DNA of 64,000 bases, taken from NCBI RefSeq assembly GCF_020037125.1, contig NZ_JAIQDG010000014.1:124001-188000 (forward strand), written 5' to 3'. The DNA is from Myxococcus sp. RHSTA-1-4. GTDB taxonomy: Bacteria > Myxococcota > Myxococcia > Myxococcales > Myxococcaceae. The translations under genes and the position numbers were made by a program. Position 1 is the stretch's first letter, and each line of letters opens with the position of its first letter. The notes under the pieces are model-generated. The model made no database searches. It was not told where the DNA came from and saw nothing but the letters and a program-made list of their open reading frames with translations. Of the stretch, positions 1-64,000 are shown one piece after another.

Positions 1-1
1 A

Positions 2-37
2 GCTGCTCTTCAAGCGCAGGGAGTCTACTTCCCATGA
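2..37 (+). CDS. 3' end of an upstream gene (partial)
   Basis: An open frame enters from the left edge and stops at TGA 35-37. That stop overlaps the ATG at 34 of the next gene in the ATGA arrangement typical of translationally coupled genes. Only eleven residues are visible, ending in VYFP, so no family can be assigned. The overlap suggests the nuclease that follows belongs to an operon beginning outside the window, possibly with further parts of the same DNA-modification island. The call rests only on the overlap. Confidence 0.35.
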   Translation, partial: AALQAQGVYFP

Positions 38-1011
38 GCCTCAAGTCCTTGTTGCCGGGCTGGACCGTTCCGCTGGTGAAGAACGAGGTGCGCATCCGGA
101 GCTACTCGACGACGGCGGACGTGCTGGCCTTCCGCCGGTGCCGGCGTCAGTACGGGTACTTCGGGGTCCGTGGCTTCAGCAGCGCCACCTCAACGCAGCT
201 CTACTTCGGCACCCTGGTGCATGACGTGCTGGACCGCATCACCCGAGACCGCCGAGCGGCACCGACGCGGGCGCTTCCCTCGGAGGAGGAGATCCAGCAG
301 CTCGTTCAGGAGGCGCATGACCGGCTTATCCGCTCAGGCGTGCGGACCTTCAACGCGCCCCTGATGCGGGAGAAGGCGGCACGGCTCATCCACCGATTCG
401 TCCACCTGGTGGGCGAGGCGTTCTTCCCCCACATCCGTCAGACCGAGTACCGCCTGGAGCGAGCTCTGAAGACCCCGCAGGGGCGCGACTACATCCTGCA
501 GGGAGTGGTGGATATCCTCGCCGGGGCGGTGTCGCATGCCTTGGGGCTCAACTTCCCAACGTCGGAGGTGGATGAGGAAATCTGGGACTACAAGTCGGGG
601 CGCATGCCAGCCAAGGGCGCCTCCGAGTTGGTGGACTACGAGTACCAGATGCAGGTGTACGCCGAGCTCTACCGGCAGCAGACGGGCCACTTTCCGGCGC
701 GCGCGGTACTCATCTTCCTGGGCGAACTCGACGATGACGAACTCTGGAAGCTGGCGCTGAAGGGAAAAGGCCCTGGGGTCTTTCCGCGTCTCTTCTATCC
801 GCTGCACCCCTCGCCCGTTCGGGTGAAGGCGGCCATGCAGGACTTCCACAATACCGTGGAGTTGATTGAGGAGGAGCGCGCCAAGCCCTACGAGAAGCAA
901 TGGGCCGCACCCAGCCACTCCGTGGAGGAGCAGACCTGCGAGGCCTGCGACATCCGCTTCCGGTGCTCCAGCTTCCCCCAGGCGAGCAAGCAGCGTCGCG
1001 ACGCGCTCTGA
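34..1011 (+). CDS. RecB/Cas4-like PD-(D/E)XK nuclease with Fe-S cluster
   Basis: A 325-residue protein of the PDDEXK_1 (RecB/AddB/Cas4-like) nuclease group. The core motifs occur in order: the histidine motif GTLVHDVLDR (H63), GVVDIL with D150, WDYKSGR with D185 and K187, and the YQMQVYAEL helix (Q205/Q207). Four cysteines frame the domain: C36, then C302, C305 and C311 in CEACDIRFRC. This is the spacing that holds a 4Fe-4S cluster in AddB and Cas4. Proteins of this type degrade or trim DNA ends. There is no helicase domain in this polypeptide, so it probably works with a partner, perhaps the upstream gene that overlaps its start. Its position just before a 7-deazaguanine DNA-modification operon suggests the nuclease arm of a restriction-like system, but a 540-base gap separates them. 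The fold is clear; the role is inferred. Confidence 0.85.
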   Translation: MSLKSLLPGWTVPLVKNEVRIRSYSTTADVLAFRRCRRQYGYFGVRGFSSATSTQLYFGTLVHDVLDRITRDRRAAPTRALPSEEEIQQLVQEAHDRLIRSGVRTFNAPLMREKAARLIHRFVHLVGEAFFPHIRQTEYRLERALKTPQGRDYILQGVVDILAGAVSHALGLNFPTSEVDEEIWDYKSGRMPAKGASELVDYEYQMQVYAELYRQQTGHFPARAVLIFLGELDDDELWKLALKGKGPGVFPRLFYPLHPSPVRVKAAMQDFHNTVELIEEERAKPYEKQWAAPSHSVEEQTCEACDIRFRCSSFPQASKQRRDAL

Positions 1012-1549
1012 GGATTCTCCCAGCACGCTCCTCGCCGAATAGCGGCTGAGGACGTGCCTCCCCACCCGCGCAGGAATGCGTCTTGCGACTCCAGGCCCCC
1101 AGACGCCACCTCCACATGGGGTGGCGCAAGTGGAGTGCGCTGCGTAGGCCCTCGCGAACGTGGAGGACTCCGTCGAGTCAGCAGGCGTGGAACTTCAGGC
1201 CGTGCGCGGTCATCGCTCCGGCGGCTTCTCGGGTTTTCAAGGTGTTCGCCGTGTCCTCCGGATGCAAAGCGCCGGGGAGCGGACTCGCTGCGGTTACTGC
1301 GCCACTGTACGAAAGATGACTCAGGAGGTCATCAGAGCCCCGCACAACGTTATAGTGCGGCATGTCGTGAGCACGACCGAGCGGTTTATGGTCGACCCGT
1401 CGCGCACACACGAGGTAGATACCGCCCCCATGGACTCCGCGGAAACTGCACGCCGGCTCGAATGTGGCACCCTGCAGTTTTCCTGAGAGCGAGGAGGGCA
1501 AGATGGGTGCGGTTTATCGGGCGGCGGGGCTGACGGGAGGGCGTCTGTC
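1012..1549. other. Intergenic stretch, no convincing gene
   Basis: About 540 bases separate the nuclease from the queE-like gene. Open frames exist in several registers, but none shows the strong G/C third-position bias of the flanking genes, a good ribosome site or a recognisable product. The region carries two adjacent inverted repeats (1340-1377) and probably holds the promoter of the modification operon. A decayed gene cannot be excluded. Confidence 0.5.
1340..1377. promoter_or_regulatory. Two adjacent perfect inverted repeats
   Basis: CCGCAC at 1340-1345 pairs with GTGCGG at 1355-1360 around a 9-base loop. Four bases later GTCGTG at 1364-1369 and CACGAC at 1372-1377 form a perfect 6+2+6 palindrome. 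The pair lies about 170 bases before the GTG of the first gene of the operon. It may be an operator for a dimeric regulator, or RNA hairpins in a leader. No regulator gene is visible nearby. Confidence 0.35.
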
Positions 1550-2200
1550 GTGAGCTACGCCGTCAAGGAGCTCTTTTACACGCTGCAGGGAGAGGGCGCG
1601 CAAGCTGGGCGCGCGGCGGTGTTCCTCCGCTTTTCTGGCTGCAACCTCTGGAGCGGTCTTGAGCGAGACCGGGAGAGAGGGCCAGGCGGCTGCTCTCGCT
1701 GGTGCGACACCGACTTTGTCGGGCTTGATGGCTCTGGAGGCGGGAGGTTCACATCCGCCGATGCATTGGCGGATGCCGTGGCTGCGGAATGGCCCCAGAC
1801 GCATGCAGAGGAGCAGGCACCCATGGTGGTGTGCACTGGTGGGGAGCCGCTGCTCCAACTGGACGTCCCGCTGCTCGATGCGCTTCATGCGCGTGGGTTC
1901 TTCGTCGCCGTCGAGACCAACGGAACGAAGCCTGTCCCCGAGGAAGTGGACTGGGTCTGTGTGAGCCCCAAGGCTGGAAGTGAGCTGCTGCAGCGGACGG
2001 GCAACGAGCTCAAGCTCGTGTTCCCGCAGCCTGGCTTCGAGCCAGGCCAGTTCGTGGACTTGGGATTCACGCACTTCATCCTCCAACCCATGGATGGCCC
2101 GAACAGGACTCACAACACGGAACTGGCGCTCCGCTACTGCCTGGAGCATCCGAAGTGGAAGCTCGGGCTTCAGATGCACAAGATGGTGGGAATCCGCTGA
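1550..2200 (+). CDS. queE: 7-carboxy-7-deazaguanine synthase QueE-like radical SAM enzyme
   Basis: A 216-residue radical SAM protein that should convert 6-carboxytetrahydropterin to 7-carboxy-7-deazaguanine, the committed step towards preQ0. The start is GTG at 1550 behind GGGAGGG. QueE hallmarks are the N-terminal FYTLQGEG, FSGCNLW, WCDTDFVG, the SAM-binding VVCTGGEPLLQ, and VETNGT. The cluster cysteines are spaced C-X16-C-X3-C, unlike the C-X3-C-X2-C and C-X14-C-X2-C patterns known for QueE, so the first loop is longer. The gene leads an operon whose later genes insert a preQ0-derived base into DNA, so this copy probably supplies substrate for DNA rather than only for tRNA queuosine. FolE, QueD and QueC are not visible and must lie elsewhere. 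The family call is strong. Confidence 0.9.
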   Translation: MSYAVKELFYTLQGEGAQAGRAAVFLRFSGCNLWSGLERDRERGPGGCSRWCDTDFVGLDGSGGGRFTSADALADAVAAEWPQTHAEEQAPMVVCTGGEPLLQLDVPLLDALHARGFFVAVETNGTKPVPEEVDWVCVSPKAGSELLQRTGNELKLVFPQPGFEPGQFVDLGFTHFILQPMDGPNRTHNTELALRYCLEHPKWKLGLQMHKMVGIR

Positions 2201-2213
2201 GACGGACAGTTCG

Positions 2214-3170
2214 ATGACCGCGACCCTGCACATCATCGCGAGCTGCACTGACCGGAAGCGCCAGCCCGTGCCCGAGCCACTCCGTCTTCGCGCTGTGAAG
2301 GTGGACGGTATCGAGGCCCGTGCGCGGGCGTGGTGCGAACGCCTCAGTGACGACCGCTATGACGCGTTCGAGGCGGGGGCGCTCTACGCTGGCGCGCACT
2401 GGAGCGTTGTCCTGGGGCTGCCCGAGGTCGCCCGTGCACGTGGATTCAAGCCGCAACTCTGGGTCGCCTCAGCAGGGTATGGGCTGATTCCAGCGCATGC
2501 GGTCATCCGCCCCTACTCCGCGACATTTGCCCGGGGGCACGACGACTCCGTGGTGAAGAACGCCGCCAGTCGCGACTCAGCGGACCAGTTGCGGATGTGG
2601 TGGAAGGTCCTCTCGCGGCACGAGGGCCCGTCGGCTCGGCATGCCCGCAGCATCAATGAACTCGCCGCGGAGGGGCCGCGGGCCAGCATCCTGGTGGTGG
2701 CCTCTCCGTTGTATGTGACGGCCCTCGCTGAAGACCTGGCCCGGGCGGTACAGCAACTTGTCGTGCCGGAGCGCCTGCTCATCGTGTCCACGCCGTCCCC
2801 CCTGGCGAAGGGGCCGCTGGCTCCTCACTGGATTCCATCGAGCGCGCACCACCAGAAGCGACTGGGGGGCTCGAAGCTGTCCCTCCACGCGCGCGTCGCG
2901 CGCGAAATCATCGAGCAAACGCCGAGCGAGCGCTTCGATGCTCATTCCGTTCGGCGAAAGTATCAGCGCCTGATTGCGCGCAGTGCGCCCCCCCTCGTCC
3001 ATCAGCGGACGCCGATGTCGGATGCGGAGGTGCACTCGTTCATCAGGGATGCGTTGAGAGCAGGAGAGAAGTCCTGGAGTGCATCCCTCCGCCGCCTTCG
3101 CGCGGGGGGGCAGGCATGTGAGCAGAGTCGTTTCAAGCGTCTCTTCCTCGAAGTCCGGGAGGGCCCATGA
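2214..3170 (+). CDS. dpdC: DpdC candidate (dPreQ0 to amido-deazaguanine step in DNA)
   Basis: A 318-residue protein starting at ATG 2214, 13 bases after queE, and overlapping the next gene by ATGA at 3167-3170. Near the N-terminus are IIASCTDRKR and, about 70-90 residues on, a WVASAGYGLIP stretch. This resembles the small nucleotide-related DUF6884/YaaA-like group with an SAxYGL motif. In Salmonella Montevideo dpdC is needed, beyond dpdA and dpdB, to convert preQ0 in DNA to 7-amido-7-deazaguanine. The size and position beside dpdB and dpdA make this the best DpdC candidate. The identification rests mainly on gene order and a remembered motif, not on a computed alignment. An alternative is another Dpd accessory protein. 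Confidence 0.55.
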   Translation: MTATLHIIASCTDRKRQPVPEPLRLRAVKVDGIEARARAWCERLSDDRYDAFEAGALYAGAHWSVVLGLPEVARARGFKPQLWVASAGYGLIPAHAVIRPYSATFARGHDDSVVKNAASRDSADQLRMWWKVLSRHEGPSARHARSINELAAEGPRASILVVASPLYVTALAEDLARAVQQLVVPERLLIVSTPSPLAKGPLAPHWIPSSAHHQKRLGGSKLSLHARVAREIIEQTPSERFDAHSVRRKYQRLIARSAPPLVHQRTPMSDAEVHSFIRDALRAGEKSWSASLRRLRAGGQACEQSRFKRLFLEVREGP

Positions 3171-4306
3171 AGAGAGCCGAACCTTCTTCCATTCAACGCC
3201 GTGCCATCCGCGTCATTCAGACGTCGAAGAACCCGCTCTTCCTCTTCGCGCTCACCGCCGAGGAGTTGCTTCAGGTGGCGGAGGTCTCACGCGTCTCACG
3301 GGACTCTTCGGGACGGCTGCTCGGGTATCAACGCCCCGAGGTGAAGCGGCATGTCCGCAGCATCACGGAGTACCTGAACGGCGACGAGGTGCTTTTCCCG
3401 AACTCCATCATCCTCGCCCTGTCGTCCTCGGTCATCTTCAAGCAGGTACGAGGCCCCCGCGTGGATGATGGCAGGGCGGAGGCTGGAAGCCTCGTGATTC
3501 CACTGCCGAAACCGGGACAACCGAAGCCCGCGTGGATTGTGGATGGGCAGCAGCGAGCGCTTGCTCTGTCCCAGTGCCGCAAGCAGGATCTCCTCGTCCC
3601 TGTCAACGCCTTCATCGCGGATGAAGTGGACCTGCAACGCGACCAGTTCCTCCGAGTCAACAACACCAAGCCACTGCCCCGCGGGCTCATCACGGAGCTC
3701 CTCCCGGAAGTCTCGACGCTGCTTCCGCCCAATCTGGCCGCGCGCAGGGCGCCCGCCGCATTGTGCGACCTGTTGAGTCGCGACCCGGAGTCCCCTTTCA
3801 GGAACCTGATCCGTCGCTCCTCCATGGAGGCCGCTTCGCGGAAGTCCGCCGTCGTCGCGGACACTGCGGTGGTGAAGATGATTCAGGATAGCCTCTCCGC
3901 ACTCACCGGGTGCTTGTTCCCCTTCCGGAACATCGCCAGCGGCGAAACCGACTTCGATTCGGTCAGGAAGTCGCTGCTTCTGTACTGGACCGCGGTCAAG
4001 GAAACCTTTCCTGACGCATGGGGACTCCCTCCCTCCCGGAGCCGGCTCATGCATGGCGCGGGCATCAGCGCGATGGGGCGACTGATGGACAAAGTGATGA
4101 GCAACATCGATATCCGCGCCGCACGGGCACCCAAGTTGGTTCGTGCCGAGCTTCAACGCGTGCGGCCGGTGTGTCGTTGGACAGAGGGCCAATGGGAGGA
4201 CCTGGGGATTTCATGGAACCAGGTGCAGAACACGCCGCAACACATCCGGCTGCTCTCGAACGTTCTTCTTCGTGCGTACACCAATAACCGTCGGACGGCA
4301 GCGTGA
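3167..4306 (+). CDS. dpdB: DpdB-like DGQQR-domain protein, copy 1
   Basis: A 379-residue member of the DGQHR/DndB-like superfamily. Key motifs are GYQRPEV at 53-59, VDGQQR at 125-130, NNTKPLPRGLITELLP at 165-180 and WGLPPSRSRLMHGAGI at 285-300. DpdB helps DpdA insert preQ0 into DNA in Salmonella; the related DndB and DGQHR proteins have ParB-like folds. The start overlaps the stop of the previous gene and its own stop overlaps the GTG of dpdA (GTGA at 4303-4306), so the three genes are translationally coupled. A second protein with the same motif set lies directly after dpdA, and the two are obvious paralogues. Whether both support modification or one has become a regulator is unknown. Confidence 0.82.
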   Translation: MKRAEPSSIQRRAIRVIQTSKNPLFLFALTAEELLQVAEVSRVSRDSSGRLLGYQRPEVKRHVRSITEYLNGDEVLFPNSIILALSSSVIFKQVRGPRVDDGRAEAGSLVIPLPKPGQPKPAWIVDGQQRALALSQCRKQDLLVPVNAFIADEVDLQRDQFLRVNNTKPLPRGLITELLPEVSTLLPPNLAARRAPAALCDLLSRDPESPFRNLIRRSSMEAASRKSAVVADTAVVKMIQDSLSALTGCLFPFRNIASGETDFDSVRKSLLLYWTAVKETFPDAWGLPPSRSRLMHGAGISAMGRLMDKVMSNIDIRAARAPKLVRAELQRVRPVCRWTEGQWEDLGISWNQVQNTPQHIRLLSNVLLRAYTNNRRTAA

Positions 4307-5568
4307 AGTACTTCTTCCCTGATAGCCAGGATCTGGTTGACCCCAGCTTTGATTTCGAGCGGGAGCGGCGCTCGACTACCCGAAAGCGGCAACGCGACGA
4401 CTTGTACGCGCACGAGGTTTTCTCCTCGACGCCCTTCGATGGGCTCCTAGTTTCCAAGGGAATTGTGGACGGCTATGGAGGACTGGGGAGCCGGTATACG
4501 CTCGCACAACGACACCGGTTGCTGCGCTTGGGCGCTCCAGAGTTCTTCAGAATCGACCAGGCCCCGCGGAAGCTTGCTCTCATGGGGGATTGCGGCGCCT
4601 TCACCTACGTGAAGGAAGAGGAGCCGCCGTACTCGGTCGACGAGTTGCTGGAGTTCTATGGGGGCTGTCGCTTCGATTACGGGCTTTCGCTAGATCACGT
4701 CATTCTGCTGTTCAAGCCGGAGGCAGATGCTTCGCGTGATGCTCTCAAGGCACTTGTTCCCAAGGAGATGCAGGACCGGCGTGAGTTGACGCTGGAGCTT
4801 GCCGAAGCGTTTCTTCGGAAGCACAAAGCCGGGAAGTACACCTTCGAGCCCATCGGTGTTGCTCAAGGGTGGAGCCCTCTGTCGTACGCGGAATCGGTCA
4901 AGGCTCTGCAGAAGATGGGCTACCACTTCATTGCTCTAGGGGGGATGGTCCCCCTCAAGTCTCCGGAGCTCCTTGCGTGTCTGGAGGCTATCGATAAGGT
5001 CAGAAAGCCAGGCATCCAGCTTCATTTGCTCGGAATCACGAGAACTGAGCACCTGAAGGACTTTGACCGGCTCGGCATTACCTCCTTCGACAGTACCTCT
5101 CCGCTGCGCCAAGCCTTCAAGGACGACAAGGACAACTACTATACGCCCGAGCGCAACTACACGGCGATTCGCATTCCCCAGGTAGAGGGGAACCCCGGGC
5201 TCCAGCGCATGATCTCTTCAGGCGAGGTGTCTCAGGATGTTGCTCGGAAGCTGGAGAAGGCCTGCCTTGAAGGGATGCGGCTGTTTGAGGCGGGTAAGCG
5301 GACTGTCGACGAGGTTCTGGCCCTTTTGATGGAGTACGAGCGCTTCTACGACCCGGGTTCGAAGAAGAATCATGCGGAGGCCTACCGACGAACGCTGACG
5401 GATGCTCCCTGGCGGAAGTGCCCTTGCGACGTGTGCCGTGAACTTCGCTATCACGTCGTGCTCTTCCGCGGGGCGGAGCGGAACCGTCGACGCGGCTTCC
5501 ATAACGTCTGGACCTTTTATCAGCAGCTCGAGAAGCAACTCGGGCTTGAGAAGGGGAGCGCGGCCTGA
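4303..5568 (+). CDS. dpdA: DpdA, TGT-like DNA 7-deazaguanine transglycosylase
   Basis: A 421-residue tRNA-guanine transglycosylase homologue of the DpdA type, which swaps guanine in DNA for preQ0. The start is GTG 4303, overlapping the previous stop. Motifs follow the TGT barrel order: LMGDCGAF (D96, candidate catalytic Asp), FDYGLSLDHV (D125, D131), the substrate-side GVAQGW at 185-190, GGMVPLKS at 213-220, and SFDSTSP (D263, candidate nucleophile). A zinc-site signature CPCDVC (C373, C375, C378) with H384 or H400 closes the chain, as in tRNA TGTs. The N-terminus and the EEEPPYSVDEL segment fit DpdA rather than housekeeping TGT. The gene is visibly less G/C-rich than the chromosome after 9.6 kb, consistent with transfer. 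It is the defining gene of the island and the firmest assignment here. Confidence 0.92.
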   Translation: MKYFFPDSQDLVDPSFDFERERRSTTRKRQRDDLYAHEVFSSTPFDGLLVSKGIVDGYGGLGSRYTLAQRHRLLRLGAPEFFRIDQAPRKLALMGDCGAFTYVKEEEPPYSVDELLEFYGGCRFDYGLSLDHVILLFKPEADASRDALKALVPKEMQDRRELTLELAEAFLRKHKAGKYTFEPIGVAQGWSPLSYAESVKALQKMGYHFIALGGMVPLKSPELLACLEAIDKVRKPGIQLHLLGITRTEHLKDFDRLGITSFDSTSPLRQAFKDDKDNYYTPERNYTAIRIPQVEGNPGLQRMISSGEVSQDVARKLEKACLEGMRLFEAGKRTVDEVLALLMEYERFYDPGSKKNHAEAYRRTLTDAPWRKCPCDVCRELRYHVVLFRGAERNRRRGFHNVWTFYQQLEKQLGLEKGSAA

Positions 5569-5594
5569 GGCCGGCGACCTGACACGGTGCACAC

Positions 5595-6764
5595 ATGCCG
5601 AACGAAATGAAGCTTCCCGCGATTGAGGTGAAGCAGTCCCCAGGGCGGACACTGTACGCGTTCGCGGTTGACGGCAAGCTGGTTCCGAAGTTTGCGGCAA
5701 TCTCTCGAGTGCGGCGTAGAGACGATGGTGGGTTGACGGGCTACCAGCGGCCCGAGGTGCTCTCGCACATTGACGAGATCCGGAACTACCTGGAGAGCAA
5801 CTCCCCGATGGTTCCGAATGCGGTGGTTGTTGCGTTTGACTCTCGCGTGAAGTTCAAACCGGATTCCAAAGGCGCTGCTTCTGATTACTCGCGCTCTGGA
5901 GTTCTCTCTATTCCTTTTGAAGAGGAATCCTCCGACGAGAAGAAGCCTGGATTCATCGTTGACGGACAGCAGCGTCTGGCGGCCATTCGCGAGGCACTGA
6001 TCGAGAGCTTCCCCATCTGTGTCACGGCGTTCATTACGGATGACGTGAGCCAGCAGACTGAGCAGTTCATCCTGGTCAATTCGACGAAGCCGTTGCCTAA
6101 AGGGCTCATCTATGAGCTCCTGCCTGGTACGAATGCTCGCCTGCCATCGCTACTCGACCGCCGTCGTCTTCCGGCGTTGCTGCTGGAACGCCTGAATCTG
6201 GATGAGGGGTCCCCGTTGCAGAAAATGATCCAGACGGCGACAAACCCGCACGGAATCATTAAGGATAATTCCATCCTGCGAATGCTGGAGAACAGCCTGA
6301 ACGACGGGGTGCTTTATCGGTTCAATTCGGGCGAAGAAGAAGGCCCAAACGTGGAGAAGATGCTCAATGCGCTCCACGCCTACTGGGCCGCCGTCAAGGA
6401 GGTCTTCAAAGCAGCCTGGGGATTGCCGCCGAAGAAGTCGAGGCTCATGCACGGCGCGGGTATTGTTAGTATGGGGCTCATTATGGATGCGATCAGCGAT
6501 CGCTATCGCGATAAACCCCACCCGAGCGCTGGACAGTTTGCGACAGACCTCATGCCACTGAAGGAGGTTTGTCGATGGACCGCTGGCTTCTGGGACTTCG
6601 GTCCTGGTCACCAGCGCAAGTGGAACGAGATCCAGAATACGTCAAAAGATATTGAGTTGCTCACGAACTACCTCATGGTTCAGTACAAGAGCCGAGTGTG
6701 GTCGGCTCCCGATATCTCTCAAGAAAACACGCCAAAGCGTAGTTCATCGAGACGACGGGGGTAG
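5595..6764 (+). CDS. dpdB: DpdB-like DGQQR-domain protein, copy 2
   Basis: A 389-residue paralogue of the protein at 3167-4306. The same motifs recur: GYQRPEV at 49-55, VDGQQR at 122-127, STKPLPKGLIYELLP, WGLPPKKSRLMHGAGI and VCRWT. It starts 26 bases after dpdA at ATG 5595, with no strong ribosome site. An internal ATG at 5607 is an alternative start. The C-terminus carries a short Ser/Arg-rich basic tail (SSSRRRG) absent from copy 1. Two DpdB-like genes bracketing one dpdA is an unusual layout. Possible explanations are a heteromeric DpdB or different DNA targets for each copy. The gene ends 57 bases from the stop of a convergent HNH gene. Confidence 0.82.
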   Translation: MPNEMKLPAIEVKQSPGRTLYAFAVDGKLVPKFAAISRVRRRDDGGLTGYQRPEVLSHIDEIRNYLESNSPMVPNAVVVAFDSRVKFKPDSKGAASDYSRSGVLSIPFEEESSDEKKPGFIVDGQQRLAAIREALIESFPICVTAFITDDVSQQTEQFILVNSTKPLPKGLIYELLPGTNARLPSLLDRRRLPALLLERLNLDEGSPLQKMIQTATNPHGIIKDNSILRMLENSLNDGVLYRFNSGEEEGPNVEKMLNALHAYWAAVKEVFKAAWGLPPKKSRLMHGAGIVSMGLIMDAISDRYRDKPHPSAGQFATDLMPLKEVCRWTAGFWDFGPGHQRKWNEIQNTSKDIELLTNYLMVQYKSRVWSAPDISQENTPKRSSSRRRG

Positions 6765-6821
6765 TCGTGAGTCCTCGTGGCGACGGAGAACGTATCGACG
6801 TGGCGCATGCTGGGGCGTGAT

Positions 6822-7685
6822 TCAACGAGCAACGGGTGCTGCGCAGTGGGTGCAAAGTGTCCTACTGTTTTCGAGAGTCCAACCTAGCTCCGGATTCACT
6901 TTGTGCGCGACTAACTCTTGATCGCCACGTAATTCCGTCGGGCGGCGGAGGCAATTTGTGCATCGGCCGTCCCTAGTAAATATCATCCAACGCTGAGTCG
7001 CCGATGTAGATGCTAGATCTGATGGTTTGCTCGGGCCGATAACTGCTGACTTTATAGGCCAAAATAGCGAGGCTCCTTTGCTTGTGTTGCAGGTGAGGCA
7101 GAGGATTTGGCAGTTTGCTATGTCGTGTCCCGCCAGGAATATCGGAACAATGTGGTCGAGTTGTGGCGGTCGTAGGGGGCCTATTTGAGATGCGGCATCT
7201 GGCTCCTCTAAGTACTCCTGAGCCAGCATTTCTGCATCCGAGAACTTGTGGCCGCAGGTGTTGCAGCGTCCGGACTGTGAACGCAGAAGGGCAGAAAATT
7301 CTTCTCTGGAGACCGAGTATGTCGGTCTACCAAAGACTGCATAGCGACGCATGCGTTTTAGGATGGCGTGAATCGCTCGAATGTCTGCTTCGCTGGGCGT
7401 CGCGAGTAGCGCATTCGCCATTATTTTGGCGTAAGGCCTGATATCGACTGCGTTTGGGTTGAGTACTGCTACAGGAACCTGCGTCCAAAAGAGTTTGTGG
7501 ACCGCGAGCAAAGACGAGATTTCGTGCCACGTAAACCCGGATGGAGACGGGTCACGAATCGCGATTGAGGCGTAGTCGGTTTTTAGTGAGGCAACAAAAT
7601 CTGTCGAAGAATCGTTGCCAAATGGCACATTGTTCCTTCTTGCGCCATTGGCGAGCAGGTGAAGTAGGTCGCGAAGCGCCTTCAT
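6822..7685 (-). CDS. Double HNH-type zinc-finger endonuclease
   Basis: A 287-residue protein. The ATG at 7685 was chosen because it follows the upstream gene's TAA by a single base; a GTG at 7718 is possible but would overlap. The first HNH-like unit has CNTCGHKF (C141, C144), LDHIVP (D177, H178), N191 and CLTC (C196, C199). A second unit follows with CTNC (C242, C245), VAHK (H261), N273 and CTHC (C278, C281). The first matches a standard HNH nuclease; the second keeps the metal ligands but has AH in place of DH, so it may only bind DNA or zinc. The N-terminal 120 residues are unassigned. It forms a two-gene operon with a DGQHR protein and is likely its nuclease. Base composition is clearly A/T-richer than the chromosome, suggesting recent transfer. 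Confidence 0.75.
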   Translation of the reverse strand: MKALRDLLHLLANGARRNNVPFGNDSSTDFVASLKTDYASIAIRDPSPSGFTWHEISSLLAVHKLFWTQVPVAVLNPNAVDIRPYAKIMANALLATPSEADIRAIHAILKRMRRYAVFGRPTYSVSREEFSALLRSQSGRCNTCGHKFSDAEMLAQEYLEEPDAASQIGPLRPPQLDHIVPIFLAGHDIANCQILCLTCNTSKGASLFWPIKSAVIGPSKPSDLASTSATQRWMIFTRDGRCTNCLRRPTELRGDQELVAHKVNPELGWTLENSRTLCTHCAAPVAR

Positions 7686-7686
7686 C

Positions 7687-9243
7687 TTACTTCTTCTTGG
7701 CGGCCTTTGTGCTGACACCGGTGAATAGCGGATCGGACTTTTCTAGTGACTTTAGCTTTGCGCCCGATACGCGCATTGCATTCAGTGCATTTCTAAGTAC
7801 CTCTCGTCCATCCTCTGTGAGCAGTTCAGTCCGTTTCCACTTGGTATGGAAGAATCCCGCTGGCACGTTTTTGTAAAAGTCTTCTACATCTTCGCGCAGT
7901 TCTATTGGATTCTTATAGGCAATCCCTGCGAGAGCCTTGGCGGCGAGAAAGTTCTCTTGGAGCACTTCAAGGGTCGCTCGGTACATCAGTTGGGTGCCTG
8001 GTTCCCAGAGTTGTTCTTTGTTGTATAGATTTCTGACGCCGTTCCAGAATGCAAACATGTATGACTTCCATTGTTCATCCCAGGCTTCCGACTTTTCTGA
8101 CTTGGAAGTGCCTGGAAGCCCATCGCGGAAGAGGGTCCTATAAATCGTATCGCGGTCGGTCATTTTTCGCTTCCAGCGAGACGCTAGTGCAATGGCGGCT
8201 TTGAAGGTTATTTTCTTGTTTTCCTCCTCAAGGCCTCGGGAAATAAGACCTTGGAAGGGGCTATCTGGATCGTCGTTAAGGGTCCTCAGTATTTTTGTTT
8301 CGTAAGTGGAGATTCCTGCGGCATCGAGCTTGCCTTCAAGTTCGACGATTTCCGCATTCGTCAAGCTTGAATTGACGATTGATGCGAGTAGTTCGCTAGA
8401 AATCGCTCGTGCTTGCTTGTTGATGACTACGAACTGGAAGACCTGCTCTTGCCAGTCAGCATCAATAAGGGCGCATACTGTGAACGGGACCTCTTGCGTG
8501 CTCTCTGCTGCACCCCAAACGCGATGCTGACCGTCTACGATCATGGCCGGTTTGAGGAGGCTGAGTAGCACATCGGTCAGTCTTTCTCGTGCCTTGGCCT
8601 GTTTGAGTTCATTGGTGTCGGCCGCAGGATCGTCGATTGAGTTTGCGATGTCGTTGATGAACTTGTCGAGGGATTGCTTGTCTTTTAGGCGCTTTGCGAA
8701 GTCCTTGAGGGCGCTCTTGCCGACATCGACTCCCCAGTCCTCGATGGTCGACGTTTCCTCTGGCAACGCCTCCTCTGTATCTAGTTCGCTCGGCGAGGAG
8801 GGTTCTTCTTCCGGTGAAGGTTCTTCTTCAGAGGGAGGGATGTCCTTGGCGATTCGCTCGCTGATAAAGGCGTATGCTCTTTTGGCGAGTGACTCAAGTG
8901 ATTCGTTTTCAGCGGGGTTGCTTATGTCGAGCGTGACGAGGTCAGGACTGTATGACAGGGATGTGGATGTGCTCGACTCTTTTAGGGGGGCTGTGCTCAG
9001 TTTGCACATGCCAGGTCGGAAGGCTACAACGATTGCTGTCGGCGATGCATTGCCCTGTTCGTCAAAGAAGTCGATGATCTTCTTGAAGCGGTCGCTCAGT
9101 GGGCGCTGAAAACCACCAATGAAGTCCGTTGTCTTGTGAGGCACGCCAGCCCATGTGCGTATTTCTTCGGCGGGTGCCACAAAAGTGACAACTGCAGGCG
9201 AGCCAGGGGTCTGATTGAAGCGAAATCCGAGGTAACGGGGCAT
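7687..9243 (-). CDS. Large DGQHR-domain (DndB-like) protein
   Basis: A 518-residue protein with the signature VDGQHR at 236-241 and an upstream GFQRPL at 44-49, the counterpart of GYQRPEV in the two DpdB-like proteins. It differs in length and in an acidic, Glu/Ser/Pro-rich insertion at about 105-165, followed by a helical segment before the signature. DGQHR proteins include DndB, which regulates phosphorothioate DNA modification, and DpdB. The downstream HNH gene begins one base after its stop, so the pair is probably co-translated. The operon converges on dpdB copy 2. It could be a separate defence pair or the restriction half paired with the deazaguanine operon. No Shine-Dalgarno sequence is evident before ATG 9243. 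Codon use is markedly more A/T-rich than in genes after 9.6 kb. Confidence 0.78.
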   Translation of the reverse strand: MPRYLGFRFNQTPGSPAVVTFVAPAEEIRTWAGVPHKTTDFIGGFQRPLSDRFKKIIDFFDEQGNASPTAIVVAFRPGMCKLSTAPLKESSTSTSLSYSPDLVTLDISNPAENESLESLAKRAYAFISERIAKDIPPSEEEPSPEEEPSSPSELDTEEALPEETSTIEDWGVDVGKSALKDFAKRLKDKQSLDKFINDIANSIDDPAADTNELKQAKARERLTDVLLSLLKPAMIVDGQHRVWGAAESTQEVPFTVCALIDADWQEQVFQFVVINKQARAISSELLASIVNSSLTNAEIVELEGKLDAAGISTYETKILRTLNDDPDSPFQGLISRGLEEENKKITFKAAIALASRWKRKMTDRDTIYRTLFRDGLPGTSKSEKSEAWDEQWKSYMFAFWNGVRNLYNKEQLWEPGTQLMYRATLEVLQENFLAAKALAGIAYKNPIELREDVEDFYKNVPAGFFHTKWKRTELLTEDGREVLRNALNAMRVSGAKLKSLEKSDPLFTGVSTKAAKKK

Positions 9244-9599
9244 GTTTGGTCTAGGTGGAGTGAACTATTGTTTGAATCCGCGTGGCGGTGTGTGGTGTGC
9301 ACCTGCCATTGGCTGATTGTAGGGCAGGCGAGCCCCAGTGACCAGCACGCAACATTGTCGGACTGAACCGGCATAGTCAGTTGCGAGGCCGTGCACAGAT
9401 GTTGCGTAGGCGCGTGGCTTCGGGATTGGCCGTTCTCCACTGGAGGACCGCTCCGGGCTGGGAGATACCTATGATTCGCGACATAAGGGCACTGGATGGT
9501 GTAGTAGTATGATACCTACCCGAGCCCAGCACCCCAACTCGCTGAATGATGCCGAATGGCGGGCTTGGTACGCACCGGGCCTCGGAGGAACGGAACACG
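9244..9599. other. Intergenic region at the right edge of the A/T-richer island
   Basis: These 356 bases separate the minus-strand DGQHR/HNH operon from the plus-strand gene at 9600 and should hold both divergent promoters. An inverted repeat CCTGCC (9302-9307) and GGCAGG (9323-9328) is present. Composition changes here from moderate GC to the very high GC of the rest of the window, so this may be the island boundary. No tRNA, integrase or clear direct repeat marks an insertion site. Confidence 0.45.
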
Positions 9600-10145
9600 A
9601 TGGACGCGAACGCAGTGGCGGAGCTGGAGAAGGCGGGCGTGCGGGTGGACCAGCCGGACCGCCTGTATGTCGCCGTGGAGTGGGAGGACGACGGGAAGCG
9701 CGTGCGGCCCGTGGGGGAGCGCGTCCAGGTGCGCGCCGGCGAGCAGCTGACGCACGTCACCCTCCAGCCCATCTCCAAGCTGTTCACCGGTGACACGAAG
9801 CCCCCCAGCTTCGCCAAGGCCCCGCCCCCCGAGTACCACCCCTTCTTCTTCCTCATCGAGGCCACCGCCGCCGGCTACTGCCGCGCCGTCCGCAACACCG
9901 AGACCGACCAGGAGTTCGAGCGGCTCTACCGCCACCTCCTCCGCCGCCCCGACGGCACTGACCGCAACCCCCTCTTCTCCTACCTCCAGGGCGCCGCCCG
10001 CCTCTACATGTCCCTGCGCGACGTCAGCCAGGCCGAGTTCGAGGCCGTCATCGAGCGCCTCCACCAGTCCGCGAAGCACCACCAGACCCACGTCGGAAGC
10101 ATCAACTACTTCCAGGACGTGCTCCGCGGCGTGCTCGGCGCCTGA
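9600..10145 (+). CDS. Conserved-looking hypothetical protein
   Basis: A 181-residue protein. ATG 9600 was chosen because GGAGGA sits about eight bases upstream; an earlier in-frame ATG at 9546 lacks such a site. There is no signal peptide or membrane segment. The N-terminal third looks like a small beta-rich domain (YVAVEWEDDGKRV) and the C-terminal half is predicted helical (FSYLQGAARLYMSL, EFEAVIERLHQSAKHH). The family was not recognised. Codon use matches the high-GC chromosome, so it is the first gene outside the island. Confidence 0.75.
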   Translation: MDANAVAELEKAGVRVDQPDRLYVAVEWEDDGKRVRPVGERVQVRAGEQLTHVTLQPISKLFTGDTKPPSFAKAPPPEYHPFFFLIEATAAGYCRAVRNTETDQEFERLYRHLLRRPDGTDRNPLFSYLQGAARLYMSLRDVSQAEFEAVIERLHQSAKHHQTHVGSINYFQDVLRGVLGA

Positions 10146-10180
10146 GCGCCGCCCCGCTGGCACGGGCTCCCAGGGGGGGG

Positions 10181-10196
10181 CACCTCCCAGGAGGTG
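10181..10196. repeat. Short palindrome CACCTCC-CA-GGAGGTG
   Basis: A perfect 7+2+7 palindrome lies about 35 bases after the stop at 10145 and 160 bases before the helicase gene. The spacer is too short for an ideal hairpin loop and there is no T-run, so a DNA-binding site or weak terminator are both possible. Confidence 0.25.
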
Positions 10197-10355
10197 GCGC
10201 TTCGCCCGGCTGCCTGGCGGCACCTCCCTCACCTGTTCATCGCCGGACCTCCGCGCGGCCCCCGTCGCGCGGACGCCCTGGACGAGCGCGGCGAGGGAGA
10301 TAACCTGGCAGAGAGGCTGGAATCAGCATGACTCCATGAGTAGTTTTCGGAGTGC

Positions 10356-13300
10356 ATGCTGAGCCAGCCTTCCACACACGTATCCTCCGCCCTCCACCAG
10401 TGGCTGACCGAAGACCTGCTCCACGAGGAGGCGGGCGAGGCCGTTCACGCCCAGGCGCGGGAGCTGCTCATCCGCAAGCGGGTCCAGTCGGTCCGGGAGA
10501 ATGGAGCGGTCGTCGAGGGCACCGTCAAAGCGGGCCCGGCGGCGGGGCCCTACCACGTCCGCCTCTCCGCCAGCGGCGAGGGCGAGGTCTTCGACTGTCA
10601 GTGCGCCCACTTCCGCTCGCACCTCATCTGCAAGCACGTCGTGGCCGTGGGGCTCGCGTGGCTCCGGCTGACGGGAGGCGCCACGAGCCGGGCGGCCTCG
10701 ACCGGCCGCCCCACCACCCATGCGGCGCTCCAGGCCTGGGTGGACGCCCACCACGTCGCGTACGCGGCGCAGGCGCGCGTCCCGATGCTGAAGCCCTACC
10801 TGCCCACGTCCCTCCAGCCGAGCCACATCCTCTATTCCCTGTCGGGCACCACCGTCTTCTCGCTGCTCGCGCACGACGCCGCCGTGCCCTACCTGCGTGC
10901 CCGCGACCACGCCGTCTTCCTGGACGCGGCCTGGGCGTGGATGCTCGCGGAGGCGGAGCGGGTGCGCAGAGGGGTGGAGCAGGAGGCCGCCGCCGCGCCA
11001 CGCCCTCCGCTCACGGATGCGCGGCTGGGCCCCCTGGCCCAGGCGCTGATGCGCGAGCGCGTGCGCGTGCGGGCCACGGCCTTCCCCCGCGCGCTGGAGG
11101 TGGCCCCAGGGGTGTACCTCCAGGAGCGCCCGCTGCGCATCCGCGTCCCCGAGTCGCCCCAGGCCCTGGCGCGGCCCGAGGCCCTCGGGCCCTCCTTCCT
11201 GGGCGTCACCCTGGACCCTCGCGCCCTGCTCGACGGCCGCCCGGGGCTGACCTGCTTCTGCACCCCGTCGGACGAGGCGCGCTGCGTGCACGCGCTCACC
11301 GCGCTGGACGCGGTGCTGGACGCGCTCTCCCGGCAGAAGGCCGCGCCGTTCAACACGCAGCTGGCCGAGCAGCTCTACGTCGTGCCCGGCCAGCACCTCC
11401 TCGCGGCCCTGGAGACCGCTGCCCAGGCCCGAGAGACGCCCACCCCCACCTCACACGTCACCTTCCGGCTCGAAGGCGCCTCCTTCCGCTCCGTCACCCT
11501 GCGCACCTACCTCCACCGGCCAACGAAGAAGGGGACGCTCTCCAAGGGCACCCATACGAGCTGGCGGGACCGGGAGGAGCTCCGCTCCCAGCTCACCCTG
11601 CCCGGAGAGCTGGAGGCGTTCGACCTGATTGAGACGGGCGCGCTGCTGGCGTCCGCCAGCCTCGGCTACATGCCCGCTCCCACCCGGGGGAACTGGCCGC
11701 TGCTCCTCCAGGCGCTGCGTGCCCTCTCGCACAGCCCACGCCTGCGGCTCGCGGAGCGCCCCGACGTGCCGCTGCGCGTGCGCGAGGCCCCGCTCGGCTT
11801 CAGCTTCCAGGAAGAGGAGGAGGGGGCCGCGCTCCGTGTGCGGCCCTCCATCGAGGGGACGCCCATCCAGGTGGAGGACCTGGTCCGGCCGCCGCTGGAG
11901 GAGCCGTCCTCCCAGCCGTGGCTGCTCGTGGAGCCGGAGGTGCCGCGCGTCACCCTCGTCTCCGTGCCGCCCGAGGCCCGCGCGCTGCTCGCCACCCTCC
12001 AGGACCATGGCTCCCGGCTGCCCTCCTCCGCGCGGGACTCGCTGCTGACGAGCCTCGTCGGGTTGGAGGCGCGCTTCCCGCTGTCCCTGCCACCGTCCCT
12101 GGAGGCGGCCGAGGTGGCGCCGGCCTCCGGGCTGCTCGTCCGGCTCCGTCCGGTGGGGGACGAGGCGCTGGAGGGCGTGGTGCTTGTCCGCCCGCTGCCG
12201 GAGGCTCCACCGCTGACGCCCGGTGAGGGCTCGCCGGTGGTGCGCGGCCTGCGGGGCCGACAGCGCGTCAGGGTGCAGCGGAACCTGGACGCCGAGCGCG
12301 CCGAGGCCGATGTCCTGCTGGAGCGCCTGGGCCTGACTCCCGGCGCGTACCGCTTCACCCGCGAGGACGCGGAGTCCAGCCTCGCCCTGCTGGAAGCGCT
12401 GGAGCCGCTCTCCGGCCCCGGCGTGCGCGTGGAGTGGGAGGAGCAGCCCTGGAAGGTGTCGCGCTCGCCCGACACGTCGGCGCTGCGCGTCCGGGTGGAG
12501 AGCGGGCGTGACTGGTTCGGCGTGCAGGGCGGCGTGGAGGTGGACGGAGAGCGCGTGGAGCTGGCGGTGCTGCTGGACGCCCTGCGGCGCCGCAACCGCT
12601 ACGCGCGGCTGGGCCCCGGCCGGTGGCTGCGCCTCACGGACGCGCTGCGCGAGCGGCTCACCCCGCTGGCGGACCTGGCCCACGCCACCCGCCACGGCCT
12701 GGAGGTGAGCGCGGCGGCGGCCCCCGTGCTGGACGCGCTCGCGGAGGCCGGCGCGCGCGTGCAGGCCCCGCCCGACTGGCGCAAGCTCGCCACCCGCATC
12801 CGCGAGGCGCAGGCCCTCAAGGTGGCCGTCCCCCGGAAGCTGAAGGCCGAGCTGCGCGACTACCAGCGCGAGGGCTTCACGTGGATGGCGCGCCTGGCCG
12901 CGTGGGGCGGGGGCGCGTGCCTCGCGGACGACATGGGCCTGGGCAAGACGCTCCAGGCGCTCGCCCTGCTGCTGCACCGCGCCGACGAGGGGCCCGCCCT
13001 CGTGGTGGCCCCCACCTCCGTGTGCTTCAACTGGGAGCGCGAGGCGGCGCGCTTCGCCCCCTCGCTGCGTGTGCACTCGTACCGCGAGGCGGAGCGCGAG
13101 GCGCTGCTCGGCGCGCTGGGCCCCCGCGACGTGCTCATCGTCAGCTATGGGCTGCTCGTCAACGACGCGGAGCGCTTCGCCACCGTGTCCTTCTCCACGC
13201 TGGTGGTGGACGAGGCCCAGGCGGTGAAGAACCCCGACACCGAGCGCGCCCGCGCGCTGCGCGCCGTGAAGGCCGACGCCCGCGTGGCCCTCACCGGCAC

Positions 13301-14234
13301 CCCCGTGGAGAACCGCCTGTCGGAGCTGTGGAGCCTCTACGCGCTGCTCTTCCCGGGGCTGCTCGGCAGCCGCGAGTCCTTCCGCGCGCGCTTCGCCGTC
13401 CCCATCGAGCGGGACAAGAGCCCGCACGCCCGCGCCTCGCTCGCCCGCGTGGTGCGGCCCTTCCTCCTGCGCCGCACCAAGGCCGAGGTGGCCCGCGAGC
13501 TGCCCCCGCGCATCGAGACCGTGGTCCCCGTCGCGCTCTCCGCGGGCGAGCGCCGCCTGTACGACGACGTGCGGCTGGCCGCCCTGGCCCAGGTGGGGGA
13601 CTCGCCCGGCGCCGAGCAGCGCTTCGTCATCCTGGCCGCGCTCACCCGGCTGCGCCTGGCCGCGTGCCACCCGAGGCTCGTCGACGTGGACTCGCCCCTG
13701 CCGTCCTCCAAGCTGGAGCGCCTGCTGGAGCTGGTGGACACCGTGCGCGCCGAGGGCGGACGCGCGCTCGTCTTCAGCCAGTTCGTCAAGCACCTCGCCC
13801 TGGTGCGCGAGGCCCTGGAGGCCCGCGGCGTGTCCATGCAGTACCTGGACGGGCAAACTCCGCCCGCCGAGCGCCAGGCGCGCGTGGAGGCCTTCCAGCG
13901 AGGGGAGGGCGAGTTGTTCCTCATCTCGCTGAAGGCGGGGGGCACCGGCCTCAACCTCACCGCGGCCGACCATGTCATCCACCTGGACCCGTGGTGGAAC
14001 CCCGCCGTGGAGGACCAGGCCACGGACCGGGCCCACCGCATCGGCCAGACGCGCCCCGTCACGGTGTCCCGGCTCGTCTCCGAGGGCACCCTCGAGGAGG
14101 CCATCCTCGCCCTCCACGCCGAGAAGCGCGAGCTGGCCGACAGCCTCCTGTCCGAGGCCGACGGCGCCGCCGCCCTCTCGCCCGACCAGCTCCTGGCCCT
14201 CCTGCGCTTCAGCGGGAGCGGCGGGGCAGGGTGA
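10356..14234 (+). CDS. SWIM zinc-finger SNF2-family helicase
   Basis: A 1292-residue protein. The N-terminal SWIM zinc finger has C81, C83, C92 and H94 (CQC...CKH). A long middle region of about 700 residues has no recognised motif. A complete SNF2/HepA ATPase follows: DDMGLGKT (Walker A, about 858-865), VVDEAQ (Walker B, about 950), LTGTPVENRLSELWSL, VFSQFVKHL, a SLKAGGTGLNL segment and HRIGQ at about 1226. Such proteins are DNA translocases that remodel protein-DNA complexes; the SWIM finger binds nucleic acid or protein. SNF2 helicases also occur in Dpd clusters (DpdE), but this gene lies beyond the compositional edge of the island and has chromosomal codon use, so a housekeeping role is more likely. 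Start ATG 10356 follows CGGAG. Confidence 0.9.
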   Translation: MLSQPSTHVSSALHQWLTEDLLHEEAGEAVHAQARELLIRKRVQSVRENGAVVEGTVKAGPAAGPYHVRLSASGEGEVFDCQCAHFRSHLICKHVVAVGLAWLRLTGGATSRAASTGRPTTHAALQAWVDAHHVAYAAQARVPMLKPYLPTSLQPSHILYSLSGTTVFSLLAHDAAVPYLRARDHAVFLDAAWAWMLAEAERVRRGVEQEAAAAPRPPLTDARLGPLAQALMRERVRVRATAFPRALEVAPGVYLQERPLRIRVPESPQALARPEALGPSFLGVTLDPRALLDGRPGLTCFCTPSDEARCVHALTALDAVLDALSRQKAAPFNTQLAEQLYVVPGQHLLAALETAAQARETPTPTSHVTFRLEGASFRSVTLRTYLHRPTKKGTLSKGTHTSWRDREELRSQLTLPGELEAFDLIETGALLASASLGYMPAPTRGNWPLLLQALRALSHSPRLRLAERPDVPLRVREAPLGFSFQEEEEGAALRVRPSIEGTPIQVEDLVRPPLEEPSSQPWLLVEPEVPRVTLVSVPPEARALLATLQDHGSRLPSSARDSLLTSLVGLEARFPLSLPPSLEAAEVAPASGLLVRLRPVGDEALEGVVLVRPLPEAPPLTPGEGSPVVRGLRGRQRVRVQRNLDAERAEADVLLERLGLTPGAYRFTREDAESSLALLEALEPLSGPGVRVEWEEQPWKVSRSPDTSALRVRVESGRDWFGVQGGVEVDGERVELAVLLDALRRRNRYARLGPGRWLRLTDALRERLTPLADLAHATRHGLEVSAAAAPVLDALAEAGARVQAPPDWRKLATRIREAQALKVAVPRKLKAELRDYQREGFTWMARLAAWGGGACLADDMGLGKTLQALALLLHRADEGPALVVAPTSVCFNWEREAARFAPSLRVHSYREAEREALLGALGPRDVLIVSYGLLVNDAERFATVSFSTLVVDEAQAVKNPDTERARALRAVKADARVALTGTPVENRLSELWSLYALLFPGLLGSRESFRARFAVPIERDKSPHARASLARVVRPFLLRRTKAEVARELPPRIETVVPVALSAGERRLYDDVRLAALAQVGDSPGAEQRFVILAALTRLRLAACHPRLVDVDSPLPSSKLERLLELVDTVRAEGGRALVFSQFVKHLALVREALEARGVSMQYLDGQTPPAERQARVEAFQRGEGELFLISLKAGGTGLNLTAADHVIHLDPWWNPAVEDQATDRAHRIGQTRPVTVSRLVSEGTLEEAILALHAEKRELADSLLSEADGAAALSPDQLLALLRFSGSGGAG

Positions 14235-14305
14235 GCCGCGGGCCAACCTGGAATATCGTGCCCCACCGCCCGTTCCCGGGCGTCTTCTTCACGACAGGAG
14301 CACGG

Positions 14306-15709
14306 ATGTTCCGTCAGTCGTTACTCTGGGCGTCCTGCCTGGCCCTGCTCGCCGCCCCCGTGTCGGGCGCGCGGGCGCAGGGCAAGGCCGCGCCCCGGCC
14401 CGCCGCCTCCGCGCCGAAGCTCGGCGCCGGCATCGAGGCGCGCACCCTCAAGAACGGGATGAAGGTCATCGTCTGGCCCGACCACGACATCCCCAACGCC
14501 GTCCTCTACAACTGGTTCCGCGTCGGCAGCCGCAACGAGTACCCCGGCATCACCGGCCTGTCCCACTTCTTCGAGCACATGATGTTCAATGGCGCCAGGA
14601 AGTACGGCCCCGGTGAGTTCGACCGCGTCATGGAGGCCAACGGCGGCGCCAACAACGCCTTCACCTCCGAGGACGTCACCGTCTACATGGAGTGGTTCCC
14701 CCGCTCCGCCCTCGAGCTCATCTTCGACCTCGAGGCCGACCGCCTCCAGAACCTCGCCTTCGACCCCAAGGTCATCGAGTCCGAGCGCGGCGTCGTCTAC
14801 TCCGAGCGCCGCTCCGCCGTGGACAACTACAACGCGGGCGCCCTCCTGGAGCAGGTCCAGGCCACCGCCTACGTCGCCCACCCCTACCAGTTCCCCGTCA
14901 TCGGCTGGCCCTCCGACATCGAGTCCTGGAAGCTCGAGGACCTCCAGCGCTACTTCAAGACGTACTACGCCCCCAACAACGGCACCCTCATCGTCACCGG
15001 CGCCGTCACCCCCGCCGAGGTCTTCGCCCTCGCCGAGAAGTACCTCGAGCCCATCCCCTCCCAGCCTCCTCCCGAGCCTGTCCGCACGAAGGAGCCCGAG
15101 CAGCAGGGAGAGCGCCGCGTCGTCGTGAAGAAGCTCGCCCAGTCCCCGCTCCTCCAGGTCGCCTACCACGGCATCGCCGCGAAGGACCCGGACGTCGAGG
15201 CGCTCGACCTGCTCCTGCGCATCCTCGCCGACGGCGACTCCTCGCGCCTCCACCGCCGCCTCGTCGAGGAGGAGCGCGCCGCCATCCACGTGGAGACGCT
15301 CTTCAACGCCGGCTTCGACCCGTCCCTCGTCCTGGTGCTCGTGGACCTTCCTCCCGGCGGTGACCTCGCGAAGACCGAGGCGCTCGTCACCGAGGAGCTC
15401 GCTCGCGTCGTCAAGGACGGCGTCACCGACGCGGAGCTGCGCAAGGCCCGCAACATCGCCCTCGCCAACTACTGGCGCAGCCTGGAGACCAACGACGGCC
15501 GCGGCCGCGCGCTCGGCGCCGCCGAGGTCTTCCGCGGGGACTACCGCCAGCTCTTCGATGCCCCCGCCCGCTTCGAGCGGGTGACGCGCGACTCCGTGCG
15601 CAAGGTCGCCGAGCGCATCTTCAAGCCCCAGCGCCGCACCGTCGGGTGGCTCGTGCCGGACGCCGAGCAGGACACCACCCCCGACTCCCGCAAGGAGGCC
15701 CAGCGATGA
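14306..15709 (+). CDS. M16 zinc peptidase, catalytic subunit, secreted
   Basis: A 467-residue protein starting at ATG 14306 behind ACAGGAG. The N-terminal 25 or so residues form a signal peptide ([17 protein letters not shown]). The inverted zinc motif HFFEH lies at 87-91, with the downstream [10 protein letters not shown] supplying the third ligand glutamate. This is an active M16B (PqqL/processing-peptidase-like) subunit acting in the periplasm. It overlaps the next gene by ATGA at 15706-15709. The next gene encodes an M16 protein lacking the zinc motif, so the two should form a heterodimer as in mitochondrial processing peptidase and other bacterial M16B pairs. Substrates are unknown. Confidence 0.92.
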
Positions 15710-17178
15710 TTGCCCCCCTCTCCTGGAAGGCCGTGCTCGGCGCGGTGCTGCTCTCCGCCTTCCCCTCCGCCGCCCAGGGCCCCGCCGCCCCGCCGGGCGC
15801 CGCGGCCGCCGCGAAGCCCTCCTCGCAGGGCGTGACGCTGCCCAAGGCCACGGCGGTGACGCTGAAGAACGGCGCGAAGCTCCTGCTCGTGGAGCGCCGG
15901 GAGCTGCCGCTCGTCGCGTTCAGCGCGTGGCTGCGGGGCGGCGCGCTCGGGGCTCCCGCGGGCAAGGAGGGCCTGGCCGCCCTCACCGGCGAGCTCCTCC
16001 AGAAGGGCGCCGGCTCCCGGGACGCCCGCCAGTTCGCGGAGGCCGTGGACAGCGTGGGCGGCTCGCTGGAGGTGACTCCCTCCCTGGAGGCCCTCGTCAT
16101 CAACGGCCAGTTCATGTCGCGCGACACCGGGCTGATGGTGGAGTTGCTCAGCGACATGCTCACCCGCCCGCGCTTCGCCCAGGACGAACTGGAGAAGCTG
16201 CGCGAGCGCAGGGTCTCCGAAATCGCCGCGGCCAAGGACGCGGACCTGCGCGCCCTCATCGGCGCCTACTTCCAGGCGTTCCACTTCGCCAGCCACCCGT
16301 ACGGCGCCCCCGTGGGCGGCACCGAGGCGTCCCTCCCGGGCCTCACGCGGGAGGACGTGCTCGCGTACACGAAGAACCACCTCGGCGCGGACCGGCTCAT
16401 CCTCTCCGTGGTGGGTGACTTCGACTCGAAGGCGCTCGCCGCGAAGCTGGAGGCCGCGCTCGGCGGCTGGGCCCGTGCCGCCTCGCCCGCTCCCGAGGTG
16501 CCCGCTACCGCGCCCTTCAAGGGCCGCCGCGTGCTGCTCGTGGACAAGCCTGACGCCACCCAGACGTACTTCTGGATTGGCAACACCGGCATCGCCCGTG
16601 GCGACCCGGACCGCGTCGCCGCGGAGCTGGCGAGGACGGTGTTCGGCGGCCGCTTCACCTCGCTGCTCAACACCGAGCTGCGCGTGAAGTCCGGCCTCAG
16701 CTACGGCGCCAACTCCACCTTCCTCCAGTACTCCCGTCCCGGCCCCGTGGTCATCGCCTCGTACACGAAGACGGAGTCCACCGGCCGCGCCATCGACATG
16801 GCGGTGGACGTGCTCACGCGCTACCGGAAGACGGGCATGGACGACGCCACGCTCGCCTCCGCCCAGGCGTACGTGCTGGGGCAGTTCCCGCCCCGCCTGG
16901 AGACGGGCGCGCAGGTGGCCAGCAAGTTGTCCGAGCTCGCCTTCTACGGGCTGGATTCGAGCGACGTGGACGACTTCGCCCGCGCCGTCACCGCTACCTC
17001 GCGCGAGGGCGTCCGCGCCGTCATCCAGCGCACGCTGCCCGCGCCGGAGGACCTCACCTTCGTCCTCATCGGCAAGGCGTCCGCCATCCGCGACGTGGCC
17101 CGTAAGTACGGCACCGTCACGGAGATGAAAATCTCAGACAAGCGCTTCGCCCCACCTTCCGCCCCCGCGAAGCGCTGA
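15706..17178 (+). CDS. M16 peptidase family, non-catalytic partner subunit
   Basis: A 490-residue M16-family protein with a signal peptide ([11 protein letters not shown]) and ATG 15706 overlapping the stop of the catalytic subunit. Where HxxEH should stand the sequence reads [16 protein letters not shown], with no zinc ligands, so it is not itself a peptidase. The C-terminal half retains the family feature [14 protein letters not shown], the substrate-binding RxxxGLxYG segment. In M16B heterodimers the inactive subunit contributes the substrate-binding Arg/Tyr pair, which fits this complement. Together the two genes form a translationally coupled operon. Confidence 0.9.
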
Positions 17179-17194
17179 CACTCCCTGGGTTGCA

Positions 17195-17224
17195 CCGCCG
17201 GTCCGACGCGTTCCGGGCCGGCGG
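17195..17224 (+). terminator. Hairpin after the M16 operon
   Basis: CCGCCGG (17195-17201) pairs with CCGGCGG (17218-17224), and the stem can extend inward. It lies 17 bases after the stop at 17178. There is no T-run, so it may terminate weakly or only protect the transcript end. Confidence 0.4.
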
Positions 17225-17340
17225 GCGCACCCGGTGTCTGAGTTTGCCTTGGCGGCCATAAAGATTGTCAGATTGCCCGACAGGCAACGTCAGAGGCCCC
17301 CGGTAGGGTGCTCCACCCTTCCAACTCTTTCGGGGGATTC

Positions 17341-18972
17341 ATGTCCAAGCGTTACCTTTCCTTTCTTCTGGTCCCGGCATGTGCCGCGTGGCTGGGCTGC
17401 GCTGGCGGCGAGCCCGGCACCTCGCCGGAGCTGGACGACGGCCAGTCGCCGGTGAACACCGGCACCAACACCTCGGGCGACGGCACGTGGATGGGCGAGC
17501 CGCTGGCCGAGGGCTGTACGACCGACGGCGGCACTCCCACCGGCGACACCGTGCTCGTGACGAGCTTCACCCGCTACCACACCGCCGTGGGCGTGGCGGA
17601 GCGGCCCAATGACTTGTCCGCCAACCCGCCCGAGGTGCTCGTCCCCAACGGCGTGACGTTCACCCGCATCTCCGGCACCCTCGTGGACGGCGGCATCCAG
17701 TTCACCGGCGTGCCCTCCGGCCCGTACTACCTGCGCTCGGGCACCTCCACGTACGTCGTCACGGACGAGCGGCACGTGGACCTCAGCACCAACCGGCTGG
17801 GCCGCGCGGACACCGTGTTCAGCACCGCCACCTCGACGCCCGTGCAGGTCAACCTGGTGAACCTGGCGCCGTGGGCGCCGTGGCAGGGCGCCTCGGTGCC
17901 CGGCTCCTCCTTGCAGGTCGCCTCGCGGCAGGTGGACCTCTACGGCGGCGTGGAAATCTTCGACATCGACCCCACCGGGCAGACGAACATCCTCTCCACC
18001 GGCTCCGAGCTGTGGTCCGGCACCGGCCCCATCCCCGTCTTCGAGGCGGACAAGGGTGACCGGCTGGTCGTCAATCAGCTCAGCCCGATGGACGCGGGCA
18101 CGCTGCCGGACGGCGGTGCGCTGGCGTACACCACCGTGGTGCGCACCGTGGAGATGGGCGCCTTCGACTTCAAGGCCGACGGCACCACGCCCATGCCCAT
18201 CAGCGGGGTGATGAACCCGGTGCCGATGACGGAGTTCCCCGTCGAGTGGCGGCTGCCCCAGTACACCGCCCGCGCCATGGAGGTACACCCCGGGGCCACG
18301 CCCTCGCTGCCCGCGTTCTACGTGATGCCCGCCACGCACGGCCTGCAGCACGGCTGGGTGGGGTACTCGGGTGAGGTGCTCACGCTGCAGCTTCCCCGGG
18401 GCGCCTCGTACGACTTCACGCGCCGGCTGACCTACGGCAACCCGTTCCCTCCGAGCTGGGACATGGTGGGCTCCGCGCAGTACTCGTTCCGCACCCTCCA
18501 GCCGGTGCCGGACGGCTCGGGCCGCCAGCTCTATCTGTCGGGCAGCATGATTACGTATGACCGGCTGGAGAACCTCGTCGCGGGGCCCGTGCAGCCGCGC
18601 GTGTCTCCTCCGCGGGAGCTGCGCATCGACGGTATCGCCGCGAGCGTGGCGCGTGAGGTGGGCTCGGCCAGCCCTGTCATCTCCTGGCTGCCGCCCGTGC
18701 TGGGCTCCGTCTCCGCGTACTGGGTGAGCGTCTACCGGGTCGCCACTAACGGGGTCCCCACTGCCACCAGCTACCGGCGCTTCTACCTGCCCGGCTCGGC
18801 CACCGAGGTGCGGCTGCCGCCCGGGGTGCTGGAGGCGGGAGGCATCTACTACCTGCGCGTGGCGGCCGTGGACGCGCCCGCGTACGACGTGGAGCGCAAG
18901 CCGTTCAACTACGGGGAGCAGCTGCCCACCTCCTCCGCGGAGGCCATCAGCTCCCTCTTCACCACGCCGTAA
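17341..18972 (+). CDS. Secreted lipoprotein, unknown function
   Basis: A 543-residue protein. ATG 17341 starts a lipoprotein signal: a basic MSKRY, a hydrophobic stretch, then AAWLGC with the cysteine as the lipidation site. A flexible Gly/Thr/Ser region follows and the rest is beta-rich, with a possible fibronectin-III-like segment near the C-terminus (WLPPVLGSVSAYWVSVYRV). It would sit on the outer membrane or cell surface. No catalytic motif was recognised. The gene stands alone, with a 160-base leader behind the M16 operon, and converges on the next gene. Confidence 0.75.
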   Translation: MSKRYLSFLLVPACAAWLGCAGGEPGTSPELDDGQSPVNTGTNTSGDGTWMGEPLAEGCTTDGGTPTGDTVLVTSFTRYHTAVGVAERPNDLSANPPEVLVPNGVTFTRISGTLVDGGIQFTGVPSGPYYLRSGTSTYVVTDERHVDLSTNRLGRADTVFSTATSTPVQVNLVNLAPWAPWQGASVPGSSLQVASRQVDLYGGVEIFDIDPTGQTNILSTGSELWSGTGPIPVFEADKGDRLVVNQLSPMDAGTLPDGGALAYTTVVRTVEMGAFDFKADGTTPMPISGVMNPVPMTEFPVEWRLPQYTARAMEVHPGATPSLPAFYVMPATHGLQHGWVGYSGEVLTLQLPRGASYDFTRRLTYGNPFPPSWDMVGSAQYSFRTLQPVPDGSGRQLYLSGSMITYDRLENLVAGPVQPRVSPPRELRIDGIAASVAREVGSASPVISWLPPVLGSVSAYWVSVYRVATNGVPTATSYRRFYLPGSATEVRLPPGVLEAGGIYYLRVAAVDAPAYDVERKPFNYGEQLPTSSAEAISSLFTTP

Positions 18973-18994
18973 GCCGCGATGAGGTCCGGGCCCG

Positions 18995-20212
18995 CTACTT
19001 CGCCATGGCGTTGTAGCGGGCCTGGCACTTCTGGAAGCGCGCGTCCACCGAGCGCGCGAACCACGCGGTGGTGCGCTCACCCTTCAGCTTGGGGCTCTTG
19101 AGCGTCACCTGCGGGAGCTGGGCGTACGACGGCGTCTCGCCCGTCTCCCGCGCGTAGACGCGCTTCACCGCGCGGTACGTATCGGTGGACTCGAAGTCCA
19201 GCTCCTTCTCCTTGCGCACGTCGCGGCGCACCTGGCGCTCGCTGAGCTCCTCCGGCACGTAGCGCTGGCGGAAGACGAGCAGGGCCTTCAGGCTCTTGCT
19301 GTCCTCGTCGAGCGGCTCCCCCTGCTTGTCGTAGAGCTGGAGGTCTCCGTCCGGCACCAGGGCGATGCCGGTGAGGCGCGTCACCTGCGCCTGCACGGCC
19401 GCGTTGCGCGAGGCGTACAGGCCCGCGTTGTAGTCGGCGAAGCGGAAGAGGGGCTCCGGGTAGGAGGCCTCGTAGTCCAGCAGCCGCGCGGTGCCGTAGC
19501 GCACGCCTCCGGCGCGCGTGTACATCGCCTCGCGCACCGCCACCGGGTCCGCGTCCTCGCCTTCCTTCTCCAGCGCGTACCGCACGCTCACCTGCATGGA
19601 GCCGGCGGTGGTGATGGGGTTGAGGTCCTCCAGCCGGCCGGAGCCGAAGAGGGCGCTGGCCAGGTCCGCCATCGCGTACGTCTTGGGGTACTCTTCCTCG
19701 TAGTACGCGAGGATGTCGCGGAAGAGGCGGTCCAGGTCGCGCTCGGTGCGCACCGTGCGCAGCCGCTCGTCGAAGGTCCGCTTGTGGCCCGGGGCCTTGC
19801 CTTCCAGCACGGAGTCCAGCGCCTTGCGGCCCAGCGGCCCCAGCTTGTCCGCGTGAGCCTCCAGCCGCTCGCGCACCATGCGTGACAGGCCCGGTACCTC
19901 CGGGTCCGCCTTGAAGCCGGATTCCTGCGCGATGACGGCAATCACCGAGCACACCGCCGGAGGCGAGGGCGCGATTTCCTCCACCTCCAGCGCGGCGAGG
20001 ATGTCCCGGGCCCAGTCCTCGCGCTCCTTCTTCACCTGCTCCGGGAGCAGCTTCGCCACCTGCGCCGCGCTGACACGCGGCGGAGGCGGAACGGAGGGCT
20101 CCGGCGCCTTGCGCGGGCCACACGCGGCCAGGGCACATGCCGCCCACAGCGCGGCGAGCGCGCCATGGGGCCGCCGCCGTGGGGAGGACTGCCCTGGGCC
20201 TGGTTCCTCCAT
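18995..20212 (-). CDS. Lipoprotein with lysozyme-like fold (DUF1615-like)
   Basis: A 405-residue protein. The start at ATG 20212 was chosen because GGAGG precedes it by seven bases and it places a lipoprotein signal at the N-terminus (ALWAACALAAC, Cys lipidated). The body contains VIAVIAQESGFKADPEVPG, where the glutamate fits the lytic-transglycosylase pattern E-S-x-F, and later TAGSMQVSV and YNAGLYASRNAA, which match the GxMQ and NAGxxAxRNAA segments of that fold. It resembles DUF1615 lipoproteins. A role in peptidoglycan cleavage at the cell envelope is inferred. A longer in-frame start at 20329 would bury the signal. Confidence 0.7.
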   Translation of the reverse strand: MEEPGPGQSSPRRRPHGALAALWAACALAACGPRKAPEPSVPPPPRVSAAQVAKLLPEQVKKEREDWARDILAALEVEEIAPSPPAVCSVIAVIAQESGFKADPEVPGLSRMVRERLEAHADKLGPLGRKALDSVLEGKAPGHKRTFDERLRTVRTERDLDRLFRDILAYYEEEYPKTYAMADLASALFGSGRLEDLNPITTAGSMQVSVRYALEKEGEDADPVAVREAMYTRAGGVRYGTARLLDYEASYPEPLFRFADYNAGLYASRNAAVQAQVTRLTGIALVPDGDLQLYDKQGEPLDEDSKSLKALLVFRQRYVPEELSERQVRRDVRKEKELDFESTDTYRAVKRVYARETGETPSYAQLPQVTLKSPKLKGERTTAWFARSVDARFQKCQARYNAMAK

Positions 20213-20365
20213 GCGCTCGCCTCCGGCTTCGTCGGACAGTGGAACAGCCGGCGCGGCGCCATCCTCCCGGAGCCGCCCGTTCCCTCGACGGGCGGGCGGC
20301 CGGGTGCATTCAGTGACTCGGGACGTCATGTGGGGTGACGTCCCTCTACACCGCCGGAGAGGAAG

Positions 20366-21118
20366 TCAGCGGCGAATCTGCACGTCGCGCGCGACGGTGC
20401 GGCCGCCCATGAGGACGAATTGTGCGCGCACCGGCGTGCCTTCCTCGATTCGCCGCAGCGACACCTGGCGGCCCTGGCGCAGTCCGCGGCTGTGACGGTC
20501 GAGCCGCAGCTCGTAGAGGCCGCCTTCCCTGTCGCGCACGGTGAGGACGTTCCTTCCCACGCGGGTGACGCGCCCGCTCACCGAGCTGGAGGCGATGACC
20601 ACCTTGTCGAGAGAGTCGCCCGGGGCGCCGGAGCCACCCGTCGCGGCCTCGCGGGCCGCGCGCGCCGCGCCCAGGTGCCAGGCCTCGTCGTCGCGGGCCT
20701 GCACCGCCTCGGAGCCAATCATCACCCGGACTCTTCGCGCGGGGGCCTGTGCGGCGGCGTCCGTGCCTGGAGCGGTGGCGGTGCCGGTGCCGGCCGTGGC
20801 CTGTCCCGGAGCCGCTGGCACGGGGCCCTTGTCCGTCGGAGCGGCGGCCGCGGTGCTTTCCTGGGAAGGCTCGCGCACCGCGGTGCCCGTGGTTGGTGCC
20901 CTTCGCTCGGGTGTGCTCGGCTGTGCCGCCGTGTGTTGTGCCGCCATGACCGGAAGCTTTGCTGGCACCGTCGCCACCGGTCCCGCTGGCACGAAGCCGG
21001 GAGTCGCCGCGACTTCCTCACGCTGCTCGGTGCGAGCCTCACTCTCTCCACGCTCACGGCACCCCGACGTCAACGCGCAGAGACCCACCATTCCCACCCA
21101 CGCCCATCGACTGCCCAT
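20366..21118 (-). CDS. Lipoprotein with C-terminal small beta domain
   Basis: A 250-residue protein beginning at ATG 21118 behind GAGGTGG. The lipobox LTSGC gives a lipidated cysteine. The first 140 residues are low-complexity Ala/Pro/Thr, typical of a flexible linker. The C-terminal about 75 residues (SGRVTRVGRNVLTVRDREG...) resemble the short beta-barrel of DUF5666-type domains. Function unknown; probably a surface or periplasmic tether. Confidence 0.65.
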   Translation of the reverse strand: MGSRWAWVGMVGLCALTSGCRERGESEARTEQREEVAATPGFVPAGPVATVPAKLPVMAAQHTAAQPSTPERRAPTTGTAVREPSQESTAAAAPTDKGPVPAAPGQATAGTGTATAPGTDAAAQAPARRVRVMIGSEAVQARDDEAWHLGAARAAREAATGGSGAPGDSLDKVVIASSSVSGRVTRVGRNVLTVRDREGGLYELRLDRHSRGLRQGRQVSLRRIEEGTPVRAQFVLMGGRTVARDVQIRR

Positions 21119-21198
21119 CCGTCCACCTCGCGTTCCCATCCGTGCTGACTGGCGGCCTGGAGTTGCAAGCCGCGTGCTCGGTCACAAGGGTGGGCGGG

Positions 21199-21336
21199 AT
21201 GTCATCCGCCACACGATGGCGAATGGACGTTGCCGTTCTGGTGTGTGGCAACCTCGTCGGGACGGAGCGGTTCGTGGAGACGGTGCGGCGGCTTGGCATC
21301 GAAGAGGTGGAATTCCGTGAGCTGCCCGTCCGCTGA
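21199..21336 (+). CDS. Possible small protein (45 aa)
   Basis: A short frame at ATG 21199 preceded by AAGGG. The product reads like a beta-alpha-beta unit (VAVLVCGNLVG, then ERFVETVRRLGIEEVEFRE). Codon bias fits the genome, but the length is marginal and no family was recognised. It ends 16 bases before the stop of the convergent neighbour. An internal ATG at 21223 would give 37 residues. Confidence 0.35.
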   Translation: MSSATRWRMDVAVLVCGNLVGTERFVETVRRLGIEEVEFRELPVR

Positions 21337-21351
21337 ACGGCGCAGCGCGCC

Positions 21352-22161
21352 TCACGCCGGCAGCAGCCGGGCCACGGCCTTCACGTGCATGCGCACCAGC
21401 TCGCGCGCGGCCATCAGCTCCGTGGAGTCTCCGGGCGTGTAGCCCAGGCACAGCACCACGTCGTCCTCGGGCGCCGCTCGCACGCCCAGCTGCGCGTAGT
21501 CCACCGTGCGTGGCACCGGCTCGCCCTCCGTGTCCCGGCTGAAGCGCCCGAACACCGCCGCCTTTCCATCACGGCGTGGCGCCGTCTCCTTCAGCGCGAA
21601 CAGCCGCCGCACCGCCGCGAGCACCTCGGGCTTCTCCACCAGCACCTCCGGCTTCGCCGGCCCTCCCAGCTCCCACTCGATGAGCCGCAGACAGCCGCGC
21701 ACGAACTCCACGTCGGTGATGACCAACCCGTACAGGTACCAGTCCGCGCAGGCCGCGTGCACCAGCCGCGCCTGCGCGTCCGTGAGCCAGCCGAAGGACG
21801 GACAGGTGAACGTCTCACACACCGACGAGCGGTAGACGCCGCAGTCCCGCAGGTCCACGCCTCCCGTCACCAGCGGGTGCCCCAGGCAACCCACCTGCTT
21901 GCGCTCCTTGTCCAGGAAGCCCAGCAGCGGGCACACCCGCACCGCGGGGAACAGCGGCTCCGCGCGCCGCGCCGCGATGAGCTCGCGCGCCGCCTCCTGC
22001 CAGGCGGAGGGCTCCCACGGCGCCCGCCGCAGCCGCTCCGTCTGCATCGCCAGCTGCTCCGCCAGCGCCGCGCGGGAATGGTCCCGGAAGTTGTAGAGCC
22101 CACAGCAGGCACCACACGACGCACCTCCTCCGGGCTGGCACAGGTGAAAAGAAACAGTCAC
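21352..22161 (-). CDS. Cysteine-rich protein, YkgJ-like
   Basis: A 269-residue cytoplasmic protein with many cysteines. The N-terminal set CQPGGGASCGACCG is followed by RVCPLLGF, VGCLGHP, LRDCGVY and CETFTCPSF. This spread resembles YkgJ-type CxxC proteins, which are predicted to bind zinc or an Fe-S cluster. The C-terminal half has no cysteine motif and no clear family. Function unknown. The gene is separated by about 90 bases from the acyl-CoA dehydrogenase stop upstream on the same strand, so they might share a transcript. Confidence 0.7.
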   Translation of the reverse strand: MTVSFHLCQPGGGASCGACCGLYNFRDHSRAALAEQLAMQTERLRRAPWEPSAWQEAARELIAARRAEPLFPAVRVCPLLGFLDKERKQVGCLGHPLVTGGVDLRDCGVYRSSVCETFTCPSFGWLTDAQARLVHAACADWYLYGLVITDVEFVRGCLRLIEWELGGPAKPEVLVEKPEVLAAVRRLFALKETAPRRDGKAAVFGRFSRDTEGEPVPRTVDYAQLGVRAAPEDDVVLCLGYTPGDSTELMAARELVRMHVKAVARLLPA

Positions 22162-22254
22162 GCTTTACATCTTACGTGCACCAACAATAGGCGCGGGAGA
22201 ATCGTGAGCTGCTGTCGCTCCGTCACCGTGAGAGGGCGGCCCCGGAGTGTCCGG

Positions 22255-24060
22255 TCAGAACCACTCGGGACGCATGCGGGCGTAGGAGTCCTCGCCCGTC
22301 CGGCACAGCTGGATGAGCAGGGGCACGCGCGGCAGCTCCGCGGCGAACCAGTACTGCGCCGCCGTCAGCTTGCCCTCATAGAAGTCCCGGTCGCCGCCTC
22401 CGCGCGCCAGGCCCTCCTTCGCCGCCGCGGCCTGGGCCAGCCAGCGCCACGCCACCGCCAGCACGCTGAACAGGTCCAGGAAGTCCGCGCTGTGGCGCAC
22501 CATCAGCTCCACCTCGCCCTCCATGCCGTGCGCGCCGAGCTCCGCCACCAACTCCGCCACCTGGGCCAGCGTCCGCTCCAGCGCGTCACACCACGCGGCC
22601 TCCACGCCCGCCGCGCGTGCTCGCGTCACCGTCGCCCCCACCTCCTCGGCGAAGGCCTGGAGCGCCGCGCCGCCTCCCGCCACCACCTTGCGCCCCAGCA
22701 AATCCAACCCCTGGATGCCCGAGGTGCCCTCGTGGATGCTGTTCAGCTTCTGGTCCCTCAGCCACGCCTCCGGCGGGTACTCGCTGGAGTAGCCGTAGCC
22801 TCCGTGCACCTGCACCGCGAGCGCGTTGGCCTCGAAGCCGCGCTCGGCGGGGAACGTCTTCGCCACCGGCGTCAGCAGGTCCACCAGCAGCCCCGCCCGC
22901 CTGCGCGCCTCGTCATCCGTCCCGTGCCCCGCCACGTCCGCCTGGTACGACGTCGCCAGCAGCAGCGACAGGCCGCCTTCGACGATGGCCTTCTGCCGCA
23001 GCAGCATGCGCCGCACGTCCGCGTGCTCGATGATGGGCGACTGGGGGCGCGTCGCATCGCGGACTCCGGCGGGACGGCCCTGCGGGCGCTCGCGCGCGTA
23101 GGCCACCGCCTCGTGGTACGCCACCAGCGCGGTGGCCACCCCGTTCATGCCCACCATGATGCGTGCCTCGTTCATCATCTGGAACATGCACGCCAGCCCG
23201 CGCCCGGGAGGCCCCACCAGCCAACCGTGGCAGTCACCCTCCTCGCCGTAGTTGAGGGCGAGGCTGGGAATGCCCTTCCAGCCAATCTTGTGGATGACGC
23301 CCGCCACCCGGACGTCGTTGTCCACCAGCTTCCCGCCCTCGGGCCGGCGCGCCGGCACCGCGAAGAGGGAGATGCCCTTCGTCCCTGTCTCCGCGCTCTC
23401 GGTGCGCGCCAGCGTCAGGTGCACCACGTTCCCGGTGAAGTCCTGGTCCGCGCCGCTGATGAAAATCTTGGAGCCCTGGATGCGCCACGTGCCATCCGGC
23501 GCGGGCGTGGCGCGTGTCCGCACGTCCGCGAGGCTGCTGCCCGCTTGCGGCTCGGTGAGCGCCATGGTGCCCGTCCACTCGCCCCGGTACAGGGGCGCCA
23601 TGAACAGCTCCTTCACCTCCGGCGAGCCGAACACCTCCAGCAGGTGCGCCGCGCCCAGCGTGAGTCCGACGTACGCATAGGCGCTCAGGTTGGCCGCCAT
23701 GAGGTACGCGCTGGCCACCGCGTGGAGCGTGAGCGGGAGCTGCTGTCCACCCACCTCCGGCGGCCGCGTGGCGGTGAGCAGCCCCAGGTCCACCATGCGC
23801 GGGTACAGCTCGCGCATCAGCGGGTGGACGCGCACGCGGCCGTCCTGGAACACCGGCGGCTCCGCGTCCATGGGCCGGTAGGTGGGGTAGAGCACCTCCC
23901 GCGCGAAGCGGCGCGTGCTGTCCAGCAGCAGGGTGAAGGTGTCGCGCGAGTGCTCCGAGAAGTCGGGCAGCGCGCACAGGGACGCGGCGTCCAGCGCCTC
24001 GTAGAGCTGGAAGTCCACGTCACGGTCCGACAGCAGCGGGTTGGGGCGGGGCGCGGTCAT
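22255..24060 (-). CDS. Acyl-CoA dehydrogenase, DmdC-like long form
   Basis: A 601-residue FAD enzyme. ATG 24060 gives [10 protein letters not shown] and the normal length of the about 600-residue subgroup that includes the 3-methylmercaptopropionyl-CoA dehydrogenase DmdC. Family motifs are [15 protein letters not shown] (FAD/substrate loop, about 175-190), [10 protein letters not shown], the [12 protein letters not shown] segment and [22 protein letters not shown] near the C-terminal third, followed by the extra helical domain of this subgroup. It oxidises an acyl-CoA at the alpha-beta position; the substrate cannot be read from sequence. A small membrane protein gene precedes it by 22 bases on the same strand. 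Confidence 0.9.
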
Positions 24061-24082
24061 GCTCCGGGTGTTAGCAGGAGCG

Positions 24083-24373
24083 CTACCAGGACGCGATGGC
24101 TCCCTCCAAATCGAGGTCGTCCCCATCGTCGCCATCGTTCCCTGTCGAGCGCTTGTCCGCACCCGGACGCGGGGCGGGGGCCTCCACCAGCAGCGGCAGC
24201 GCCAGCGCGCCGAGCATCGCCACCGCCAGCGTCGCCTCCACCGGCTCCCGGAGGGCTCGACGCGCACGGGCTCGCAGGCGGACCAGCTGCTTCCTCCGCC
24301 TGCGAATCTCCAGCACGCCGCTTCGCTGTCGCCAGGACGCGCGGCCAGACTTCCGGAACGATGGACTCCACAT
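24083..24373 (-). CDS. Small basic protein with one membrane segment
   Basis: A 96-residue protein starting at ATG 24373 shortly after GGAG. A strongly basic N-terminal half ([20 protein letters not shown]) is followed by one hydrophobic segment ([16 protein letters not shown]) and an acidic Asp-rich tail ([11 protein letters not shown]). The charge pattern suggests a single-pass inner-membrane protein. It lies 22 bases before the dehydrogenase gene and may be co-transcribed. Family not recognised. Confidence 0.5.
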
Positions 24374-24584
24374 GGGACTCCCACTCCCCGGACGCGACAC
24401 CCCATGCAGGGCGCATCCTTCCCGGAAAGTTGATGTCCGGTAGGACGGCCTGCATGTGGAAAGCGGCCAGCCCCTGCATGCCCGTGAGCAGGGCGGGAGG
24501 GACGGAGAGCCCCCGCCCGCCCGGACGGCCTGCCGCGTTCTCTGTTACACTTGCAGTGACAGGGGTCATGGGGGGTGACGCGAG

Positions 24585-25433
24585 ATGAGATACGCGGAGC
24601 CGGAGACCGTGGAGGCCGCGCTGTCGGCCCTCTCCACTCACGAGGACGCGCGCTGCCTTGCCGGCGGGGCCTCGCTGGTGGCGATGATGAACGCGGGCCG
24701 CATCGGGCCCGGAATGCTGGTCAGCCTGCACCGCATCCCGGAGCTGTCCACCATCACGGAGACCGGGGACGGACTCTGGCTGGGGGCCATGTGTACGCAC
24801 CGCACGGTGGCGGCCGATGCGCGCCTGCGCGGAGCCATGGCGGCCGTGCGCGAAGCGGCGGCCTGGCTCGCGCACCCGGCCATCCGCAACATGGCCACGC
24901 TGGGCGGCTCCGTGGGGCTGGCCGATCCGCATACGGAGATTCCCGTGGCCCTGGTCGCGGCCTCGGCGCGGGTGGAGGTCGCGGGCCCCGGTAGCCGGCG
25001 GGTCGTTCCCGTCGAGTCACTCTTCGTGGACAGCTACCGCACGTCCCTGCAGCGCGGAGAGCTCGTCACCCGCGTCTTCCTTCCGCGGGGCGAGGACGGC
25101 GCGGTGGGCCATCACCTGCGGTTCAGCCGCGTGGCGGCCGACTACCCCACGGTGTCCATCTCCCTGGTGCTCGCCATGGACGGTGACAGGTGCCGGCAGG
25201 TGCGCGTGGTCGTGGGCTCATGCGGGCCGGTGCCGCTCCACGTGGACGCGGCGGACCAGCGGCTCGTGGGCACCCGGCTGGAAGCGGAGGACGTGGCCGA
25301 GGCGGGAGGGCTCCTCGCCCGCGCCGCCGCGCCCATCGACGATGTCCGCGGCTCGGCGGAGTACCGGCGCATGCTGATTCCGCGCCTGCTCGGCCGCGCT
25401 CTGTCCCAGGCCCGGGAGCGTGCCCATGTCTGA
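24585..25433 (+). CDS. Molybdenum hydroxylase FAD-binding subunit
   Basis: A 282-residue CoxM/XdhB-type subunit. It carries the FAD-binding [13 protein letters not shown] (about 25-38) and the second motif [20 protein letters not shown] (about 103-122). It passes electrons from the Fe-S subunit to FAD. The start is ATG 24585 behind GGGGGGTGA. The gene overlaps the 2Fe-2S subunit gene (25426), which overlaps the large subunit gene (25893), giving the order medium-small-large. The complex should hydroxylate an aromatic or aldehyde substrate in the cytoplasm. Confidence 0.9.
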
Positions 25434-25896
25434 CAAGGTTTCCGTCTCACTCACCATCAACGGGGCGGAGCACGCGCTCACCGTGGCCCCGGAGCGGACG
25501 CTGCTGGACGTGCTGCGCGAGGACGTGCGCGCGACGGGCACCCGGCGCGGCTGTGACGAGGGAAGCTGCGGGGCCTGCACCGTGCTGGTGGACGGCGTGC
25601 CCGTGCTCTCGTGCCTGTCCCTGGCGGTGACACTGCCCGGCCGCGCCATCACCACCATCGAGGGCGTGCGGAATGGGGCCGAGCTCCACCCGGTGCAGCG
25701 GGCCCTCGTCCTGCATGGCGCGGTGCAGTGCGGCTTCTGCATGCCCGGCATCGTGCTTTCCGCGAAGGCGCTGCTGGAGCGCAACCCGTCCCCCACGGTG
25801 GAGGACGTCCGGCAGGCGCTCGGCGGCAACGTGTGCCGGTGCTCCGGCTACACGCGCGTCGTGGAGGCCATTGCCTCGCTGGGAGGTCGTCCATGA
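25426..25896 (+). CDS. Molybdenum hydroxylase 2Fe-2S subunit
   Basis: A 156-residue CoxS/XdhC-type subunit with two [2Fe-2S] clusters. The plant-ferredoxin-like site is [12 protein letters not shown] plus a later cysteine (VLSCLSL); the helical cluster site is CGFCMPG followed by CRCSGY. ATG 25426 follows GGGAG by eight bases and overlaps the previous stop by eight bases. A GTG at 25420 would add two residues. It relays electrons from molybdopterin to FAD. Confidence 0.92.
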
Positions 25897-28241
25897 GCAG
25901 CCACGCGAAGCCGGGGCCCATTCCGGAGCCAGTGGGCGAGGTGCTGGGACAGTCCGTGCCGAAGCCGGACGCGCGCGAGAAGGTGACGGGGCGCGCCGTC
26001 TATACCGACGACCTGCGCGTGCCCGGCATGCTGCACGGCGCCCTGCTGGGCAGCCCGCATCCCCACGCGCGCATCCTGTCGTATGACACCTCGCGGGCGC
26101 GGGCGCTGCCCGGAGTCCGCGCCGTGCTCACGGCGGAGGACCTGCCTCCCAACGACATCGGCGCCGTCATCAAGGACCAGCCGCTGCTCGCGCGCGGCAA
26201 GGTGCGCTACGCGGGTGAGCCCGTGGCCGCGGTCGCCGCGGTCGACCTCCCGACGGCGCGCAGGGCGCTCGAGCTCATCGACATCCGGTACGAGGTGCTG
26301 CCCGCGGTCTTCGACGCCGAGGAGGCGCTGCGCCCGGACGCACCCGGGATTCACGCGCCACGAGGCACCGCGCATCCCAACGCCGCCTCGTACATCCGGC
26401 TGGTCGAGGGCGAGCCGGACCCGGCGTGGGCGCAGTGCGACGTCATCATCGAGGACGTGTACGAGACGCCCGCGCAGCAGCACATCTACCTGGAGCCGTG
26501 CTCGACGCTGGCGGAGGTGGACCCCGACAGCGGGAAAATCACCCTCCACACGTCCACGCAGACCGCGTTCCGGGTGCAGGCCATCACCGCGGAGGCGCTG
26601 GGCGTGCCCATGTCCCGGGTCCGCGTCCTGGTGCCGAGAGTGGGCGGCGCGTTCGGCGGCAAGGTGGAGTCCACCAATCAGCCCATCACCGCGGCGCTGG
26701 CCCTGGCCGCCGGAGCGCCGGTGCGGCTGACCTTCTCCCGCACGGACGACATCCGGATGATGCGCTCGCGCCACGCGGCCCGCATCCACATGCGCACGGG
26801 CGCGACGCGCGACGGGCGCATCCTCGCCCGTCAGGTGCGCATCCACTTCGATACCGGGGCCTACGCGGACGACGGGCCCTTCGTCGCGAACATCGGCAGC
26901 TACTTCGCGCGCGGGCCGTACCGCATCCCCCACGTCGACGTGGAGTGCTGGTGCGTCTACACCAACAAGCTCCGCGCCGGAGCGTTCCGGGGCTTCGGCA
27001 ACCCGCAAATCCACTTCGCCAGCGAGGTGCAGGTGGACCGGGTCGCCGAGGCGATTGGGATGGACCCCATCGAGCTGCGGCTCCGCAACGCGCTGGAGAC
27101 GGGCGAGAAGTGGCTGGGCGGCGCGCCGGTGGAGAGCGGGACGCTGCGCGCCTGCCTGGAGCGCGCCCGTGAGGTGTCGGACTGGCACCGGCGGCGGGAG
27201 CGCCCGCCCGCGGCCCCCGGAAAGCGGCGGGGCATCGGCGTGGCGGCCGTGAGCCACGTGTCCGGGCTGCTGGGCTCGAGCGCCACCGTCCGGCTCAACG
27301 AGGACGGCACCGTCACGGTGAATACCGGCGCGGTGGATACCGGCCAGGGCTCGGACGTGGCGCTCGCGCAGGTCGCGGCGGGCGCGCTGGGGCTGTCGCT
27401 GGAGCAGCTCAACTTCAGCCGCCCCGACACGGACACCTCTCCGTACGACTGGTGCTCCGGTGGAACCCGGACCACCTTCACCGTGGGCCGGGTCATCACC
27501 CAGGCGTGCGAGCAGGTCCGCGAGCAGCTCTTCGAGCACGCCAGCGCGATTCTCCAGCGTCCGGTGCGGCAGCTGGAGCTGAGGCCCGGCGGCTTCGTGG
27601 GTGTCCGTGGCGAGCCCGGGGCGTCGGTGTCCTTCGGCGCCATCGCCGGGCGTGCCCTCTACGTCGAGGGAGGGCCCATCATCGCCTCGGCGCGCTATCT
27701 GTTTCCCGCGTGGCAGCTCGACACGCGCCGGACGCAGGTCGAGGGCCTGCCCTTCATGGGCAATGGCTTCTTCGTGTTCGCCGCGCAGGTGGCCGAGGTC
27801 GAGGTGGACGAGCTGACGGGCCACGTCGAGGTGCTGGAGGCGTGGAGCGTCCACGACGTGGGCCGGGCCATCAACCCCGCGGCGACGGAGGGACAGGTCC
27901 AGGGCGGCTTCGTCCAGGGGCTGGGCTACGCGCTGACCGAGGAGCTGGTGTGGAAGGACGGCCACCTCGTCAATCCCACCATGGGGGGCTACAAGGTCCC
28001 CGGCGTGCTGGACGTGCCCGCCGCCATCCACGCCGTCCTGCTGGAGCATCCCTTCGGACCCGGGCCGTTCGGCGCCAAGGGCATCGGGGAGGTCGGCCTG
28101 GTGGGCGTGGCCCCCGCCATCTGCAACGCCATCCGGCATGCGACCGGCGCGAACGTCCGGCGGATTCCGGCCACGGGTGAGCGCGTGCTGCGCGCGTTGA
28201 TGGCGCGCGAGGAGGGTGGAGCGAAGGCCTCGGATGCCTGA
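25893..28241 (+). CDS. Molybdenum hydroxylase large (molybdopterin-binding) subunit
   Basis: A 782-residue xanthine-dehydrogenase/aldehyde-oxidase-type subunit; ATG 25893 overlaps the previous stop (ATGA). It contains [24 protein letters not shown] (molybdopterin loop), TGQGSD and, near the C-terminus, [11 protein letters not shown], in which the glutamate is the conserved catalytic base. The active-site loop is not AYxCSFR, so it is not a form I CO dehydrogenase. The substrate is not predictable. No cofactor maturation (CoxD/E/F or XdhC chaperone) gene is adjacent, so insertion factors must be elsewhere. Confidence 0.9.
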
Positions 28242-28395
28242 GTCCCGGTGACAGCGCCCGGCCTGGCGAAACGGGCCGTGTCCGCCCGCCTGGCCGGAGA
28301 GGGGACTGTCCCGGGGGTGATTGTCGGCTGCCGGAAAGGCCGCCTCACACAGAAAGGGAGGGGCCGCGACGCGCTGTTAACTTCGGGTGCCCTCC

Positions 28396-30975
28396 ATGAC
28401 GCCCCCCCACCCTCGTCCTCCGGCCCCGGGGCCCCTGGCGCTCGACGCGCTGGAGGGCCTCTCCCTGGGGGACGCGTTCCGGCAGATTGTCGAGAGCATT
28501 CCCCAGCTCATCTGGATTACCCGCCCGGACGGCTACCACGAGTACCTCAACCAGCCCTGGTGCGACTACACCGGCCTCACGCGGGAGGAGACGGCGGGCG
28601 AGGGCTGGCGGCGCGCCTTCCACCCGGATGACCTGGAGGAGGCCGACAGACGCTGGGCCCACTCCCTGCGCACCGGTGAGCCCTACGAGGTGGAGTACCG
28701 CTGCCGGCGGCACGACGGGGTGTGGCGCTGGTTCCTCGGCCGCGCGCGCCCGTTGCGCGACGAGAGCGGCCGCGTCGTCCGGTGGTTCGGAACCTGCACG
28801 GACATCGATGACCAGAAGCGTGCCTCGGACTCCATGCGCCTGCTGGACCGGGCCAGCGCGCTGCTGTCCTCCTCGCAGCTCGACTACGAGGCCACGCTGG
28901 CGGCGCTGACGCGGCTGACGGTGCCGTCGCTGGCGGACTGGTGCTCCATCGAAATCGCCGAGGCGGACGGCTCCTGCCGGCAGGTGGGCGTGGCGCACGC
29001 GGACCCGGCCAAGGTGCGCCTGGCCGCGGAGCTGCGGGCGCGCTACCCGCCGAAGCCGGAGGACCCCCACGGCGTGCTGTCCGTCATCCGCACGGGGAAG
29101 CCGGTGCTGATGCCGGAGATGCCGGACGCGCTGCTGGTGGCCAGCACCCGGGACGCGGAGCACCTGCGCATCATGCGCGAGCTGGGGCTTCGCTCGGCGC
29201 TGGTGCTGCCGCTGACGGCGCGCGGGCGCATCCTGGGCGCGCTCACGCTCGTCAACGCCGAGTCCGGCCGGCGCTTCTCCGCCGCGGACATGCCGCTGGC
29301 CGAGCAGCTCGCCTCGCGCGCGGCCCTGGCGCTGGACAACGCGCGCCTCTTCCAGGACGCGCTGCGGCTGGAGCAGCGCTTCCGCTCCCTGGTGACGGCC
29401 TCCGCCCAGGCGGTGTGGGTGACGCGGCCGGATGGCGAGGTGGTGGAGGACAGCCCCTCCTGGCGCGCCTTCACCGGGCAGACGTACGAGGAGTGGCGGG
29501 GCCGGGGCTGGCTGGACGCCGTCCACCCGGAGGACCGCGAGGCGGCGGCCCGGGCCTGGAGCGACGTGGTGGCGCAGCGAGGAGTCTACGAGGTGGAGTA
29601 CCGCCTGCGCCGCCCGGACGGCAGCTACACCCCCACGCGCGTGCGTGCCGTGCCCGTCCTCAACGCGGACGGGAGCGTGCGCGAGTGGGTGGGCACCAAC
29701 ACGGATATCACCGCCCAGCGCCGCGCCGAGGAGGGCGCCCGCCGGCTGGACCGCGAGAAGGCCGCGCGCCGGCTGGAGGCCCTGCGCGCGGAGGTGAGCC
29801 AGGCCTTGTCGAGAGAGGGCTCCGTGCCCGACATCCTCCAGGCCTGCGCGGAAGCCCTGGTGAAGCACCTGGGCGCCCTGGCGGCGCGGCTGTGGCTGCA
29901 CGCGCGTGGCACGGAGGTGCTGGAGCTGGCGGGCAACGCGGGCCCCGCCGCTCCGCCCCGTGACAGGTGGAGCCGGCTCACCTTCCAGATGGGCCTGCCG
30001 GGCGAGGTGGCCCGCACGCGCCAGCAGGCCTGGGTGGACCGCCTGGACGAGGACCCACGCGCGCTGGACCCCGCGTGGCTGCGCGAGGCGGGGATTCGCT
30101 CCTTCGCGGGCATCCCCCTGATGGTGCGCGGCGGGCTGGTGGGCGTGCTGGGCCTCTACGGCCGCCAGCCGCTGAGCGAGGACGCGATGGCGGCGCTGGC
30201 CGCGGTGGCGGAGGCCATCGCCCAGGGCGTGGAGCGCCGCCGCGCGGAGGAGGCCCTCAAGCAGCGCGCACAGGAGCTGGCCCGCTCCAACGAGGAGCTG
30301 CAGCAGTTCGCCTACGTGGCGTCGCATGACCTGCAGGAGCCGCTGCGCATGGTGGCCAGCTACACGCAGCTGCTGGGCCGCCGGTACAAGGGGAAGCTGG
30401 ACGCGGACGCGGACGAGTTCATCCACTACGCCGTGGACGGCGTCACCCGCATGCAGCGGCTCATCCAGGACCTGCTCGCGTACTCGCGGGTGGGCACGCG
30501 GGGCCGGGAGCCGAGGCCGGTGGACGCGAGCCGGGCGCTGGAGCGGGCCACGGCCAACCTCCAGGCCGCCATCCGGGAGAGCGGGGCCACGGTGCTGGGG
30601 GGCGCGCTGCCTCCGGTGCTCGCGGACGAGACGCAGCTCGCGCAGGTGTTCCAGAACCTCATCGGCAACGCGCTCAAGTTCCACGGCGCGGCGCCTCCGC
30701 ATGTGGAGGTGTCAGGAGAGCGCCAGGGCATGGAGGTCCGCTTCACGGTGAAGGACCGGGGCATCGGCATCGAGCCGCAGTACTTCGACCGCATCTTCGT
30801 CATCTTCCAGCGGCTGCACGGCAAGGAGGAGTACCCGGGGACGGGCATCGGGCTGGCCATCTGCAAGAAAATCGTCGAGCGCCATGGCGGGCGCATCGGC
30901 GTGGAGTCCCAGCCGGGGCAGGGGACGACCTTCTGGTTCACCCTGCCCGCCGCGCCGTGCACCCGGGGAGCCTGA
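28396..30975 (+). CDS. PAS-GAF-PAS-GAF sensor histidine kinase
   Basis: An 859-residue soluble kinase. ATG 28396 is used; GTG 28387 is also possible. Layout: PAS/PAC at about 25-140, GAF at about 150-320, PAS/PAC at about 325-450, GAF at about 455-610, a coiled linker, HisKA with [11 protein letters not shown] (H644), and HATPase with IGNALKF, DRGIGIE and [11 protein letters not shown]. The HisKA form, where DLQEPLR replaces the usual DLRNPL, belongs to the phytochrome-like HWE-distant group that commonly pairs with Rcp1 regulators. No membrane segment is seen, so it senses a cytoplasmic signal. Two receiver genes follow immediately. Confidence 0.92.
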
Positions 30976-30981
30976 GGCATC

Positions 30982-31440
30982 ATGAGTCACGACGACACTG
31001 GACGACCGATTGAAATCCTCCTGGTGGAGGACAACCCCGGCGACGTGCGGCTGACCATCGAGGCCCTCAAGGAGGGCAAGGTGCGCAACAGCCTGTCGGT
31101 GGCGCGCGACGGCGTGGAGGCCCTGGCCTTCCTGCGGCGCGAGGGCCCGTTCGCCCAGGCCGTGAGGCCGGACCTCATCCTCCTGGACCTGAACCTCCCT
31201 CGAAAGGACGGGCGCGAGGTGCTGGCGGAAATCAAGGAGGACCCCTCGCTGCGCCGGATTCCCGTGGTGGTGCTCACCACGTCGGAGTCGGAGGAGGACA
31301 TCCTGCGCACGTACGACCTCCACGCGAACTGCTACATCGCCAAGCCGGTGGACCTGGAGCAGTTCATCTCCGTGGTGCGCTCCATCGACGACTTCTGGCT
31401 GTCGGTGGTCCGGCTGCCACCCAAGCCCGAGGTCGCATGA
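30982..31440 (+). CDS. Rcp1-like single-domain response regulator
   Basis: A 152-residue receiver domain with acidic pocket VEDNPGD, phosphoacceptor D69 ([11 protein letters not shown]), the TTS switch and the [11 protein letters not shown] lysine. It matches the Rcp1 type encoded beside phytochrome-like kinases. It has no output domain, so it acts as a phosphate shuttle or by protein contact. It starts six bases after the kinase stop and overlaps the next gene by ATGA. Confidence 0.93.
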
Positions 31441-32579
31441 ACTCCAGGGGCCTGGATGAGCGCACGCTGCGCGTGCTGCTGGTGGAGGACAACCCGGGTG
31501 ACGCGCGGCTGCTCCATGAAGAGCTGCGGGAGTTCTCCTCCGCGAACTTCGAGGTGGTCCACGTTGGCCGCCTGTCCGAGGCGCTGCGCGTGGTGGAGAC
31601 GGCCGGCGTGGACGCGGTGCTGCTGGACCTGTCGCTGCCGGACGGGCACGGGCTGGGCAACATCTCGCGCCTCCTGCAGGCCGCGCCGGCGACGCCGCTG
31701 GTGGTCCTCACCGGCACCGACGACGAGCGGCTGGCGGTGCAGGCCGTCCACGAGGGCGCGCAGGACTACCTGGTGAAGGGCCAGGTGACGGGCCCGCTGC
31801 TGGTGCGCGCGCTGCGCTACGCCATCGAGCGCAAGCGGGTGGAGGAAGGGCTGAAGCGCGAGGAGGCGGCGCGGCAGACGGCGGTGTTCCGCGAGCAGTT
31901 CCTCGGCATGCTCGGGCACGATTTGCGCAACCCGTTGCAGGCCATCTCCGGCAACGCGGCGCTGCTCCTGCGCTACGGCGGGCTGGCCGAGCCCCAGCGC
32001 AAGGCGGTCAACCGCATCTCCATCTCCGCGGACCGCATGGCGCGGATGATCAACGACCTGCTGGACTTCACCCGCACCCGGCTGGGCGGCGGTTACGCGC
32101 TGAACCGCGCGAGGATGAACCTGCACGAGGTGGTGCGGCAGGTGGTGGAGGAGCTGGAGGTGGCCCACGCGAGCCGCCGCTTCGACCTGGGCCTGTCCGG
32201 CAACGGCTGGGGCGAGTGGGACGCGGACCGCATGGCCCAGGCCGTCTCCAACCTGGTGGGCAACGCCGTGCAGTACTCGCCGGAGGACACGGCGGTGAGC
32301 GTGTCCCTGCGCGACGAGGGCGGCGGCGTGCGGCTGGAGGTCCACAACTGGGGCCTGCCGATTCCCGGCGAGCGCCTGCCCCACATCTTCGACCCGTTCG
32401 TGCGCGCCGGGGACATGCGCAGCGCGCAGCGCAACGGGCTGGGGCTCGGGCTCTACATCACCCACGAAATCGTGCGCGCGCACGGCGGCCTGCTGCGGGT
32501 GACGTCCACCGCGCAGGACGGCACGCGCTTCTGGATGTACCTGCCGCGTCACGCGCCGTCCGCGGCCGCCGCCGGGTAG
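31437..32579 (+). CDS. Receiver-histidine kinase hybrid
   Basis: A 380-residue protein with an N-terminal receiver (VEDNPGD, D64 in LLDLSLPDG, then a VVLTGTDD switch) joined by a coiled segment to HisKA ([13 protein letters not shown]161) and HATPase ([22 protein letters not shown]). The receiver-first order means it can be phosphorylated by the kinase two genes upstream and then act on a further partner. ATG 31437 overlaps the previous stop. The three genes form a compact phosphorelay operon. No DNA-binding output is encoded here. Confidence 0.92.
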
Positions 32580-32603
32580 GGCGGGTAGGGCGGGGGGGGA
32601 GGG
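32574..32603 (+). promoter_or_regulatory. G-quadruplex motif over the stop codon
   Basis: Runs of three or more G separated by loops of one or two bases (TA, C, TA, C) span the last codons and TAG of the receiver-kinase gene, then continue as an eight-G run and one more GGG. This is a dense quadruplex-forming pattern on the coding strand, so it would exist in the mRNA too. It could act as a transcript-end structure. Confidence 0.45.
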
Positions 32604-32757
32604 CGTCAGGGGCCGCCTGGCCGGTGAAGAGGCGGCCGAGCCTGCCGGGAGCGTCCAGGGAGGCGGCGCCGCGGGCGGCGGGAGGACACACCTTGGCGGT
32701 GTGGCGTGAACGCGGCTGCCCGTCCAGGACGCGCGGCCCCGGCAGTGAGGTCACCGC

Positions 32758-32961
32758 ATGGAGATTCTCGGGTCCGCTATCGTGGGTGTCATCATCTTCT
32801 CAATCCTCATCCTGGCCGTCGTCCTGGGGGGCGCCTTGGGCAACAAGCAGGAGAGGGATTTGCGTGAGCTCACCTCGCAGCAGCGGGCCGCCGGGATGAC
32901 GGGGGACGTCAGCATGCACGACCGCGACCTCGACTACGACGACCGCCACGTGCCGGTGTAG
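32758..32961 (+). CDS. Small single-pass membrane protein
   Basis: A 67-residue protein with one N-terminal hydrophobic helix (AIVGVIIFSILILAVVLGGALG, about residues 7-28) and a charged tail rich in Asp and Arg. ATG 32758 follows TGAGGT. Codon use fits the genome. Family not recognised. It ends 14 bases before the convergent FRG gene's stop. Confidence 0.6.
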   Translation: MEILGSAIVGVIIFSILILAVVLGGALGNKQERDLRELTSQQRAAGMTGDVSMHDRDLDYDDRHVPV

Positions 32962-32974
32962 GCGTCGCGCGGCG

Positions 32975-33763
32975 TCAGCGGGGCCGCGGGCTGTAGTAGC
33001 GGCGCAGCCAGCGGCTCAGCCCGTCCAGGCCGGGGAAGAGCACGCGCTCGGTGATGTTGGCCTGGTCCAGCTTGTCGCGTACCTCCCACTTGAGGGAGGC
33101 GGGGACGATGAGCCGGCGCACGCCCTGCTTCTGGTCCTCGAGGAAGGTGTCCAGGCGCAGCTCCGGCCCGTTCATCACCGAGAAGAGCGCGAACTGGTTG
33201 ATGATGCGCGCGTCCAGCGAGGGCGGCTCGAAGAAGAGCACGAAGGGGTGTTTCGCCAGCTTGTCGAAGGTGGACAGGTCTCCCGCCACCGCGGACAGCA
33301 TCTCCGCGGTGAAGACGTCCGCGCCCTCCTTCCGGAGCTGGGCCTTCAGCGGCCTGGGCAGCAGCCGGTTCGTCTCGTGGTAGTCCACGCACCACACCAC
33401 GCCGTCCTGGTCGGCCAGGTCGGTGTCCTCGGTGAGGAAGTGCAGCGCGACGTAAGGGCTGAACGTCCAGTCCAGCAGCCGCGTGGGCAGCCCGTGGTGC
33501 TGGGCCAGGGCCAGCCAGTCCCAGAGGAACTCCATGCGCGGCTGGTGCGCGCCGGGCGCGTACTTGCGGAAGGCGCGCAGCAGGTCCTTCTCCTGCCGCA
33601 CGAACATGCCCTTGCGGTTGAGCGCGGTGGACAGGTCGTGCTCCACGTGCGGCATGCCCCGGAAGACGAAGCTGGACCGGTGGCGGCCCAGCGCCTCGTT
33701 CCAGGAGTCCGCGAAGAGCGCCTCCTGCAACTCCACCCATGACTCCACCCGCTGCTCACGCAT
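32975..33763 (-). CDS. FRG-domain protein
   Basis: A 262-residue protein with the FRG domain, named for the FVFRGMP motif (about 32-38). Further family features are QHHGLPTRLLDWT (about 88-100), where most members also carry an invariant His/Arg/Asp set, and NQFALFSVM near the C-terminus. FRG domains are widespread in bacteria and phage, often in defence or toxin contexts, with no settled activity. It begins 42 bases after the glycosidase gene's stop on the same strand, so it may be the last gene of that operon. The start ATG 33763 has a weak ribosome site. Confidence 0.85.
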   Translation of the reverse strand: MREQRVESWVELQEALFADSWNEALGRHRSSFVFRGMPHVEHDLSTALNRKGMFVRQEKDLLRAFRKYAPGAHQPRMEFLWDWLALAQHHGLPTRLLDWTFSPYVALHFLTEDTDLADQDGVVWCVDYHETNRLLPRPLKAQLRKEGADVFTAEMLSAVAGDLSTFDKLAKHPFVLFFEPPSLDARIINQFALFSVMNGPELRLDTFLEDQKQGVRRLIVPASLKWEVRDKLDQANITERVLFPGLDGLSRWLRRYYSPRPR

Positions 33764-33805
33764 GGTGGGTGTCTCTTACGGGAGCCCGGGCGAGGGCGCC
33801 AGGGC

Positions 33806-34690
33806 TCACGCGTAGCGGCGGACCATGCGCGCGCAGAAGCCGGCGAACTCCTCCGCCTGGAGCGGCGGGCTGGTGTGGTGCGGGCTGTGGCCCCGGTGCT
33901 CCGGCGTGAAGCAGAAGGTCAGCGTCACGTCGAAGTCCTCCAGCGCCTTCATCTGCCGGTCGAACCAGGCGTCCGCGCCGGGACGGAAGCTGTCCGCCCA
34001 GCTCAGGCCGGTGCGCAGCTTCCGGACGCCCAGCTTCTTCAGCCAGGACACGGTGTCGTCCAGCCGGTGGTCCTCGAAGTGGAACCACTGGCAGATGCCC
34101 ATCGCCGGCGTGTAGTCCGCGAAGTGCCGCAGCGCCTTCTTCGGCGTGCCGTCCTCCCGCAGCAGCCCCATGTAGAAGTGCCGGTAGTAGGACGAGCCCT
34201 CCGCCTCGCGGTGGCGCGTCGTCGCCGGCCACGCCTTGGGCAAGTCATAGAGGCTGTACCAGTGCACGCGCGGCGCCAGGTCCAGCAGCAGCTCCGCGCT
34301 GCGGCGCAGGCCGAACTCCTGCACCTCCTCCGCGCCGAAGCTGGAGACGCCCACCTCCGTAATCCACACCGGGTGCTTCACGATGGACTGGATTTCGCGG
34401 TAGCGGTCGGGCCACTCGTCAAGCTGCCAGTGGTTCCAGTCCAGCGGGAAGCCGTGGATGGCCACCACGTCCACGTGCTCCAGCACGCCCTGGCCTTCCA
34501 GGTTGCGGATGAAGCCCGCGTCGATGGGGGACATGCCGCCCAGCACCCGGGGCAGGTTCGGGCGCTCCGCCTTCACCGCCTCCCCCGCGAGCTTCGCCAT
34601 GTTGGCGAACAGCCGCCAGCCCTTGTCCACGTCGAAGTCCCAGTGGGACATGTTGTTGGGCTCGTTCCAGAGCTTGATGGCTTCGACCAT
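33806..34690 (-). CDS. Glycoside hydrolase-like TIM-barrel protein, apparently permuted
   Basis: A 294-residue protein. ATG 34690 is 13 bases after the methyltransferase stop and follows AGGAG, so no missing 5' part is evident. Clan-A glycosidase motifs are present: LWNEPNN at about 8-14 (acid/base Glu on strand 4) and VWITEVGVSS at about 102-111 (nucleophile Glu on strand 7). However, the segments expected before NEP, the strand-1 LRTGLSW, strand-3 FCFTPEH and the helix EEFAGFCARMVRRYA, come after them, at the C-terminus. The chain end RRYA would normally run straight into the NEP strand. This reads as a circular permutation of a GH5/GH39-type barrel. It is encoded with a glycosyltransferase and nucleotidyltransferase, so it probably acts on a glycan made by that set. 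There is no signal peptide. Confidence 0.7.
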   Translation of the reverse strand: MVEAIKLWNEPNNMSHWDFDVDKGWRLFANMAKLAGEAVKAERPNLPRVLGGMSPIDAGFIRNLEGQGVLEHVDVVAIHGFPLDWNHWQLDEWPDRYREIQSIVKHPVWITEVGVSSFGAEEVQEFGLRRSAELLLDLAPRVHWYSLYDLPKAWPATTRHREAEGSSYYRHFYMGLLREDGTPKKALRHFADYTPAMGICQWFHFEDHRLDDTVSWLKKLGVRKLRTGLSWADSFRPGADAWFDRQMKALEDFDVTLTFCFTPEHRGHSPHHTSPPLQAEEFAGFCARMVRRYA

Positions 34691-34703
34691 GGGATGCGTG
34701 CTC

Positions 34704-35480
34704 CTAGGTGCGTGGGTAGACGGCGCGCGGGTACTGGTGCGAGAACTCGCGGCGCCGGCAGATGTAGAACTCGTGGGCCGGGTTCTGGACGATGTCGAAG
34801 CCCGCGGCGCGCAGCAGGGCCTCCGCGCCGGCACGATTGGGAATCCACCAGTTCGTCCAGTCGTGCGCGTAGCTGTCCTCGATGAAGTACGCGAGCGGGA
34901 AGGACAGGCTCTCGAAGATGCCGCGCTCCTCGAAGGGGTAGTCGCGCTCCACCTTCGGCACGCTCTGGCTGCCGCGCTGCATGCTCTGGAAGACGAGCGT
35001 GTCCTTCACCACGTGCTCGCGGAGCAAATCCAGCGCGAGCAGCGGGTGACGCAGGTGGTAGAGCACGCCCATGAAGAGGACGAGGTCGAACTTCTCGCGC
35101 AGGGCGCCGACGTCGTAGACGTCCAGCAGGCGGAACTCGATGTCCAGCCCGTTCACCTCCGCGGCGAAGCGGGCCTGCTCGAGGTAGCGCTCGTCGCTGT
35201 CGATGCCCACCACGCGCTCCGCCCCGCGCCGCTTCATCTCCATGGCGTAGAAGCCGGCGTTGCAGCCGATGTCCAGCACCGTCCCGCCGGACAAATCCCG
35301 CGGAATGGCGCCGGAGATGTAGCGCCAGTTCATGGCCGGGTAGTCACCCAGGAAGTGGTTGGGCGCGGTGCGCACGCCCTTGAGGTCCAGGTTGTGGAAC
35401 CACTCACCCAGGCCGCGGACGCGCTCCTGGATTTCCCGCGGCGTCATGGCCGAGGCGGGCTTCGGTGGGCTGCGGCTCAT
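34704..35480 (-). CDS. SAM-dependent methyltransferase (CmoB/DUF1698-like)
   Basis: A 258-residue class I methyltransferase. Motif I is VLDIGCNAGFY and the acidic end of strand 2 is GIDSDERY; FMGVLYHLRHPLLAL follows strand 4. The fold and the GVLYHLRHP segment resemble CmoB/DUF1698 enzymes. The ATG at 35480 overlaps the nucleotidyltransferase stop (ATGA), and the permuted glycosidase gene follows 13 bases after its stop. By context it probably methylates a sugar or glycan intermediate. Confidence 0.85.
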   Translation of the reverse strand: MSRSPPKPASAMTPREIQERVRGLGEWFHNLDLKGVRTAPNHFLGDYPAMNWRYISGAIPRDLSGGTVLDIGCNAGFYAMEMKRRGAERVVGIDSDERYLEQARFAAEVNGLDIEFRLLDVYDVGALREKFDLVLFMGVLYHLRHPLLALDLLREHVVKDTLVFQSMQRGSQSVPKVERDYPFEERGIFESLSFPLAYFIEDSYAHDWTNWWIPNRAGAEALLRAAGFDIVQNPAHEFYICRRREFSHQYPRAVYPRT

Positions 35481-36286
35481 ACGGGCTCCTGCGCTTCCAG
35501 GGGGAAGTCGCCATGGGCGTCCGCCAGGGTGTTGCCGGTGCGCGTGGAGACGGGCTCGCTGATGCCCAGCCGCCGCACGGCCTCGCGGTAGCCATGCAGC
35601 GTGCCCACGTCCATGTACGCCTCGCCCGCGCGCACGGCGGTGGCGTGGCCGCCGCGCTCCATCCACGCGTTGACGAGCGTGCCCAGGTACGGGTCCCTCG
35701 GCTCGCGGGTCAGCCAGAGCGCGTGCAGCTCGCGCAGCACCGCGCCGCTGAGCTTGAAGGCGCCCCACACCCAGTGGGACGCGGCACCCTGCTGCTTCAC
35801 CTGGATTTCGCGGACGGACAGCACCTCGCCGTCACCGTCGGTGACGACGGCGTCGAAGAGCTCGGGCGTCACCACCGGAAAGAGGAGGAAGGACAGGCCG
35901 CCGCCGGGCAGGCGCACCAGGCCGTCCTCGGGGAACCAGACGGTGTCCGGCAGCCCCACCACGATTTCCTCGTCCGGAGGGATGAAGGGCAGGGCGCGGA
36001 AGATGGAGTCGCACAGGCCGAGCGGCTCCTCCTGCACGGCGTAGCAGACCTGCGCGGGCCCCACGCGGCCCTTGTAGTACTCGATGATGTCCGACTTGCC
36101 GGGAGAGATGACGAAGCAGAGCTTGCGCGCGCCCGCGAGCACCATGCGGTCCACCAGGTACTCACTCACCGCGCGCGGGCGCTCCGTCCTGCCGTCCAGG
36201 CGCCCTCCCACGGGCAGCAGCTCCTTGGAGAAGGCGAGTGGCTGGATGCGGCTTCCGATTCCGGCGGCTGGAATGATTCCCCACAT
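35477..36286 (-). CDS. Sugar-phosphate nucleotidyltransferase (RmlA/GalU-like)
   Basis: A 269-residue nucleotidyltransferase of the glucose-1-phosphate type. The N-terminal nucleotide loop reads IIPAAGIGSRIQPLAFSKELLPVGG, a variant of GxGTRLxPxTxxxPKxLLPV with K at position 20. EEPLGLCDSIF and VGLPDTVW supply the base- and metal-binding segments. It should make an NDP-sugar for the glycosyltransferase encoded just upstream. Its stop overlaps the methyltransferase start. Confidence 0.88.
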   Translation of the reverse strand: MWGIIPAAGIGSRIQPLAFSKELLPVGGRLDGRTERPRAVSEYLVDRMVLAGARKLCFVISPGKSDIIEYYKGRVGPAQVCYAVQEEPLGLCDSIFRALPFIPPDEEIVVGLPDTVWFPEDGLVRLPGGGLSFLLFPVVTPELFDAVVTDGDGEVLSVREIQVKQQGAASHWVWGAFKLSGAVLRELHALWLTREPRDPYLGTLVNAWMERGGHATAVRAGEAYMDVGTLHGYREAVRRLGISEPVSTRTGNTLADAHGDFPLEAQEPV

Positions 36287-36292
36287 ATGACG

Positions 36293-37384
36293 TCACATCC
36301 TCATGGCAGCGGGTTCGACGCACGCGTGCTCGAGCAGCTCCAGCAGCTCGCGGGCGCGGTGCTCGGAGGTGTGCTCGGCGAGGACGCGCTCGCGGGCGGC
36401 GCGGCCGAGGCGGGCCAGTTCCTCCGGCGAGCGCGACAGGGCCTCCACCACGTCCTCCGTGGCGCGGCACACGAGGATTTCCTCACCGGGGCGGAAGAAG
36501 GAGTCCAGGCCCTCCCATGCGTCGCTCAGCACGGGCGTGCCGCAGGCACCGGCCTCGAAGAGGCGGCCGGAGGGGCAGTAGCCCATGGCGGCCATGGGCG
36601 CGCGGGTGACGTTGAGGGTGAGCGAGGACGAGCAGTAGAAGGCCGGGTGCTCCGGCGGAGGCAGGTGCTGGACGAACCAGAGGTTCTCCGTCCACGCGAA
36701 GTTCGCGGGGTACTGCGCGCCGCCGATGACGAAGCGGCGGTAGGGCAGCCGGCGCGCGGGCTCCAGGAAGAAGCGCTCCAGCGCGGCCTGCCGGTTGGCG
36801 GCATAGGTGCCCAGGTAGCTCAGGTCTCCGCGGTAGGAGTCCTTCGGCGGCGTGGTGCGGTAGGCACCCGGGTCCACGTGGCCGTAGAGGGGCGCCACGC
36901 GCCGCGCGCCCAGCTCCGAGCGCAGCGCCTTCAGCGCCATGCCGCCGGTGTAGCTGAGCACCAGGTCGAAGCCGCCCAGGCCTTCCTGCGGCAGGTACTC
37001 CACCGCCTCGCCCGCGCGCGTGCGCTCGACGGTGACGGGCGTGTCCAGGTCGTAGAAGCACTTCACGGCCACGCGCGAGTCCAGCACCAGGCGCGACGCG
37101 GCCACGCCGTCCGGGCAGTATGACGTCACCAGCGCCACGTCCGCGTCCGCCAGCTCGCGGCGCGCGCGGGGCAGTACGCCCTCCCAGCCGGGATAGAGCA
37201 CCAGCTCGCCGCCGGGCGGAAGCTCCGTGAGGTCCCGGTGCGGGGCGTAGAAGGGAAGGTCTCGCTCGAAGAAGACGACGCGGTGGCCCCAGGCGGTCAG
37301 CGACGCGATGAGGCCGCGCCACAGCGTGGCGTGTCCGTTGCCCCAGGACGAGCTGACCGCGAGGCCGAAGACGACGAGCTTCAT
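36293..37384 (-). CDS. CgeB-like glycosyltransferase
   Basis: A 363-residue GT-B-fold protein; ATG 37384 overlaps the HD gene stop. The N-terminus is a Rossmann start (KLVVFGLAVSSSWGNGHATLW). The C-terminal half has the CgeB-type donor-binding region: SLTLNVTRAPMAAMGYCPSGRLFEAGACGTPVLSD, then the end-helix region HTSEHRARELLELL. It should move a sugar to an unknown acceptor. No membrane segment is present. The nucleotidyltransferase gene follows after six bases. Confidence 0.85.
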   Translation of the reverse strand: MKLVVFGLAVSSSWGNGHATLWRGLIASLTAWGHRVVFFERDLPFYAPHRDLTELPPGGELVLYPGWEGVLPRARRELADADVALVTSYCPDGVAASRLVLDSRVAVKCFYDLDTPVTVERTRAGEAVEYLPQEGLGGFDLVLSYTGGMALKALRSELGARRVAPLYGHVDPGAYRTTPPKDSYRGDLSYLGTYAANRQAALERFFLEPARRLPYRRFVIGGAQYPANFAWTENLWFVQHLPPPEHPAFYCSSSLTLNVTRAPMAAMGYCPSGRLFEAGACGTPVLSDAWEGLDSFFRPGEEILVCRATEDVVEALSRSPEELARLGRAARERVLAEHTSEHRARELLELLEHACVEPAAMRM

Positions 37385-38304
37385 GCCGTGCCCACCGGAA
37401 GGCTGAGTGAGGAGAGCTGCACGTCCAGGAGGTTCCTCACCGCCGGGGCCAGGCGCATCTGCCCCAACCTGTGGAGCTGCCCGGGCCGTAGGCGCGCGAG
37501 CGTGTAGGCCACCTTGCGCCGGCTGTGCTCCGGCTCGAAGTAGCGGATGAAGCCGGAGGAGTTCAGCGAGAAGAAGGACAGCGCGTCCGCGTCGTTGAGC
37601 AGCGCCAGGTCCGGGTCGCCGCCGGGGCGCTCGTGCTTCGCCACCAGCTCCTTCACGCGCCGGCAGGTGGCGCCGTCCGCGCCCACCTCTTCCAGCACCT
37701 CGCGCGTCATCTCCGCGCCGCGCGCCGCGTGGGCGTCCTTGAAGGCCTGGTAGTCCGCGGCGTGGTGCTCCACGCGCCGGTCCGCCTCCGAAGTCAGTCG
37801 CTCCACGTCGTGGAAGAGCGCGGCGGCCTGCACCGCGAGGTCCGCATCCGGGCGCAGGCGCAGCACCCACTGCCACGCGTCCAGCGCGTGCTGGTAGTCC
37901 GCGCGCACCAGCGGGCGGCCCAGGTCATGGAGCGCGCGGTGGCGCGCCAGCAGCCGGTCGAAGAGGGGAGCCGAGGACGCGGCGTTGCGGCGGCCCACGA
38001 GTCCCTGGTAGCGGGTGAGGACCTCCAGCGCGGCGATGACGAGCGCCTCGCGGTGCGCGCCCTCCAGGTGCAGCGCGAGCTGCTCGGCGCCCTCCGCCGC
38101 GCCGAAGACGCGCCCGTCCCAGTCGAAGGGGTCGAAGTCCGGGGCGCCCCACTCGCCCACGTCCAGGCGCAGCACGCGGCTGCCGCGGCCGGCGGACAGC
38201 GGGCCCACCTCCACGGTGGGGAACTCCGCCTGCACCAGCGCCCAGCCGTCTCCGGCGGCGGGCCCCTCGTTGCCATGGTCGGAGAGCAGCAGGTGGCGGA
38301 GCAT
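37381..38304 (-). CDS. HD-domain phosphohydrolase-like protein
   Basis: A 307-residue protein starting at ATG 38304 behind GGAGGGAGG; an upstream start is possible but unsupported. The HD motif AALFHDVERL (about residues 180-190) and a downstream HERPGGDPDLALLNDADALSF provide metal ligands as in HD hydrolases. The N-terminal 130 residues are unassigned and begin with LLLSDHGNEG. It heads the glycan operon and overlaps the glycosyltransferase start. It could remove a phosphate from a nucleotide or sugar; the substrate is unknown. Confidence 0.75.
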   Translation of the reverse strand: MLRHLLLSDHGNEGPAAGDGWALVQAEFPTVEVGPLSAGRGSRVLRLDVGEWGAPDFDPFDWDGRVFGAAEGAEQLALHLEGAHREALVIAALEVLTRYQGLVGRRNAASSAPLFDRLLARHRALHDLGRPLVRADYQHALDAWQWVLRLRPDADLAVQAAALFHDVERLTSEADRRVEHHAADYQAFKDAHAARGAEMTREVLEEVGADGATCRRVKELVAKHERPGGDPDLALLNDADALSFFSLNSSGFIRYFEPEHSRRKVAYTLARLRPGQLHRLGQMRLAPAVRNLLDVQLSSLSLPVGTA

Positions 38305-38436
38305 GGCGCCTCCCTCCGAGCGGCACACGACGCCCGAGCAGGTTGCCCGGCAAGCTGTAGCCACGCCCCTCCGCCGCCCACTACCTCTCGAGCCAATGGT
38401 GGCGTGGACTACTTCACGGTGCGGCGGCCGGGCGAG

Positions 38437-38673
38437 CTAGGGCCGGCCCGGGTCGGCGGGCTGGTTGTAGGCGTAGGCGTCCGCGCCCGGCGCCCGGTCC
38501 TCGTGGAACAGGGGGCACTTGGCGCAGGTGAAGCTGTCCCAGTCCTTCTTCACCGCCACGTCGATGCAGCCGCCGTAGAAGCGGCAGTGAACGTTGCGAT
38601 GTTCCTCGATGGCGAAGGACTCGGCCCGCAGCGGCAGGCGGAACTCGGTGGGACGTGGCTGTGGACAGGACAT
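38437..38673 (-). CDS. Small cysteine-rich protein
   Basis: A 78-residue protein with five cysteines: one at the N-terminus, then HCRFYGGC and CAKC. The CxxC pair and the CxxxxxC spacing suggest a zinc site or a small Fe-S site. No signal peptide is present. It is transcribed in the same direction as the glycan operon but sits upstream, with about 130 bases between. Family not recognised. Confidence 0.6.
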   Translation of the reverse strand: MSCPQPRPTEFRLPLRAESFAIEEHRNVHCRFYGGCIDVAVKKDWDSFTCAKCPLFHEDRAPGADAYAYNQPADPGRP

Positions 38674-38927
38674 GGCGTCTCTCTTGCCCCCCTCGTGAAG
38701 GCTGTAATCCCTCTACCTGCTGGTGCAGGGCGTCATTCCCGGAGCGCCATGGGCGCCTCGCGAGACTCGCGAGGTCCGGCCTCATGGGTTCCAGCAGGGG
38801 GCGTCGTTCTCTAACGGCGGGAGGGGACACGCGCATTCAGCGTGCCCATGGGGAGGAACGCGTGGCCCTTCGCTCGTGGGGCGGGCATGCGTCCGAAGTC
38901 TTCACCCGGCGGGGGCTTTCCCCGAAG

Positions 38928-40751
38928 ATGCGGGCCATGTCCCCCTCCCCCCGAAGCCCCCGCTTCACTGCCGCCCCGTCCCGCCGCTGGCTGGGAGCCC
39001 TGGCCCTGGCCACGCTGCTCGCCCTCACGGGCTGCTCCGCCTTCTCGCGCGCGGTGAAGGAAGGCGACACCGCCAGCCAGCAGCAGAAGTGGGCGGAGGC
39101 GGAGGCCGCCTACCTGCGCGCGCTCGCCGCGGACCCGGAGGCGTCCGAGGTGAAGGTGAAGCTGACGAAGGTGCGCCAGGCGTGGAGCGACGTGGTGCTG
39201 GAGGAGGCCCGGGGCCTCCACGCCAATGGAGACCTGGACGGCGCCATGAAGCGGCTGGTGCGCGCGCTGGAGTTGAACGCGGAGAACGGGCCGGCGCGGG
39301 AGCTGCTGGGCCAGACGCTGGACGCGCGCGTGGCGGTGGGACAGGCGGCGCTGAAGGAGGAGCGGCTGAAGGAGGCGCGCGCCGAGTTCGACGCGGTGCT
39401 GTCGGTGGCGCCGGACCACGCTGCCGCGAAGCGGGGCGTGGACGGCGTGCAGGTGGCGTGGGCGAAGCGCTGGTTCGGCACCGGGGAGTCGCTGGAGAAG
39501 GCGGGCAAGCTGGGCAACGCGCTGGTGGCGTACGTGCGCGCGGACCAGGAGCGGGTGGGTGCCACGGCGGCCCGCGAGCGGGCCGAGGTGGTGCGGCAGA
39601 AGCTGCGCGACGAGGTGGCCTTCCTGGTGGTGGCCACGCCGGTGGAGGACCGCGCCGGCGCGCCGGACGTGGTGCAGCGGCTGGGGGCCGGAAGACTGGC
39701 GGCGATGCTGCCCACGCAGCTTCCCCTGCGCGTGGTGACGGACGCGCCCGAGGGGCGTGAGGGCGTGCGGCTCGATTTGTCGCTGGAGCGCGTGCTGCCC
39801 CTGAAGACGACCGAGGACTCGCAGCGCACGCAGCGCTACCTCGCCGGCAACCGCTCCGTGCCCAACCCGCGGCGCGCCGGCTTCGAGGGCAAGCTCCTGC
39901 AGGCCGAGCGCACCCTGGAGGAAATCGACCGCAAGCAGGCCGCGACGCTGCGCGAGTACCTGCGCATGCAGGCGGAGCTGCTCACGGTGCGCGAGGGCGC
40001 GGAGCGCTGCCGGGAGCGCGAGCGGCGCGAGTGCCGCGAGGCCTTGCAGGAGTGCGGTGAGGCGGCGCGCGAGGCGGAGAAGCCCGGGGAGCTCCCCGGC
40101 GACTGCAACCCCTCGCGCTGCGCCAGCGGGGCGTGCGCGCAGGAGGAGCAGCTCCTCGTCCAGAAGGCCAACGCGGTGAAGGAGAAGGAGAAGGCGCTGG
40201 AGGCCGCGCTCGACAAGTCGGAGGCGCAGCGCATCGAGGTGCAGCGCAACCGCGACACCGCCTTCCGCGAGCCCGTCACCGTGGAGGAGCCCATGTACTC
40301 GGACTTCGTCTACGACGTGCAGCTCCACCGGCTCACCGTGACGGCCTCCGTCACCGCGGTGATGAAGGACCTGCTGAAGGAGAAGGCCGTCGTCGCCCCG
40401 CTGACGCAGGACTACGCGGTGGCGCACGAGGACGTGGCGCACAAGGGCTATGACCGCTACGGCGTGCTCGCGGACCCGGTGCAGCTGCGCAACGAGCTGG
40501 AGCTGCGCGTGGAGGTGGGCGACAAGGCCGTGGCCGACCTCGCCCGCCGGGTGAAGGAGCGCTTCGACGTGTACCGCGGCAAGCGCGTGGAGGATGCCCG
40601 CCGCGGCATGGTGCGCCCCGGCGCCGAGGACGTGGTGGAGACGGCGGTGCGTGCGCTGCTGCTCACCGCGGACGCGCCCCCGCAGGACATCCTCCAGCCC
40701 CTTGGCCGCGCCCGCGGCCTCAACCGCCCCGAGGCCCTCATCGGCCTGTAG
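38928..40751 (+). CDS. Lipoprotein with TPR-like and coiled-coil regions
   Basis: A 607-residue protein; ATG 38928 or 38937 both precede the lipoprotein signal ending LALTGC. The first 200 residues after the cysteine are helical with TPR-like spacing (WAEAEAAYLRALAADPEA, DLDGAMKRLVRALELNAENGPA, RLKEARAEFDAVLSVAPDHAAA). A coiled-coil stretch about two thirds in has a cysteine cluster (GERCRE, ECREALQECG, CNPSRCASGAC). The C-terminal part is unassigned. It is an envelope scaffold or sensor by architecture; the role is unknown. Confidence 0.7.
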   Translation: MRAMSPSPRSPRFTAAPSRRWLGALALATLLALTGCSAFSRAVKEGDTASQQQKWAEAEAAYLRALAADPEASEVKVKLTKVRQAWSDVVLEEARGLHANGDLDGAMKRLVRALELNAENGPARELLGQTLDARVAVGQAALKEERLKEARAEFDAVLSVAPDHAAAKRGVDGVQVAWAKRWFGTGESLEKAGKLGNALVAYVRADQERVGATAARERAEVVRQKLRDEVAFLVVATPVEDRAGAPDVVQRLGAGRLAAMLPTQLPLRVVTDAPEGREGVRLDLSLERVLPLKTTEDSQRTQRYLAGNRSVPNPRRAGFEGKLLQAERTLEEIDRKQAATLREYLRMQAELLTVREGAERCRERERRECREALQECGEAAREAEKPGELPGDCNPSRCASGACAQEEQLLVQKANAVKEKEKALEAALDKSEAQRIEVQRNRDTAFREPVTVEEPMYSDFVYDVQLHRLTVTASVTAVMKDLLKEKAVVAPLTQDYAVAHEDVAHKGYDRYGVLADPVQLRNELELRVEVGDKAVADLARRVKERFDVYRGKRVEDARRGMVRPGAEDVVETAVRALLLTADAPPQDILQPLGRARGLNRPEALIGL

Positions 40752-40808
40752 CGCATGACCCGGGGGGACCAGGAAGACCCACTTTTCCTGTGATTGCTGT
40801 TGTTTTCC

Positions 40809-40849
40809 AAGTTGGCGAGAGAGCGGCGTAGCCGAGAATCCGCCAACTT
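40809..40849. repeat. Perfect 9-bp inverted repeat, 23-base loop
   Basis: AAGTTGGCG at 40809-40817 pairs exactly with CGCCAACTT at 40841-40849. The loop contains a shorter possible pairing. It could be an RNA stem in a leader or a protein-binding site between the lipoprotein and protease genes. Confidence 0.45.
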
Positions 40850-40859
40850 TGCTGTCAGT

Positions 40860-40878
40860 CTGTCCTGTATCAGGACAG
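40860..40878 (+). terminator. Hairpin followed by short T-run
   Basis: CTGTCCTG (40860-40867) and CAGGACAG (40871-40878) form a perfect 8-bp stem with a 3-base loop, followed by TTTGGGTT. It lies about 110 bases after the lipoprotein stop, so it may terminate that transcript or attenuate the next one. Confidence 0.45.
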
Positions 40879-41086
40879 TTTGGGTTCTAAGTGTAAATAC
40901 CTAGAACGGCTGGAAATCAGGACCGAAATGTAAAGAAATATTCCTGTTTGCGGACAGGTCCTGGCGTACCCATGCACCGCCCCAGGCGAAGGGCCTGAGT
41001 TGAAAGCCGAATGATGGCGCCGGGTTGGAAGCTGGCACGGCGAGTGCTTGGAGGGGCGAGCACCCCTCATCCAACCAAGGATGTCC

Positions 41087-42547
41087 ATGTCCCAGAACAA
41101 GGTTGTCGGCGCCCTCACGGGCCTGGCGCTGCTCGCCGGTTGCGGCGGCGGCGATGGTTCCACTCCCGCCCCTGAGACCACCGGTCAGGGCATGACGTAT
41201 GAGCAGTTCCTCTCCGTCGTGTACCAGGAGCCGGAGACCGGTCTGTTCATCGCGGACGGCGACACGGTGTTCGCCTCCGAGAAGCACCTGCGCGAGTTCT
41301 ACGAGCAGAACGTCAAGAACGGCCAGCTCATCCTCCACACGGTGGGTGGCGCGGACGCGAAGTGGAGCGACACGCAGAAGCTGAACCTCACCTACTGCGT
41401 GAGCACCACGTTCGGCACCAACTACAACTCGGCCGTGTCGAACATGACGGCCGCGGCGAACGCGTGGGAGGCCGTGGGTAACGTGAACTTCATTCACGAT
41501 ACCTCGCAGGACTCCAACTGCACCGCGAGCAACACCAACGTGCTGTTCGACGTGCGCCCGGTGAACTCCGGCGGCCAGTACCTGGCCCGCGCGTTCTTCC
41601 CGGACTCGGCGCGCTCCAGCCGCAACGTGCTCATCGACAACACGGCATTCGGCAACAACCCGCCGTGGACGCTGGCGGGCATCCTGCGTCACGAGCTGGG
41701 CCACACGCTGGGCTTCCGCCACGAGCACACCCGCCCCGAGTCGGGCACCTGCTTCGAGGACAACAACTGGCGGGCGCTGACCACCTACGACTCCGCCTCC
41801 GTCATGCACTACCCGCAGTGCAACGGCACGCAGACGGGTGACCTGGTCATCACCACCAAGGACACCCAGGGCATCCAGGCCCTCTACGGCGCGCCGGGTG
41901 GCAACCCGCCGCCCCCGCCGCCGGGTGGCACGCCCACCACGGAGACGCGCTCTGGCAGCGTCGCCTCGGGCGCGAACGTGAACTACGGCCCCTTCAGCGT
42001 GGTGGCCGGCACCGAGTTCAAGGTGACGATGACGGGCACGGGTGACCCGGACCTGTACGTGCAGTTCGGCGCGGCCCCCACCACCAGCAGCTACGCCTGC
42101 CGTCCGTACCTCTCTGGCGCCTCCGAGACGTGCACCCTGACGGTGCCGGCCGGCCAGACGAGCGCGTACATCATGGTGCGCGGCTACTCCGCCGGCACCT
42201 TCAACCTGACCATCGCGTACACCAAGCCGAGCTCCGGCACCGGCACCCCGGCGACGGACACCAAGTCCGGCAGCGTGGCCTCGGGCGCGAACGTGAACTA
42301 CGGCCCGTACAGCGTGCTGGCCGGCACCTCCTTCAAGGTGGTGATGACGGGCTCGGGCGACCCGGACCTGTACGTGCAGTTCGGTTCGGCGCCGACCACG
42401 ACCAGCTACGCCTGCCGTCCGTACCTCAGCGGCGCGGCCGAGACGTGCGACATCACCGTGCCCGCGGGCCAGTCGAGCGCGTACATCATGGTGCGCGGCT
42501 ACACCGCCGGTACGTACACGCTGAACATCAGCTACACCAAGCCGTAG
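41087..42547 (+). CDS. Secreted astacin-like zinc metalloprotease with two PPC domains
   Basis: A 486-residue lipoprotein-type exoenzyme. ATG 41087 is preferred because AAGGA sits five bases upstream; 41081 is in frame. Signal and lipobox: GLALLAGC. After a propeptide-like region comes the metzincin zinc motif HELGHTLGFRHEH at 202-214 (three His, catalytic Glu) and a Met-turn in SVMHYPQC, as in astacins. A proline-rich linker (GGNPPPPPPGG) leads to two tandem pre-peptidase C-terminal (PPC) domains of about 85-95 residues, nearly identical to each other. PPC domains often are removed during export or bind substrate. This fits a predatory bacterium's extracellular protease. Confidence 0.88.
   Translation: MSQNKVVGALTGLALLAGCGGGDGSTPAPETTGQGMTYEQFLSVVYQEPETGLFIADGDTVFASEKHLREFYEQNVKNGQLILHTVGGADAKWSDTQKLNLTYCVSTTFGTNYNSAVSNMTAAANAWEAVGNVNFIHDTSQDSNCTASNTNVLFDVRPVNSGGQYLARAFFPDSARSSRNVLIDNTAFGNNPPWTLAGILRHELGHTLGFRHEHTRPESGTCFEDNNWRALTTYDSASVMHYPQCNGTQTGDLVITTKDTQGIQALYGAPGGNPPPPPPGGTPTTETRSGSVASGANVNYGPFSVVAGTEFKVTMTGTGDPDLYVQFGAAPTTSSYACRPYLSGASETCTLTVPAGQTSAYIMVRGYSAGTFNLTIAYTKPSSGTGTPATDTKSGSVASGANVNYGPYSVLAGTSFKVVMTGSGDPDLYVQFGSAPTTTSYACRPYLSGAAETCDITVPAGQSSAYIMVRGYTAGTYTLNISYTKP
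41939..42544 (+). repeat. Tandem duplication encoding two PPC domains
   Basis: Two units starting at 41939 and 42254 (315 bases apart) encode SGSVASGANVNYGP followed by almost the same 85 residues, including DPDLYVQFG and SYACRPYLSGA. DNA identity is high enough to see by eye, so the duplication is recent or kept uniform by conversion. Confidence 0.8.
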
Positions 42548-42574
42548 TCTGACTTCAGTCAGGGCTTCGTCAGC

Positions 42575-42602
42575 GGGCGGTCTCCTCTCGGGGAGGCCGC
42601 CC
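42575..42602. terminator. Rho-independent terminator between convergent genes
   Basis: GGGCGG (42575-42580) pairs with CCGCCC (42597-42602), with CTCC/GGAG extending the stem, followed by GTTGTATTT. It lies 28 bases after the protease stop and faces the end of the convergent MFS gene, so it could serve both strands. Confidence 0.65.
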
Positions 42603-42701
42603 GTTGTATTTGGTGCGCCCAGCATGGGCGTGGGCCCGCGTTGACGCGCGGCGTGCGGCGGAGGCTCCCCCCGGTGGAGCTCGAGCGCCGTGCCCGTGCC
42701 T

Positions 42702-43967
42702 TCAGTCCAGGATGGCGCTCACGTCGGAGCGCACGGCGCGCAGGGCGTCCATGCGGCGCCGCCGGGCCTCGGCGATGGCCAGGTGCCAGACGGCCGCGGC
42801 GCAGCCCAGCACCAGACAGCCGAGCCACAGCGTGGTGGCGCCGAAGCGGCCCAGCAGCAGTCCGCCCAGGGCGGGCGCGGCGCACGAGGCCAGTCCCCAC
42901 AGCATGTGGTAGGCGCCCTGGTAGCTGCCACGCAGCTCCGTCGGGGCCAGGTCCGCCACCACCGAGGGGGCCACCGGGGCATGGGCAATCTCACCCAGCG
43001 TCCACACCGCCACGGCCAGCATGGCCAGCCCCATGGTGTCGGACAGCACGTGCAGCCCGAAGCCCAGGCCGGTGAGCCCCGTGGCCACGGCCAGCGCGAC
43101 GGCGCGCCGCATGCCGCCCAGCACCCGGCCGGTGAAGGGCTGCAGCACGACGATGAGGACGCCGTTGATGGCGAGCACCGTGCCGAACTGCGCCGGCGTC
43201 AGCCCTCGCTGGCCCAGGTCCACGGGCAGCGCCATGTGCCCCTGGAAGAAGAGAAGGGCCACCACGAAGACGGGCAGGCCGAAGGCGAGGAACACCGGGT
43301 CCCTGAAGGGCGCGAGCAGGGCGCCCACGGCGGCGTGCGGGCCGGCGCTCCGCGGCTCGCCGGCGGGACGCGTGGTGGGCCGCGTCTCCGGCAGCAGCAG
43401 CCAGATGCAGCAGCCGTAGAGGAAGGTGGTGATGGCGTCGACGACGAAGAGCAGCACGTAACCGAAGCGGGTCATCAGCCCCGCCAGCGGGAGTGCGATG
43501 GCGACGCCCATGTTGACCACCCAGTAGAGGAGGCCGAAGGCGCGGGTGCGGTCCCCGGGTGGCACCACGTCCGCGACGGCCGCGGACACCGCGGGCCGGT
43601 ACAGGTCTCCGACGATGCCGAGCGTGAAGGCGGCCACGGCAATCCAGAGGGGCTCGCGGGCGAAGCCGAGGAAGAGCATGCCGGCGGCGCCCAGCCAGAG
43701 TCCTCCGGCCAGGGTGATGCGCCGGCCCACGCGGTCCGCGAGCGTGCCACCCAGCGGACCCGCGATGACGACTCCCGCGCCGTGCAGCGAGACGACGAGG
43801 CCGGCCTGCTCCACGGTGTAGCCGCGCTCGCGCGTGAGGTAGAGGGCGAGGAAGGGGACGACGAAGGAGCCCAGCCGGTTGATCATCGTCCCTACCCACA
43901 GCACCCAGTAGGTGCGGGGCAGTCCTCCCACCAACGACCGCGCCCACTGGAGCAGCGCGCCACTCAT
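42702..43967 (-). CDS. MFS multidrug-type transporter
   Basis: A 421-residue major facilitator protein with about twelve hydrophobic helices. The A-motif between helices 2 and 3 reads GGTLADRVGRRI; a shorter GRVLGGMRR follows helix 8. Start ATG 43967 follows GGAGGAG. It would be an inner-membrane proton-linked exporter; the drug or metabolite exported is unknown. Divergent from the next transporter gene, with about 240 bases of shared upstream region. Confidence 0.88.
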   Translation of the reverse strand: MSGALLQWARSLVGGLPRTYWVLWVGTMINRLGSFVVPFLALYLTRERGYTVEQAGLVVSLHGAGVVIAGPLGGTLADRVGRRITLAGGLWLGAAGMLFLGFAREPLWIAVAAFTLGIVGDLYRPAVSAAVADVVPPGDRTRAFGLLYWVVNMGVAIALPLAGLMTRFGYVLLFVVDAITTFLYGCCIWLLLPETRPTTRPAGEPRSAGPHAAVGALLAPFRDPVFLAFGLPVFVVALLFFQGHMALPVDLGQRGLTPAQFGTVLAINGVLIVVLQPFTGRVLGGMRRAVALAVATGLTGLGFGLHVLSDTMGLAMLAVAVWTLGEIAHAPVAPSVVADLAPTELRGSYQGAYHMLWGLASCAAPALGGLLLGRFGATTLWLGCLVLGCAAAVWHLAIAEARRRRMDALRAVRSDVSAILD

Positions 43968-44210
43968 GGGCTCCTCCGTGGGACGGCGGGAACGGAGGCG
44001 GGACGCGGACGACCGGAGCGAGGGGGCATGGAGGCGGAGGAGCATGCGCCAGCGGGACATCCTCTCCAAGCTCCCGCGGTGGAGGGGGCACCCTCGCTTT
44101 CCGGGCTCACCGGGGATGCTTGCTGTCGAGGTGCCTCGGGTTACCGGGCGCTTGCCGGGGGAACACATCTCGTTGTCCGCCGCCGGGTGGGCTGCAATCT
44201 TGGGTGCGTC

Positions 44211-44372
44211 ATGCCGGACTGGAACGACCCGCGCTACTTCGCTGCCATCTCCCGTGAGGGGGCGCACACGGGCGCATTCCGTGCGCTGCTGGTGGAGGCG
44301 GCGACGGTGGTGGGGAGCGGCTCGTTCCTGCCGGTGTTGGCGGCGCGGCGAGGGAAGGCTCGGACATCATGA
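44211..44372 (+). CDS. Small protein coupled to AEC transporter
   Basis: A 53-residue frame at ATG 44211 whose TGA overlaps the transporter start (ATGA at 44369). Codon bias fits the genome. The product begins MPDWNDPRYFA and has a short nonpolar middle (FRALLVEAATVVG). The overlap suggests translational coupling. Family not recognised; it could also be a leader peptide. Confidence 0.5.
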   Translation: MPDWNDPRYFAAISREGAHTGAFRALLVEAATVVGSGSFLPVLAARRGKARTS

Positions 44373-45274
44373 GCGTGGTCATCGGGTTGCTGGGGACGTG
44401 CCTCTTGCTGGGCGTGCTGGCCCGGCACAGTGGACGGTTCCCGCCGGGCGCGGCCGGGGCGTTCAACACCTTCGTGCTGTACGTGGCGCTGCCGGCGCTG
44501 GTGCTGCGGGTGATGCACCGGCTGGAGTTCGTGCCGGAGCTGGTCGTGGCCGCCGTGGTGCCGTGGCTGTACTACGTGGCGGCGGGCCCGTTCTTCCGGC
44601 TGCTGGGGCCGAGGCTGGGGCTGTCCCGGCAGTCGGTGATGGCGCTGGTGCTGACGGGGGGCCTGGGCAACACGGCCTTCGTGGGACTGCCCATGGCGGA
44701 GGCGCTGCTGGGGCAGGAAGGGCTGGCCGTGGCGGTGGTGGCGGACCAGCTCGGCTCGTTCATGGTGTTGTCCACGCTGGCGACGCTCGCGGCGACGCGG
44801 GCGAGCGCGGAGACGCCGCTGCCGTGGCGCGTGCTGGCGCGGAAGGTGGCGACCTTTCCTCCGTTCCTGGCGCTGGTGGTGTCGCTGGCGCTGCGGCCAT
44901 TCGGCTTCCCCGTGTGGCTGGACACGGTGCTGGAGCGGCTGGGGGCGCTGCTCACGCCGCTCGCGCTGTTCTCGGTGGGGTTGCAGCTCCGGCTGACGGG
45001 GCTGCGGCACCGGGTGCCCGCGCTGGTGCTGGGGCTGTCCTACAAGCTGCTGCTGGTGCCGGGGCTGGTGATTCTGGGGCTGCTGGCGATGCCGGGCCTG
45101 GCGCCCATGGTGGTGCAGGCCACGGTGCTCCAGGCGGCGATGGCGCCCATGGTGAGCGCGGCGATTCTCGCGGCCGAGCACGAACTGGACCCGGAGCTGG
45201 CCGTGCTCATGGTCGGCGTGGGCATTCCGCTGTCCTTCGCCACCGCTCCGTTGATGCTGTGGCTGGTGCGGTGA
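44369..45274 (+). CDS. AEC (auxin efflux carrier) family transporter
   Basis: A 301-residue integral membrane protein with about ten hydrophobic helices and no soluble domain. Family features are the GAFNTFVLYVALPALVLRV segment early in the chain and GGLGNTAFVGLPM in the fourth helix, the conserved AEC loop. Members export organic acids or auxin-like compounds. It overlaps a 53-residue upstream frame. The substrate is unknown. Confidence 0.88.
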   Translation: MSVVIGLLGTCLLLGVLARHSGRFPPGAAGAFNTFVLYVALPALVLRVMHRLEFVPELVVAAVVPWLYYVAAGPFFRLLGPRLGLSRQSVMALVLTGGLGNTAFVGLPMAEALLGQEGLAVAVVADQLGSFMVLSTLATLAATRASAETPLPWRVLARKVATFPPFLALVVSLALRPFGFPVWLDTVLERLGALLTPLALFSVGLQLRLTGLRHRVPALVLGLSYKLLLVPGLVILGLLAMPGLAPMVVQATVLQAAMAPMVSAAILAAEHELDPELAVLMVGVGIPLSFATAPLMLWLVR

Positions 45275-45374
45275 GGGACGCGGGTGGACACGGGCCGAGC
45301 CTGCCCGGCCGCCCTGCCTGCGGGCATGCGGCCGTACCGCTGTCGTGCAGGCACCGTCCCCCTATCTTTCGCCC

Positions 45375-46229
45375 ATGGCTGAGCAACCACCGAAGGCCTC
45401 GGGTGCGCCCGGGGGAGACCCGCGGCGGATGGAGGTTCGGCGGCCCATCGCCGAACTGGGCGCGCGCGCCTACGCCATCCAGCTACTGAACGATGCCGGC
45501 ATCCCCTTCCTGGTGGGCGGTGCGTACGCGTTCGCGCACTACACGGGCATCTACCGCGACACGAAGGACCTCGACCTCTTCATCCGCAAGGCCGACGCCG
45601 ACCGCGCGCTGGAGGTGCTCGGCCAGAATGGCTGGCGCACCGAGAGCAACGTCCACGGCTGGCTGCACAAGGCCTTCTGGGACGACTTCCTGGTCGACCT
45701 CATCTTCGCGGCCGGCAACGGCCTCACCGTCGTCGACGACGGCTGGTTCGAGCACGCCGCCGGCGCGCAGATGCTGGGCTGCCCATGCAAGGTGCCTCCC
45801 GCGGAGGAAATCTTCTGGAGCAAGGCCTTCGTCCTGGAGCGCGAGCGCTTCGACGGCCACGAGCTCACCCACCTCCTGCTGAAGGCGGGCAGGGACTTCG
45901 ACTGGCCGCGGCTGCTCAAGCGCTTCGACCGGTACTGGGAGGTGCTGCTCGGGCACCTGATGTTCTTCCGCTTCGCCTATCCCGCGGACCGCGCCATCGT
46001 CCCGGATTGGTTGATGAACGAGCTGCTCTCCCGTGCCAGCGGCTCCGTGCAGGAGGGCAACTGGGAGCAGAAGCTCTGCCGGGGCCGGCTGCTGTCCTAT
46101 GTGAGCTACGAGGTGGACCTCAACGAGTGGGGCTACGAGGACGGCCGCGCCTGGGACGAGCAGGACCGCGAGCGGGGTGACGCGAAGCTCGCGACGGGAC
46201 ACGCGAGCAGCATCCACGGGCCTCACTGA
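45375..46229 (+). CDS. Nucleotidyltransferase-fold protein (AbiEii/MenT-like)
   Basis: A 284-residue protein; ATG 45375 was chosen over GTG 45345 because the domain begins just after it. The nucleotidyltransferase core reads FLVGGAYAFAHYTG...TKDLDLFI, where GG and DxD provide the nucleotide and metal sites. It resembles the AbiEii/DUF6036 class, which includes toxins of toxin-antitoxin systems. No antitoxin-like gene is adjacent, so a stand-alone enzyme is as likely. Confidence 0.78.
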   Translation: MAEQPPKASGAPGGDPRRMEVRRPIAELGARAYAIQLLNDAGIPFLVGGAYAFAHYTGIYRDTKDLDLFIRKADADRALEVLGQNGWRTESNVHGWLHKAFWDDFLVDLIFAAGNGLTVVDDGWFEHAAGAQMLGCPCKVPPAEEIFWSKAFVLERERFDGHELTHLLLKAGRDFDWPRLLKRFDRYWEVLLGHLMFFRFAYPADRAIVPDWLMNELLSRASGSVQEGNWEQKLCRGRLLSYVSYEVDLNEWGYEDGRAWDEQDRERGDAKLATGHASSIHGPH

Positions 46230-46259
46230 GACAGGGCGCGCGGAGGGGAGCGTCGCGCC

Positions 46260-47006
46260 TCATGTCCCATCGGAGAGCGGAGGGAAGGCGCTCTCCGCCC
46301 TGATGGAGCCGCGGGCCTGCTCGTCCGGTTCGTCCCAGCCGGAGACCGGCTGATGCCCTTCTTCTTCCAGCATCATCATCGCGATGTGGTGCGCGGGCAC
46401 GCTGAGGTCTTCGATGTCCTCCTCGGCTCGGGAGGTGCGGGAGCGCGCCTCGCCCTCGCTCAGTCCCGCGAAGGCCATGGCTGGCGGAGCCGACAGCCAC
46501 TCCTCCTCGGTCATCGCGGGCGCCTGGGAGCGGGGCTCCGGGGGGACGGCGTGAGGTTTCGCGGCGCCCCGCGCCTCCGCCACGGTCGAGCGGGGCTTCG
46601 CCATCCCCTGGGCCCCCACCGTCGTCGTGGGAGGCCTCGCGGCGCCAGGGGTCTCCATCGCCGCCGCGTGAGGCTTCGGCGGCATCGCGGCGGTGGTGCC
46701 TACCTCCACGCCGGATGCAGGCGGACGCGGTGCCGCGAAGGGGGCCTGCCGCGCCCAGCTCGCGGGCGCGGGCGGAGGCGCGGGCATCTGCATGCCCATG
46801 GGCATGGCTCCCTGCATCCCCATCCACGGAGTCCGGGTCCGCTCCCACGCCGCCGCGAGGGAGGCCCAGGACGTGGCCAGCTCCGCCCACGACGCCGCGA
46901 TGTACGCCCACGCCTGGGCCACGTCCGCCCAGGAAGGGGCCGCCTCGGAAGCGCCGGCCTGTCCTCGTGCCGGTTCCATCCCTGGAGTGACACCTTCGCC
47001 GCTCAT
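46260..47006 (-). CDS. Low-complexity protein with tryptophan heptads
   Basis: A 248-residue protein; ATG 47006 follows AGGGGGTG. Residues 26-61 contain tryptophan at 26, 33, 40, 47, 54 and 61, each exactly seven apart, inside an Ala-rich helix (AQAWAYIAASWAELATSW). A Met/Pro-rich part follows, then an Ala/Pro/Thr-rich middle, and an acidic C-terminal helix (EEDIEDLSVPAHHIAMMMLEEEGH). The heptad Trp stripe would form one face of a helix, suited to self-association or to binding a membrane or polymer surface. No family was recognised. Confidence 0.65.
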   Translation of the reverse strand: MSGEGVTPGMEPARGQAGASEAAPSWADVAQAWAYIAASWAELATSWASLAAAWERTRTPWMGMQGAMPMGMQMPAPPPAPASWARQAPFAAPRPPASGVEVGTTAAMPPKPHAAAMETPGAARPPTTTVGAQGMAKPRSTVAEARGAAKPHAVPPEPRSQAPAMTEEEWLSAPPAMAFAGLSEGEARSRTSRAEEDIEDLSVPAHHIAMMMLEEEGHQPVSGWDEPDEQARGSIRAESAFPPLSDGT

Positions 47007-47273
47007 GACGCACCCCCTGGAAGCAACGTCTTCCCTCCAGGTCCGCACGATTCACGCCAATGCAACCCGGGCAGCCGTGCAGGCAGAGGCCGCCACGAAG
47101 ACGGAAGCCCCGCGAGCATGACGCGGGGCCCTCCATCACGCGGCTCCTCACCGCGCCGTGACGTCGAAGGTCTCTGGACGGAAGTGGGAAGATTCCCGCG
47201 GTGCTCCAGCGAGGCGACACATCGGGCGGCGGGGCCGGAGCCGCTCCACGCCACCCGGAAAAAGAGTCCGGCG

Positions 47274-47483
47274 TTACGCGAGCGCGGTCGTGGCGAAGGA
47301 CAGCTCCACGCCGTTGTCGCGCACACGCATCTGCGGCTTGGACAGCCAGTGGCACTGCGGACAGTAGCTGTGCGCACCCGCCTGTGAGGCGCGCACAGTC
47401 ACTTCGCCGCCGCAGAGCACGCAGCCGTCGGGGAGGACGAATTCGGCGAACTTGTCGCCGTTGCTGCTCTCGAAGTGAGTCAT
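47274..47483 (-). CDS. Small zinc-ribbon protein
   Basis: A 69-residue protein starting at ATG 47483. Two CxxC pairs, CVLCGG and CPQC, lie 20 residues apart, forming a classical zinc ribbon. The tail PQMRVRDNGVELSF is a beta strand region. The ribosome site is weak. Function unknown; such ribbons bind nucleic acid or protein. Confidence 0.65.
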   Translation of the reverse strand: MTHFESSNGDKFAEFVLPDGCVLCGGEVTVRASQAGAHSYCPQCHWLSKPQMRVRDNGVELSFATTALA

Positions 47484-47725
47484 GCTCTTGAGGTAACGCA
47501 GGATCCGCGCGGCACAAGGTGACCCGGGGTGTACCCCGGTACGCACAGCCACCGGCCGCTTCCATGGCGTCTCGTCCAGGCAGGCGGGCAGCCGGGCCCT
47601 CCTGCAATCCTTACCGCCTCCCCCCCGAGTGCTGACTGCCCGACACCCCAACCGGGGAAGTCCACGGCCTCCGGCTGGCACGGGGATTTCAAGGGGAAGG
47701 GGGAATGGATGTGGGAGGGGATGGC

Positions 47726-47929
47726 ATGGGCGAGGTGGCACAGGTGGAGCTTCTCCACGACAAGCGGGGCTGGGGCGTGGAGGTGCTGACGCGGGAAGGG
47801 GCCGTCCGGCGCTACCGCTACGGCAGCGAGGCCCAGGCCCGGTACTTCGCCGCCGTGTTCGCCCTGGGGCCCCGGGTGCTGCCTCCGGTGGCACCCGCGC
47901 GGCGCAAGCGCTCCCGGCGGGCGGCCTGA
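47726..47929 (+). CDS. Small basic protein
   Basis: A 67-residue protein. ATG 47726 follows GGGAGGGG; an in-frame ATG at 47705 would add seven residues. It has a short beta-rich core (VEVLTREGAVRRYRYGSEAQARYFAAVF) and a basic tail (ARRKRSRRAA). Family not recognised. Confidence 0.55.
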   Translation: MGEVAQVELLHDKRGWGVEVLTREGAVRRYRYGSEAQARYFAAVFALGPRVLPPVAPARRKRSRRAA

Positions 47930-47988
47930 GGCCCCTACCCCGGCTTCCCTCTACCCTTGCGGGCGGGTTTCGGAGAGGCTTTCGCGCC

Positions 47989-48276
47989 ATGAGCGACGCA
48001 TCCAAGCCCTTTCTTCACCGTCCCAACCGCCAGCACATCACCAAGGAGCCGGACCCGGCGGGCCGCTGGTCCACGCAGTTCCCGGACATGATTGGCTACG
48101 CCAGCCAGGGTGGCGGCAAGGTGCCGGCGGACTTCGGCTGGAACACCAACCCCAAGCAGTGGCAGGAGGAGATGACCCCGGAGACGCTCGCGGCCCGCTA
48201 CGACGAGCTGCGCATCCTCCCTCCGAAGCCCCAGGCCCCGGCGCTGCCGCAGGGCACCGAGGCCAGGAAGGAGTAG
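47989..48276 (+). CDS. Small conserved-looking hypothetical protein
   Basis: A 95-residue protein; ATG 47989 follows GGAGAGG. It is hydrophilic, with central PDMIGYASQGGGKVPADFGW and a Pro-rich tail. There is no signal or membrane segment. Family not recognised. It lies 59 bases after the previous small gene and may share its transcript. Confidence 0.65.
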   Translation: MSDASKPFLHRPNRQHITKEPDPAGRWSTQFPDMIGYASQGGGKVPADFGWNTNPKQWQEEMTPETLAARYDELRILPPKPQAPALPQGTEARKE

Positions 48277-48289
48277 CGCCCCCGCGCTC

Positions 48290-49486
48290 CTAGCTGAACG
48301 GCAGGGCCGCGAGCCGCTCCCGGAAGCGCGAGAGCATGTCCCGCGTCCCTGCCTCGTCCAGGCCGCCGCCGGCCTCCTGGCGCGCCTTGCGCAGGAAGAG
48401 GTCGAACGGCGCCGAGCGCCCCTGCAGCGCGCCCGCCGCGTCCACCGCCTCCGCCAGCACGCGGGCGGCACCCTGCGAGCCGAGCGCCAGGTGCATCTCC
48501 ACCTGCTCCAGCTTCATCCCGCACTCCGCCCATACCGCGCGGTCGTGCACGATGAGCCAGGTGCGCGTCACCTCCTCCATGTGCCCGTCCAGGGCCGCGA
48601 GGAAGGGCTCCACGATTTCCGGGAGGGTGTCCGGCCCCAGCTCCGGCCGGGAGGCCGTCTCCAGGAGGCGCGCGCGTGCCTCCAGCACCTCGCGCTTATG
48701 GGGCGTGCGCAGCGCCACCGACGCGGGCAGGGAGATGAAGGCCGACAGGCTCTCCGCCACCTGCTTCGCCAGCGCGGGCCGCGCGGAGGGCTCCGCCTTC
48801 GCCGCGCGCTCCAGCCGGCCTTGCAGGGAGCGGCGCAGGTCCGCCGCCGCCGCGCGCAGGGCGGCCCGCGCCGCCACCTGGTGCACGTAGCCGGGCACCA
48901 CGTCCTCGCGGCGCACGTCCTCGAAGGCCGCGGCGGTGAGGTAGACGAGGTCGCCGATGCGGACGCTGAAGTCGGCGCGGAACGCCTGCAGCTCCGCCAT
49001 CAGCGTCCAGCGGTCGCTTACCACCTCCGGGCGGCGCATCTGCTGGCCCAGCTCGCCCACGCGCTTCGCCAGCCGCTCCGCGCTGGCGTGCAGCACCGCT
49101 TCCACCTCCTGCGCCAGCCGCTCGTCCGAGCTGGCGGGAGGGGGCGCCCACCCTTCTCCGCCGCCGGCCGGGCGCGCGGGTGGGGGGAACTCCTTGTTGA
49201 TGGCGGCGACGAGCTGGTTGACGCCCATCACCGTGTCGCCGATGGCCGGCGCCATCGTCTCCCACAGGGACAGGTCCGCGCCGCCGTCCGGCTCCACGGA
49301 GGTGGGCTCGTACTTCGCGATGCTCAGGTGCCCCAGCCGGTCGATGGCCACGGCCGCGGCGCGGTGGACGCGCGTGAGACGGTCCGCGAGGTGGCGGTCC
49401 GTGAGTAACTCCAGGAGTGTCTCCAGCCGGGAGGGCAGGGCGTCCTGGGGAGGACGGGACTTGGGTTTGGGGGTCGGCGCGGGCAT
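48290..49486 (-). CDS. Helical hypothetical protein
   Basis: A 398-residue protein, Pro/Lys-rich for the first 20 residues and helical throughout, with a glycine/proline linker near residue 105. Stretches such as LAQEVEAVLHASAERLAKRVGELGQQM could form coiled coil. There are no catalytic motifs, signal peptide or membrane helix. Family not recognised. The gene is divergent from the macroglobulin operon with about 140 bases between them. Confidence 0.65.
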   Translation of the reverse strand: MPAPTPKPKSRPPQDALPSRLETLLELLTDRHLADRLTRVHRAAAVAIDRLGHLSIAKYEPTSVEPDGGADLSLWETMAPAIGDTVMGVNQLVAAINKEFPPPARPAGGGEGWAPPPASSDERLAQEVEAVLHASAERLAKRVGELGQQMRRPEVVSDRWTLMAELQAFRADFSVRIGDLVYLTAAAFEDVRREDVVPGYVHQVAARAALRAAAADLRRSLQGRLERAAKAEPSARPALAKQVAESLSAFISLPASVALRTPHKREVLEARARLLETASRPELGPDTLPEIVEPFLAALDGHMEEVTRTWLIVHDRAVWAECGMKLEQVEMHLALGSQGAARVLAEAVDAAGALQGRSAPFDLFLRKARQEAGGGLDEAGTRDMLSRFRERLAALPFS

Positions 49487-49629
49487 GTGGGGTGTGGGCT
49501 GTGGGCCTCGACGGCGGACAGCGGAGGAGGAACCCTAGCGCACCGTTACAATCCGGTGAAAATCCGGGGCTCGGCAGGGAACGGCCGCCCCTGCGTAGGG
49601 TGTCGTAGAGTGGGGAAAGGGGAGGAAAT

Positions 49630-52600
49630 ATGACAAACCGCTTTCGCCGCCGGCTGCTGGCCGGGGGGCTCGCCGCGTTCCTCGTGGGAGGCGCGCTGGC
49701 CGTGGCCTCGTGGGACGTGTGTCTGTCCGCCTGGGCGCTGCGCGGGGTGAAGGTTCCGCGCTGCCCGGACGGGCAATTCCGGCAGACGGTGGGGCTGAGC
49801 GCCTACGGGCTGTCGCGCGGAATCGCGGGCCCGGTCTCCGTCTGGGCCCAGGCGCATGCACCGGACCCGCGGCACGGCGGGCTCATGGACAGCCGGGTGC
49901 GGCGCGGCTCCGCGGAGCTGTTCCTGGTGGACGCGGAGGGGAAGGAGACGCCGCTCACCCCGGAGAAGGAGCACGGCTGGCAGCGGGATGACGCGTACGC
50001 GCTGGCGGCGCGGGTGGCGCTGCCGCAGGTGCCGGATGGGGACTACAAACTGCGCGCCCGCGTCACCAGCCCGCTGGGCACGGACACGGTGGACGCGGCG
50101 CTACCTTTATATGCGCCCGCGCGTGTGCACGTGCTGACGGACCGGCCGCTGTACGAGCCGGGCCACGAGGTGCGCTTCCGCGCGGTGGTGCTGCGCGCGA
50201 AGGACCTGTCGCCGCTGGACGGCCGGCCCGGGACGTGGCTCTTGAAGGACCCGTCCGGAGAGGTGGTGCTGGAGGAGCGCGCGCCGGCGGGCCCGTGGGG
50301 CGTGGTGGCCGGCAGCTTCCCGCTCGACAGGGGCGCCGCCACCGGCACGTGGACGGTGAGCTGGTCCAGCGGTGGCGCGCAGGCGCAGGCCGCCTTCCAG
50401 GTGGAGCCCTTCACCCTGCCGCGCTTCCGCGTGGAGGCGCAGAGCCCGAAGCCCTTCTGGCGGGCCGGGGACACGCCGGAGGTGGAGGGGCAGGTGGTGT
50501 ACGCCTCGGGCGCGCCGGTGGCGGGCGCGGAGGTGGAGCTGGACTGGAGCCACTCGGGGGACTGGCCACCGCCGGTGGAGTGGCTGGCGGACGGCGGGCT
50601 GCCCAGGCGTGCGCGCACGGACGCCGCCGGCCGCTTCCGCGTGGTGCTGCCGCGCGTGCCCATGGACCTGCGCGGCAACGCGCGGCTGACGGCGGGCGTG
50701 GTGGCGAAGGACGCGGCGGGTGACAGGGTGGAAGGCGCGGTGTCGCTGCTGCTGGCCGAGGACGCGCTCGCCGTTTCCGCGGTGACGGAGCTGGAGGACG
50801 GACTGGTGGCGGGCTTCAGCAACCGCGTCTACCTGCGCGCCACCACCGCGGATGGCCGGGTGCTGCCCGGCACGGAGCTGACGGTGAAGCGCGCGTGGGA
50901 CCCTCGGGACGAGGGCGTGCGCGCGGTGACGGACGAGGACGGCGTGGCCGCCTTCCAGTTGGACCCGGGGCCTCCCGTCAACGTGGTGGTGCCGCCCATG
51001 CCGGTGCGCCGTCCGCCGCCGCCTCCGCCCGTGGAGCTGGGCGGTGTGAGGGATTTGGTGGATGAGAGTGGAGAGGCATCCTTGCAGGACCAGCTCGCGG
51101 TGGAGGGCTGGCTGCCGTCGCTCTTCCCATGCGCGCGCTTCGTGACGCCGGACGACGGCTTCCAGAACGTGGAGCTGGGGCTGCGCGTGGGCGCGGGGGG
51201 CGCGGTGGCGGACGTGGTGGGCGCGGACGGCCCGCTGGCGTCGTGCCTGGCCACGGTGCTGCGCTCTCGCGCGCTGCCGCCCGGGCGTGAGCGCGTGCTT
51301 CGGCTGGAGCTGGGGGGGAGGGACCCGGACCTCCCCCGGCTGGAGATGGAGGTGGAGGAGGCCGCCGGAGAGAGCGCGCCGCTGTCGGGCGTGCTGGCCA
51401 CGGCGGCGAGGGACGCGCGCGTGTGCCTGCCCCGGAACCTGGAGGTGGAGGCACCGCTGCCGGCCGCGCTGAGCTGGCGGCTGGGAAGGACGGGGCCGGA
51501 GGTGGCGGCGTCGTGGGTGACGCTGCCGAAGCAGGAGGGGGCGCTGCCGGCCTCGGTGCTGCCCTGCATCCAGGAGAAGTTCAGCCGGCTGCGGCTGTCC
51601 CCGGCGCCGGAGGAGAAGGACGCGCGGGCCGAGGCCCTGGGGGTGGCGCGCTTCACCGCGTACCCGGCGGGTGCCGGCGGCGAGGACGGGCCCGCGCAGG
51701 CCACCGTCTTCCTGGGCTACGAGCTGAAGGTGAGCGCGAAGGACGCGGGCGACACGAAGCTGGTGCTGCGTCCGGCGCAGCTTCCGGACACGCGGCTGCG
51801 GGCCACGCCGGTGCTGGCGCGCGCGGGGGACGAGGTGCGCATCGACCTGATGCGTGGCCCCGGGTACGCGGGCCAGCTCCCGGAGGAGCTGGTGCTCCAG
51901 GCGGGCGCGACGCGGCTGGAGGCGAAGCTGGAGAAGGGCTCGCGCACGGCGCGCTTCCGGCTGCCGGCGGACTTCGAGGGCTGGGCCGAGGCGCAGTGGG
52001 AGGGCGCGGTGGCGCGGGTGTACGTGGCGCCGCGCGCGCAGCTCTCCCTGGAGGTGTCGCCGGAGAAGCCGGCCTACGCGCCCGGCGAGCTGGCCCACCT
52101 CCAGGTCCGCACGTGGGTGGACGGCAAGGAGGGACCGGCGGCGGTGGGCCTCTTCGGCGTGGACGAGACGCTGGGGCAGCTCGCGCCGCTGCCGGGCGCG
52201 GACTCGCTGGGCAGCGTGCGGCCCGTGCCCTCGGTGGCCACGCCGGCCTTCGGTGTGCTGGATGGGCAGGCGCTGGCCATGGGGCGCATCCGCGGCTCCA
52301 ACGCGGCGGCCGCGGCGCTGCTGCGGGTGAGCGCGGTGCCCCAGCGCGAGGACGCCGAGCCTCGGGTGTCGGTGAACGCGACGAGCCCCTTCGAGCCGGA
52401 CGCGGAGCTGACGGAGCCCTTCTACGCGGTGCTCGCGGAGCTGCACGCGCAGGTGCGGGCCTGGGAGGAGAAGGCGCCCGAAGGGGAGACGCTGGACCCC
52501 GCGGAGATGGCGAAGCTGTGGGACGGCGCGCTGGCCGCGTGTGAGAAGCGCGGCGAGCGGGTGACGGACGCCTTCGGCCGCCGGCTGCGGCTGTCGAAGC

Positions 52601-52713
52601 TGCCCTCGGACCTGCTGGCCCTCACCGACCCGCGGTCCGTGGTGTCGAGCGGGACGCGGCTGCCGGAGGACGTGGAGAACTGGAACGCGTGGGTCGCCCG
52701 GGAGGCGCCATGA
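49630..52713 (+). CDS. Alpha-2-macroglobulin-like protein, N-terminal half
   Basis: A 1027-residue envelope protein with an N-terminal membrane anchor (LLAGGLAAFLVGGALAVASW). ATG 49630 follows GGGGAGGAAAT. MG2-type macroglobulin motifs are visible: VLTDRPLYEPGHEVRFRAVV and TWLLKDPSGEVV, then TLPRFRVEAQSPKPFWRAGD. Two AgmX/TonB-like units interrupt the chain, marked by paired cysteines (C501 and C539; C599 and C646) around glycine-rich beta strands. The gene overlaps the next by ATGA, and the two together match the length of a full bacterial macroglobulin. Such proteins are thought to trap proteases in the periplasm. The split and the insertions are unusual. Confidence 0.8.
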   Translation: MTNRFRRRLLAGGLAAFLVGGALAVASWDVCLSAWALRGVKVPRCPDGQFRQTVGLSAYGLSRGIAGPVSVWAQAHAPDPRHGGLMDSRVRRGSAELFLVDAEGKETPLTPEKEHGWQRDDAYALAARVALPQVPDGDYKLRARVTSPLGTDTVDAALPLYAPARVHVLTDRPLYEPGHEVRFRAVVLRAKDLSPLDGRPGTWLLKDPSGEVVLEERAPAGPWGVVAGSFPLDRGAATGTWTVSWSSGGAQAQAAFQVEPFTLPRFRVEAQSPKPFWRAGDTPEVEGQVVYASGAPVAGAEVELDWSHSGDWPPPVEWLADGGLPRRARTDAAGRFRVVLPRVPMDLRGNARLTAGVVAKDAAGDRVEGAVSLLLAEDALAVSAVTELEDGLVAGFSNRVYLRATTADGRVLPGTELTVKRAWDPRDEGVRAVTDEDGVAAFQLDPGPPVNVVVPPMPVRRPPPPPPVELGGVRDLVDESGEASLQDQLAVEGWLPSLFPCARFVTPDDGFQNVELGLRVGAGGAVADVVGADGPLASCLATVLRSRALPPGRERVLRLELGGRDPDLPRLEMEVEEAAGESAPLSGVLATAARDARVCLPRNLEVEAPLPAALSWRLGRTGPEVAASWVTLPKQEGALPASVLPCIQEKFSRLRLSPAPEEKDARAEALGVARFTAYPAGAGGEDGPAQATVFLGYELKVSAKDAGDTKLVLRPAQLPDTRLRATPVLARAGDEVRIDLMRGPGYAGQLPEELVLQAGATRLEAKLEKGSRTARFRLPADFEGWAEAQWEGAVARVYVAPRAQLSLEVSPEKPAYAPGELAHLQVRTWVDGKEGPAAVGLFGVDETLGQLAPLPGADSLGSVRPVPSVATPAFGVLDGQALAMGRIRGSNAAAAALLRVSAVPQREDAEPRVSVNATSPFEPDAELTEPFYAVLAELHAQVRAWEEKAPEGETLDPAEMAKLWDGALAACEKRGERVTDAFGRRLRLSKLPSDLLALTDPRSVVSSGTRLPEDVENWNAWVAREAP

Positions 52714-55145
52714 AGCGCACAGTCGTCGTGGGGGCGGTGGGCCTCCTCGTGGGATTCGTACTTGCGTTGTTCGTGCTGGTGCTCGGGGGCGACATCCTCC
52801 GGAGCGGCTTCGGTGCGTCCGCGAACGCGCTGGCGGGCGAGCCGGAGCACGTCGTGCTGCGACTGAAGCAGATGGACTCGTTCGGCGGCGCGGTTGCCCA
52901 GGAGGTCGCGGCGGCGCCCGCGGCCGCTCCGATGGAGGAGGGCGGGATGCCCTCCTCGCCCCCCATGGCCAAGAAGCTGCGCGCCGTCCTCAAGGAGGAG
53001 ATGCCCAAGGGTGCCGGGGCCGCGCGCGGGGGCATGGGCGGGCTGGAGGAAGCGCCCGCGGAGGAAGCGGCGCCGAGCCGGGCGTGGTTCCCGGAGACGT
53101 TCCTCTTCGAGCCGCTGGTGGTGACGGACGCGTCGGGCGCGGCGACGGTGCCGGTGCGCGTGCCGGACCGGCTCACCCGGTGGCGGGTGCTGGCGCTGGC
53201 GCACTCCCGCTCCGGCGCGCAGGCGGGCGCGGTGGCGGGCTTCGCGGGCACGCTGCCCACGTACGTGGACCCGGTGCTGCCGCCCTTCCTCCGCGCGGGG
53301 GACGCGGTGCGGCTGCCGGTGCAGGTGGTGAACACCACGGAGTCCGCCGTGGAGGCTCCGCTGAAGGTGGAGGTGCAGGGCGCCACGGTGGAGGGCGGCG
53401 CCCGCGCGGTGCGGGTGCCGGCGCGGGGCAGCGTGGTGGAGTACGTGACGGTGCGGGTGGCCGGGCCCGGGCCGGTGTCCGTGCGCGCCACGCTGGGCGG
53501 CGCGGACGCGGTGGTGCGGGACTTCGACGTGTGGCCCACCGGGCGTCCCGTGCTGCAGACGCGCGGGGGCACGCTGGCCGCGCCGCGCACGCTGTCGCTC
53601 TCCGGGCCGGACGACGCGCAGACCGGCAGTGAGCGGGTGCGGCTGCTCGTGTACCCCGGCGCGCTGGGCGTGCTGCGCTCGGAATGGGGCACCGCGGGGA
53701 CTCGCATGAGCACCGCGGACGTGGCCTACGCGCTGACGCTGGTGGGGCGCTCGCCGGAATTGCTGGCCGCGCTGGGCGAGACGCAGTCGGCGGAGGCGCT
53801 GAAGGCGCTCACCTCGGGCGAGAAGCGCATGGCCTCGCCGCCGCGGCCGGTGGAGGGCGCGGTGGACGTGGAGGCGATGCGCAAGTTGCTGGCACAGGTG
53901 ACTCAGCGCGCGCTGCGCGAGGGCCGGGCGCCGGACGTGGCCACGGCGGCGCTGCTGGCGGAGGGCGCGCTGGCGCACCCGGGCAACCCGGTGCTGGCCC
54001 GCCTGGGCGAGCGTCTGGCGGCTCAGGTGGCGGCGGCGCAGCTCCCGGACGGCACCTGCCAGGGCGGTGACGGCTGGACGCTGCAGCGGCTGCTGGTGGC
54101 CACCGCGGACTGCACGCGCGCGGTGAACGCGGCGGCGGGCACGCCCGAGGGCAAGCGCCGCGCGGCCCTCTTCACCGCGCGGGCCTCGGGGGCGCTGGAG
54201 CGCAACCGGGCGCACGTGAAGGACGGCTACACCGCGGCGGCGCTGCTGGCGAGCGGCGCGGTGACGGGCGCGCTGAAGGACGACCTGCGCGCCCAGGTGC
54301 GTGACGCGGTGAAGACGCGCGAGGGTGGGGCGTACCTGCCGGTGGAGCCCGGCGTGGTGGACGCCAGCGGCCAGACGCCCTCGGAGGCGGAGGCCACGGC
54401 GCTGGCGGTGCTGGCGCTGGAAGGAGACACGAAGGCGCCGCTGGCGGACCTGGGCGCCTCGCTGCTGTCCGGCTACGAGCCCGTGCTGGGCTGGGGCGGC
54501 GGGCGCGCCAACCGGCTGGCGCTGCGCGCGGTGGTGGCCCTCTTCCGCGAGCCGCTGCCCGCCCAGGTGCGCGTGGTGCTGGAGCGGGACGGCCAGCCCA
54601 TCACCGAGGGCACCTTCGATGCCAGGGCGCTGCGCGAGGTGCTGGCCCTGGAGGCGGCGGCGCCGGGCTCGGCGGGGGCGCACACCTGGACGGTGCGCGC
54701 GGAGCCCGCGGTGCCCGGGCTGGGCTTCTCGCTGGCGCTGGCCGCGGCGGTGCCCTGGAAGGCGGAGTCCCAGGGCGGGCTGGAGCTGTCGGTGAAGGGG
54801 CCCGCGGAGGCGAAGGTGGGACAGCCGGCGGAGGTGGTGGTGCAGGCGTCCACACCCTCCGGCCTCGAACTGGAGCTCCGGCACGGGCTGCCCGCGGGGG
54901 TGCAGGTGGACCCGGCCAGCCTGAATGCGCTGGTGTCCGAGGGCCGGGTGACGTCCTGGGACGCAGAGGACGGCGCGGTGACGCTGAAGCTGCCGCCCCG
55001 GGGCGCGGGTGAGCCCTTCCAGGCGCGCTTCCGCGTCATCCCCACGCTGGCCGGCACGCTTCAGGCGGGGGCTTCCTCCCTGAAGGTGGTGGCGCGCCCG
55101 GACCTCGTTTCCTACGTACCTCCTACCACGTGGGCGGTGCGCTGA
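52710..55145 (+). CDS. Alpha-2-macroglobulin-like protein, C-terminal half
   Basis: An 811-residue protein starting at ATG 52710, overlapping the previous stop. It opens with a membrane segment (VGAVGLLVGFVLALFVLVLGG), so it is separately anchored. The A2M domain motif WFPETFLFEPLVVTDASGAATVPVRVPDRLTRWR is clear, followed by a helical TED-like region with repeats and a C-terminal beta domain. No CxEQ thioester motif is present, so covalent trapping by thioester is not expected. It probably assembles with the upstream half. Single-gene bacterial macroglobulins are the usual form, so the split with a second anchor is notable. Confidence 0.82.
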   Translation: MKRTVVVGAVGLLVGFVLALFVLVLGGDILRSGFGASANALAGEPEHVVLRLKQMDSFGGAVAQEVAAAPAAAPMEEGGMPSSPPMAKKLRAVLKEEMPKGAGAARGGMGGLEEAPAEEAAPSRAWFPETFLFEPLVVTDASGAATVPVRVPDRLTRWRVLALAHSRSGAQAGAVAGFAGTLPTYVDPVLPPFLRAGDAVRLPVQVVNTTESAVEAPLKVEVQGATVEGGARAVRVPARGSVVEYVTVRVAGPGPVSVRATLGGADAVVRDFDVWPTGRPVLQTRGGTLAAPRTLSLSGPDDAQTGSERVRLLVYPGALGVLRSEWGTAGTRMSTADVAYALTLVGRSPELLAALGETQSAEALKALTSGEKRMASPPRPVEGAVDVEAMRKLLAQVTQRALREGRAPDVATAALLAEGALAHPGNPVLARLGERLAAQVAAAQLPDGTCQGGDGWTLQRLLVATADCTRAVNAAAGTPEGKRRAALFTARASGALERNRAHVKDGYTAAALLASGAVTGALKDDLRAQVRDAVKTREGGAYLPVEPGVVDASGQTPSEAEATALAVLALEGDTKAPLADLGASLLSGYEPVLGWGGGRANRLALRAVVALFREPLPAQVRVVLERDGQPITEGTFDARALREVLALEAAAPGSAGAHTWTVRAEPAVPGLGFSLALAAAVPWKAESQGGLELSVKGPAEAKVGQPAEVVVQASTPSGLELELRHGLPAGVQVDPASLNALVSEGRVTSWDAEDGAVTLKLPPRGAGEPFQARFRVIPTLAGTLQAGASSLKVVARPDLVSYVPPTTWAVR

Positions 55146-55337
55146 TCGCCACGTCCTGCCCCCGGGGGCACTGTCGTGGACAGTGTCTCCGGGGAAATGT
55201 CTGCTCAGCACCGTCCGGGTTCCGAATCGATGGCGGTCCCCGCATACCCCCCCTGTGAATCCAGCCGGGAGATGCGGCAGATTGCCGTGAGCGTCGCGAG
55301 GCCGGCCCCGCCTCGTGGTTTCATCGTGGGTGACACC

Positions 55338-56372
55338 ATGGAGCTCGACGCCGACGAGAGAGACGAGCTGCTGCGGGTGCTGCTCAGCGCCTTCCCCTCG
55401 GTGGAGGAGCTGCGGCGCGTGGTGGGGGCCAACCGGCGCCAGGAGCTGGAAGCGCTCGCGTCCACGGGGAGCGTCCGCGAGCGCATCTTCGCGCTCATCC
55501 ACCGGGCGGAGCTGGAGGGGTGGACGCGCGAGCTGGTGACGGGGGCGTACGCGGCCCTGCCCCGCAACCCCCGGCTGCTTCGCTTCGTGCAGGGGTACTT
55601 CGCGTCCGTGCAGCGGAGCATCCCCCGCGTCAGCCTGGAGCGCATCTTCGGCCCGGGGTGGGCGGGGGGCGGGCTGGACGTGTGGCGCCGGCGGCTGACC
55701 TCCATCGGGCGGCAGGTGTGCCGCGTGGAGCCCCAGGTGGGCGCGGCGCTGGGCACCGGCTTCCTCGTCTCGCCGAACGTCGTCCTCACCAACTTCCACG
55801 TCATCGAGAACAAGCTGCTGGAGTCGCTGCGCGTGCGCTTCGACCACAAGGTGCTGCCGGACCGCACGCTGCTCCAGCCGGGAAGGGTGTACCGGGTGAC
55901 GAAGTGCCTGGCGCACAGTCCCTACAGCCCCGCCGACCTGATGCATCCCCGGCCGCGCGAGGCCACGGTGAGCGAGCTGGACTATGCCTTCCTCCAGGTG
56001 GAGGGCGCTCCGGGCGAGGCACTGGTGGACGGCGAGTCCCGGGGCTGGCTGGAGCTGCCCGAGACGCGGGAGCCCTTCACGCCCGGCAGCCTGGCGCTCA
56101 TCTTCCAGCACCCGGAGGGCCAGCCGATGAGCGTGGCGGTGGACGAGTTCCTGGGCGTCAACCCGTCCCGCACGCGCGTGGCGTACCGGGCCTGCACGGG
56201 GCCGGGCTCCTCGGGCGCGCCGTGCTTCACGCAGGACCTGCGGCTGGCCGCGCTGCATCACAGCGGCGGCCCGCGCATGCCGTCCTCCACGGGACACAAC
56301 GAGGGCATCCCCACCGACACCATCCGGGACAGCCTGCCCCCGCGGGTGCGCGACGTGCTGGGGTGGAGGTGA
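55338..56372 (+). CDS. EAD1-like domain fused to trypsin-like peptidase
   Basis: A 344-residue protein. ATG 55338 was chosen because it begins the first domain; earlier in-frame starts add a low-complexity tail. Residues 1-90 are helical and match the EAD1 effector-associated domain type ([19 protein letters not shown], then LIHRAELEGWTRELVTGAYAALPRNPRL). Residues from about 120 form a trypsin fold: GTGFLVSPNVVLTNFHV (H154), SELDYAFLQVEG (candidate D215) and GSSGAPC (S292). EAD domains recruit effectors in bacterial conflict systems, and trypsins are frequent effectors there. A membrane coiled-coil protein gene follows 51 bases later. Which of these is sensor and which is executor is inferred only. 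Confidence 0.8.
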   Translation: MELDADERDELLRVLLSAFPSVEELRRVVGANRRQELEALASTGSVRERIFALIHRAELEGWTRELVTGAYAALPRNPRLLRFVQGYFASVQRSIPRVSLERIFGPGWAGGGLDVWRRRLTSIGRQVCRVEPQVGAALGTGFLVSPNVVLTNFHVIENKLLESLRVRFDHKVLPDRTLLQPGRVYRVTKCLAHSPYSPADLMHPRPREATVSELDYAFLQVEGAPGEALVDGESRGWLELPETREPFTPGSLALIFQHPEGQPMSVAVDEFLGVNPSRTRVAYRACTGPGSSGAPCFTQDLRLAALHHSGGPRMPSSTGHNEGIPTDTIRDSLPPRVRDVLGWR

Positions 56373-56423
56373 GGGGCCGGGGCGCGAACTGGAGCCGTGG
56401 GGCGCGCCTGTTATCGTCGGTGG

Positions 56424-58958
56424 ATGAAACCCTCCTCCACCCGTTCCGCCGTCCTCCGCCATGGCGCGGGCCTCGCGCGCCTGGCCCTGGTCCTGTGGCT
56501 CATCGCGCCGTGGGTGGCCGCCCGGGCGCAGCAGCCGGTCCGGCTGCGCGTGGCCGGCGCCTCCGCCAGCAACGAGGTGAAGCTGCGCACGACGTCGGAG
56601 GACTTCCGGCACGTGTTGCGCGTGGACCTGCTGACCGTGCCGGGCGCGGAGGGCGAGGAGCCGTTGCCCGGCGGCGTGACGGTGCTGGTGGACCCGCTCC
56701 AGTCCCAGGACGGCGTGCAGGTGCCGCTGACGGCGACGATGAGCGGAGCCGTGGCCGGTGGCACCACCGCGCTCATCACCGCGCGGCAGCCGCTCCAGGT
56801 CGAGCTGTCCGGCCGGCTGCCGGCGGTGGGGGACTACACGGGACAGGTGGTGCTCCTCCACGCGGGCGGGCGGGAGACGACGGCGCTCACCGTCACCCGC
56901 GTGCAGGCGGTGCCCGCGGTGCAGTTCGTCGCCGCGTCTCCGGCGGTGGCCTCGTCGGGCTGGGGCTGGAGCACGGTGGATGCCACCGTGCGGCTGCCCT
57001 TCAAGGAGACCGCGGGCGTGAGCGGGCGGATTTCCTCTCCACGGCTCCTCCAGCTCCAGCGCAAGGCCCCGGACCTGGGCGCGGTGCTGGTGCAGCCGGA
57101 CTTCGCGGAGGCCCGATTCACCGTGGAGGGCGCGCCGCCGGGCGGCGACAGCCAGGACGCGGTCTCGTTCCCGCTGGAGGCCCATGGCAGTGGCGCGCTG
57201 GTGCTGTCCCTGCGCGGGCTGGACGGGCCGGGCGAGTACACCGGCACCGTGCGGATATCCGTCCCCTCGGGCGCGCCGGTGGAGCAGACCTTCACCGTCT
57301 GGGTGCGCTCTCCGTGGACGTGGGGCGCGCTGCTCATCGCGCTGGGGGCGCTGTCCTCGTACGCGGTGCGGCTGTACTCGCAGCGCATCCGCCCGCGGGC
57401 GCTGCGCCTGCAGCGGGCGCTGGCGCTGCGCCGCAGGCTCCAGTCGCTCATGAGCGGGCAGGACGCGGAGGCCCGGGAGGTGGGCCGCGCGGTGCGCGGG
57501 CGGATTGACGCGCTCGTGTCGGAGATTCGCAAGCCGGTGCGGGGCATCCGCGTGGGCGACGCGGAGCTGGCGGCGGTGGAGCCCCGGCTGCGGCTCTACG
57601 AGGCGTGGTGCGACGCCGCGCGGAAGGTGCGGGCGCTGCCGGAGGAGGTACGTCCGCCGCAGGCAAGCCAGGTGCTCGCCGCCGCGGAGGAGGCGCTGCG
57701 CGGCGAGGACGTCTCGGCGGAGCAGCTCGAGGCGCAGCTCAAGGCGGTGCGGGAGCTGGACGTGGCGGGGCTCGCGCGCGCGGGGCTGGAGGCGCGGCTG
57801 CAGGACATCGACAAGCAGGCGCGCACGCTGGCGAAGCAGCGCGGGGAGGAGGACACCCTGGGCTTCCGGCTCACGTACGAGCTGCTGCCCCTGTTGGGGA
57901 CGGTGCGGGATGCGCTCGCCGGGCCGGACCTGGCGGCCGCGCGGCAGCAGCTCGAGCTGGCCCGCCGCTCCTATTTCGACATCCTGTGCGCGGAGCTGTC
58001 CACGGCCGTCGCCGCCCTCTCTCCGCCGCGTGGCTTCACGGCCGACGAGTGGAAGGAGCTGACGGCGGACGTGAAGGAGCGGCTGCGCCAGGCCCGGGCC
58101 CGCGCCGATGCCAGCGTGGATGATGCGTTCCGCCTGTACCAGGGGGCCCATGCCATCTACGTGCGCCGGCTCGTCATGGAGCTGCGCAAGGAGGTGGAGC
58201 AGGCGCGCGAGGAGGCCGACACGGACGAGCAGCGGACGCTGCTGGACGAGGTGGGCGCGAAGCTGCGCGAGGCGCTGGGGGCACTCGCGGCGGAGTCTCC
58301 GCACGAGGCGGCCATGAAGTATGGCGAGGCACGGGATGCCCTCCACCGGGCACACTCGGTCCAGGTGCGCCAGCGCATCCTGGCGCTGCGAGCCGACGTG
58401 GCGAAGGCGCGAGCCGGGACGACGGAGCAGTCGCAGCTCAACGAGCTGGGGGCCATCGACCGGTGGCTGGAAGAGGCCCGGGCCGCCCTCGACGCCGAGG
58501 CGCCGCAGGAGGCCGCGCTGAAGTACGAGCGGGCGCGAAAGGCCCTCCAGAGCTACCCGAGCCCGCAGCGGGTGACGGCCGGGCAGGTCGTCCTGGAGTC
58601 CTTCACGGCGGGAGGGGTGGAGCAGGAGGCCAGCGCGCCCACGGGGGGCAGCATCCCCTCGCTCCCGGAATCGCCCATGGCCCTGCCCCCGCTGGGGGAG
58701 CTGGACGGACTGCCGCTGCCGTCACCGCGCCATCTGTGGCTGGTGGAGCTGGGGGTGCTGGTGCTGCTCACGGGGCTGGCGGTGGCGCTGGGGCTCCAGT
58801 TGCTCAATGTCTTCTCGCCCACCTGGGGCGGCTTCGGCGCGGGGATGACGGCGTTCCTCTGGGGCTTCGGCCTGCACCAGGTGGGCAACGCCACCTTCGA
58901 GGGGCTCACCGGGCTGCTCACGCGCGTGGAACGTCAGGGCTCTTCGTCCTCCAGTTGA
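56424..58958 (+). CDS. Signal-peptide membrane protein with long coiled coil
   Basis: An 844-residue protein; ATG 56424 follows GGTGG. A signal peptide (ALVLWLIAPWVAARA) leads to an extracytoplasmic beta-rich region of about 270 residues. The first membrane helix is WTWGALLIALGALSSYAVRL, followed by a coiled coil of about 400 residues, then two more helices near the C-terminus (LVELGVLVLLTGLAVALGLQLL and WGGFGAGMTAFLWGFGL). The topology suggests that the outer domain senses an event and the coiled coil transmits it inside. It follows an EAD-trypsin gene in a likely operon. No enzymatic motif was seen. Confidence 0.75.
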   Translation: MKPSSTRSAVLRHGAGLARLALVLWLIAPWVAARAQQPVRLRVAGASASNEVKLRTTSEDFRHVLRVDLLTVPGAEGEEPLPGGVTVLVDPLQSQDGVQVPLTATMSGAVAGGTTALITARQPLQVELSGRLPAVGDYTGQVVLLHAGGRETTALTVTRVQAVPAVQFVAASPAVASSGWGWSTVDATVRLPFKETAGVSGRISSPRLLQLQRKAPDLGAVLVQPDFAEARFTVEGAPPGGDSQDAVSFPLEAHGSGALVLSLRGLDGPGEYTGTVRISVPSGAPVEQTFTVWVRSPWTWGALLIALGALSSYAVRLYSQRIRPRALRLQRALALRRRLQSLMSGQDAEAREVGRAVRGRIDALVSEIRKPVRGIRVGDAELAAVEPRLRLYEAWCDAARKVRALPEEVRPPQASQVLAAAEEALRGEDVSAEQLEAQLKAVRELDVAGLARAGLEARLQDIDKQARTLAKQRGEEDTLGFRLTYELLPLLGTVRDALAGPDLAAARQQLELARRSYFDILCAELSTAVAALSPPRGFTADEWKELTADVKERLRQARARADASVDDAFRLYQGAHAIYVRRLVMELRKEVEQAREEADTDEQRTLLDEVGAKLREALGALAAESPHEAAMKYGEARDALHRAHSVQVRQRILALRADVAKARAGTTEQSQLNELGAIDRWLEEARAALDAEAPQEAALKYERARKALQSYPSPQRVTAGQVVLESFTAGGVEQEASAPTGGSIPSLPESPMALPPLGELDGLPLPSPRHLWLVELGVLVLLTGLAVALGLQLLNVFSPTWGGFGAGMTAFLWGFGLHQVGNATFEGLTGLLTRVERQGSSSSS

Positions 58959-58984
58959 GGGCCTGGCCCCGTTTCCAGCCCATG

Positions 58985-59009
58985 GAATTGCCAGGATGGG
59001 CAATTCTTT
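58985..59009 (+). terminator. Perfect 8-bp hairpin plus T-run
   Basis: GAATTGCC (58985-58992) and GGCAATTC (58999-59006) form a perfect stem with a 6-base loop, followed by TTT, 27 bases after the stop of the coiled-coil protein gene. It supports the idea that the protease and this gene form one transcript. Confidence 0.55.
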
Positions 59010-59174
59010 GCGTATAGGCATGTGAGTGACTGCGTGAGGGGAAAGGCCCACCGGGGCCATGTCGGCTCCGGTCAATGACAGACGTGGGTGCTATTCACAT
59101 CAGCACGCGCAGGGCTCCGCGACGGGGCCGGCACGGGCTCCCGCGCGCTGACTCCCACCTGAGAGGTCATCACC

Positions 59175-60803
59175 ATGCGCCTTCGCGCTGTATGTCTATC
59201 CGTTGTGTCCCTCATGCTGCTGAACTGCGGTGGCTCCACCGGGCAGGACCCCTCGGTGCACCCTGACGCCCTGTTGCCCTCGTCCGAGACGGGAGACCTG
59301 CCCGCCCTGGCGGAGGTGACGGCGGATGCGGGCACCCCCACCTCGACGGTCCAGGAGCCCTCCACTCCGGTAGGCACCGTCTCCGGACAGGTGTTCGACA
59401 CCCGCTTCGTGCCGCTCTCCGGCGTGGACGTGACGCTGTCCAGTGGCCCGCGCCTGCTCACCACCACCACCGCCGCGGACGGCACCTTCGCGTTCGAGGG
59501 GCTGCCGGCCGGGGCGGAGCTGCTCGTGTCCCTCCAGAAGGCGGGCTACGCCGCGACGCGGGTGCCCGTCACCATCAACGCCCAGGCGGGCGCGTTCCCG
59601 CTGGGGAACGCGAACGCGCTGGTGGGGCCGCTCATGCTCGCGAAGCTGGACGGCAGCGTGCGTGTCGCCCTCTTCACCTCCGAGGGCCGTCCGGCCCGGG
59701 GGGCCCGCGCCTTCATCGAGGCCACGCCGGTCTGGTCCGACCTCACGCGGGGCGGAGCGCACGGGGAGCTGGGCGGCGCCGTCTTCGCGGAGGCCACCGC
59801 GGACAACGACGGGCTCGTGACCTTCACCGGCATCCCCTCTCCCGAGGAGCTGTCCCGGCTCGGTGGCCTGGGCGCCTCGGGGCTGACCTATGTCATCACC
59901 GTGCCGGCGCTGGACACCAACGCGGACGGCAGCGTGGAGTCGAGCGGGCTGACCACGGCGCTCGCCGCAAGGGACCTGCTCCAGGACGCCTCGGCGCGCA
60001 TCCTCGTGCTGCCCGCGGCCCGTGCCACGGGCTCGCTCTCGGTCGTCTCCACCAACGTGCCGTCGCTGACGGGAGGCTCCCCGCTGCCTTCGGAGAACAT
60101 GCTCCGGCCGGGAGAGCCCCTCCAGCTCGTGTTCAGCCAGGCCGTGCAGCCCTCGTCCCTGCTCGTGCGGATGACGGACGAGACGGGCAAGCAGAGCCTC
60201 GCCATCACCACCAGCCTGGGAATGGGCGGGCAGGTGCTGACCATCACCCCCACGGCCACGACGGCCGCGGGCCGCGAGTACAACGTGCAGGTCCGCGCGG
60301 TGTCGCTGGACAACGGCACCACCTGGAGCGGGACGGGCTTCTTCTTCGGCGGTGACGTGCTGGCGGCCCTGCCGCCGGGCGCTCCGGTGGTGAAGTTCAC
60401 CGACCTCAACGCGAACAACATCCTGAATGCCGGTGAGACGGTGCAGTTCCTCTTCGACCAGCCCGTGGGCCAGTTCGGCTCGCCGTCCCCACAGGCCTTC
60501 GTCGAAGCGGACCTCAACGCGAATGGCTTCCTCGGGGATTACACGGGCGAGCACGGCTACAGCGGCGCCGGCTTCAGCGTGTTCCGGAGCGAGCCCATGA
60601 GCGAGCCCGGAGTGCTCTTCCCGCTCGTGTCCTCGGGTTACACCACCCGGTACGCCTTCACGTACTCGGGTCCCAACCTCGCGGTCGGGACGCGGGTGCA
60701 CCTGGCACTCTCGCGCCTCACCAGCCCGGGGGTGGGGCTGCAGACGACGTGGGGCCAGCCGCTCGTGAGTGACGTGCAGGCGCCCCTGTCCGTGGGCCCG
60801 TAG
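59175..60803 (+). CDS. Lipoprotein with carboxypeptidase-regulatory-like domain
   Basis: A 542-residue protein with lipobox LMLLNC. After a disordered region lies a CarboxypepD_reg-like unit (GTVSGQVFDTRFVPLSGVDVTL...GTFAFEGLPAGAELLVSLQKAGY), then large beta-rich regions including Ig-like strands and a LQLVFSQAVQPSSLLVRM segment. These are typical of secreted surface lipoproteins. No catalytic motif was recognised. Function unknown. Confidence 0.7.
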   Translation: MRLRAVCLSVVSLMLLNCGGSTGQDPSVHPDALLPSSETGDLPALAEVTADAGTPTSTVQEPSTPVGTVSGQVFDTRFVPLSGVDVTLSSGPRLLTTTTAADGTFAFEGLPAGAELLVSLQKAGYAATRVPVTINAQAGAFPLGNANALVGPLMLAKLDGSVRVALFTSEGRPARGARAFIEATPVWSDLTRGGAHGELGGAVFAEATADNDGLVTFTGIPSPEELSRLGGLGASGLTYVITVPALDTNADGSVESSGLTTALAARDLLQDASARILVLPAARATGSLSVVSTNVPSLTGGSPLPSENMLRPGEPLQLVFSQAVQPSSLLVRMTDETGKQSLAITTSLGMGGQVLTITPTATTAAGREYNVQVRAVSLDNGTTWSGTGFFFGGDVLAALPPGAPVVKFTDLNANNILNAGETVQFLFDQPVGQFGSPSPQAFVEADLNANGFLGDYTGEHGYSGAGFSVFRSEPMSEPGVLFPLVSSGYTTRYAFTYSGPNLAVGTRVHLALSRLTSPGVGLQTTWGQPLVSDVQAPLSVGP

Positions 60804-60961
60804 CGGGACACGCTTCCCCGCGGGGACGGTACTTCTCCGCGGGGAGGTGGCTCCGAGCGGCCGCCCCCCTTCCCGCCGTCCAGGCAGGGGGCACCCCCTC
60901 CGGGTCACACCCTCCGCCCGCTCACTCCGGTCCTGTGAGACCCGAGCCAAGGAGGGCCGTC

Positions 60962-61345
60962 ATGAGCGCCCTGCAAATCATCCTCATTGGAGCCCTGGGC
61001 AGCGCGCTCCAAGAGCTGCTGCACTGGTACGGACTGCGTGAGCACCTGTCGACCCCGCGCTACAAGCAGGTCATCAAGTCCGTGTCGTATTGGATTGTCA
61101 CCGGCCTGATGATTGTCGGCTCGGGCGTGGCGGTGTGGCTGTGGTTCTCGGACGACGCGGACCTCCCCGCGCGCCAGTACCTCGTTCTGGGCGCCGCGCT
61201 CCCCCTCATCTTCAAGAAGGCGGTGGACGTGGTGGTGGGGGCGAAGCCCGTGGACGTGGCCCGGAGGACTGGGCAGGGGCCTGCCTCCACGCTCAGCGCC
61301 TACTTCCGGGGCGGAGTCGGCTTCGGGGAGCAGCGCCTGGCCTGA
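60962..61345 (+). CDS. Small inner-membrane protein
   Basis: A 127-residue protein; ATG 60962 follows AAGGAGG. Two hydrophobic helices (SYWIVTGLMIVGSGVAVWLWF and QYLVLGAALPLIFKKAV) and a short amphipathic start suggest an inner-membrane protein with a cytoplasmic Gly-rich tail. It converges on the pseudokinase gene. Family not recognised. Confidence 0.65.
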   Translation: MSALQIILIGALGSALQELLHWYGLREHLSTPRYKQVIKSVSYWIVTGLMIVGSGVAVWLWFSDDADLPARQYLVLGAALPLIFKKAVDVVVGAKPVDVARRTGQGPASTLSAYFRGGVGFGEQRLA

Positions 61346-61353
61346 GTCGGCGC

Positions 61354-62853
61354 TCACGGCCCGTCGAGCGCCACCTCCACCGTCACCGGCATCCCGCGCT
61401 TGCGTGGCCACGTCAGCCCCGCGAGCGCCTCCTCGATGCAGCGGCCCGCCACGGTGCCGGCCAGCGGGCCCTCCACCTTCGCCTCCGCGTGGCCCGCGCC
61501 GTCCAGCTGGAGCAGCACCCGCACCCGCTCTCCCGCGGCGCCTCTCAGGCACGACATGGCCCGCGCCTGTCCGGCCCGGGCCACCTCCGTCACCTCCGCG
61601 ACGAAGCTCTCTCGTGACTTCGCCACGTTGGCCACCAGGGCCGCCACGATGAACAGCAGGAAGCCTCCGTACAGGTACAGCAGCCGCGAGTGCGGTACGA
61701 AGCGCGTCGCCGGCGTCGGGGGCGCCCGGTCCTCCGCTTCGGGCTCCTGCTCGGACGCCGGCGGCAGTGCCTCCAGCGTCTCCAGCGCGGCGGCCCGGGC
61801 GCGCAGCTCCGCCAGCGTGGGCACGTGGGTGCGCGCGCGAATCCGCTCCTCGCCGAAGAGGTCTCTCAGGAACGCGGCCAGCTCCTCGCGCCCGTCCCCG
61901 GGGGCGAAGGCGTCGCGCAGCGCCTCCAGGGCCCGGGCGAAGTCGGCGGCGGTGGCATAACGGTCCTCCGCCTTGGGGGCCATGGCGCGCATCACCACCG
62001 CGTCCACCGTGGGCGGCAGCTCCGGCCGGTGGTGGCTCGGCGGCGGCGCATCCCCGCTCATGGCCGCCTTCAGCGAGTCATAGTCATGCGAGCGCCGGAA
62101 CGGGTCCACGCCGGTGAGTGCTTCGTAGAGCGTCACCCCCAGCCCGTATACGTCCGCGCGCCGGTCCACCTGTCCACTGCCCTTGCGCTGCGCTTCCGGA
62201 GGCTGCGAGCCCACGTGCTTGAAGATGGGGCCGCTCATCAGCCGCACGGCCGTGCGAGCGAGGGCGAAGCCGGACAGCTTCACGCCACCGTCGTACGCGA
62301 GCAGCACGTGCGCGGGCGCCACGTCCCGGTGGAGCACCCCCAGCGACTGGCCCTGTGCGTCCGTGGCTTCGTGCGCGGCGTGCAGCCCGTGCGCCACCTG
62401 CGCGGCCACCCACAGCGCCATGGGGACGGGCAGCCGCGTGCCCTTCGCGTCCAGCGCGGCGAGCACGGAGGAGAGCGTCTCACCCGGCACGTACTCGGTG
62501 ACGAGCTGGAAGAAGAGCGGCCGGGGCGCGTCACCCGCCGTCCCCGGCGGGGTGTCCAGCCACGTGTCCAGGGTTCGGAGGATGTTCGGGTGGGAGAGCT
62601 GCGTCGCCAGCCGCCACTCCTCGTGGAAGACGGAGGCCGAGGTCTGGGCCAGCGCGGAGCTGGTGGGGAGCTGGTGGATGAGGACGTCGCCGTGCTCGCT
62701 GCCGTCTTCCTCCACGCGCCGCGCGAGCAGTGCGCCCGTCGTCCCGAACTCGGGCCGCTGGAAGACCGCCACGTAGGCGCCGAGCTGCCAGAGCAGGGGC
62801 TTTCCATCCGGGAAGACGGAGCGCTCACGGGACGGGTAGAGCAGGAAGGACAA
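61354..62853 (-). CDS. Membrane pseudokinase (Ser/Thr kinase fold) with AgmX-like tail
   Basis: A 499-residue protein with an N-terminal protein-kinase fold, a membrane helix (LLYLYGGFLLFIVAALVANVA) and an outer C-terminal domain. The kinase fold keeps HRD at 165-167 and the DVYGLGVTLYEALTG helix, but lacks key residues: the VAIK lysine reads VLIHQ, the HRDxxxxN asparagine is His172, and the DFG motif is SGF at 184-186. There is no clear glycine loop. So it should be catalytically dead and act as a scaffold. The tail SCLRG...GRCIEEALAGLTWP matches the AgmX/TonB-like domain. It is divergent from a YARHG gene. Confidence 0.8.
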   Translation of the reverse strand: MSFLLYPSRERSVFPDGKPLLWQLGAYVAVFQRPEFGTTGALLARRVEEDGSEHGDVLIHQLPTSSALAQTSASVFHEEWRLATQLSHPNILRTLDTWLDTPPGTAGDAPRPLFFQLVTEYVPGETLSSVLAALDAKGTRLPVPMALWVAAQVAHGLHAAHEATDAQGQSLGVLHRDVAPAHVLLAYDGGVKLSGFALARTAVRLMSGPIFKHVGSQPPEAQRKGSGQVDRRADVYGLGVTLYEALTGVDPFRRSHDYDSLKAAMSGDAPPPSHHRPELPPTVDAVVMRAMAPKAEDRYATAADFARALEALRDAFAPGDGREELAAFLRDLFGEERIRARTHVPTLAELRARAAALETLEALPPASEQEPEAEDRAPPTPATRFVPHSRLLYLYGGFLLFIVAALVANVAKSRESFVAEVTEVARAGQARAMSCLRGAAGERVRVLLQLDGAGHAEAKVEGPLAGTVAGRCIEEALAGLTWPRKRGMPVTVEVALDGP

Positions 62854-62897
62854 GAGGGCGGTCTCCTACGCGGAGCGTAGGCTATCGTCCCGGGGAC

Positions 62898-63779
62898 ATG
62901 AAATTGCCCACCGGTAGCCTCGGCTGTCTTGTCGCGTTCATCCTGGCCCTCGCCGCCCCGCCTGCGCTGGCGGGAGCGGGCTGTCTCTGTGACGTCGACC
63001 TGTACCCCAAGGTGCTGCTCGGGAAGGCCACGGCCCAGGACCTCTCCCGGTGTGAAGAGGGCCGTCCGAGCCGGGAGGACGCGCTGAGCTGCATGCGCGC
63101 CCTCTCCTACAAGAACGTGAAGCAGGGCGACCAGACGGCGGAGTCCTTCCGGCTGGGCGTGGACGCGCTGGTGGCCGCGTCGAAGGACAAGGCGCTGTCG
63201 AAGGGGGCGGCGAACCTGCTGCTCTCCTCCCAGTCCTACCGGGATTCCACGGTGCGAGCGAAGGTGCGCCCCGTCATGGTGGCCGCCGGCCGTGCGCCGC
63301 TGTGGGACACGCTGGTGTCGGCGTCGGACGGGGACGCGGCCGCCTTCACCCGGGCGCTCTACGCGTACTGCGAGCACTACAACGTCATCTCCGAGCTGGC
63401 CCTGGAGGACGTGACGCTGGACCAGCTCTGGCCTCCGCCGGCGGGCGTGAAGCCCGCGGACGCGCGCAAGCGGCTGGCCTGCCCCTACGGGCAGAACCTC
63501 CTGATGGCCGCCGCCATCCGCTCGCTCCAGGGGAAGGTGCCGGCGGACGCGCTCGCGCTGCTGTCGCCCGCGCAGCTCCGGCTGCTGCGCAACGCCGTGT
63601 ATGCCCGCCACGGCCGCGTCTTCCAGGCGAAGGACCTCCAGGACTTCTTCTCCCGGGAGCCCTGGTACCAGCCCGACCCCGCCTACACGGACGCACGTCT
63701 CACCGCCGAGGACCAGCAGCACCTGACGCTCATCCAGGCCGCCGAGGCGAAGGCGGCGAAGGGGGGCCGGAAGGGCTGA
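62898..63779 (+). CDS. Secreted YARHG-domain protein
   Basis: A 293-residue protein; ATG 62898 gives a signal peptide (GCLVAFILALAAPPALAGA). Two early cysteines (GCLCDV) follow the signal. The C-terminal region holds the YARHG domain (LLRNAVYARHGRVFQ, then FFSREPWYQPDP), a domain of unknown activity found in secreted and membrane proteins. Divergent from the pseudokinase gene and just before an ExbB-like gene. Confidence 0.82.
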   Translation: MKLPTGSLGCLVAFILALAAPPALAGAGCLCDVDLYPKVLLGKATAQDLSRCEEGRPSREDALSCMRALSYKNVKQGDQTAESFRLGVDALVAASKDKALSKGAANLLLSSQSYRDSTVRAKVRPVMVAAGRAPLWDTLVSASDGDAAAFTRALYAYCEHYNVISELALEDVTLDQLWPPPAGVKPADARKRLACPYGQNLLMAAAIRSLQGKVPADALALLSPAQLRLLRNAVYARHGRVFQAKDLQDFFSREPWYQPDPAYTDARLTAEDQQHLTLIQAAEAKAAKGGRKG

Positions 63780-63852
63780 GTGCGCACCGGGTGACACATT
63801 TTCCGGTGGGCGGTGTTCCCTTCGCGCAAACGCGGTTCACGAGGGGAACTAC

Positions 63853-64000
63853 ATGTCGTCCATCGCTGTCTTCGCCCAGGCTCCCGCCGAGGGGTTGGGC
63901 TGGCTCAGCAGCAAGCTGCTCGGGGTGACGCTCACCTCCGCCGAGTGGGTGCTGTGGGTGCTGGTGTGCCTGTCGGTGCTCTCCATCGCCATCATGCTGG
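63853..64000 (+). CDS. ExbB/TolQ/MotA-like proton channel, partial
   Basis: The gene runs off the right edge; 49 residues are visible from ATG 63853 behind GAGGGGA. A short Ala/Gly-rich start leads to a hydrophobic helix (WVLWVLVCLSVLSIAIML), typical of the first segment of ExbB/TolQ-type proteins in this kind of bacterium. The full domain is outside the window, so the call is tentative. AgmX-like domains in neighbouring proteins fit a TonB/Tol-type machine. Confidence 0.5.
   Translation, partial: MSSIAVFAQAPAEGLGWLSSKLLGVTLTSAEWVLWVLVCLSVLSIAIML

Follow-up and report, generated by a model that had tools for sequence, protein, structure and literature searches.

Which genes cut unmarked DNA on behalf of the 7-deazaguanine DNA-modification (dpd) operon of Myxococcus sp. 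RHSTA-1-4, seen in a 64,000-nucleotide stretch of contig NZ_JAIQDG010000014.1 (positions 124,001–188,000; hereafter the window)? The canonical Dpd restriction arm consists of eight genes, dpdD-K, and the original prediction, which saw none of them in view, proposed that the system is either reduced or uses a different restriction arm. The cutting of unmarked DNA by Dpd systems is described as barely explored in the portion of one report available to us (PMC12707154), and the accessible text of another counts the dpdD-K restriction operon as optional (PMC11888242). We consider it probable that the locus encodes a Dpd restriction-modification system with a restriction arm other than the canonical DpdD-K; judging from gene content, neighbouring helicase and nuclease gene pairs probably cut unmarked foreign DNA.

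The modification operon and preQ0 supply

Profile models identified five plus-strand genes at window positions 1550–6764, in the order QueE, DpdC, DpdB1, DpdA and DpdB2. QueE (1550..2200) is a 7-carboxy-7-deazaguanine synthase of the Cx14CxxC family (TIGR04508, 325.6 bits, cut-off 240), and DpdC (2214..3170), predicted to perform the step from preQ0 to amido-deazaguanine, scored 262.5 bits with the best of eight PADLOC DpdC models, which carry no curated cut-off. The two DpdB proteins (3167..4306 and 5595..6764), both with a DGQQR motif, reached 426.6 and 490.3 bits with NF041060 (cut-off 300), and DpdA (4303..5568), a predicted DNA-guanine transglycosylase, reached 577.1 bits with NF041059 (cut-off 200). 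The profile check proposed in the original prediction for DpdA, DpdB and DpdC thus supports those assignments, and the scores agree with all five gene names. It had also raised the possibility that DpdA groups with tRNA transglycosylases; by scores, the 577 bits for NF041059 stand against 24.7 bits for Pfam TGT, under the cut-off of 26.3, and the only distinct PDB sequence matching at E 0.001 or better is the solved Salmonella DpdA (7UI4; 442.8 bits over residues 1–416). Residues C373, C375, C378 and H400 are invariant among 10 aligned DpdA proteins.

The DpdC/DpdB1 and DpdB1/DpdA junctions are 4-base overlaps and the remaining ones are short gaps; the compact five-gene set described at this position is confirmed. 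The gene order is kept in the close relatives G078, G136 and G121, with 56–87% protein identity, which argues against a chance arrangement. The boundaries first proposed for the system were too narrow, since an island of lowered G+C extends from upstream of the window, where a helicase gene starts 2191 bases before base 1, to about 9243. The QueE-DpdC-DpdB-DpdA-DpdB operon is of an already known kind, its two DpdB copies and operon QueE being common to many other dpd loci; the new element is the set of genes flanking it on both sides.

Profile searches of the genome revealed preQ0 synthesis genes in the form of two QueE genes, QueC and members of the PTPS/QueD family. The operon QueE was rightly called dedicated, as the second QueE (contig C50), which reads as the CxxxCxxC type, one full QueC (contig C43) and two PTPS/QueD-family genes (contigs C11 and C41) sit on other contigs; a 25-bit QueC-family piece was also found elsewhere off the operon contig. 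QueE would add to the preQ0 supply, the DpdA and DpdB proteins would replace guanine in DNA with preQ0, and DpdC would convert the inserted preQ0 to the amide (dADG), leaving the host DNA marked.

Search for the canonical restriction genes

No dpdD-K gene was found within 34 kb upstream or 24 kb downstream of dpdA, so the statement that these genes are not in view holds beyond the window as well. The upstream search took in 30 kb beyond the window, which rules out locally that dpdD-K merely lie outside the view. DpdJ was searched across 16 whole genomes; its best score in the present genome, 49.5 bits, lies below the cut-off of 800, and it is present elsewhere in genomes G097 and G062. The locus therefore resembles the Dpd (dpdA-K) system of Salmonella Montevideo and relatives in DpdA, DpdB and DpdC, as identified by family models, and in having a preQ0 gene in the operon, but differs from it in that, instead of dpdD-K, we found a UvrD helicase, a PD-(D/E)XK nuclease and an HNH-DGQHR pair. 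The presence of these genes, their intact signature motifs and their conservation are established.

A helicase-nuclease pair that co-occurs with DpdA

Upstream of the operon lie the last bases (1..37, plus strand) of a gene for a 742-aa UvrD/Rep-type helicase (G000:C40:121809-124037), whose Pfam scores of 170.4 bits for UvrD-helicase and 54.8 bits for UvrD_C were obtained on L002:7773-10037, which is in the same frame as the helicase gene. It reads the helicase motifs GPGTGKT and DEYQDT, and its best PDB matches are UvrD-type helicases. Overlapping it by 4 bases is the gene for a RecB/AddB/Cas4-type PD-(D/E)XK nuclease of 325 aa (34..1011, plus strand; Pfam PDDEXK_1, 63.7 bits, cut-off 22), in which D160, D185-Y-K187, C36, C302, C305 and C311 are invariant across six aligned rows, window included; no PDB sequence matched this protein at E 0.1. 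In gene features the pair is AddAB-like, a UvrD-type helicase being adjoined by a RecB-like nuclease in which four cysteines are conserved; it differs from AddAB and its kin in being a small pair of genes whose occurrence goes with that of DpdA. By this likeness, the pair would unwind and cut unmarked incoming DNA.

The family of this nuclease (A2) was scanned in 195 genomes with a profile made from dpd loci, scoring only some candidates per genome (as few as 10, or 4 in another scan), and was found in 9 of the 16 genomes with DpdA versus 1 of the 179 others (Fisher p 1.2e-10), the sole match without DpdA being weak and split (44.5 and 39.5 bits). Counted by genus, the figures are 6/8 with DpdA and 1/82 without (p 3e-7). 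In five of the nine genomes A2 lies apart from dpdA, three times megabases away on one sequence and twice on another contig; hitch-hiking is therefore no explanation for the co-occurrence. A UvrD gene adjoins the nuclease in all five. In two genomes a gene of the pair was read as two pieces, namely the nuclease in G061 and the helicase in G095.

An independent test of the DpdA link was made with two nuclease queries on 72,556 plasmid records, of which 25 have a DpdA-type match. Eight records reached at least 100 bits for the nuclease and seven of these are among the 25; 11 further plasmids gave weak nuclease matches (56–79 bits) and no DpdA match. One row, from Rhizobium WYJ-E13, reads helicase, nuclease, DpdC, DpdB, DpdA, DpdB, QueE. 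On a Nostoc plasmid, which has no DpdA match, the pair stands beside DISARM genes, so it is not exclusive to DpdA. The pair strongly co-occurs with DpdA, and both this pair and the one described below are repeatedly found beside DNA-modification operons.

These distributions bear on the alternative that the Dpd system is reduced, its operon only marking DNA (for instance against other nucleases, or for regulation) after loss of the arm, while the flanking nucleases are independent genes sharing a defence hotspot. Helicases and HNH proteins are frequent in defence islands, the flanking genes differ among relatives at a common site, and in Nostoc a helicase-nuclease pair of this family stands next to DISARM. 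The text available from the GATOR-GC paper also includes Archangium among islands that have dpdC and no restriction operon (PMC11888242). Independent genes would nevertheless be expected to occur freely without DpdA, yet only 1 of 179 such genomes has the A2 nuclease, and weakly; the five genomes with A2 away from dpdA and the DpdA-type genes on seven of the eight best-scoring nuclease plasmids likewise speak against a shared hotspot. On account of the helicase-nuclease/DpdA co-occurrence and the plasmid test we rank a reduced operon second and regard it as unlikely. Between the two options of the original prediction, the evidence favours the different arm, and a reduced system is the less favoured.

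An HNH nuclease paired with a divergent DGQHR protein

Downstream of the dpd operon and on the opposite, minus strand, a candidate effector gene for an HNH endonuclease (6822..7718; Pfam HNH, 25.1 bits, cut-off 21.4) is overlapped by the gene for a third, divergent DGQHR (DpdB/DndB-like) protein, a candidate sensor (7687..9243; TIGR03187, 59.0 bits, cut-off 58.85). Across 13 aligned rows, window included, C152, C155, D188-H189, N202 and C210 of the HNH protein are invariant, as are D237, G238, Q239 and R241 of the DGQHR motif at positions 237–241 of its partner. The window's DGQHR protein matched no Pfam family at E 0.001. PDB sequence searches returned nothing at E 0.01 with the DGQHR alignment and nothing at E 1 with the HNH protein, and Foldseek gave no match at E 0.001 for the predicted structure of either the DGQHR protein (mean pLDDT 70) or the HNH protein, whose model is weak (mean pLDDT 62). 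In VIA-align the first 13 rows for the DGQHR model are ParB, Noc, KorB or PadC chains, with middling Z scores of 5.2–7.6; it aligns with the N-domains of ParB, Noc and KorB, and with SspE at only Z 2.5 over 114 residues.

SspE of the SspABCD-SspE system is nonetheless the model for the function we propose, as it too combines a DGQxR domain and an HNH nuclease beside a DNA-modifying operon. It differs in being one protein where two genes are found here, in having DUF262 and DUF1524, neither of which gave a match here, where DGQHR (TIGR03187) accompanies a PF01844 HNH domain, and in serving a backbone mark and not the base mark predicted here. Like SspE, a fused DUF262-HNH protein acting on phosphorothioate, the DpdB-like DGQHR protein might sense the mark via a ParB-like NTP-binding domain and control the separate HNH nuclease. 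One or both neighbouring modules would then attack unmarked incoming DNA; we infer the biochemistry, the mark sensing and the target of each.

The pair adjoins dpd in 13 of 94 distinct dpd loci, a count that leaves out the Pfam DndB-family third genes of G136 and G062, which are without the DGQHR motif. In all 13 the HNH gene adjoins the divergent third DGQHR gene, 12 times overlapping it or within 18 bases. For its frequency without DpdA across the phylum, both genome-wide searches miss known members: the Pfam DndB search misses the third DGQHR proteins of the window, G121 and G102, and BLAST with the window's protein misses those of G121 and G102. A pair count of 4/16 DpdA genomes versus 0/179 was withdrawn for this reason and because, among the DndB hits to genomes lacking DpdA (18 in all), 3 had no readable locus.

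A regulator or accessory of modification, comparable with DndB, is another conceivable role for the third DGQHR protein, with the HNH gene as a nicking helper. The protein does share the DGQHR domain family with DpdB, and DndB reportedly regulates phosphorothioate modification. We hold this role to be very improbable, as the third DGQHR gene is confined to those 13 of 94 loci, compared with at least one DpdB in 93 of 94, and is accompanied by a nuclease gene every time.

The pair might instead be a type IV (modification-dependent) enzyme that ignores the host mark and cuts phage DNA with other modified bases, as GmrSD and GrwAB do. In GmrSD/GrwAB/BrxU, too, a DGQxR ParB-like domain is coupled with an HNH nuclease; the accessible parts of the sources describe GmrSD-family proteins in which an HNH domain accompanies a ParB-like domain with the DGQQR motif (PMC4619093) and the action of GrwAB on phages whose DNA contains 7-deazaguanine or bases modified with sugars (PMC12137116). 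The DGQHR protein of a Pseudomonas pair also has a sub-threshold match to Pfam GmrSD_N (17.2 bits, cut-off 33.2). Such enzymes need no host modification, yet the pairs examined mostly adjoin a modification operon: apart from that of G099, which has its dpdA on a different contig, every pair whose neighbourhood was read lies next to dpd or dnd; this neighbourhood argument is weak because most loci were found through DpdA. We think a type IV enzyme improbable.

Possible exchange of restriction arms

Returning to a restriction arm other than DpdD-K, either pair is present in 11 of 20 loci without dpdD-K and in 7 of 51 with it (p 0.0007), this and other locus-level p-values being too small since the loci are mutually related. 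The pairs may supplement the canonical arm instead of replacing it, given that 7/51 loci combine both, that DpdJ occurs in G097 and G062, and that a J-like and a K-like gene adjoin the helicase-nuclease pair in Scytonema. In the open-access literature we found neither pair described as a restriction arm of Dpd, subscription papers lying mostly outside the search; the text accessible to us from one paper mentions HNH (PF01844) genes and hypotheticals near two islands without a restriction operon (PMC11888242).

More generally, DNA-mark systems could carry exchangeable restriction arms, of which Dpd would have at least two besides dpdD-K, namely the UvrD helicase with the PD-(D/E)XK nuclease and the split SspE-like pair; to this we give an even chance. 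The helicase-nuclease arm could then sit elsewhere in the genome, mostly kept where DpdA marks DNA, and might also serve DISARM; a DpdB relative would have become a mark sensor and recruited an HNH nuclease, in an arm that would also serve dnd marks. Mark and cutter are mixed and matched in phosphorothioate systems, and 7-deazaguanine would be shown to behave likewise. If so, two-gene arms would account for the 'reduced' dpd islands and, being tied to the Dpd mark, would lend themselves to purification and assay more readily than an eight-gene arm. DndI, an alternative Dnd arm, sets a precedent for exchanging the restriction partners of a single modification module (PMC11662687); it differs in its chemistry and in being a single protein. 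On a Pseudomonas plasmid the same kind of HNH-DGQHR pair adjoins the phosphorothioate genes dndBCDE, and on a Bradyrhizobium plasmid both pairs stand beside dpd, as they do in the window.

The dpd operon and its flanking nuclease genes

Family profile searches placed genes for QueE, DpdC, DpdB, DpdA and a second DpdB on the forward strand at 1550–6764, and the five genes named in the original prediction were borne out by these scores together with a match to the solved Salmonella Montevideo DpdA. The latter (7UI4) gave 442.8 bits along positions 1–416 and was the sole distinct PDB sequence at an E value of 0.001 or better. QueE, DpdB and DpdA exceeded the curated cut-offs by far; the DpdC call was obtained with PADLOC models, which carry no cut-off, and its best start is at 2214. 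Residues C373, C375, C378 and H400 of DpdA are invariant in 10 aligned DpdA proteins, and we take residues of this type to bind zinc, as in the TGT family. The host genome amounts to 11.24 Mb in 134 contigs. G+C is ~52–66% across most of the island vs roughly 67–76% elsewhere in the window. Genome G121 of the same genus has a dpd locus. DpdA was found in three genomes of the genus and 20 listed genomes of the genus gave no match, which points to horizontal gain of the locus.

The modification operon would by itself be ordinary; the part deserving follow-up is the nuclease pairs around it. A UvrD-type helicase gene (742 aa, forward strand) starts upstream of the window, ends at base 37 and overlaps the gene for a PD-(D/E)XK nuclease (325 aa; 34–1011, forward strand). 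After dpdB2, on the reverse strand, an HNH gene (6822–7718) overlaps the gene for a divergent third DGQHR protein (518 aa; 7687–9243). The signature motifs are intact in all four proteins, and the predicted model of the DGQHR protein aligned best, with middling Z scores, with ParB, Noc and KorB chains. Ahead of the helicase gene, outside the window on its upstream side, there are genes for a YhgA-like ‘Transposase_31’ protein and for a protein kinase (L002:4331-7022).

Occurrence of the canonical restriction genes

The 16 dpd regions of the phylum were searched by tblastn with all eight of DpdD-K from an Enterobacter plasmid and with D, I, J and K from an Agrobacterium vitis plasmid. As had been noted from the sequence, dpdD-K are not in view: none was found in a stretch reaching from 34 kb upstream of the window's dpdA to 24 kb downstream of it. 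Genes dpdE, F, J and H adjoin dpdA in G064, G042 and G099 (H in G099 by blastp), and the regions of G078 and G102 hold a J-like gene and a weak F match, respectively. When the 16 whole genomes were searched for DpdJ only, G099, G097 and G062 scored above the cut-off; the best match in the window's genome, 49.5 bits, fell below it, in a range also matched in 11 of 14 control genomes.

A wider scan reduced 432 DpdA relatives to 80 named loci, which with 16 phylum regions and three plasmid regions made 99, or 94 distinct dpd loci after removal of five duplicates. Their commonest layout is DpdB-DpdA-DpdB. The divergent third DGQHR protein occurred in 14 entries representing 13 distinct loci, and an HNH gene adjoins it in all 13, on the basis of a Pfam match in 10/10 scanned candidates (L090 among them below the curated score), Pfam for the window, the HNH alignment for G102 and record annotation for A. 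vitis. The two genes overlap or lie at most 18 bases apart in 12 of the 13 loci, the exception being A. vitis, where an IS5 gene stands between them. A UvrD gene and a nuclease of the window's type, as defined by a profile built from dpd loci (A2), were seen near dpdA in six loci (G000, which is the window's genome, G061, G046 twice, L084, L087 and L139). Association with the canonical arm was assessed in the 71 loci having at least 8.5 kb on each side (23 of 94 dropped), any of D, E, F, H, J or K serving as marker. The third DGQHR protein was present in 5/51 loci with D-K genes vs 8/20 without (p 0.0059), the helicase-nuclease pair in 2/51 vs 4/20 (p 0.049) and either pair in 7/51 vs 11/20 (p 0.0007), values to be read with the caveats that flanks of ~10 kb can miss farther genes and that the loci are related to each other. 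That the pairs are commoner where D-K genes are absent provides leads only.

Co-occurrence of the helicase-nuclease pair with DpdA

DpdA scored above the cut-off in 16 of the 195 genomes of the phylum. With 10 candidates scored per genome, A2 matched 10 of the 195 at E 1e-6, namely nine of the 16 DpdA genomes and, outside them, G189, which has two weak pieces (9/16 vs 1/179; Fisher p 1.2e-10). The nuclease is near dpdA in G000, G061 and G046, megabases away on one sequence in G066, G095 and G097, and on a different contig in G063 and G102; G139, the ninth DpdA genome with a match, is placed in neither class. A UvrD gene adjoins the nuclease in all five unlinked genomes, reading as two pieces in G095. 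With the three linked genomes removed and G139 counted, the association stood at 6/13 vs 1/179 (Fisher p 1.8e-7), and per genus at 6/8 vs 1/82 (Fisher p 3e-7). Only a host that makes the mark can retain a nuclease attacking unmarked DNA. The co-occurrence of unlinked nuclease genes with DpdA fits such a nuclease, and it does not fit chance or hitch-hiking beside dpdA.

Among DpdA genomes of other groups, A2 was matched in 6/50 (50 of 75 available loci), three of the six being rows of A2 itself. The three new genomes (L070, L076 and L135) showed no such nuclease gene in the dpd-locus flanks read, and elsewhere in the genome of L076 the nuclease is adjoined by a 147-aa helicase piece only. In the order of M. 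bohemicum, with four candidates scored per genome and DpdA uncounted in the set, one of 397 genomes had the nuclease, M. bohemicum itself, near dpdA.

On 72,556 plasmid records, tblastn with the nucleases of the window and of L087 gave 17 and 5 records, 19 of them distinct. The 19 include seven of the 25 records in which a DpdA-type match was found (hypergeometric p 1e-20), three of these seven being haloarchaeal with a distant TGT-like match. Eight records reached at least 100 bits with either query, seven of them in the DpdA-type set; the other 11 scored 56–79 bits and lie outside it. The distance between the nuclease and DpdA-type genes is 3–11 kb in Rhizobium, Bradyrhizobium, Scytonema, Halobaculum and Picosynechococcus, ~29 kb in Natronococcus and ~40 kb in Salinigranum. 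Rhizobium WYJ-E13 has helicase, nuclease, DpdC, DpdB, DpdA, DpdB, QueE, QueD and QueC all in one direction. The exception among the eight high-scoring records is Nostoc plasmid NZ_CP026684.1 (L222:6531-20001), where the neighbors of the pair are the DISARM genes drmC and drmA together with a gene for a DUF262 protein, and the plasmid search gave no DpdA match. Judged from gene content, the plasmid results support a helicase-nuclease arm of Dpd. On Halobaculum plasmid NZ_CP119991.1 (L221:6037-16647), the pair adjoins a haloarchaeal cluster in which queC, folE, queE and a PTPS gene stand with a TGT gene of unusual length.

The HNH-DGQHR pair beyond dpd loci

An early claim restricting the HNH-DGQHR pair to genomes with DpdA was given up on checking. 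In the phylum, one pair lying apart from dpd genes was read; its genome, G099, has DpdA on another contig. The site of this pair and the unlinked helicase-nuclease site of G102 have two neighbor genes in common (93% and 87–90% identical); thus, a single chromosomal location hosts one module in G099 and the other in G102.

Four DGQHR queries recovered 11 distinct plasmid records. Three carry the divergent class, namely the A. vitis and Bradyrhizobium plasmids, which also have DpdA, and one from Pseudomonas aeruginosa. Six further records, all with DpdA, match beside dpdA (Sinorhizobium, Skermanella, Rhizobium, Caulobacter, Azospirillum and Shinella), and the last two are Euzebya (annotated DpdB) and Leptospira. 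Bradyrhizobium pB41S5 has both window pairs adjoining a dpd operon in another phylum, in the order DGQHR protein, HNH (21.0 bits, slightly below the cut-off of 21.4), nuclease, helicase, dpdC, dpdB, dpdA, dpdB, queE, queD and queC, and no dpdD-K were seen in the 18 kb shown.

On P. aeruginosa plasmid NZ_CP133095.1 (L218:8163-15049), the pair adjoins the phosphorothioate modification genes dndB, C, D and E, and no dndFGH were seen in the 19 kb examined; here the same two-gene arm may be serving phosphorothioate marks. This location makes mark-guided restriction a more likely role for the pair than 7-deazaguanine chemistry, and the plasmid results tie it to modification operons more broadly. In SspE, a DGQQR domain reads phosphorothioate and an HNH domain nicks DNA (PMC9646914); the HNH-DGQHR pair is alike in combining a DGQxR-type domain with HNH. 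It is likewise similar to GmrSD (PMC4619093). DndI shows that several arms can serve one mark (PMC11662687).

Other genes associated with dpd or DpdB relatives

In G136, the place of the HNH-DGQHR pair after dpdB2 is taken by a DndB-family protein of 633 aa that lacks the DGQHR motif and by a protein of 258 aa in which an E-x-K nuclease-like motif was read (L040:2287-4966). Downstream of dpdB2, G062 carries a 498-aa DndB-family protein with DGQGR and an adjoining queC-like gene (L041:14365-16688), and G066 an AHH-type nuclease and an Imm11 immunity protein (L054:2594-4462), probably a toxin-immunity pair. Long DpdB-like ORFs of 556–566 aa (L173, L174 and L176; 424–431 bits with our own DpdB profile) occur in G077, G088 and G134, which gave no match in the 195-genome DpdA search; these proteins possibly belong to another system using DpdB. 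In G046 (L059/L060), a divergent DpdA (37% identical) without DpdB is near a HerA/FtsK-type ATPase, QueC, QueE and QueD and two UvrD + PD-(D/E)XK pairs, a cluster that may be related to the TGT-HerA ‘BRC’ systems (PMC12839542). A phage record from human faeces, which lacks annotation, also contains a relative of DpdA with 40.7% identity across 98% of the query (MT835580.1:34181-35443).
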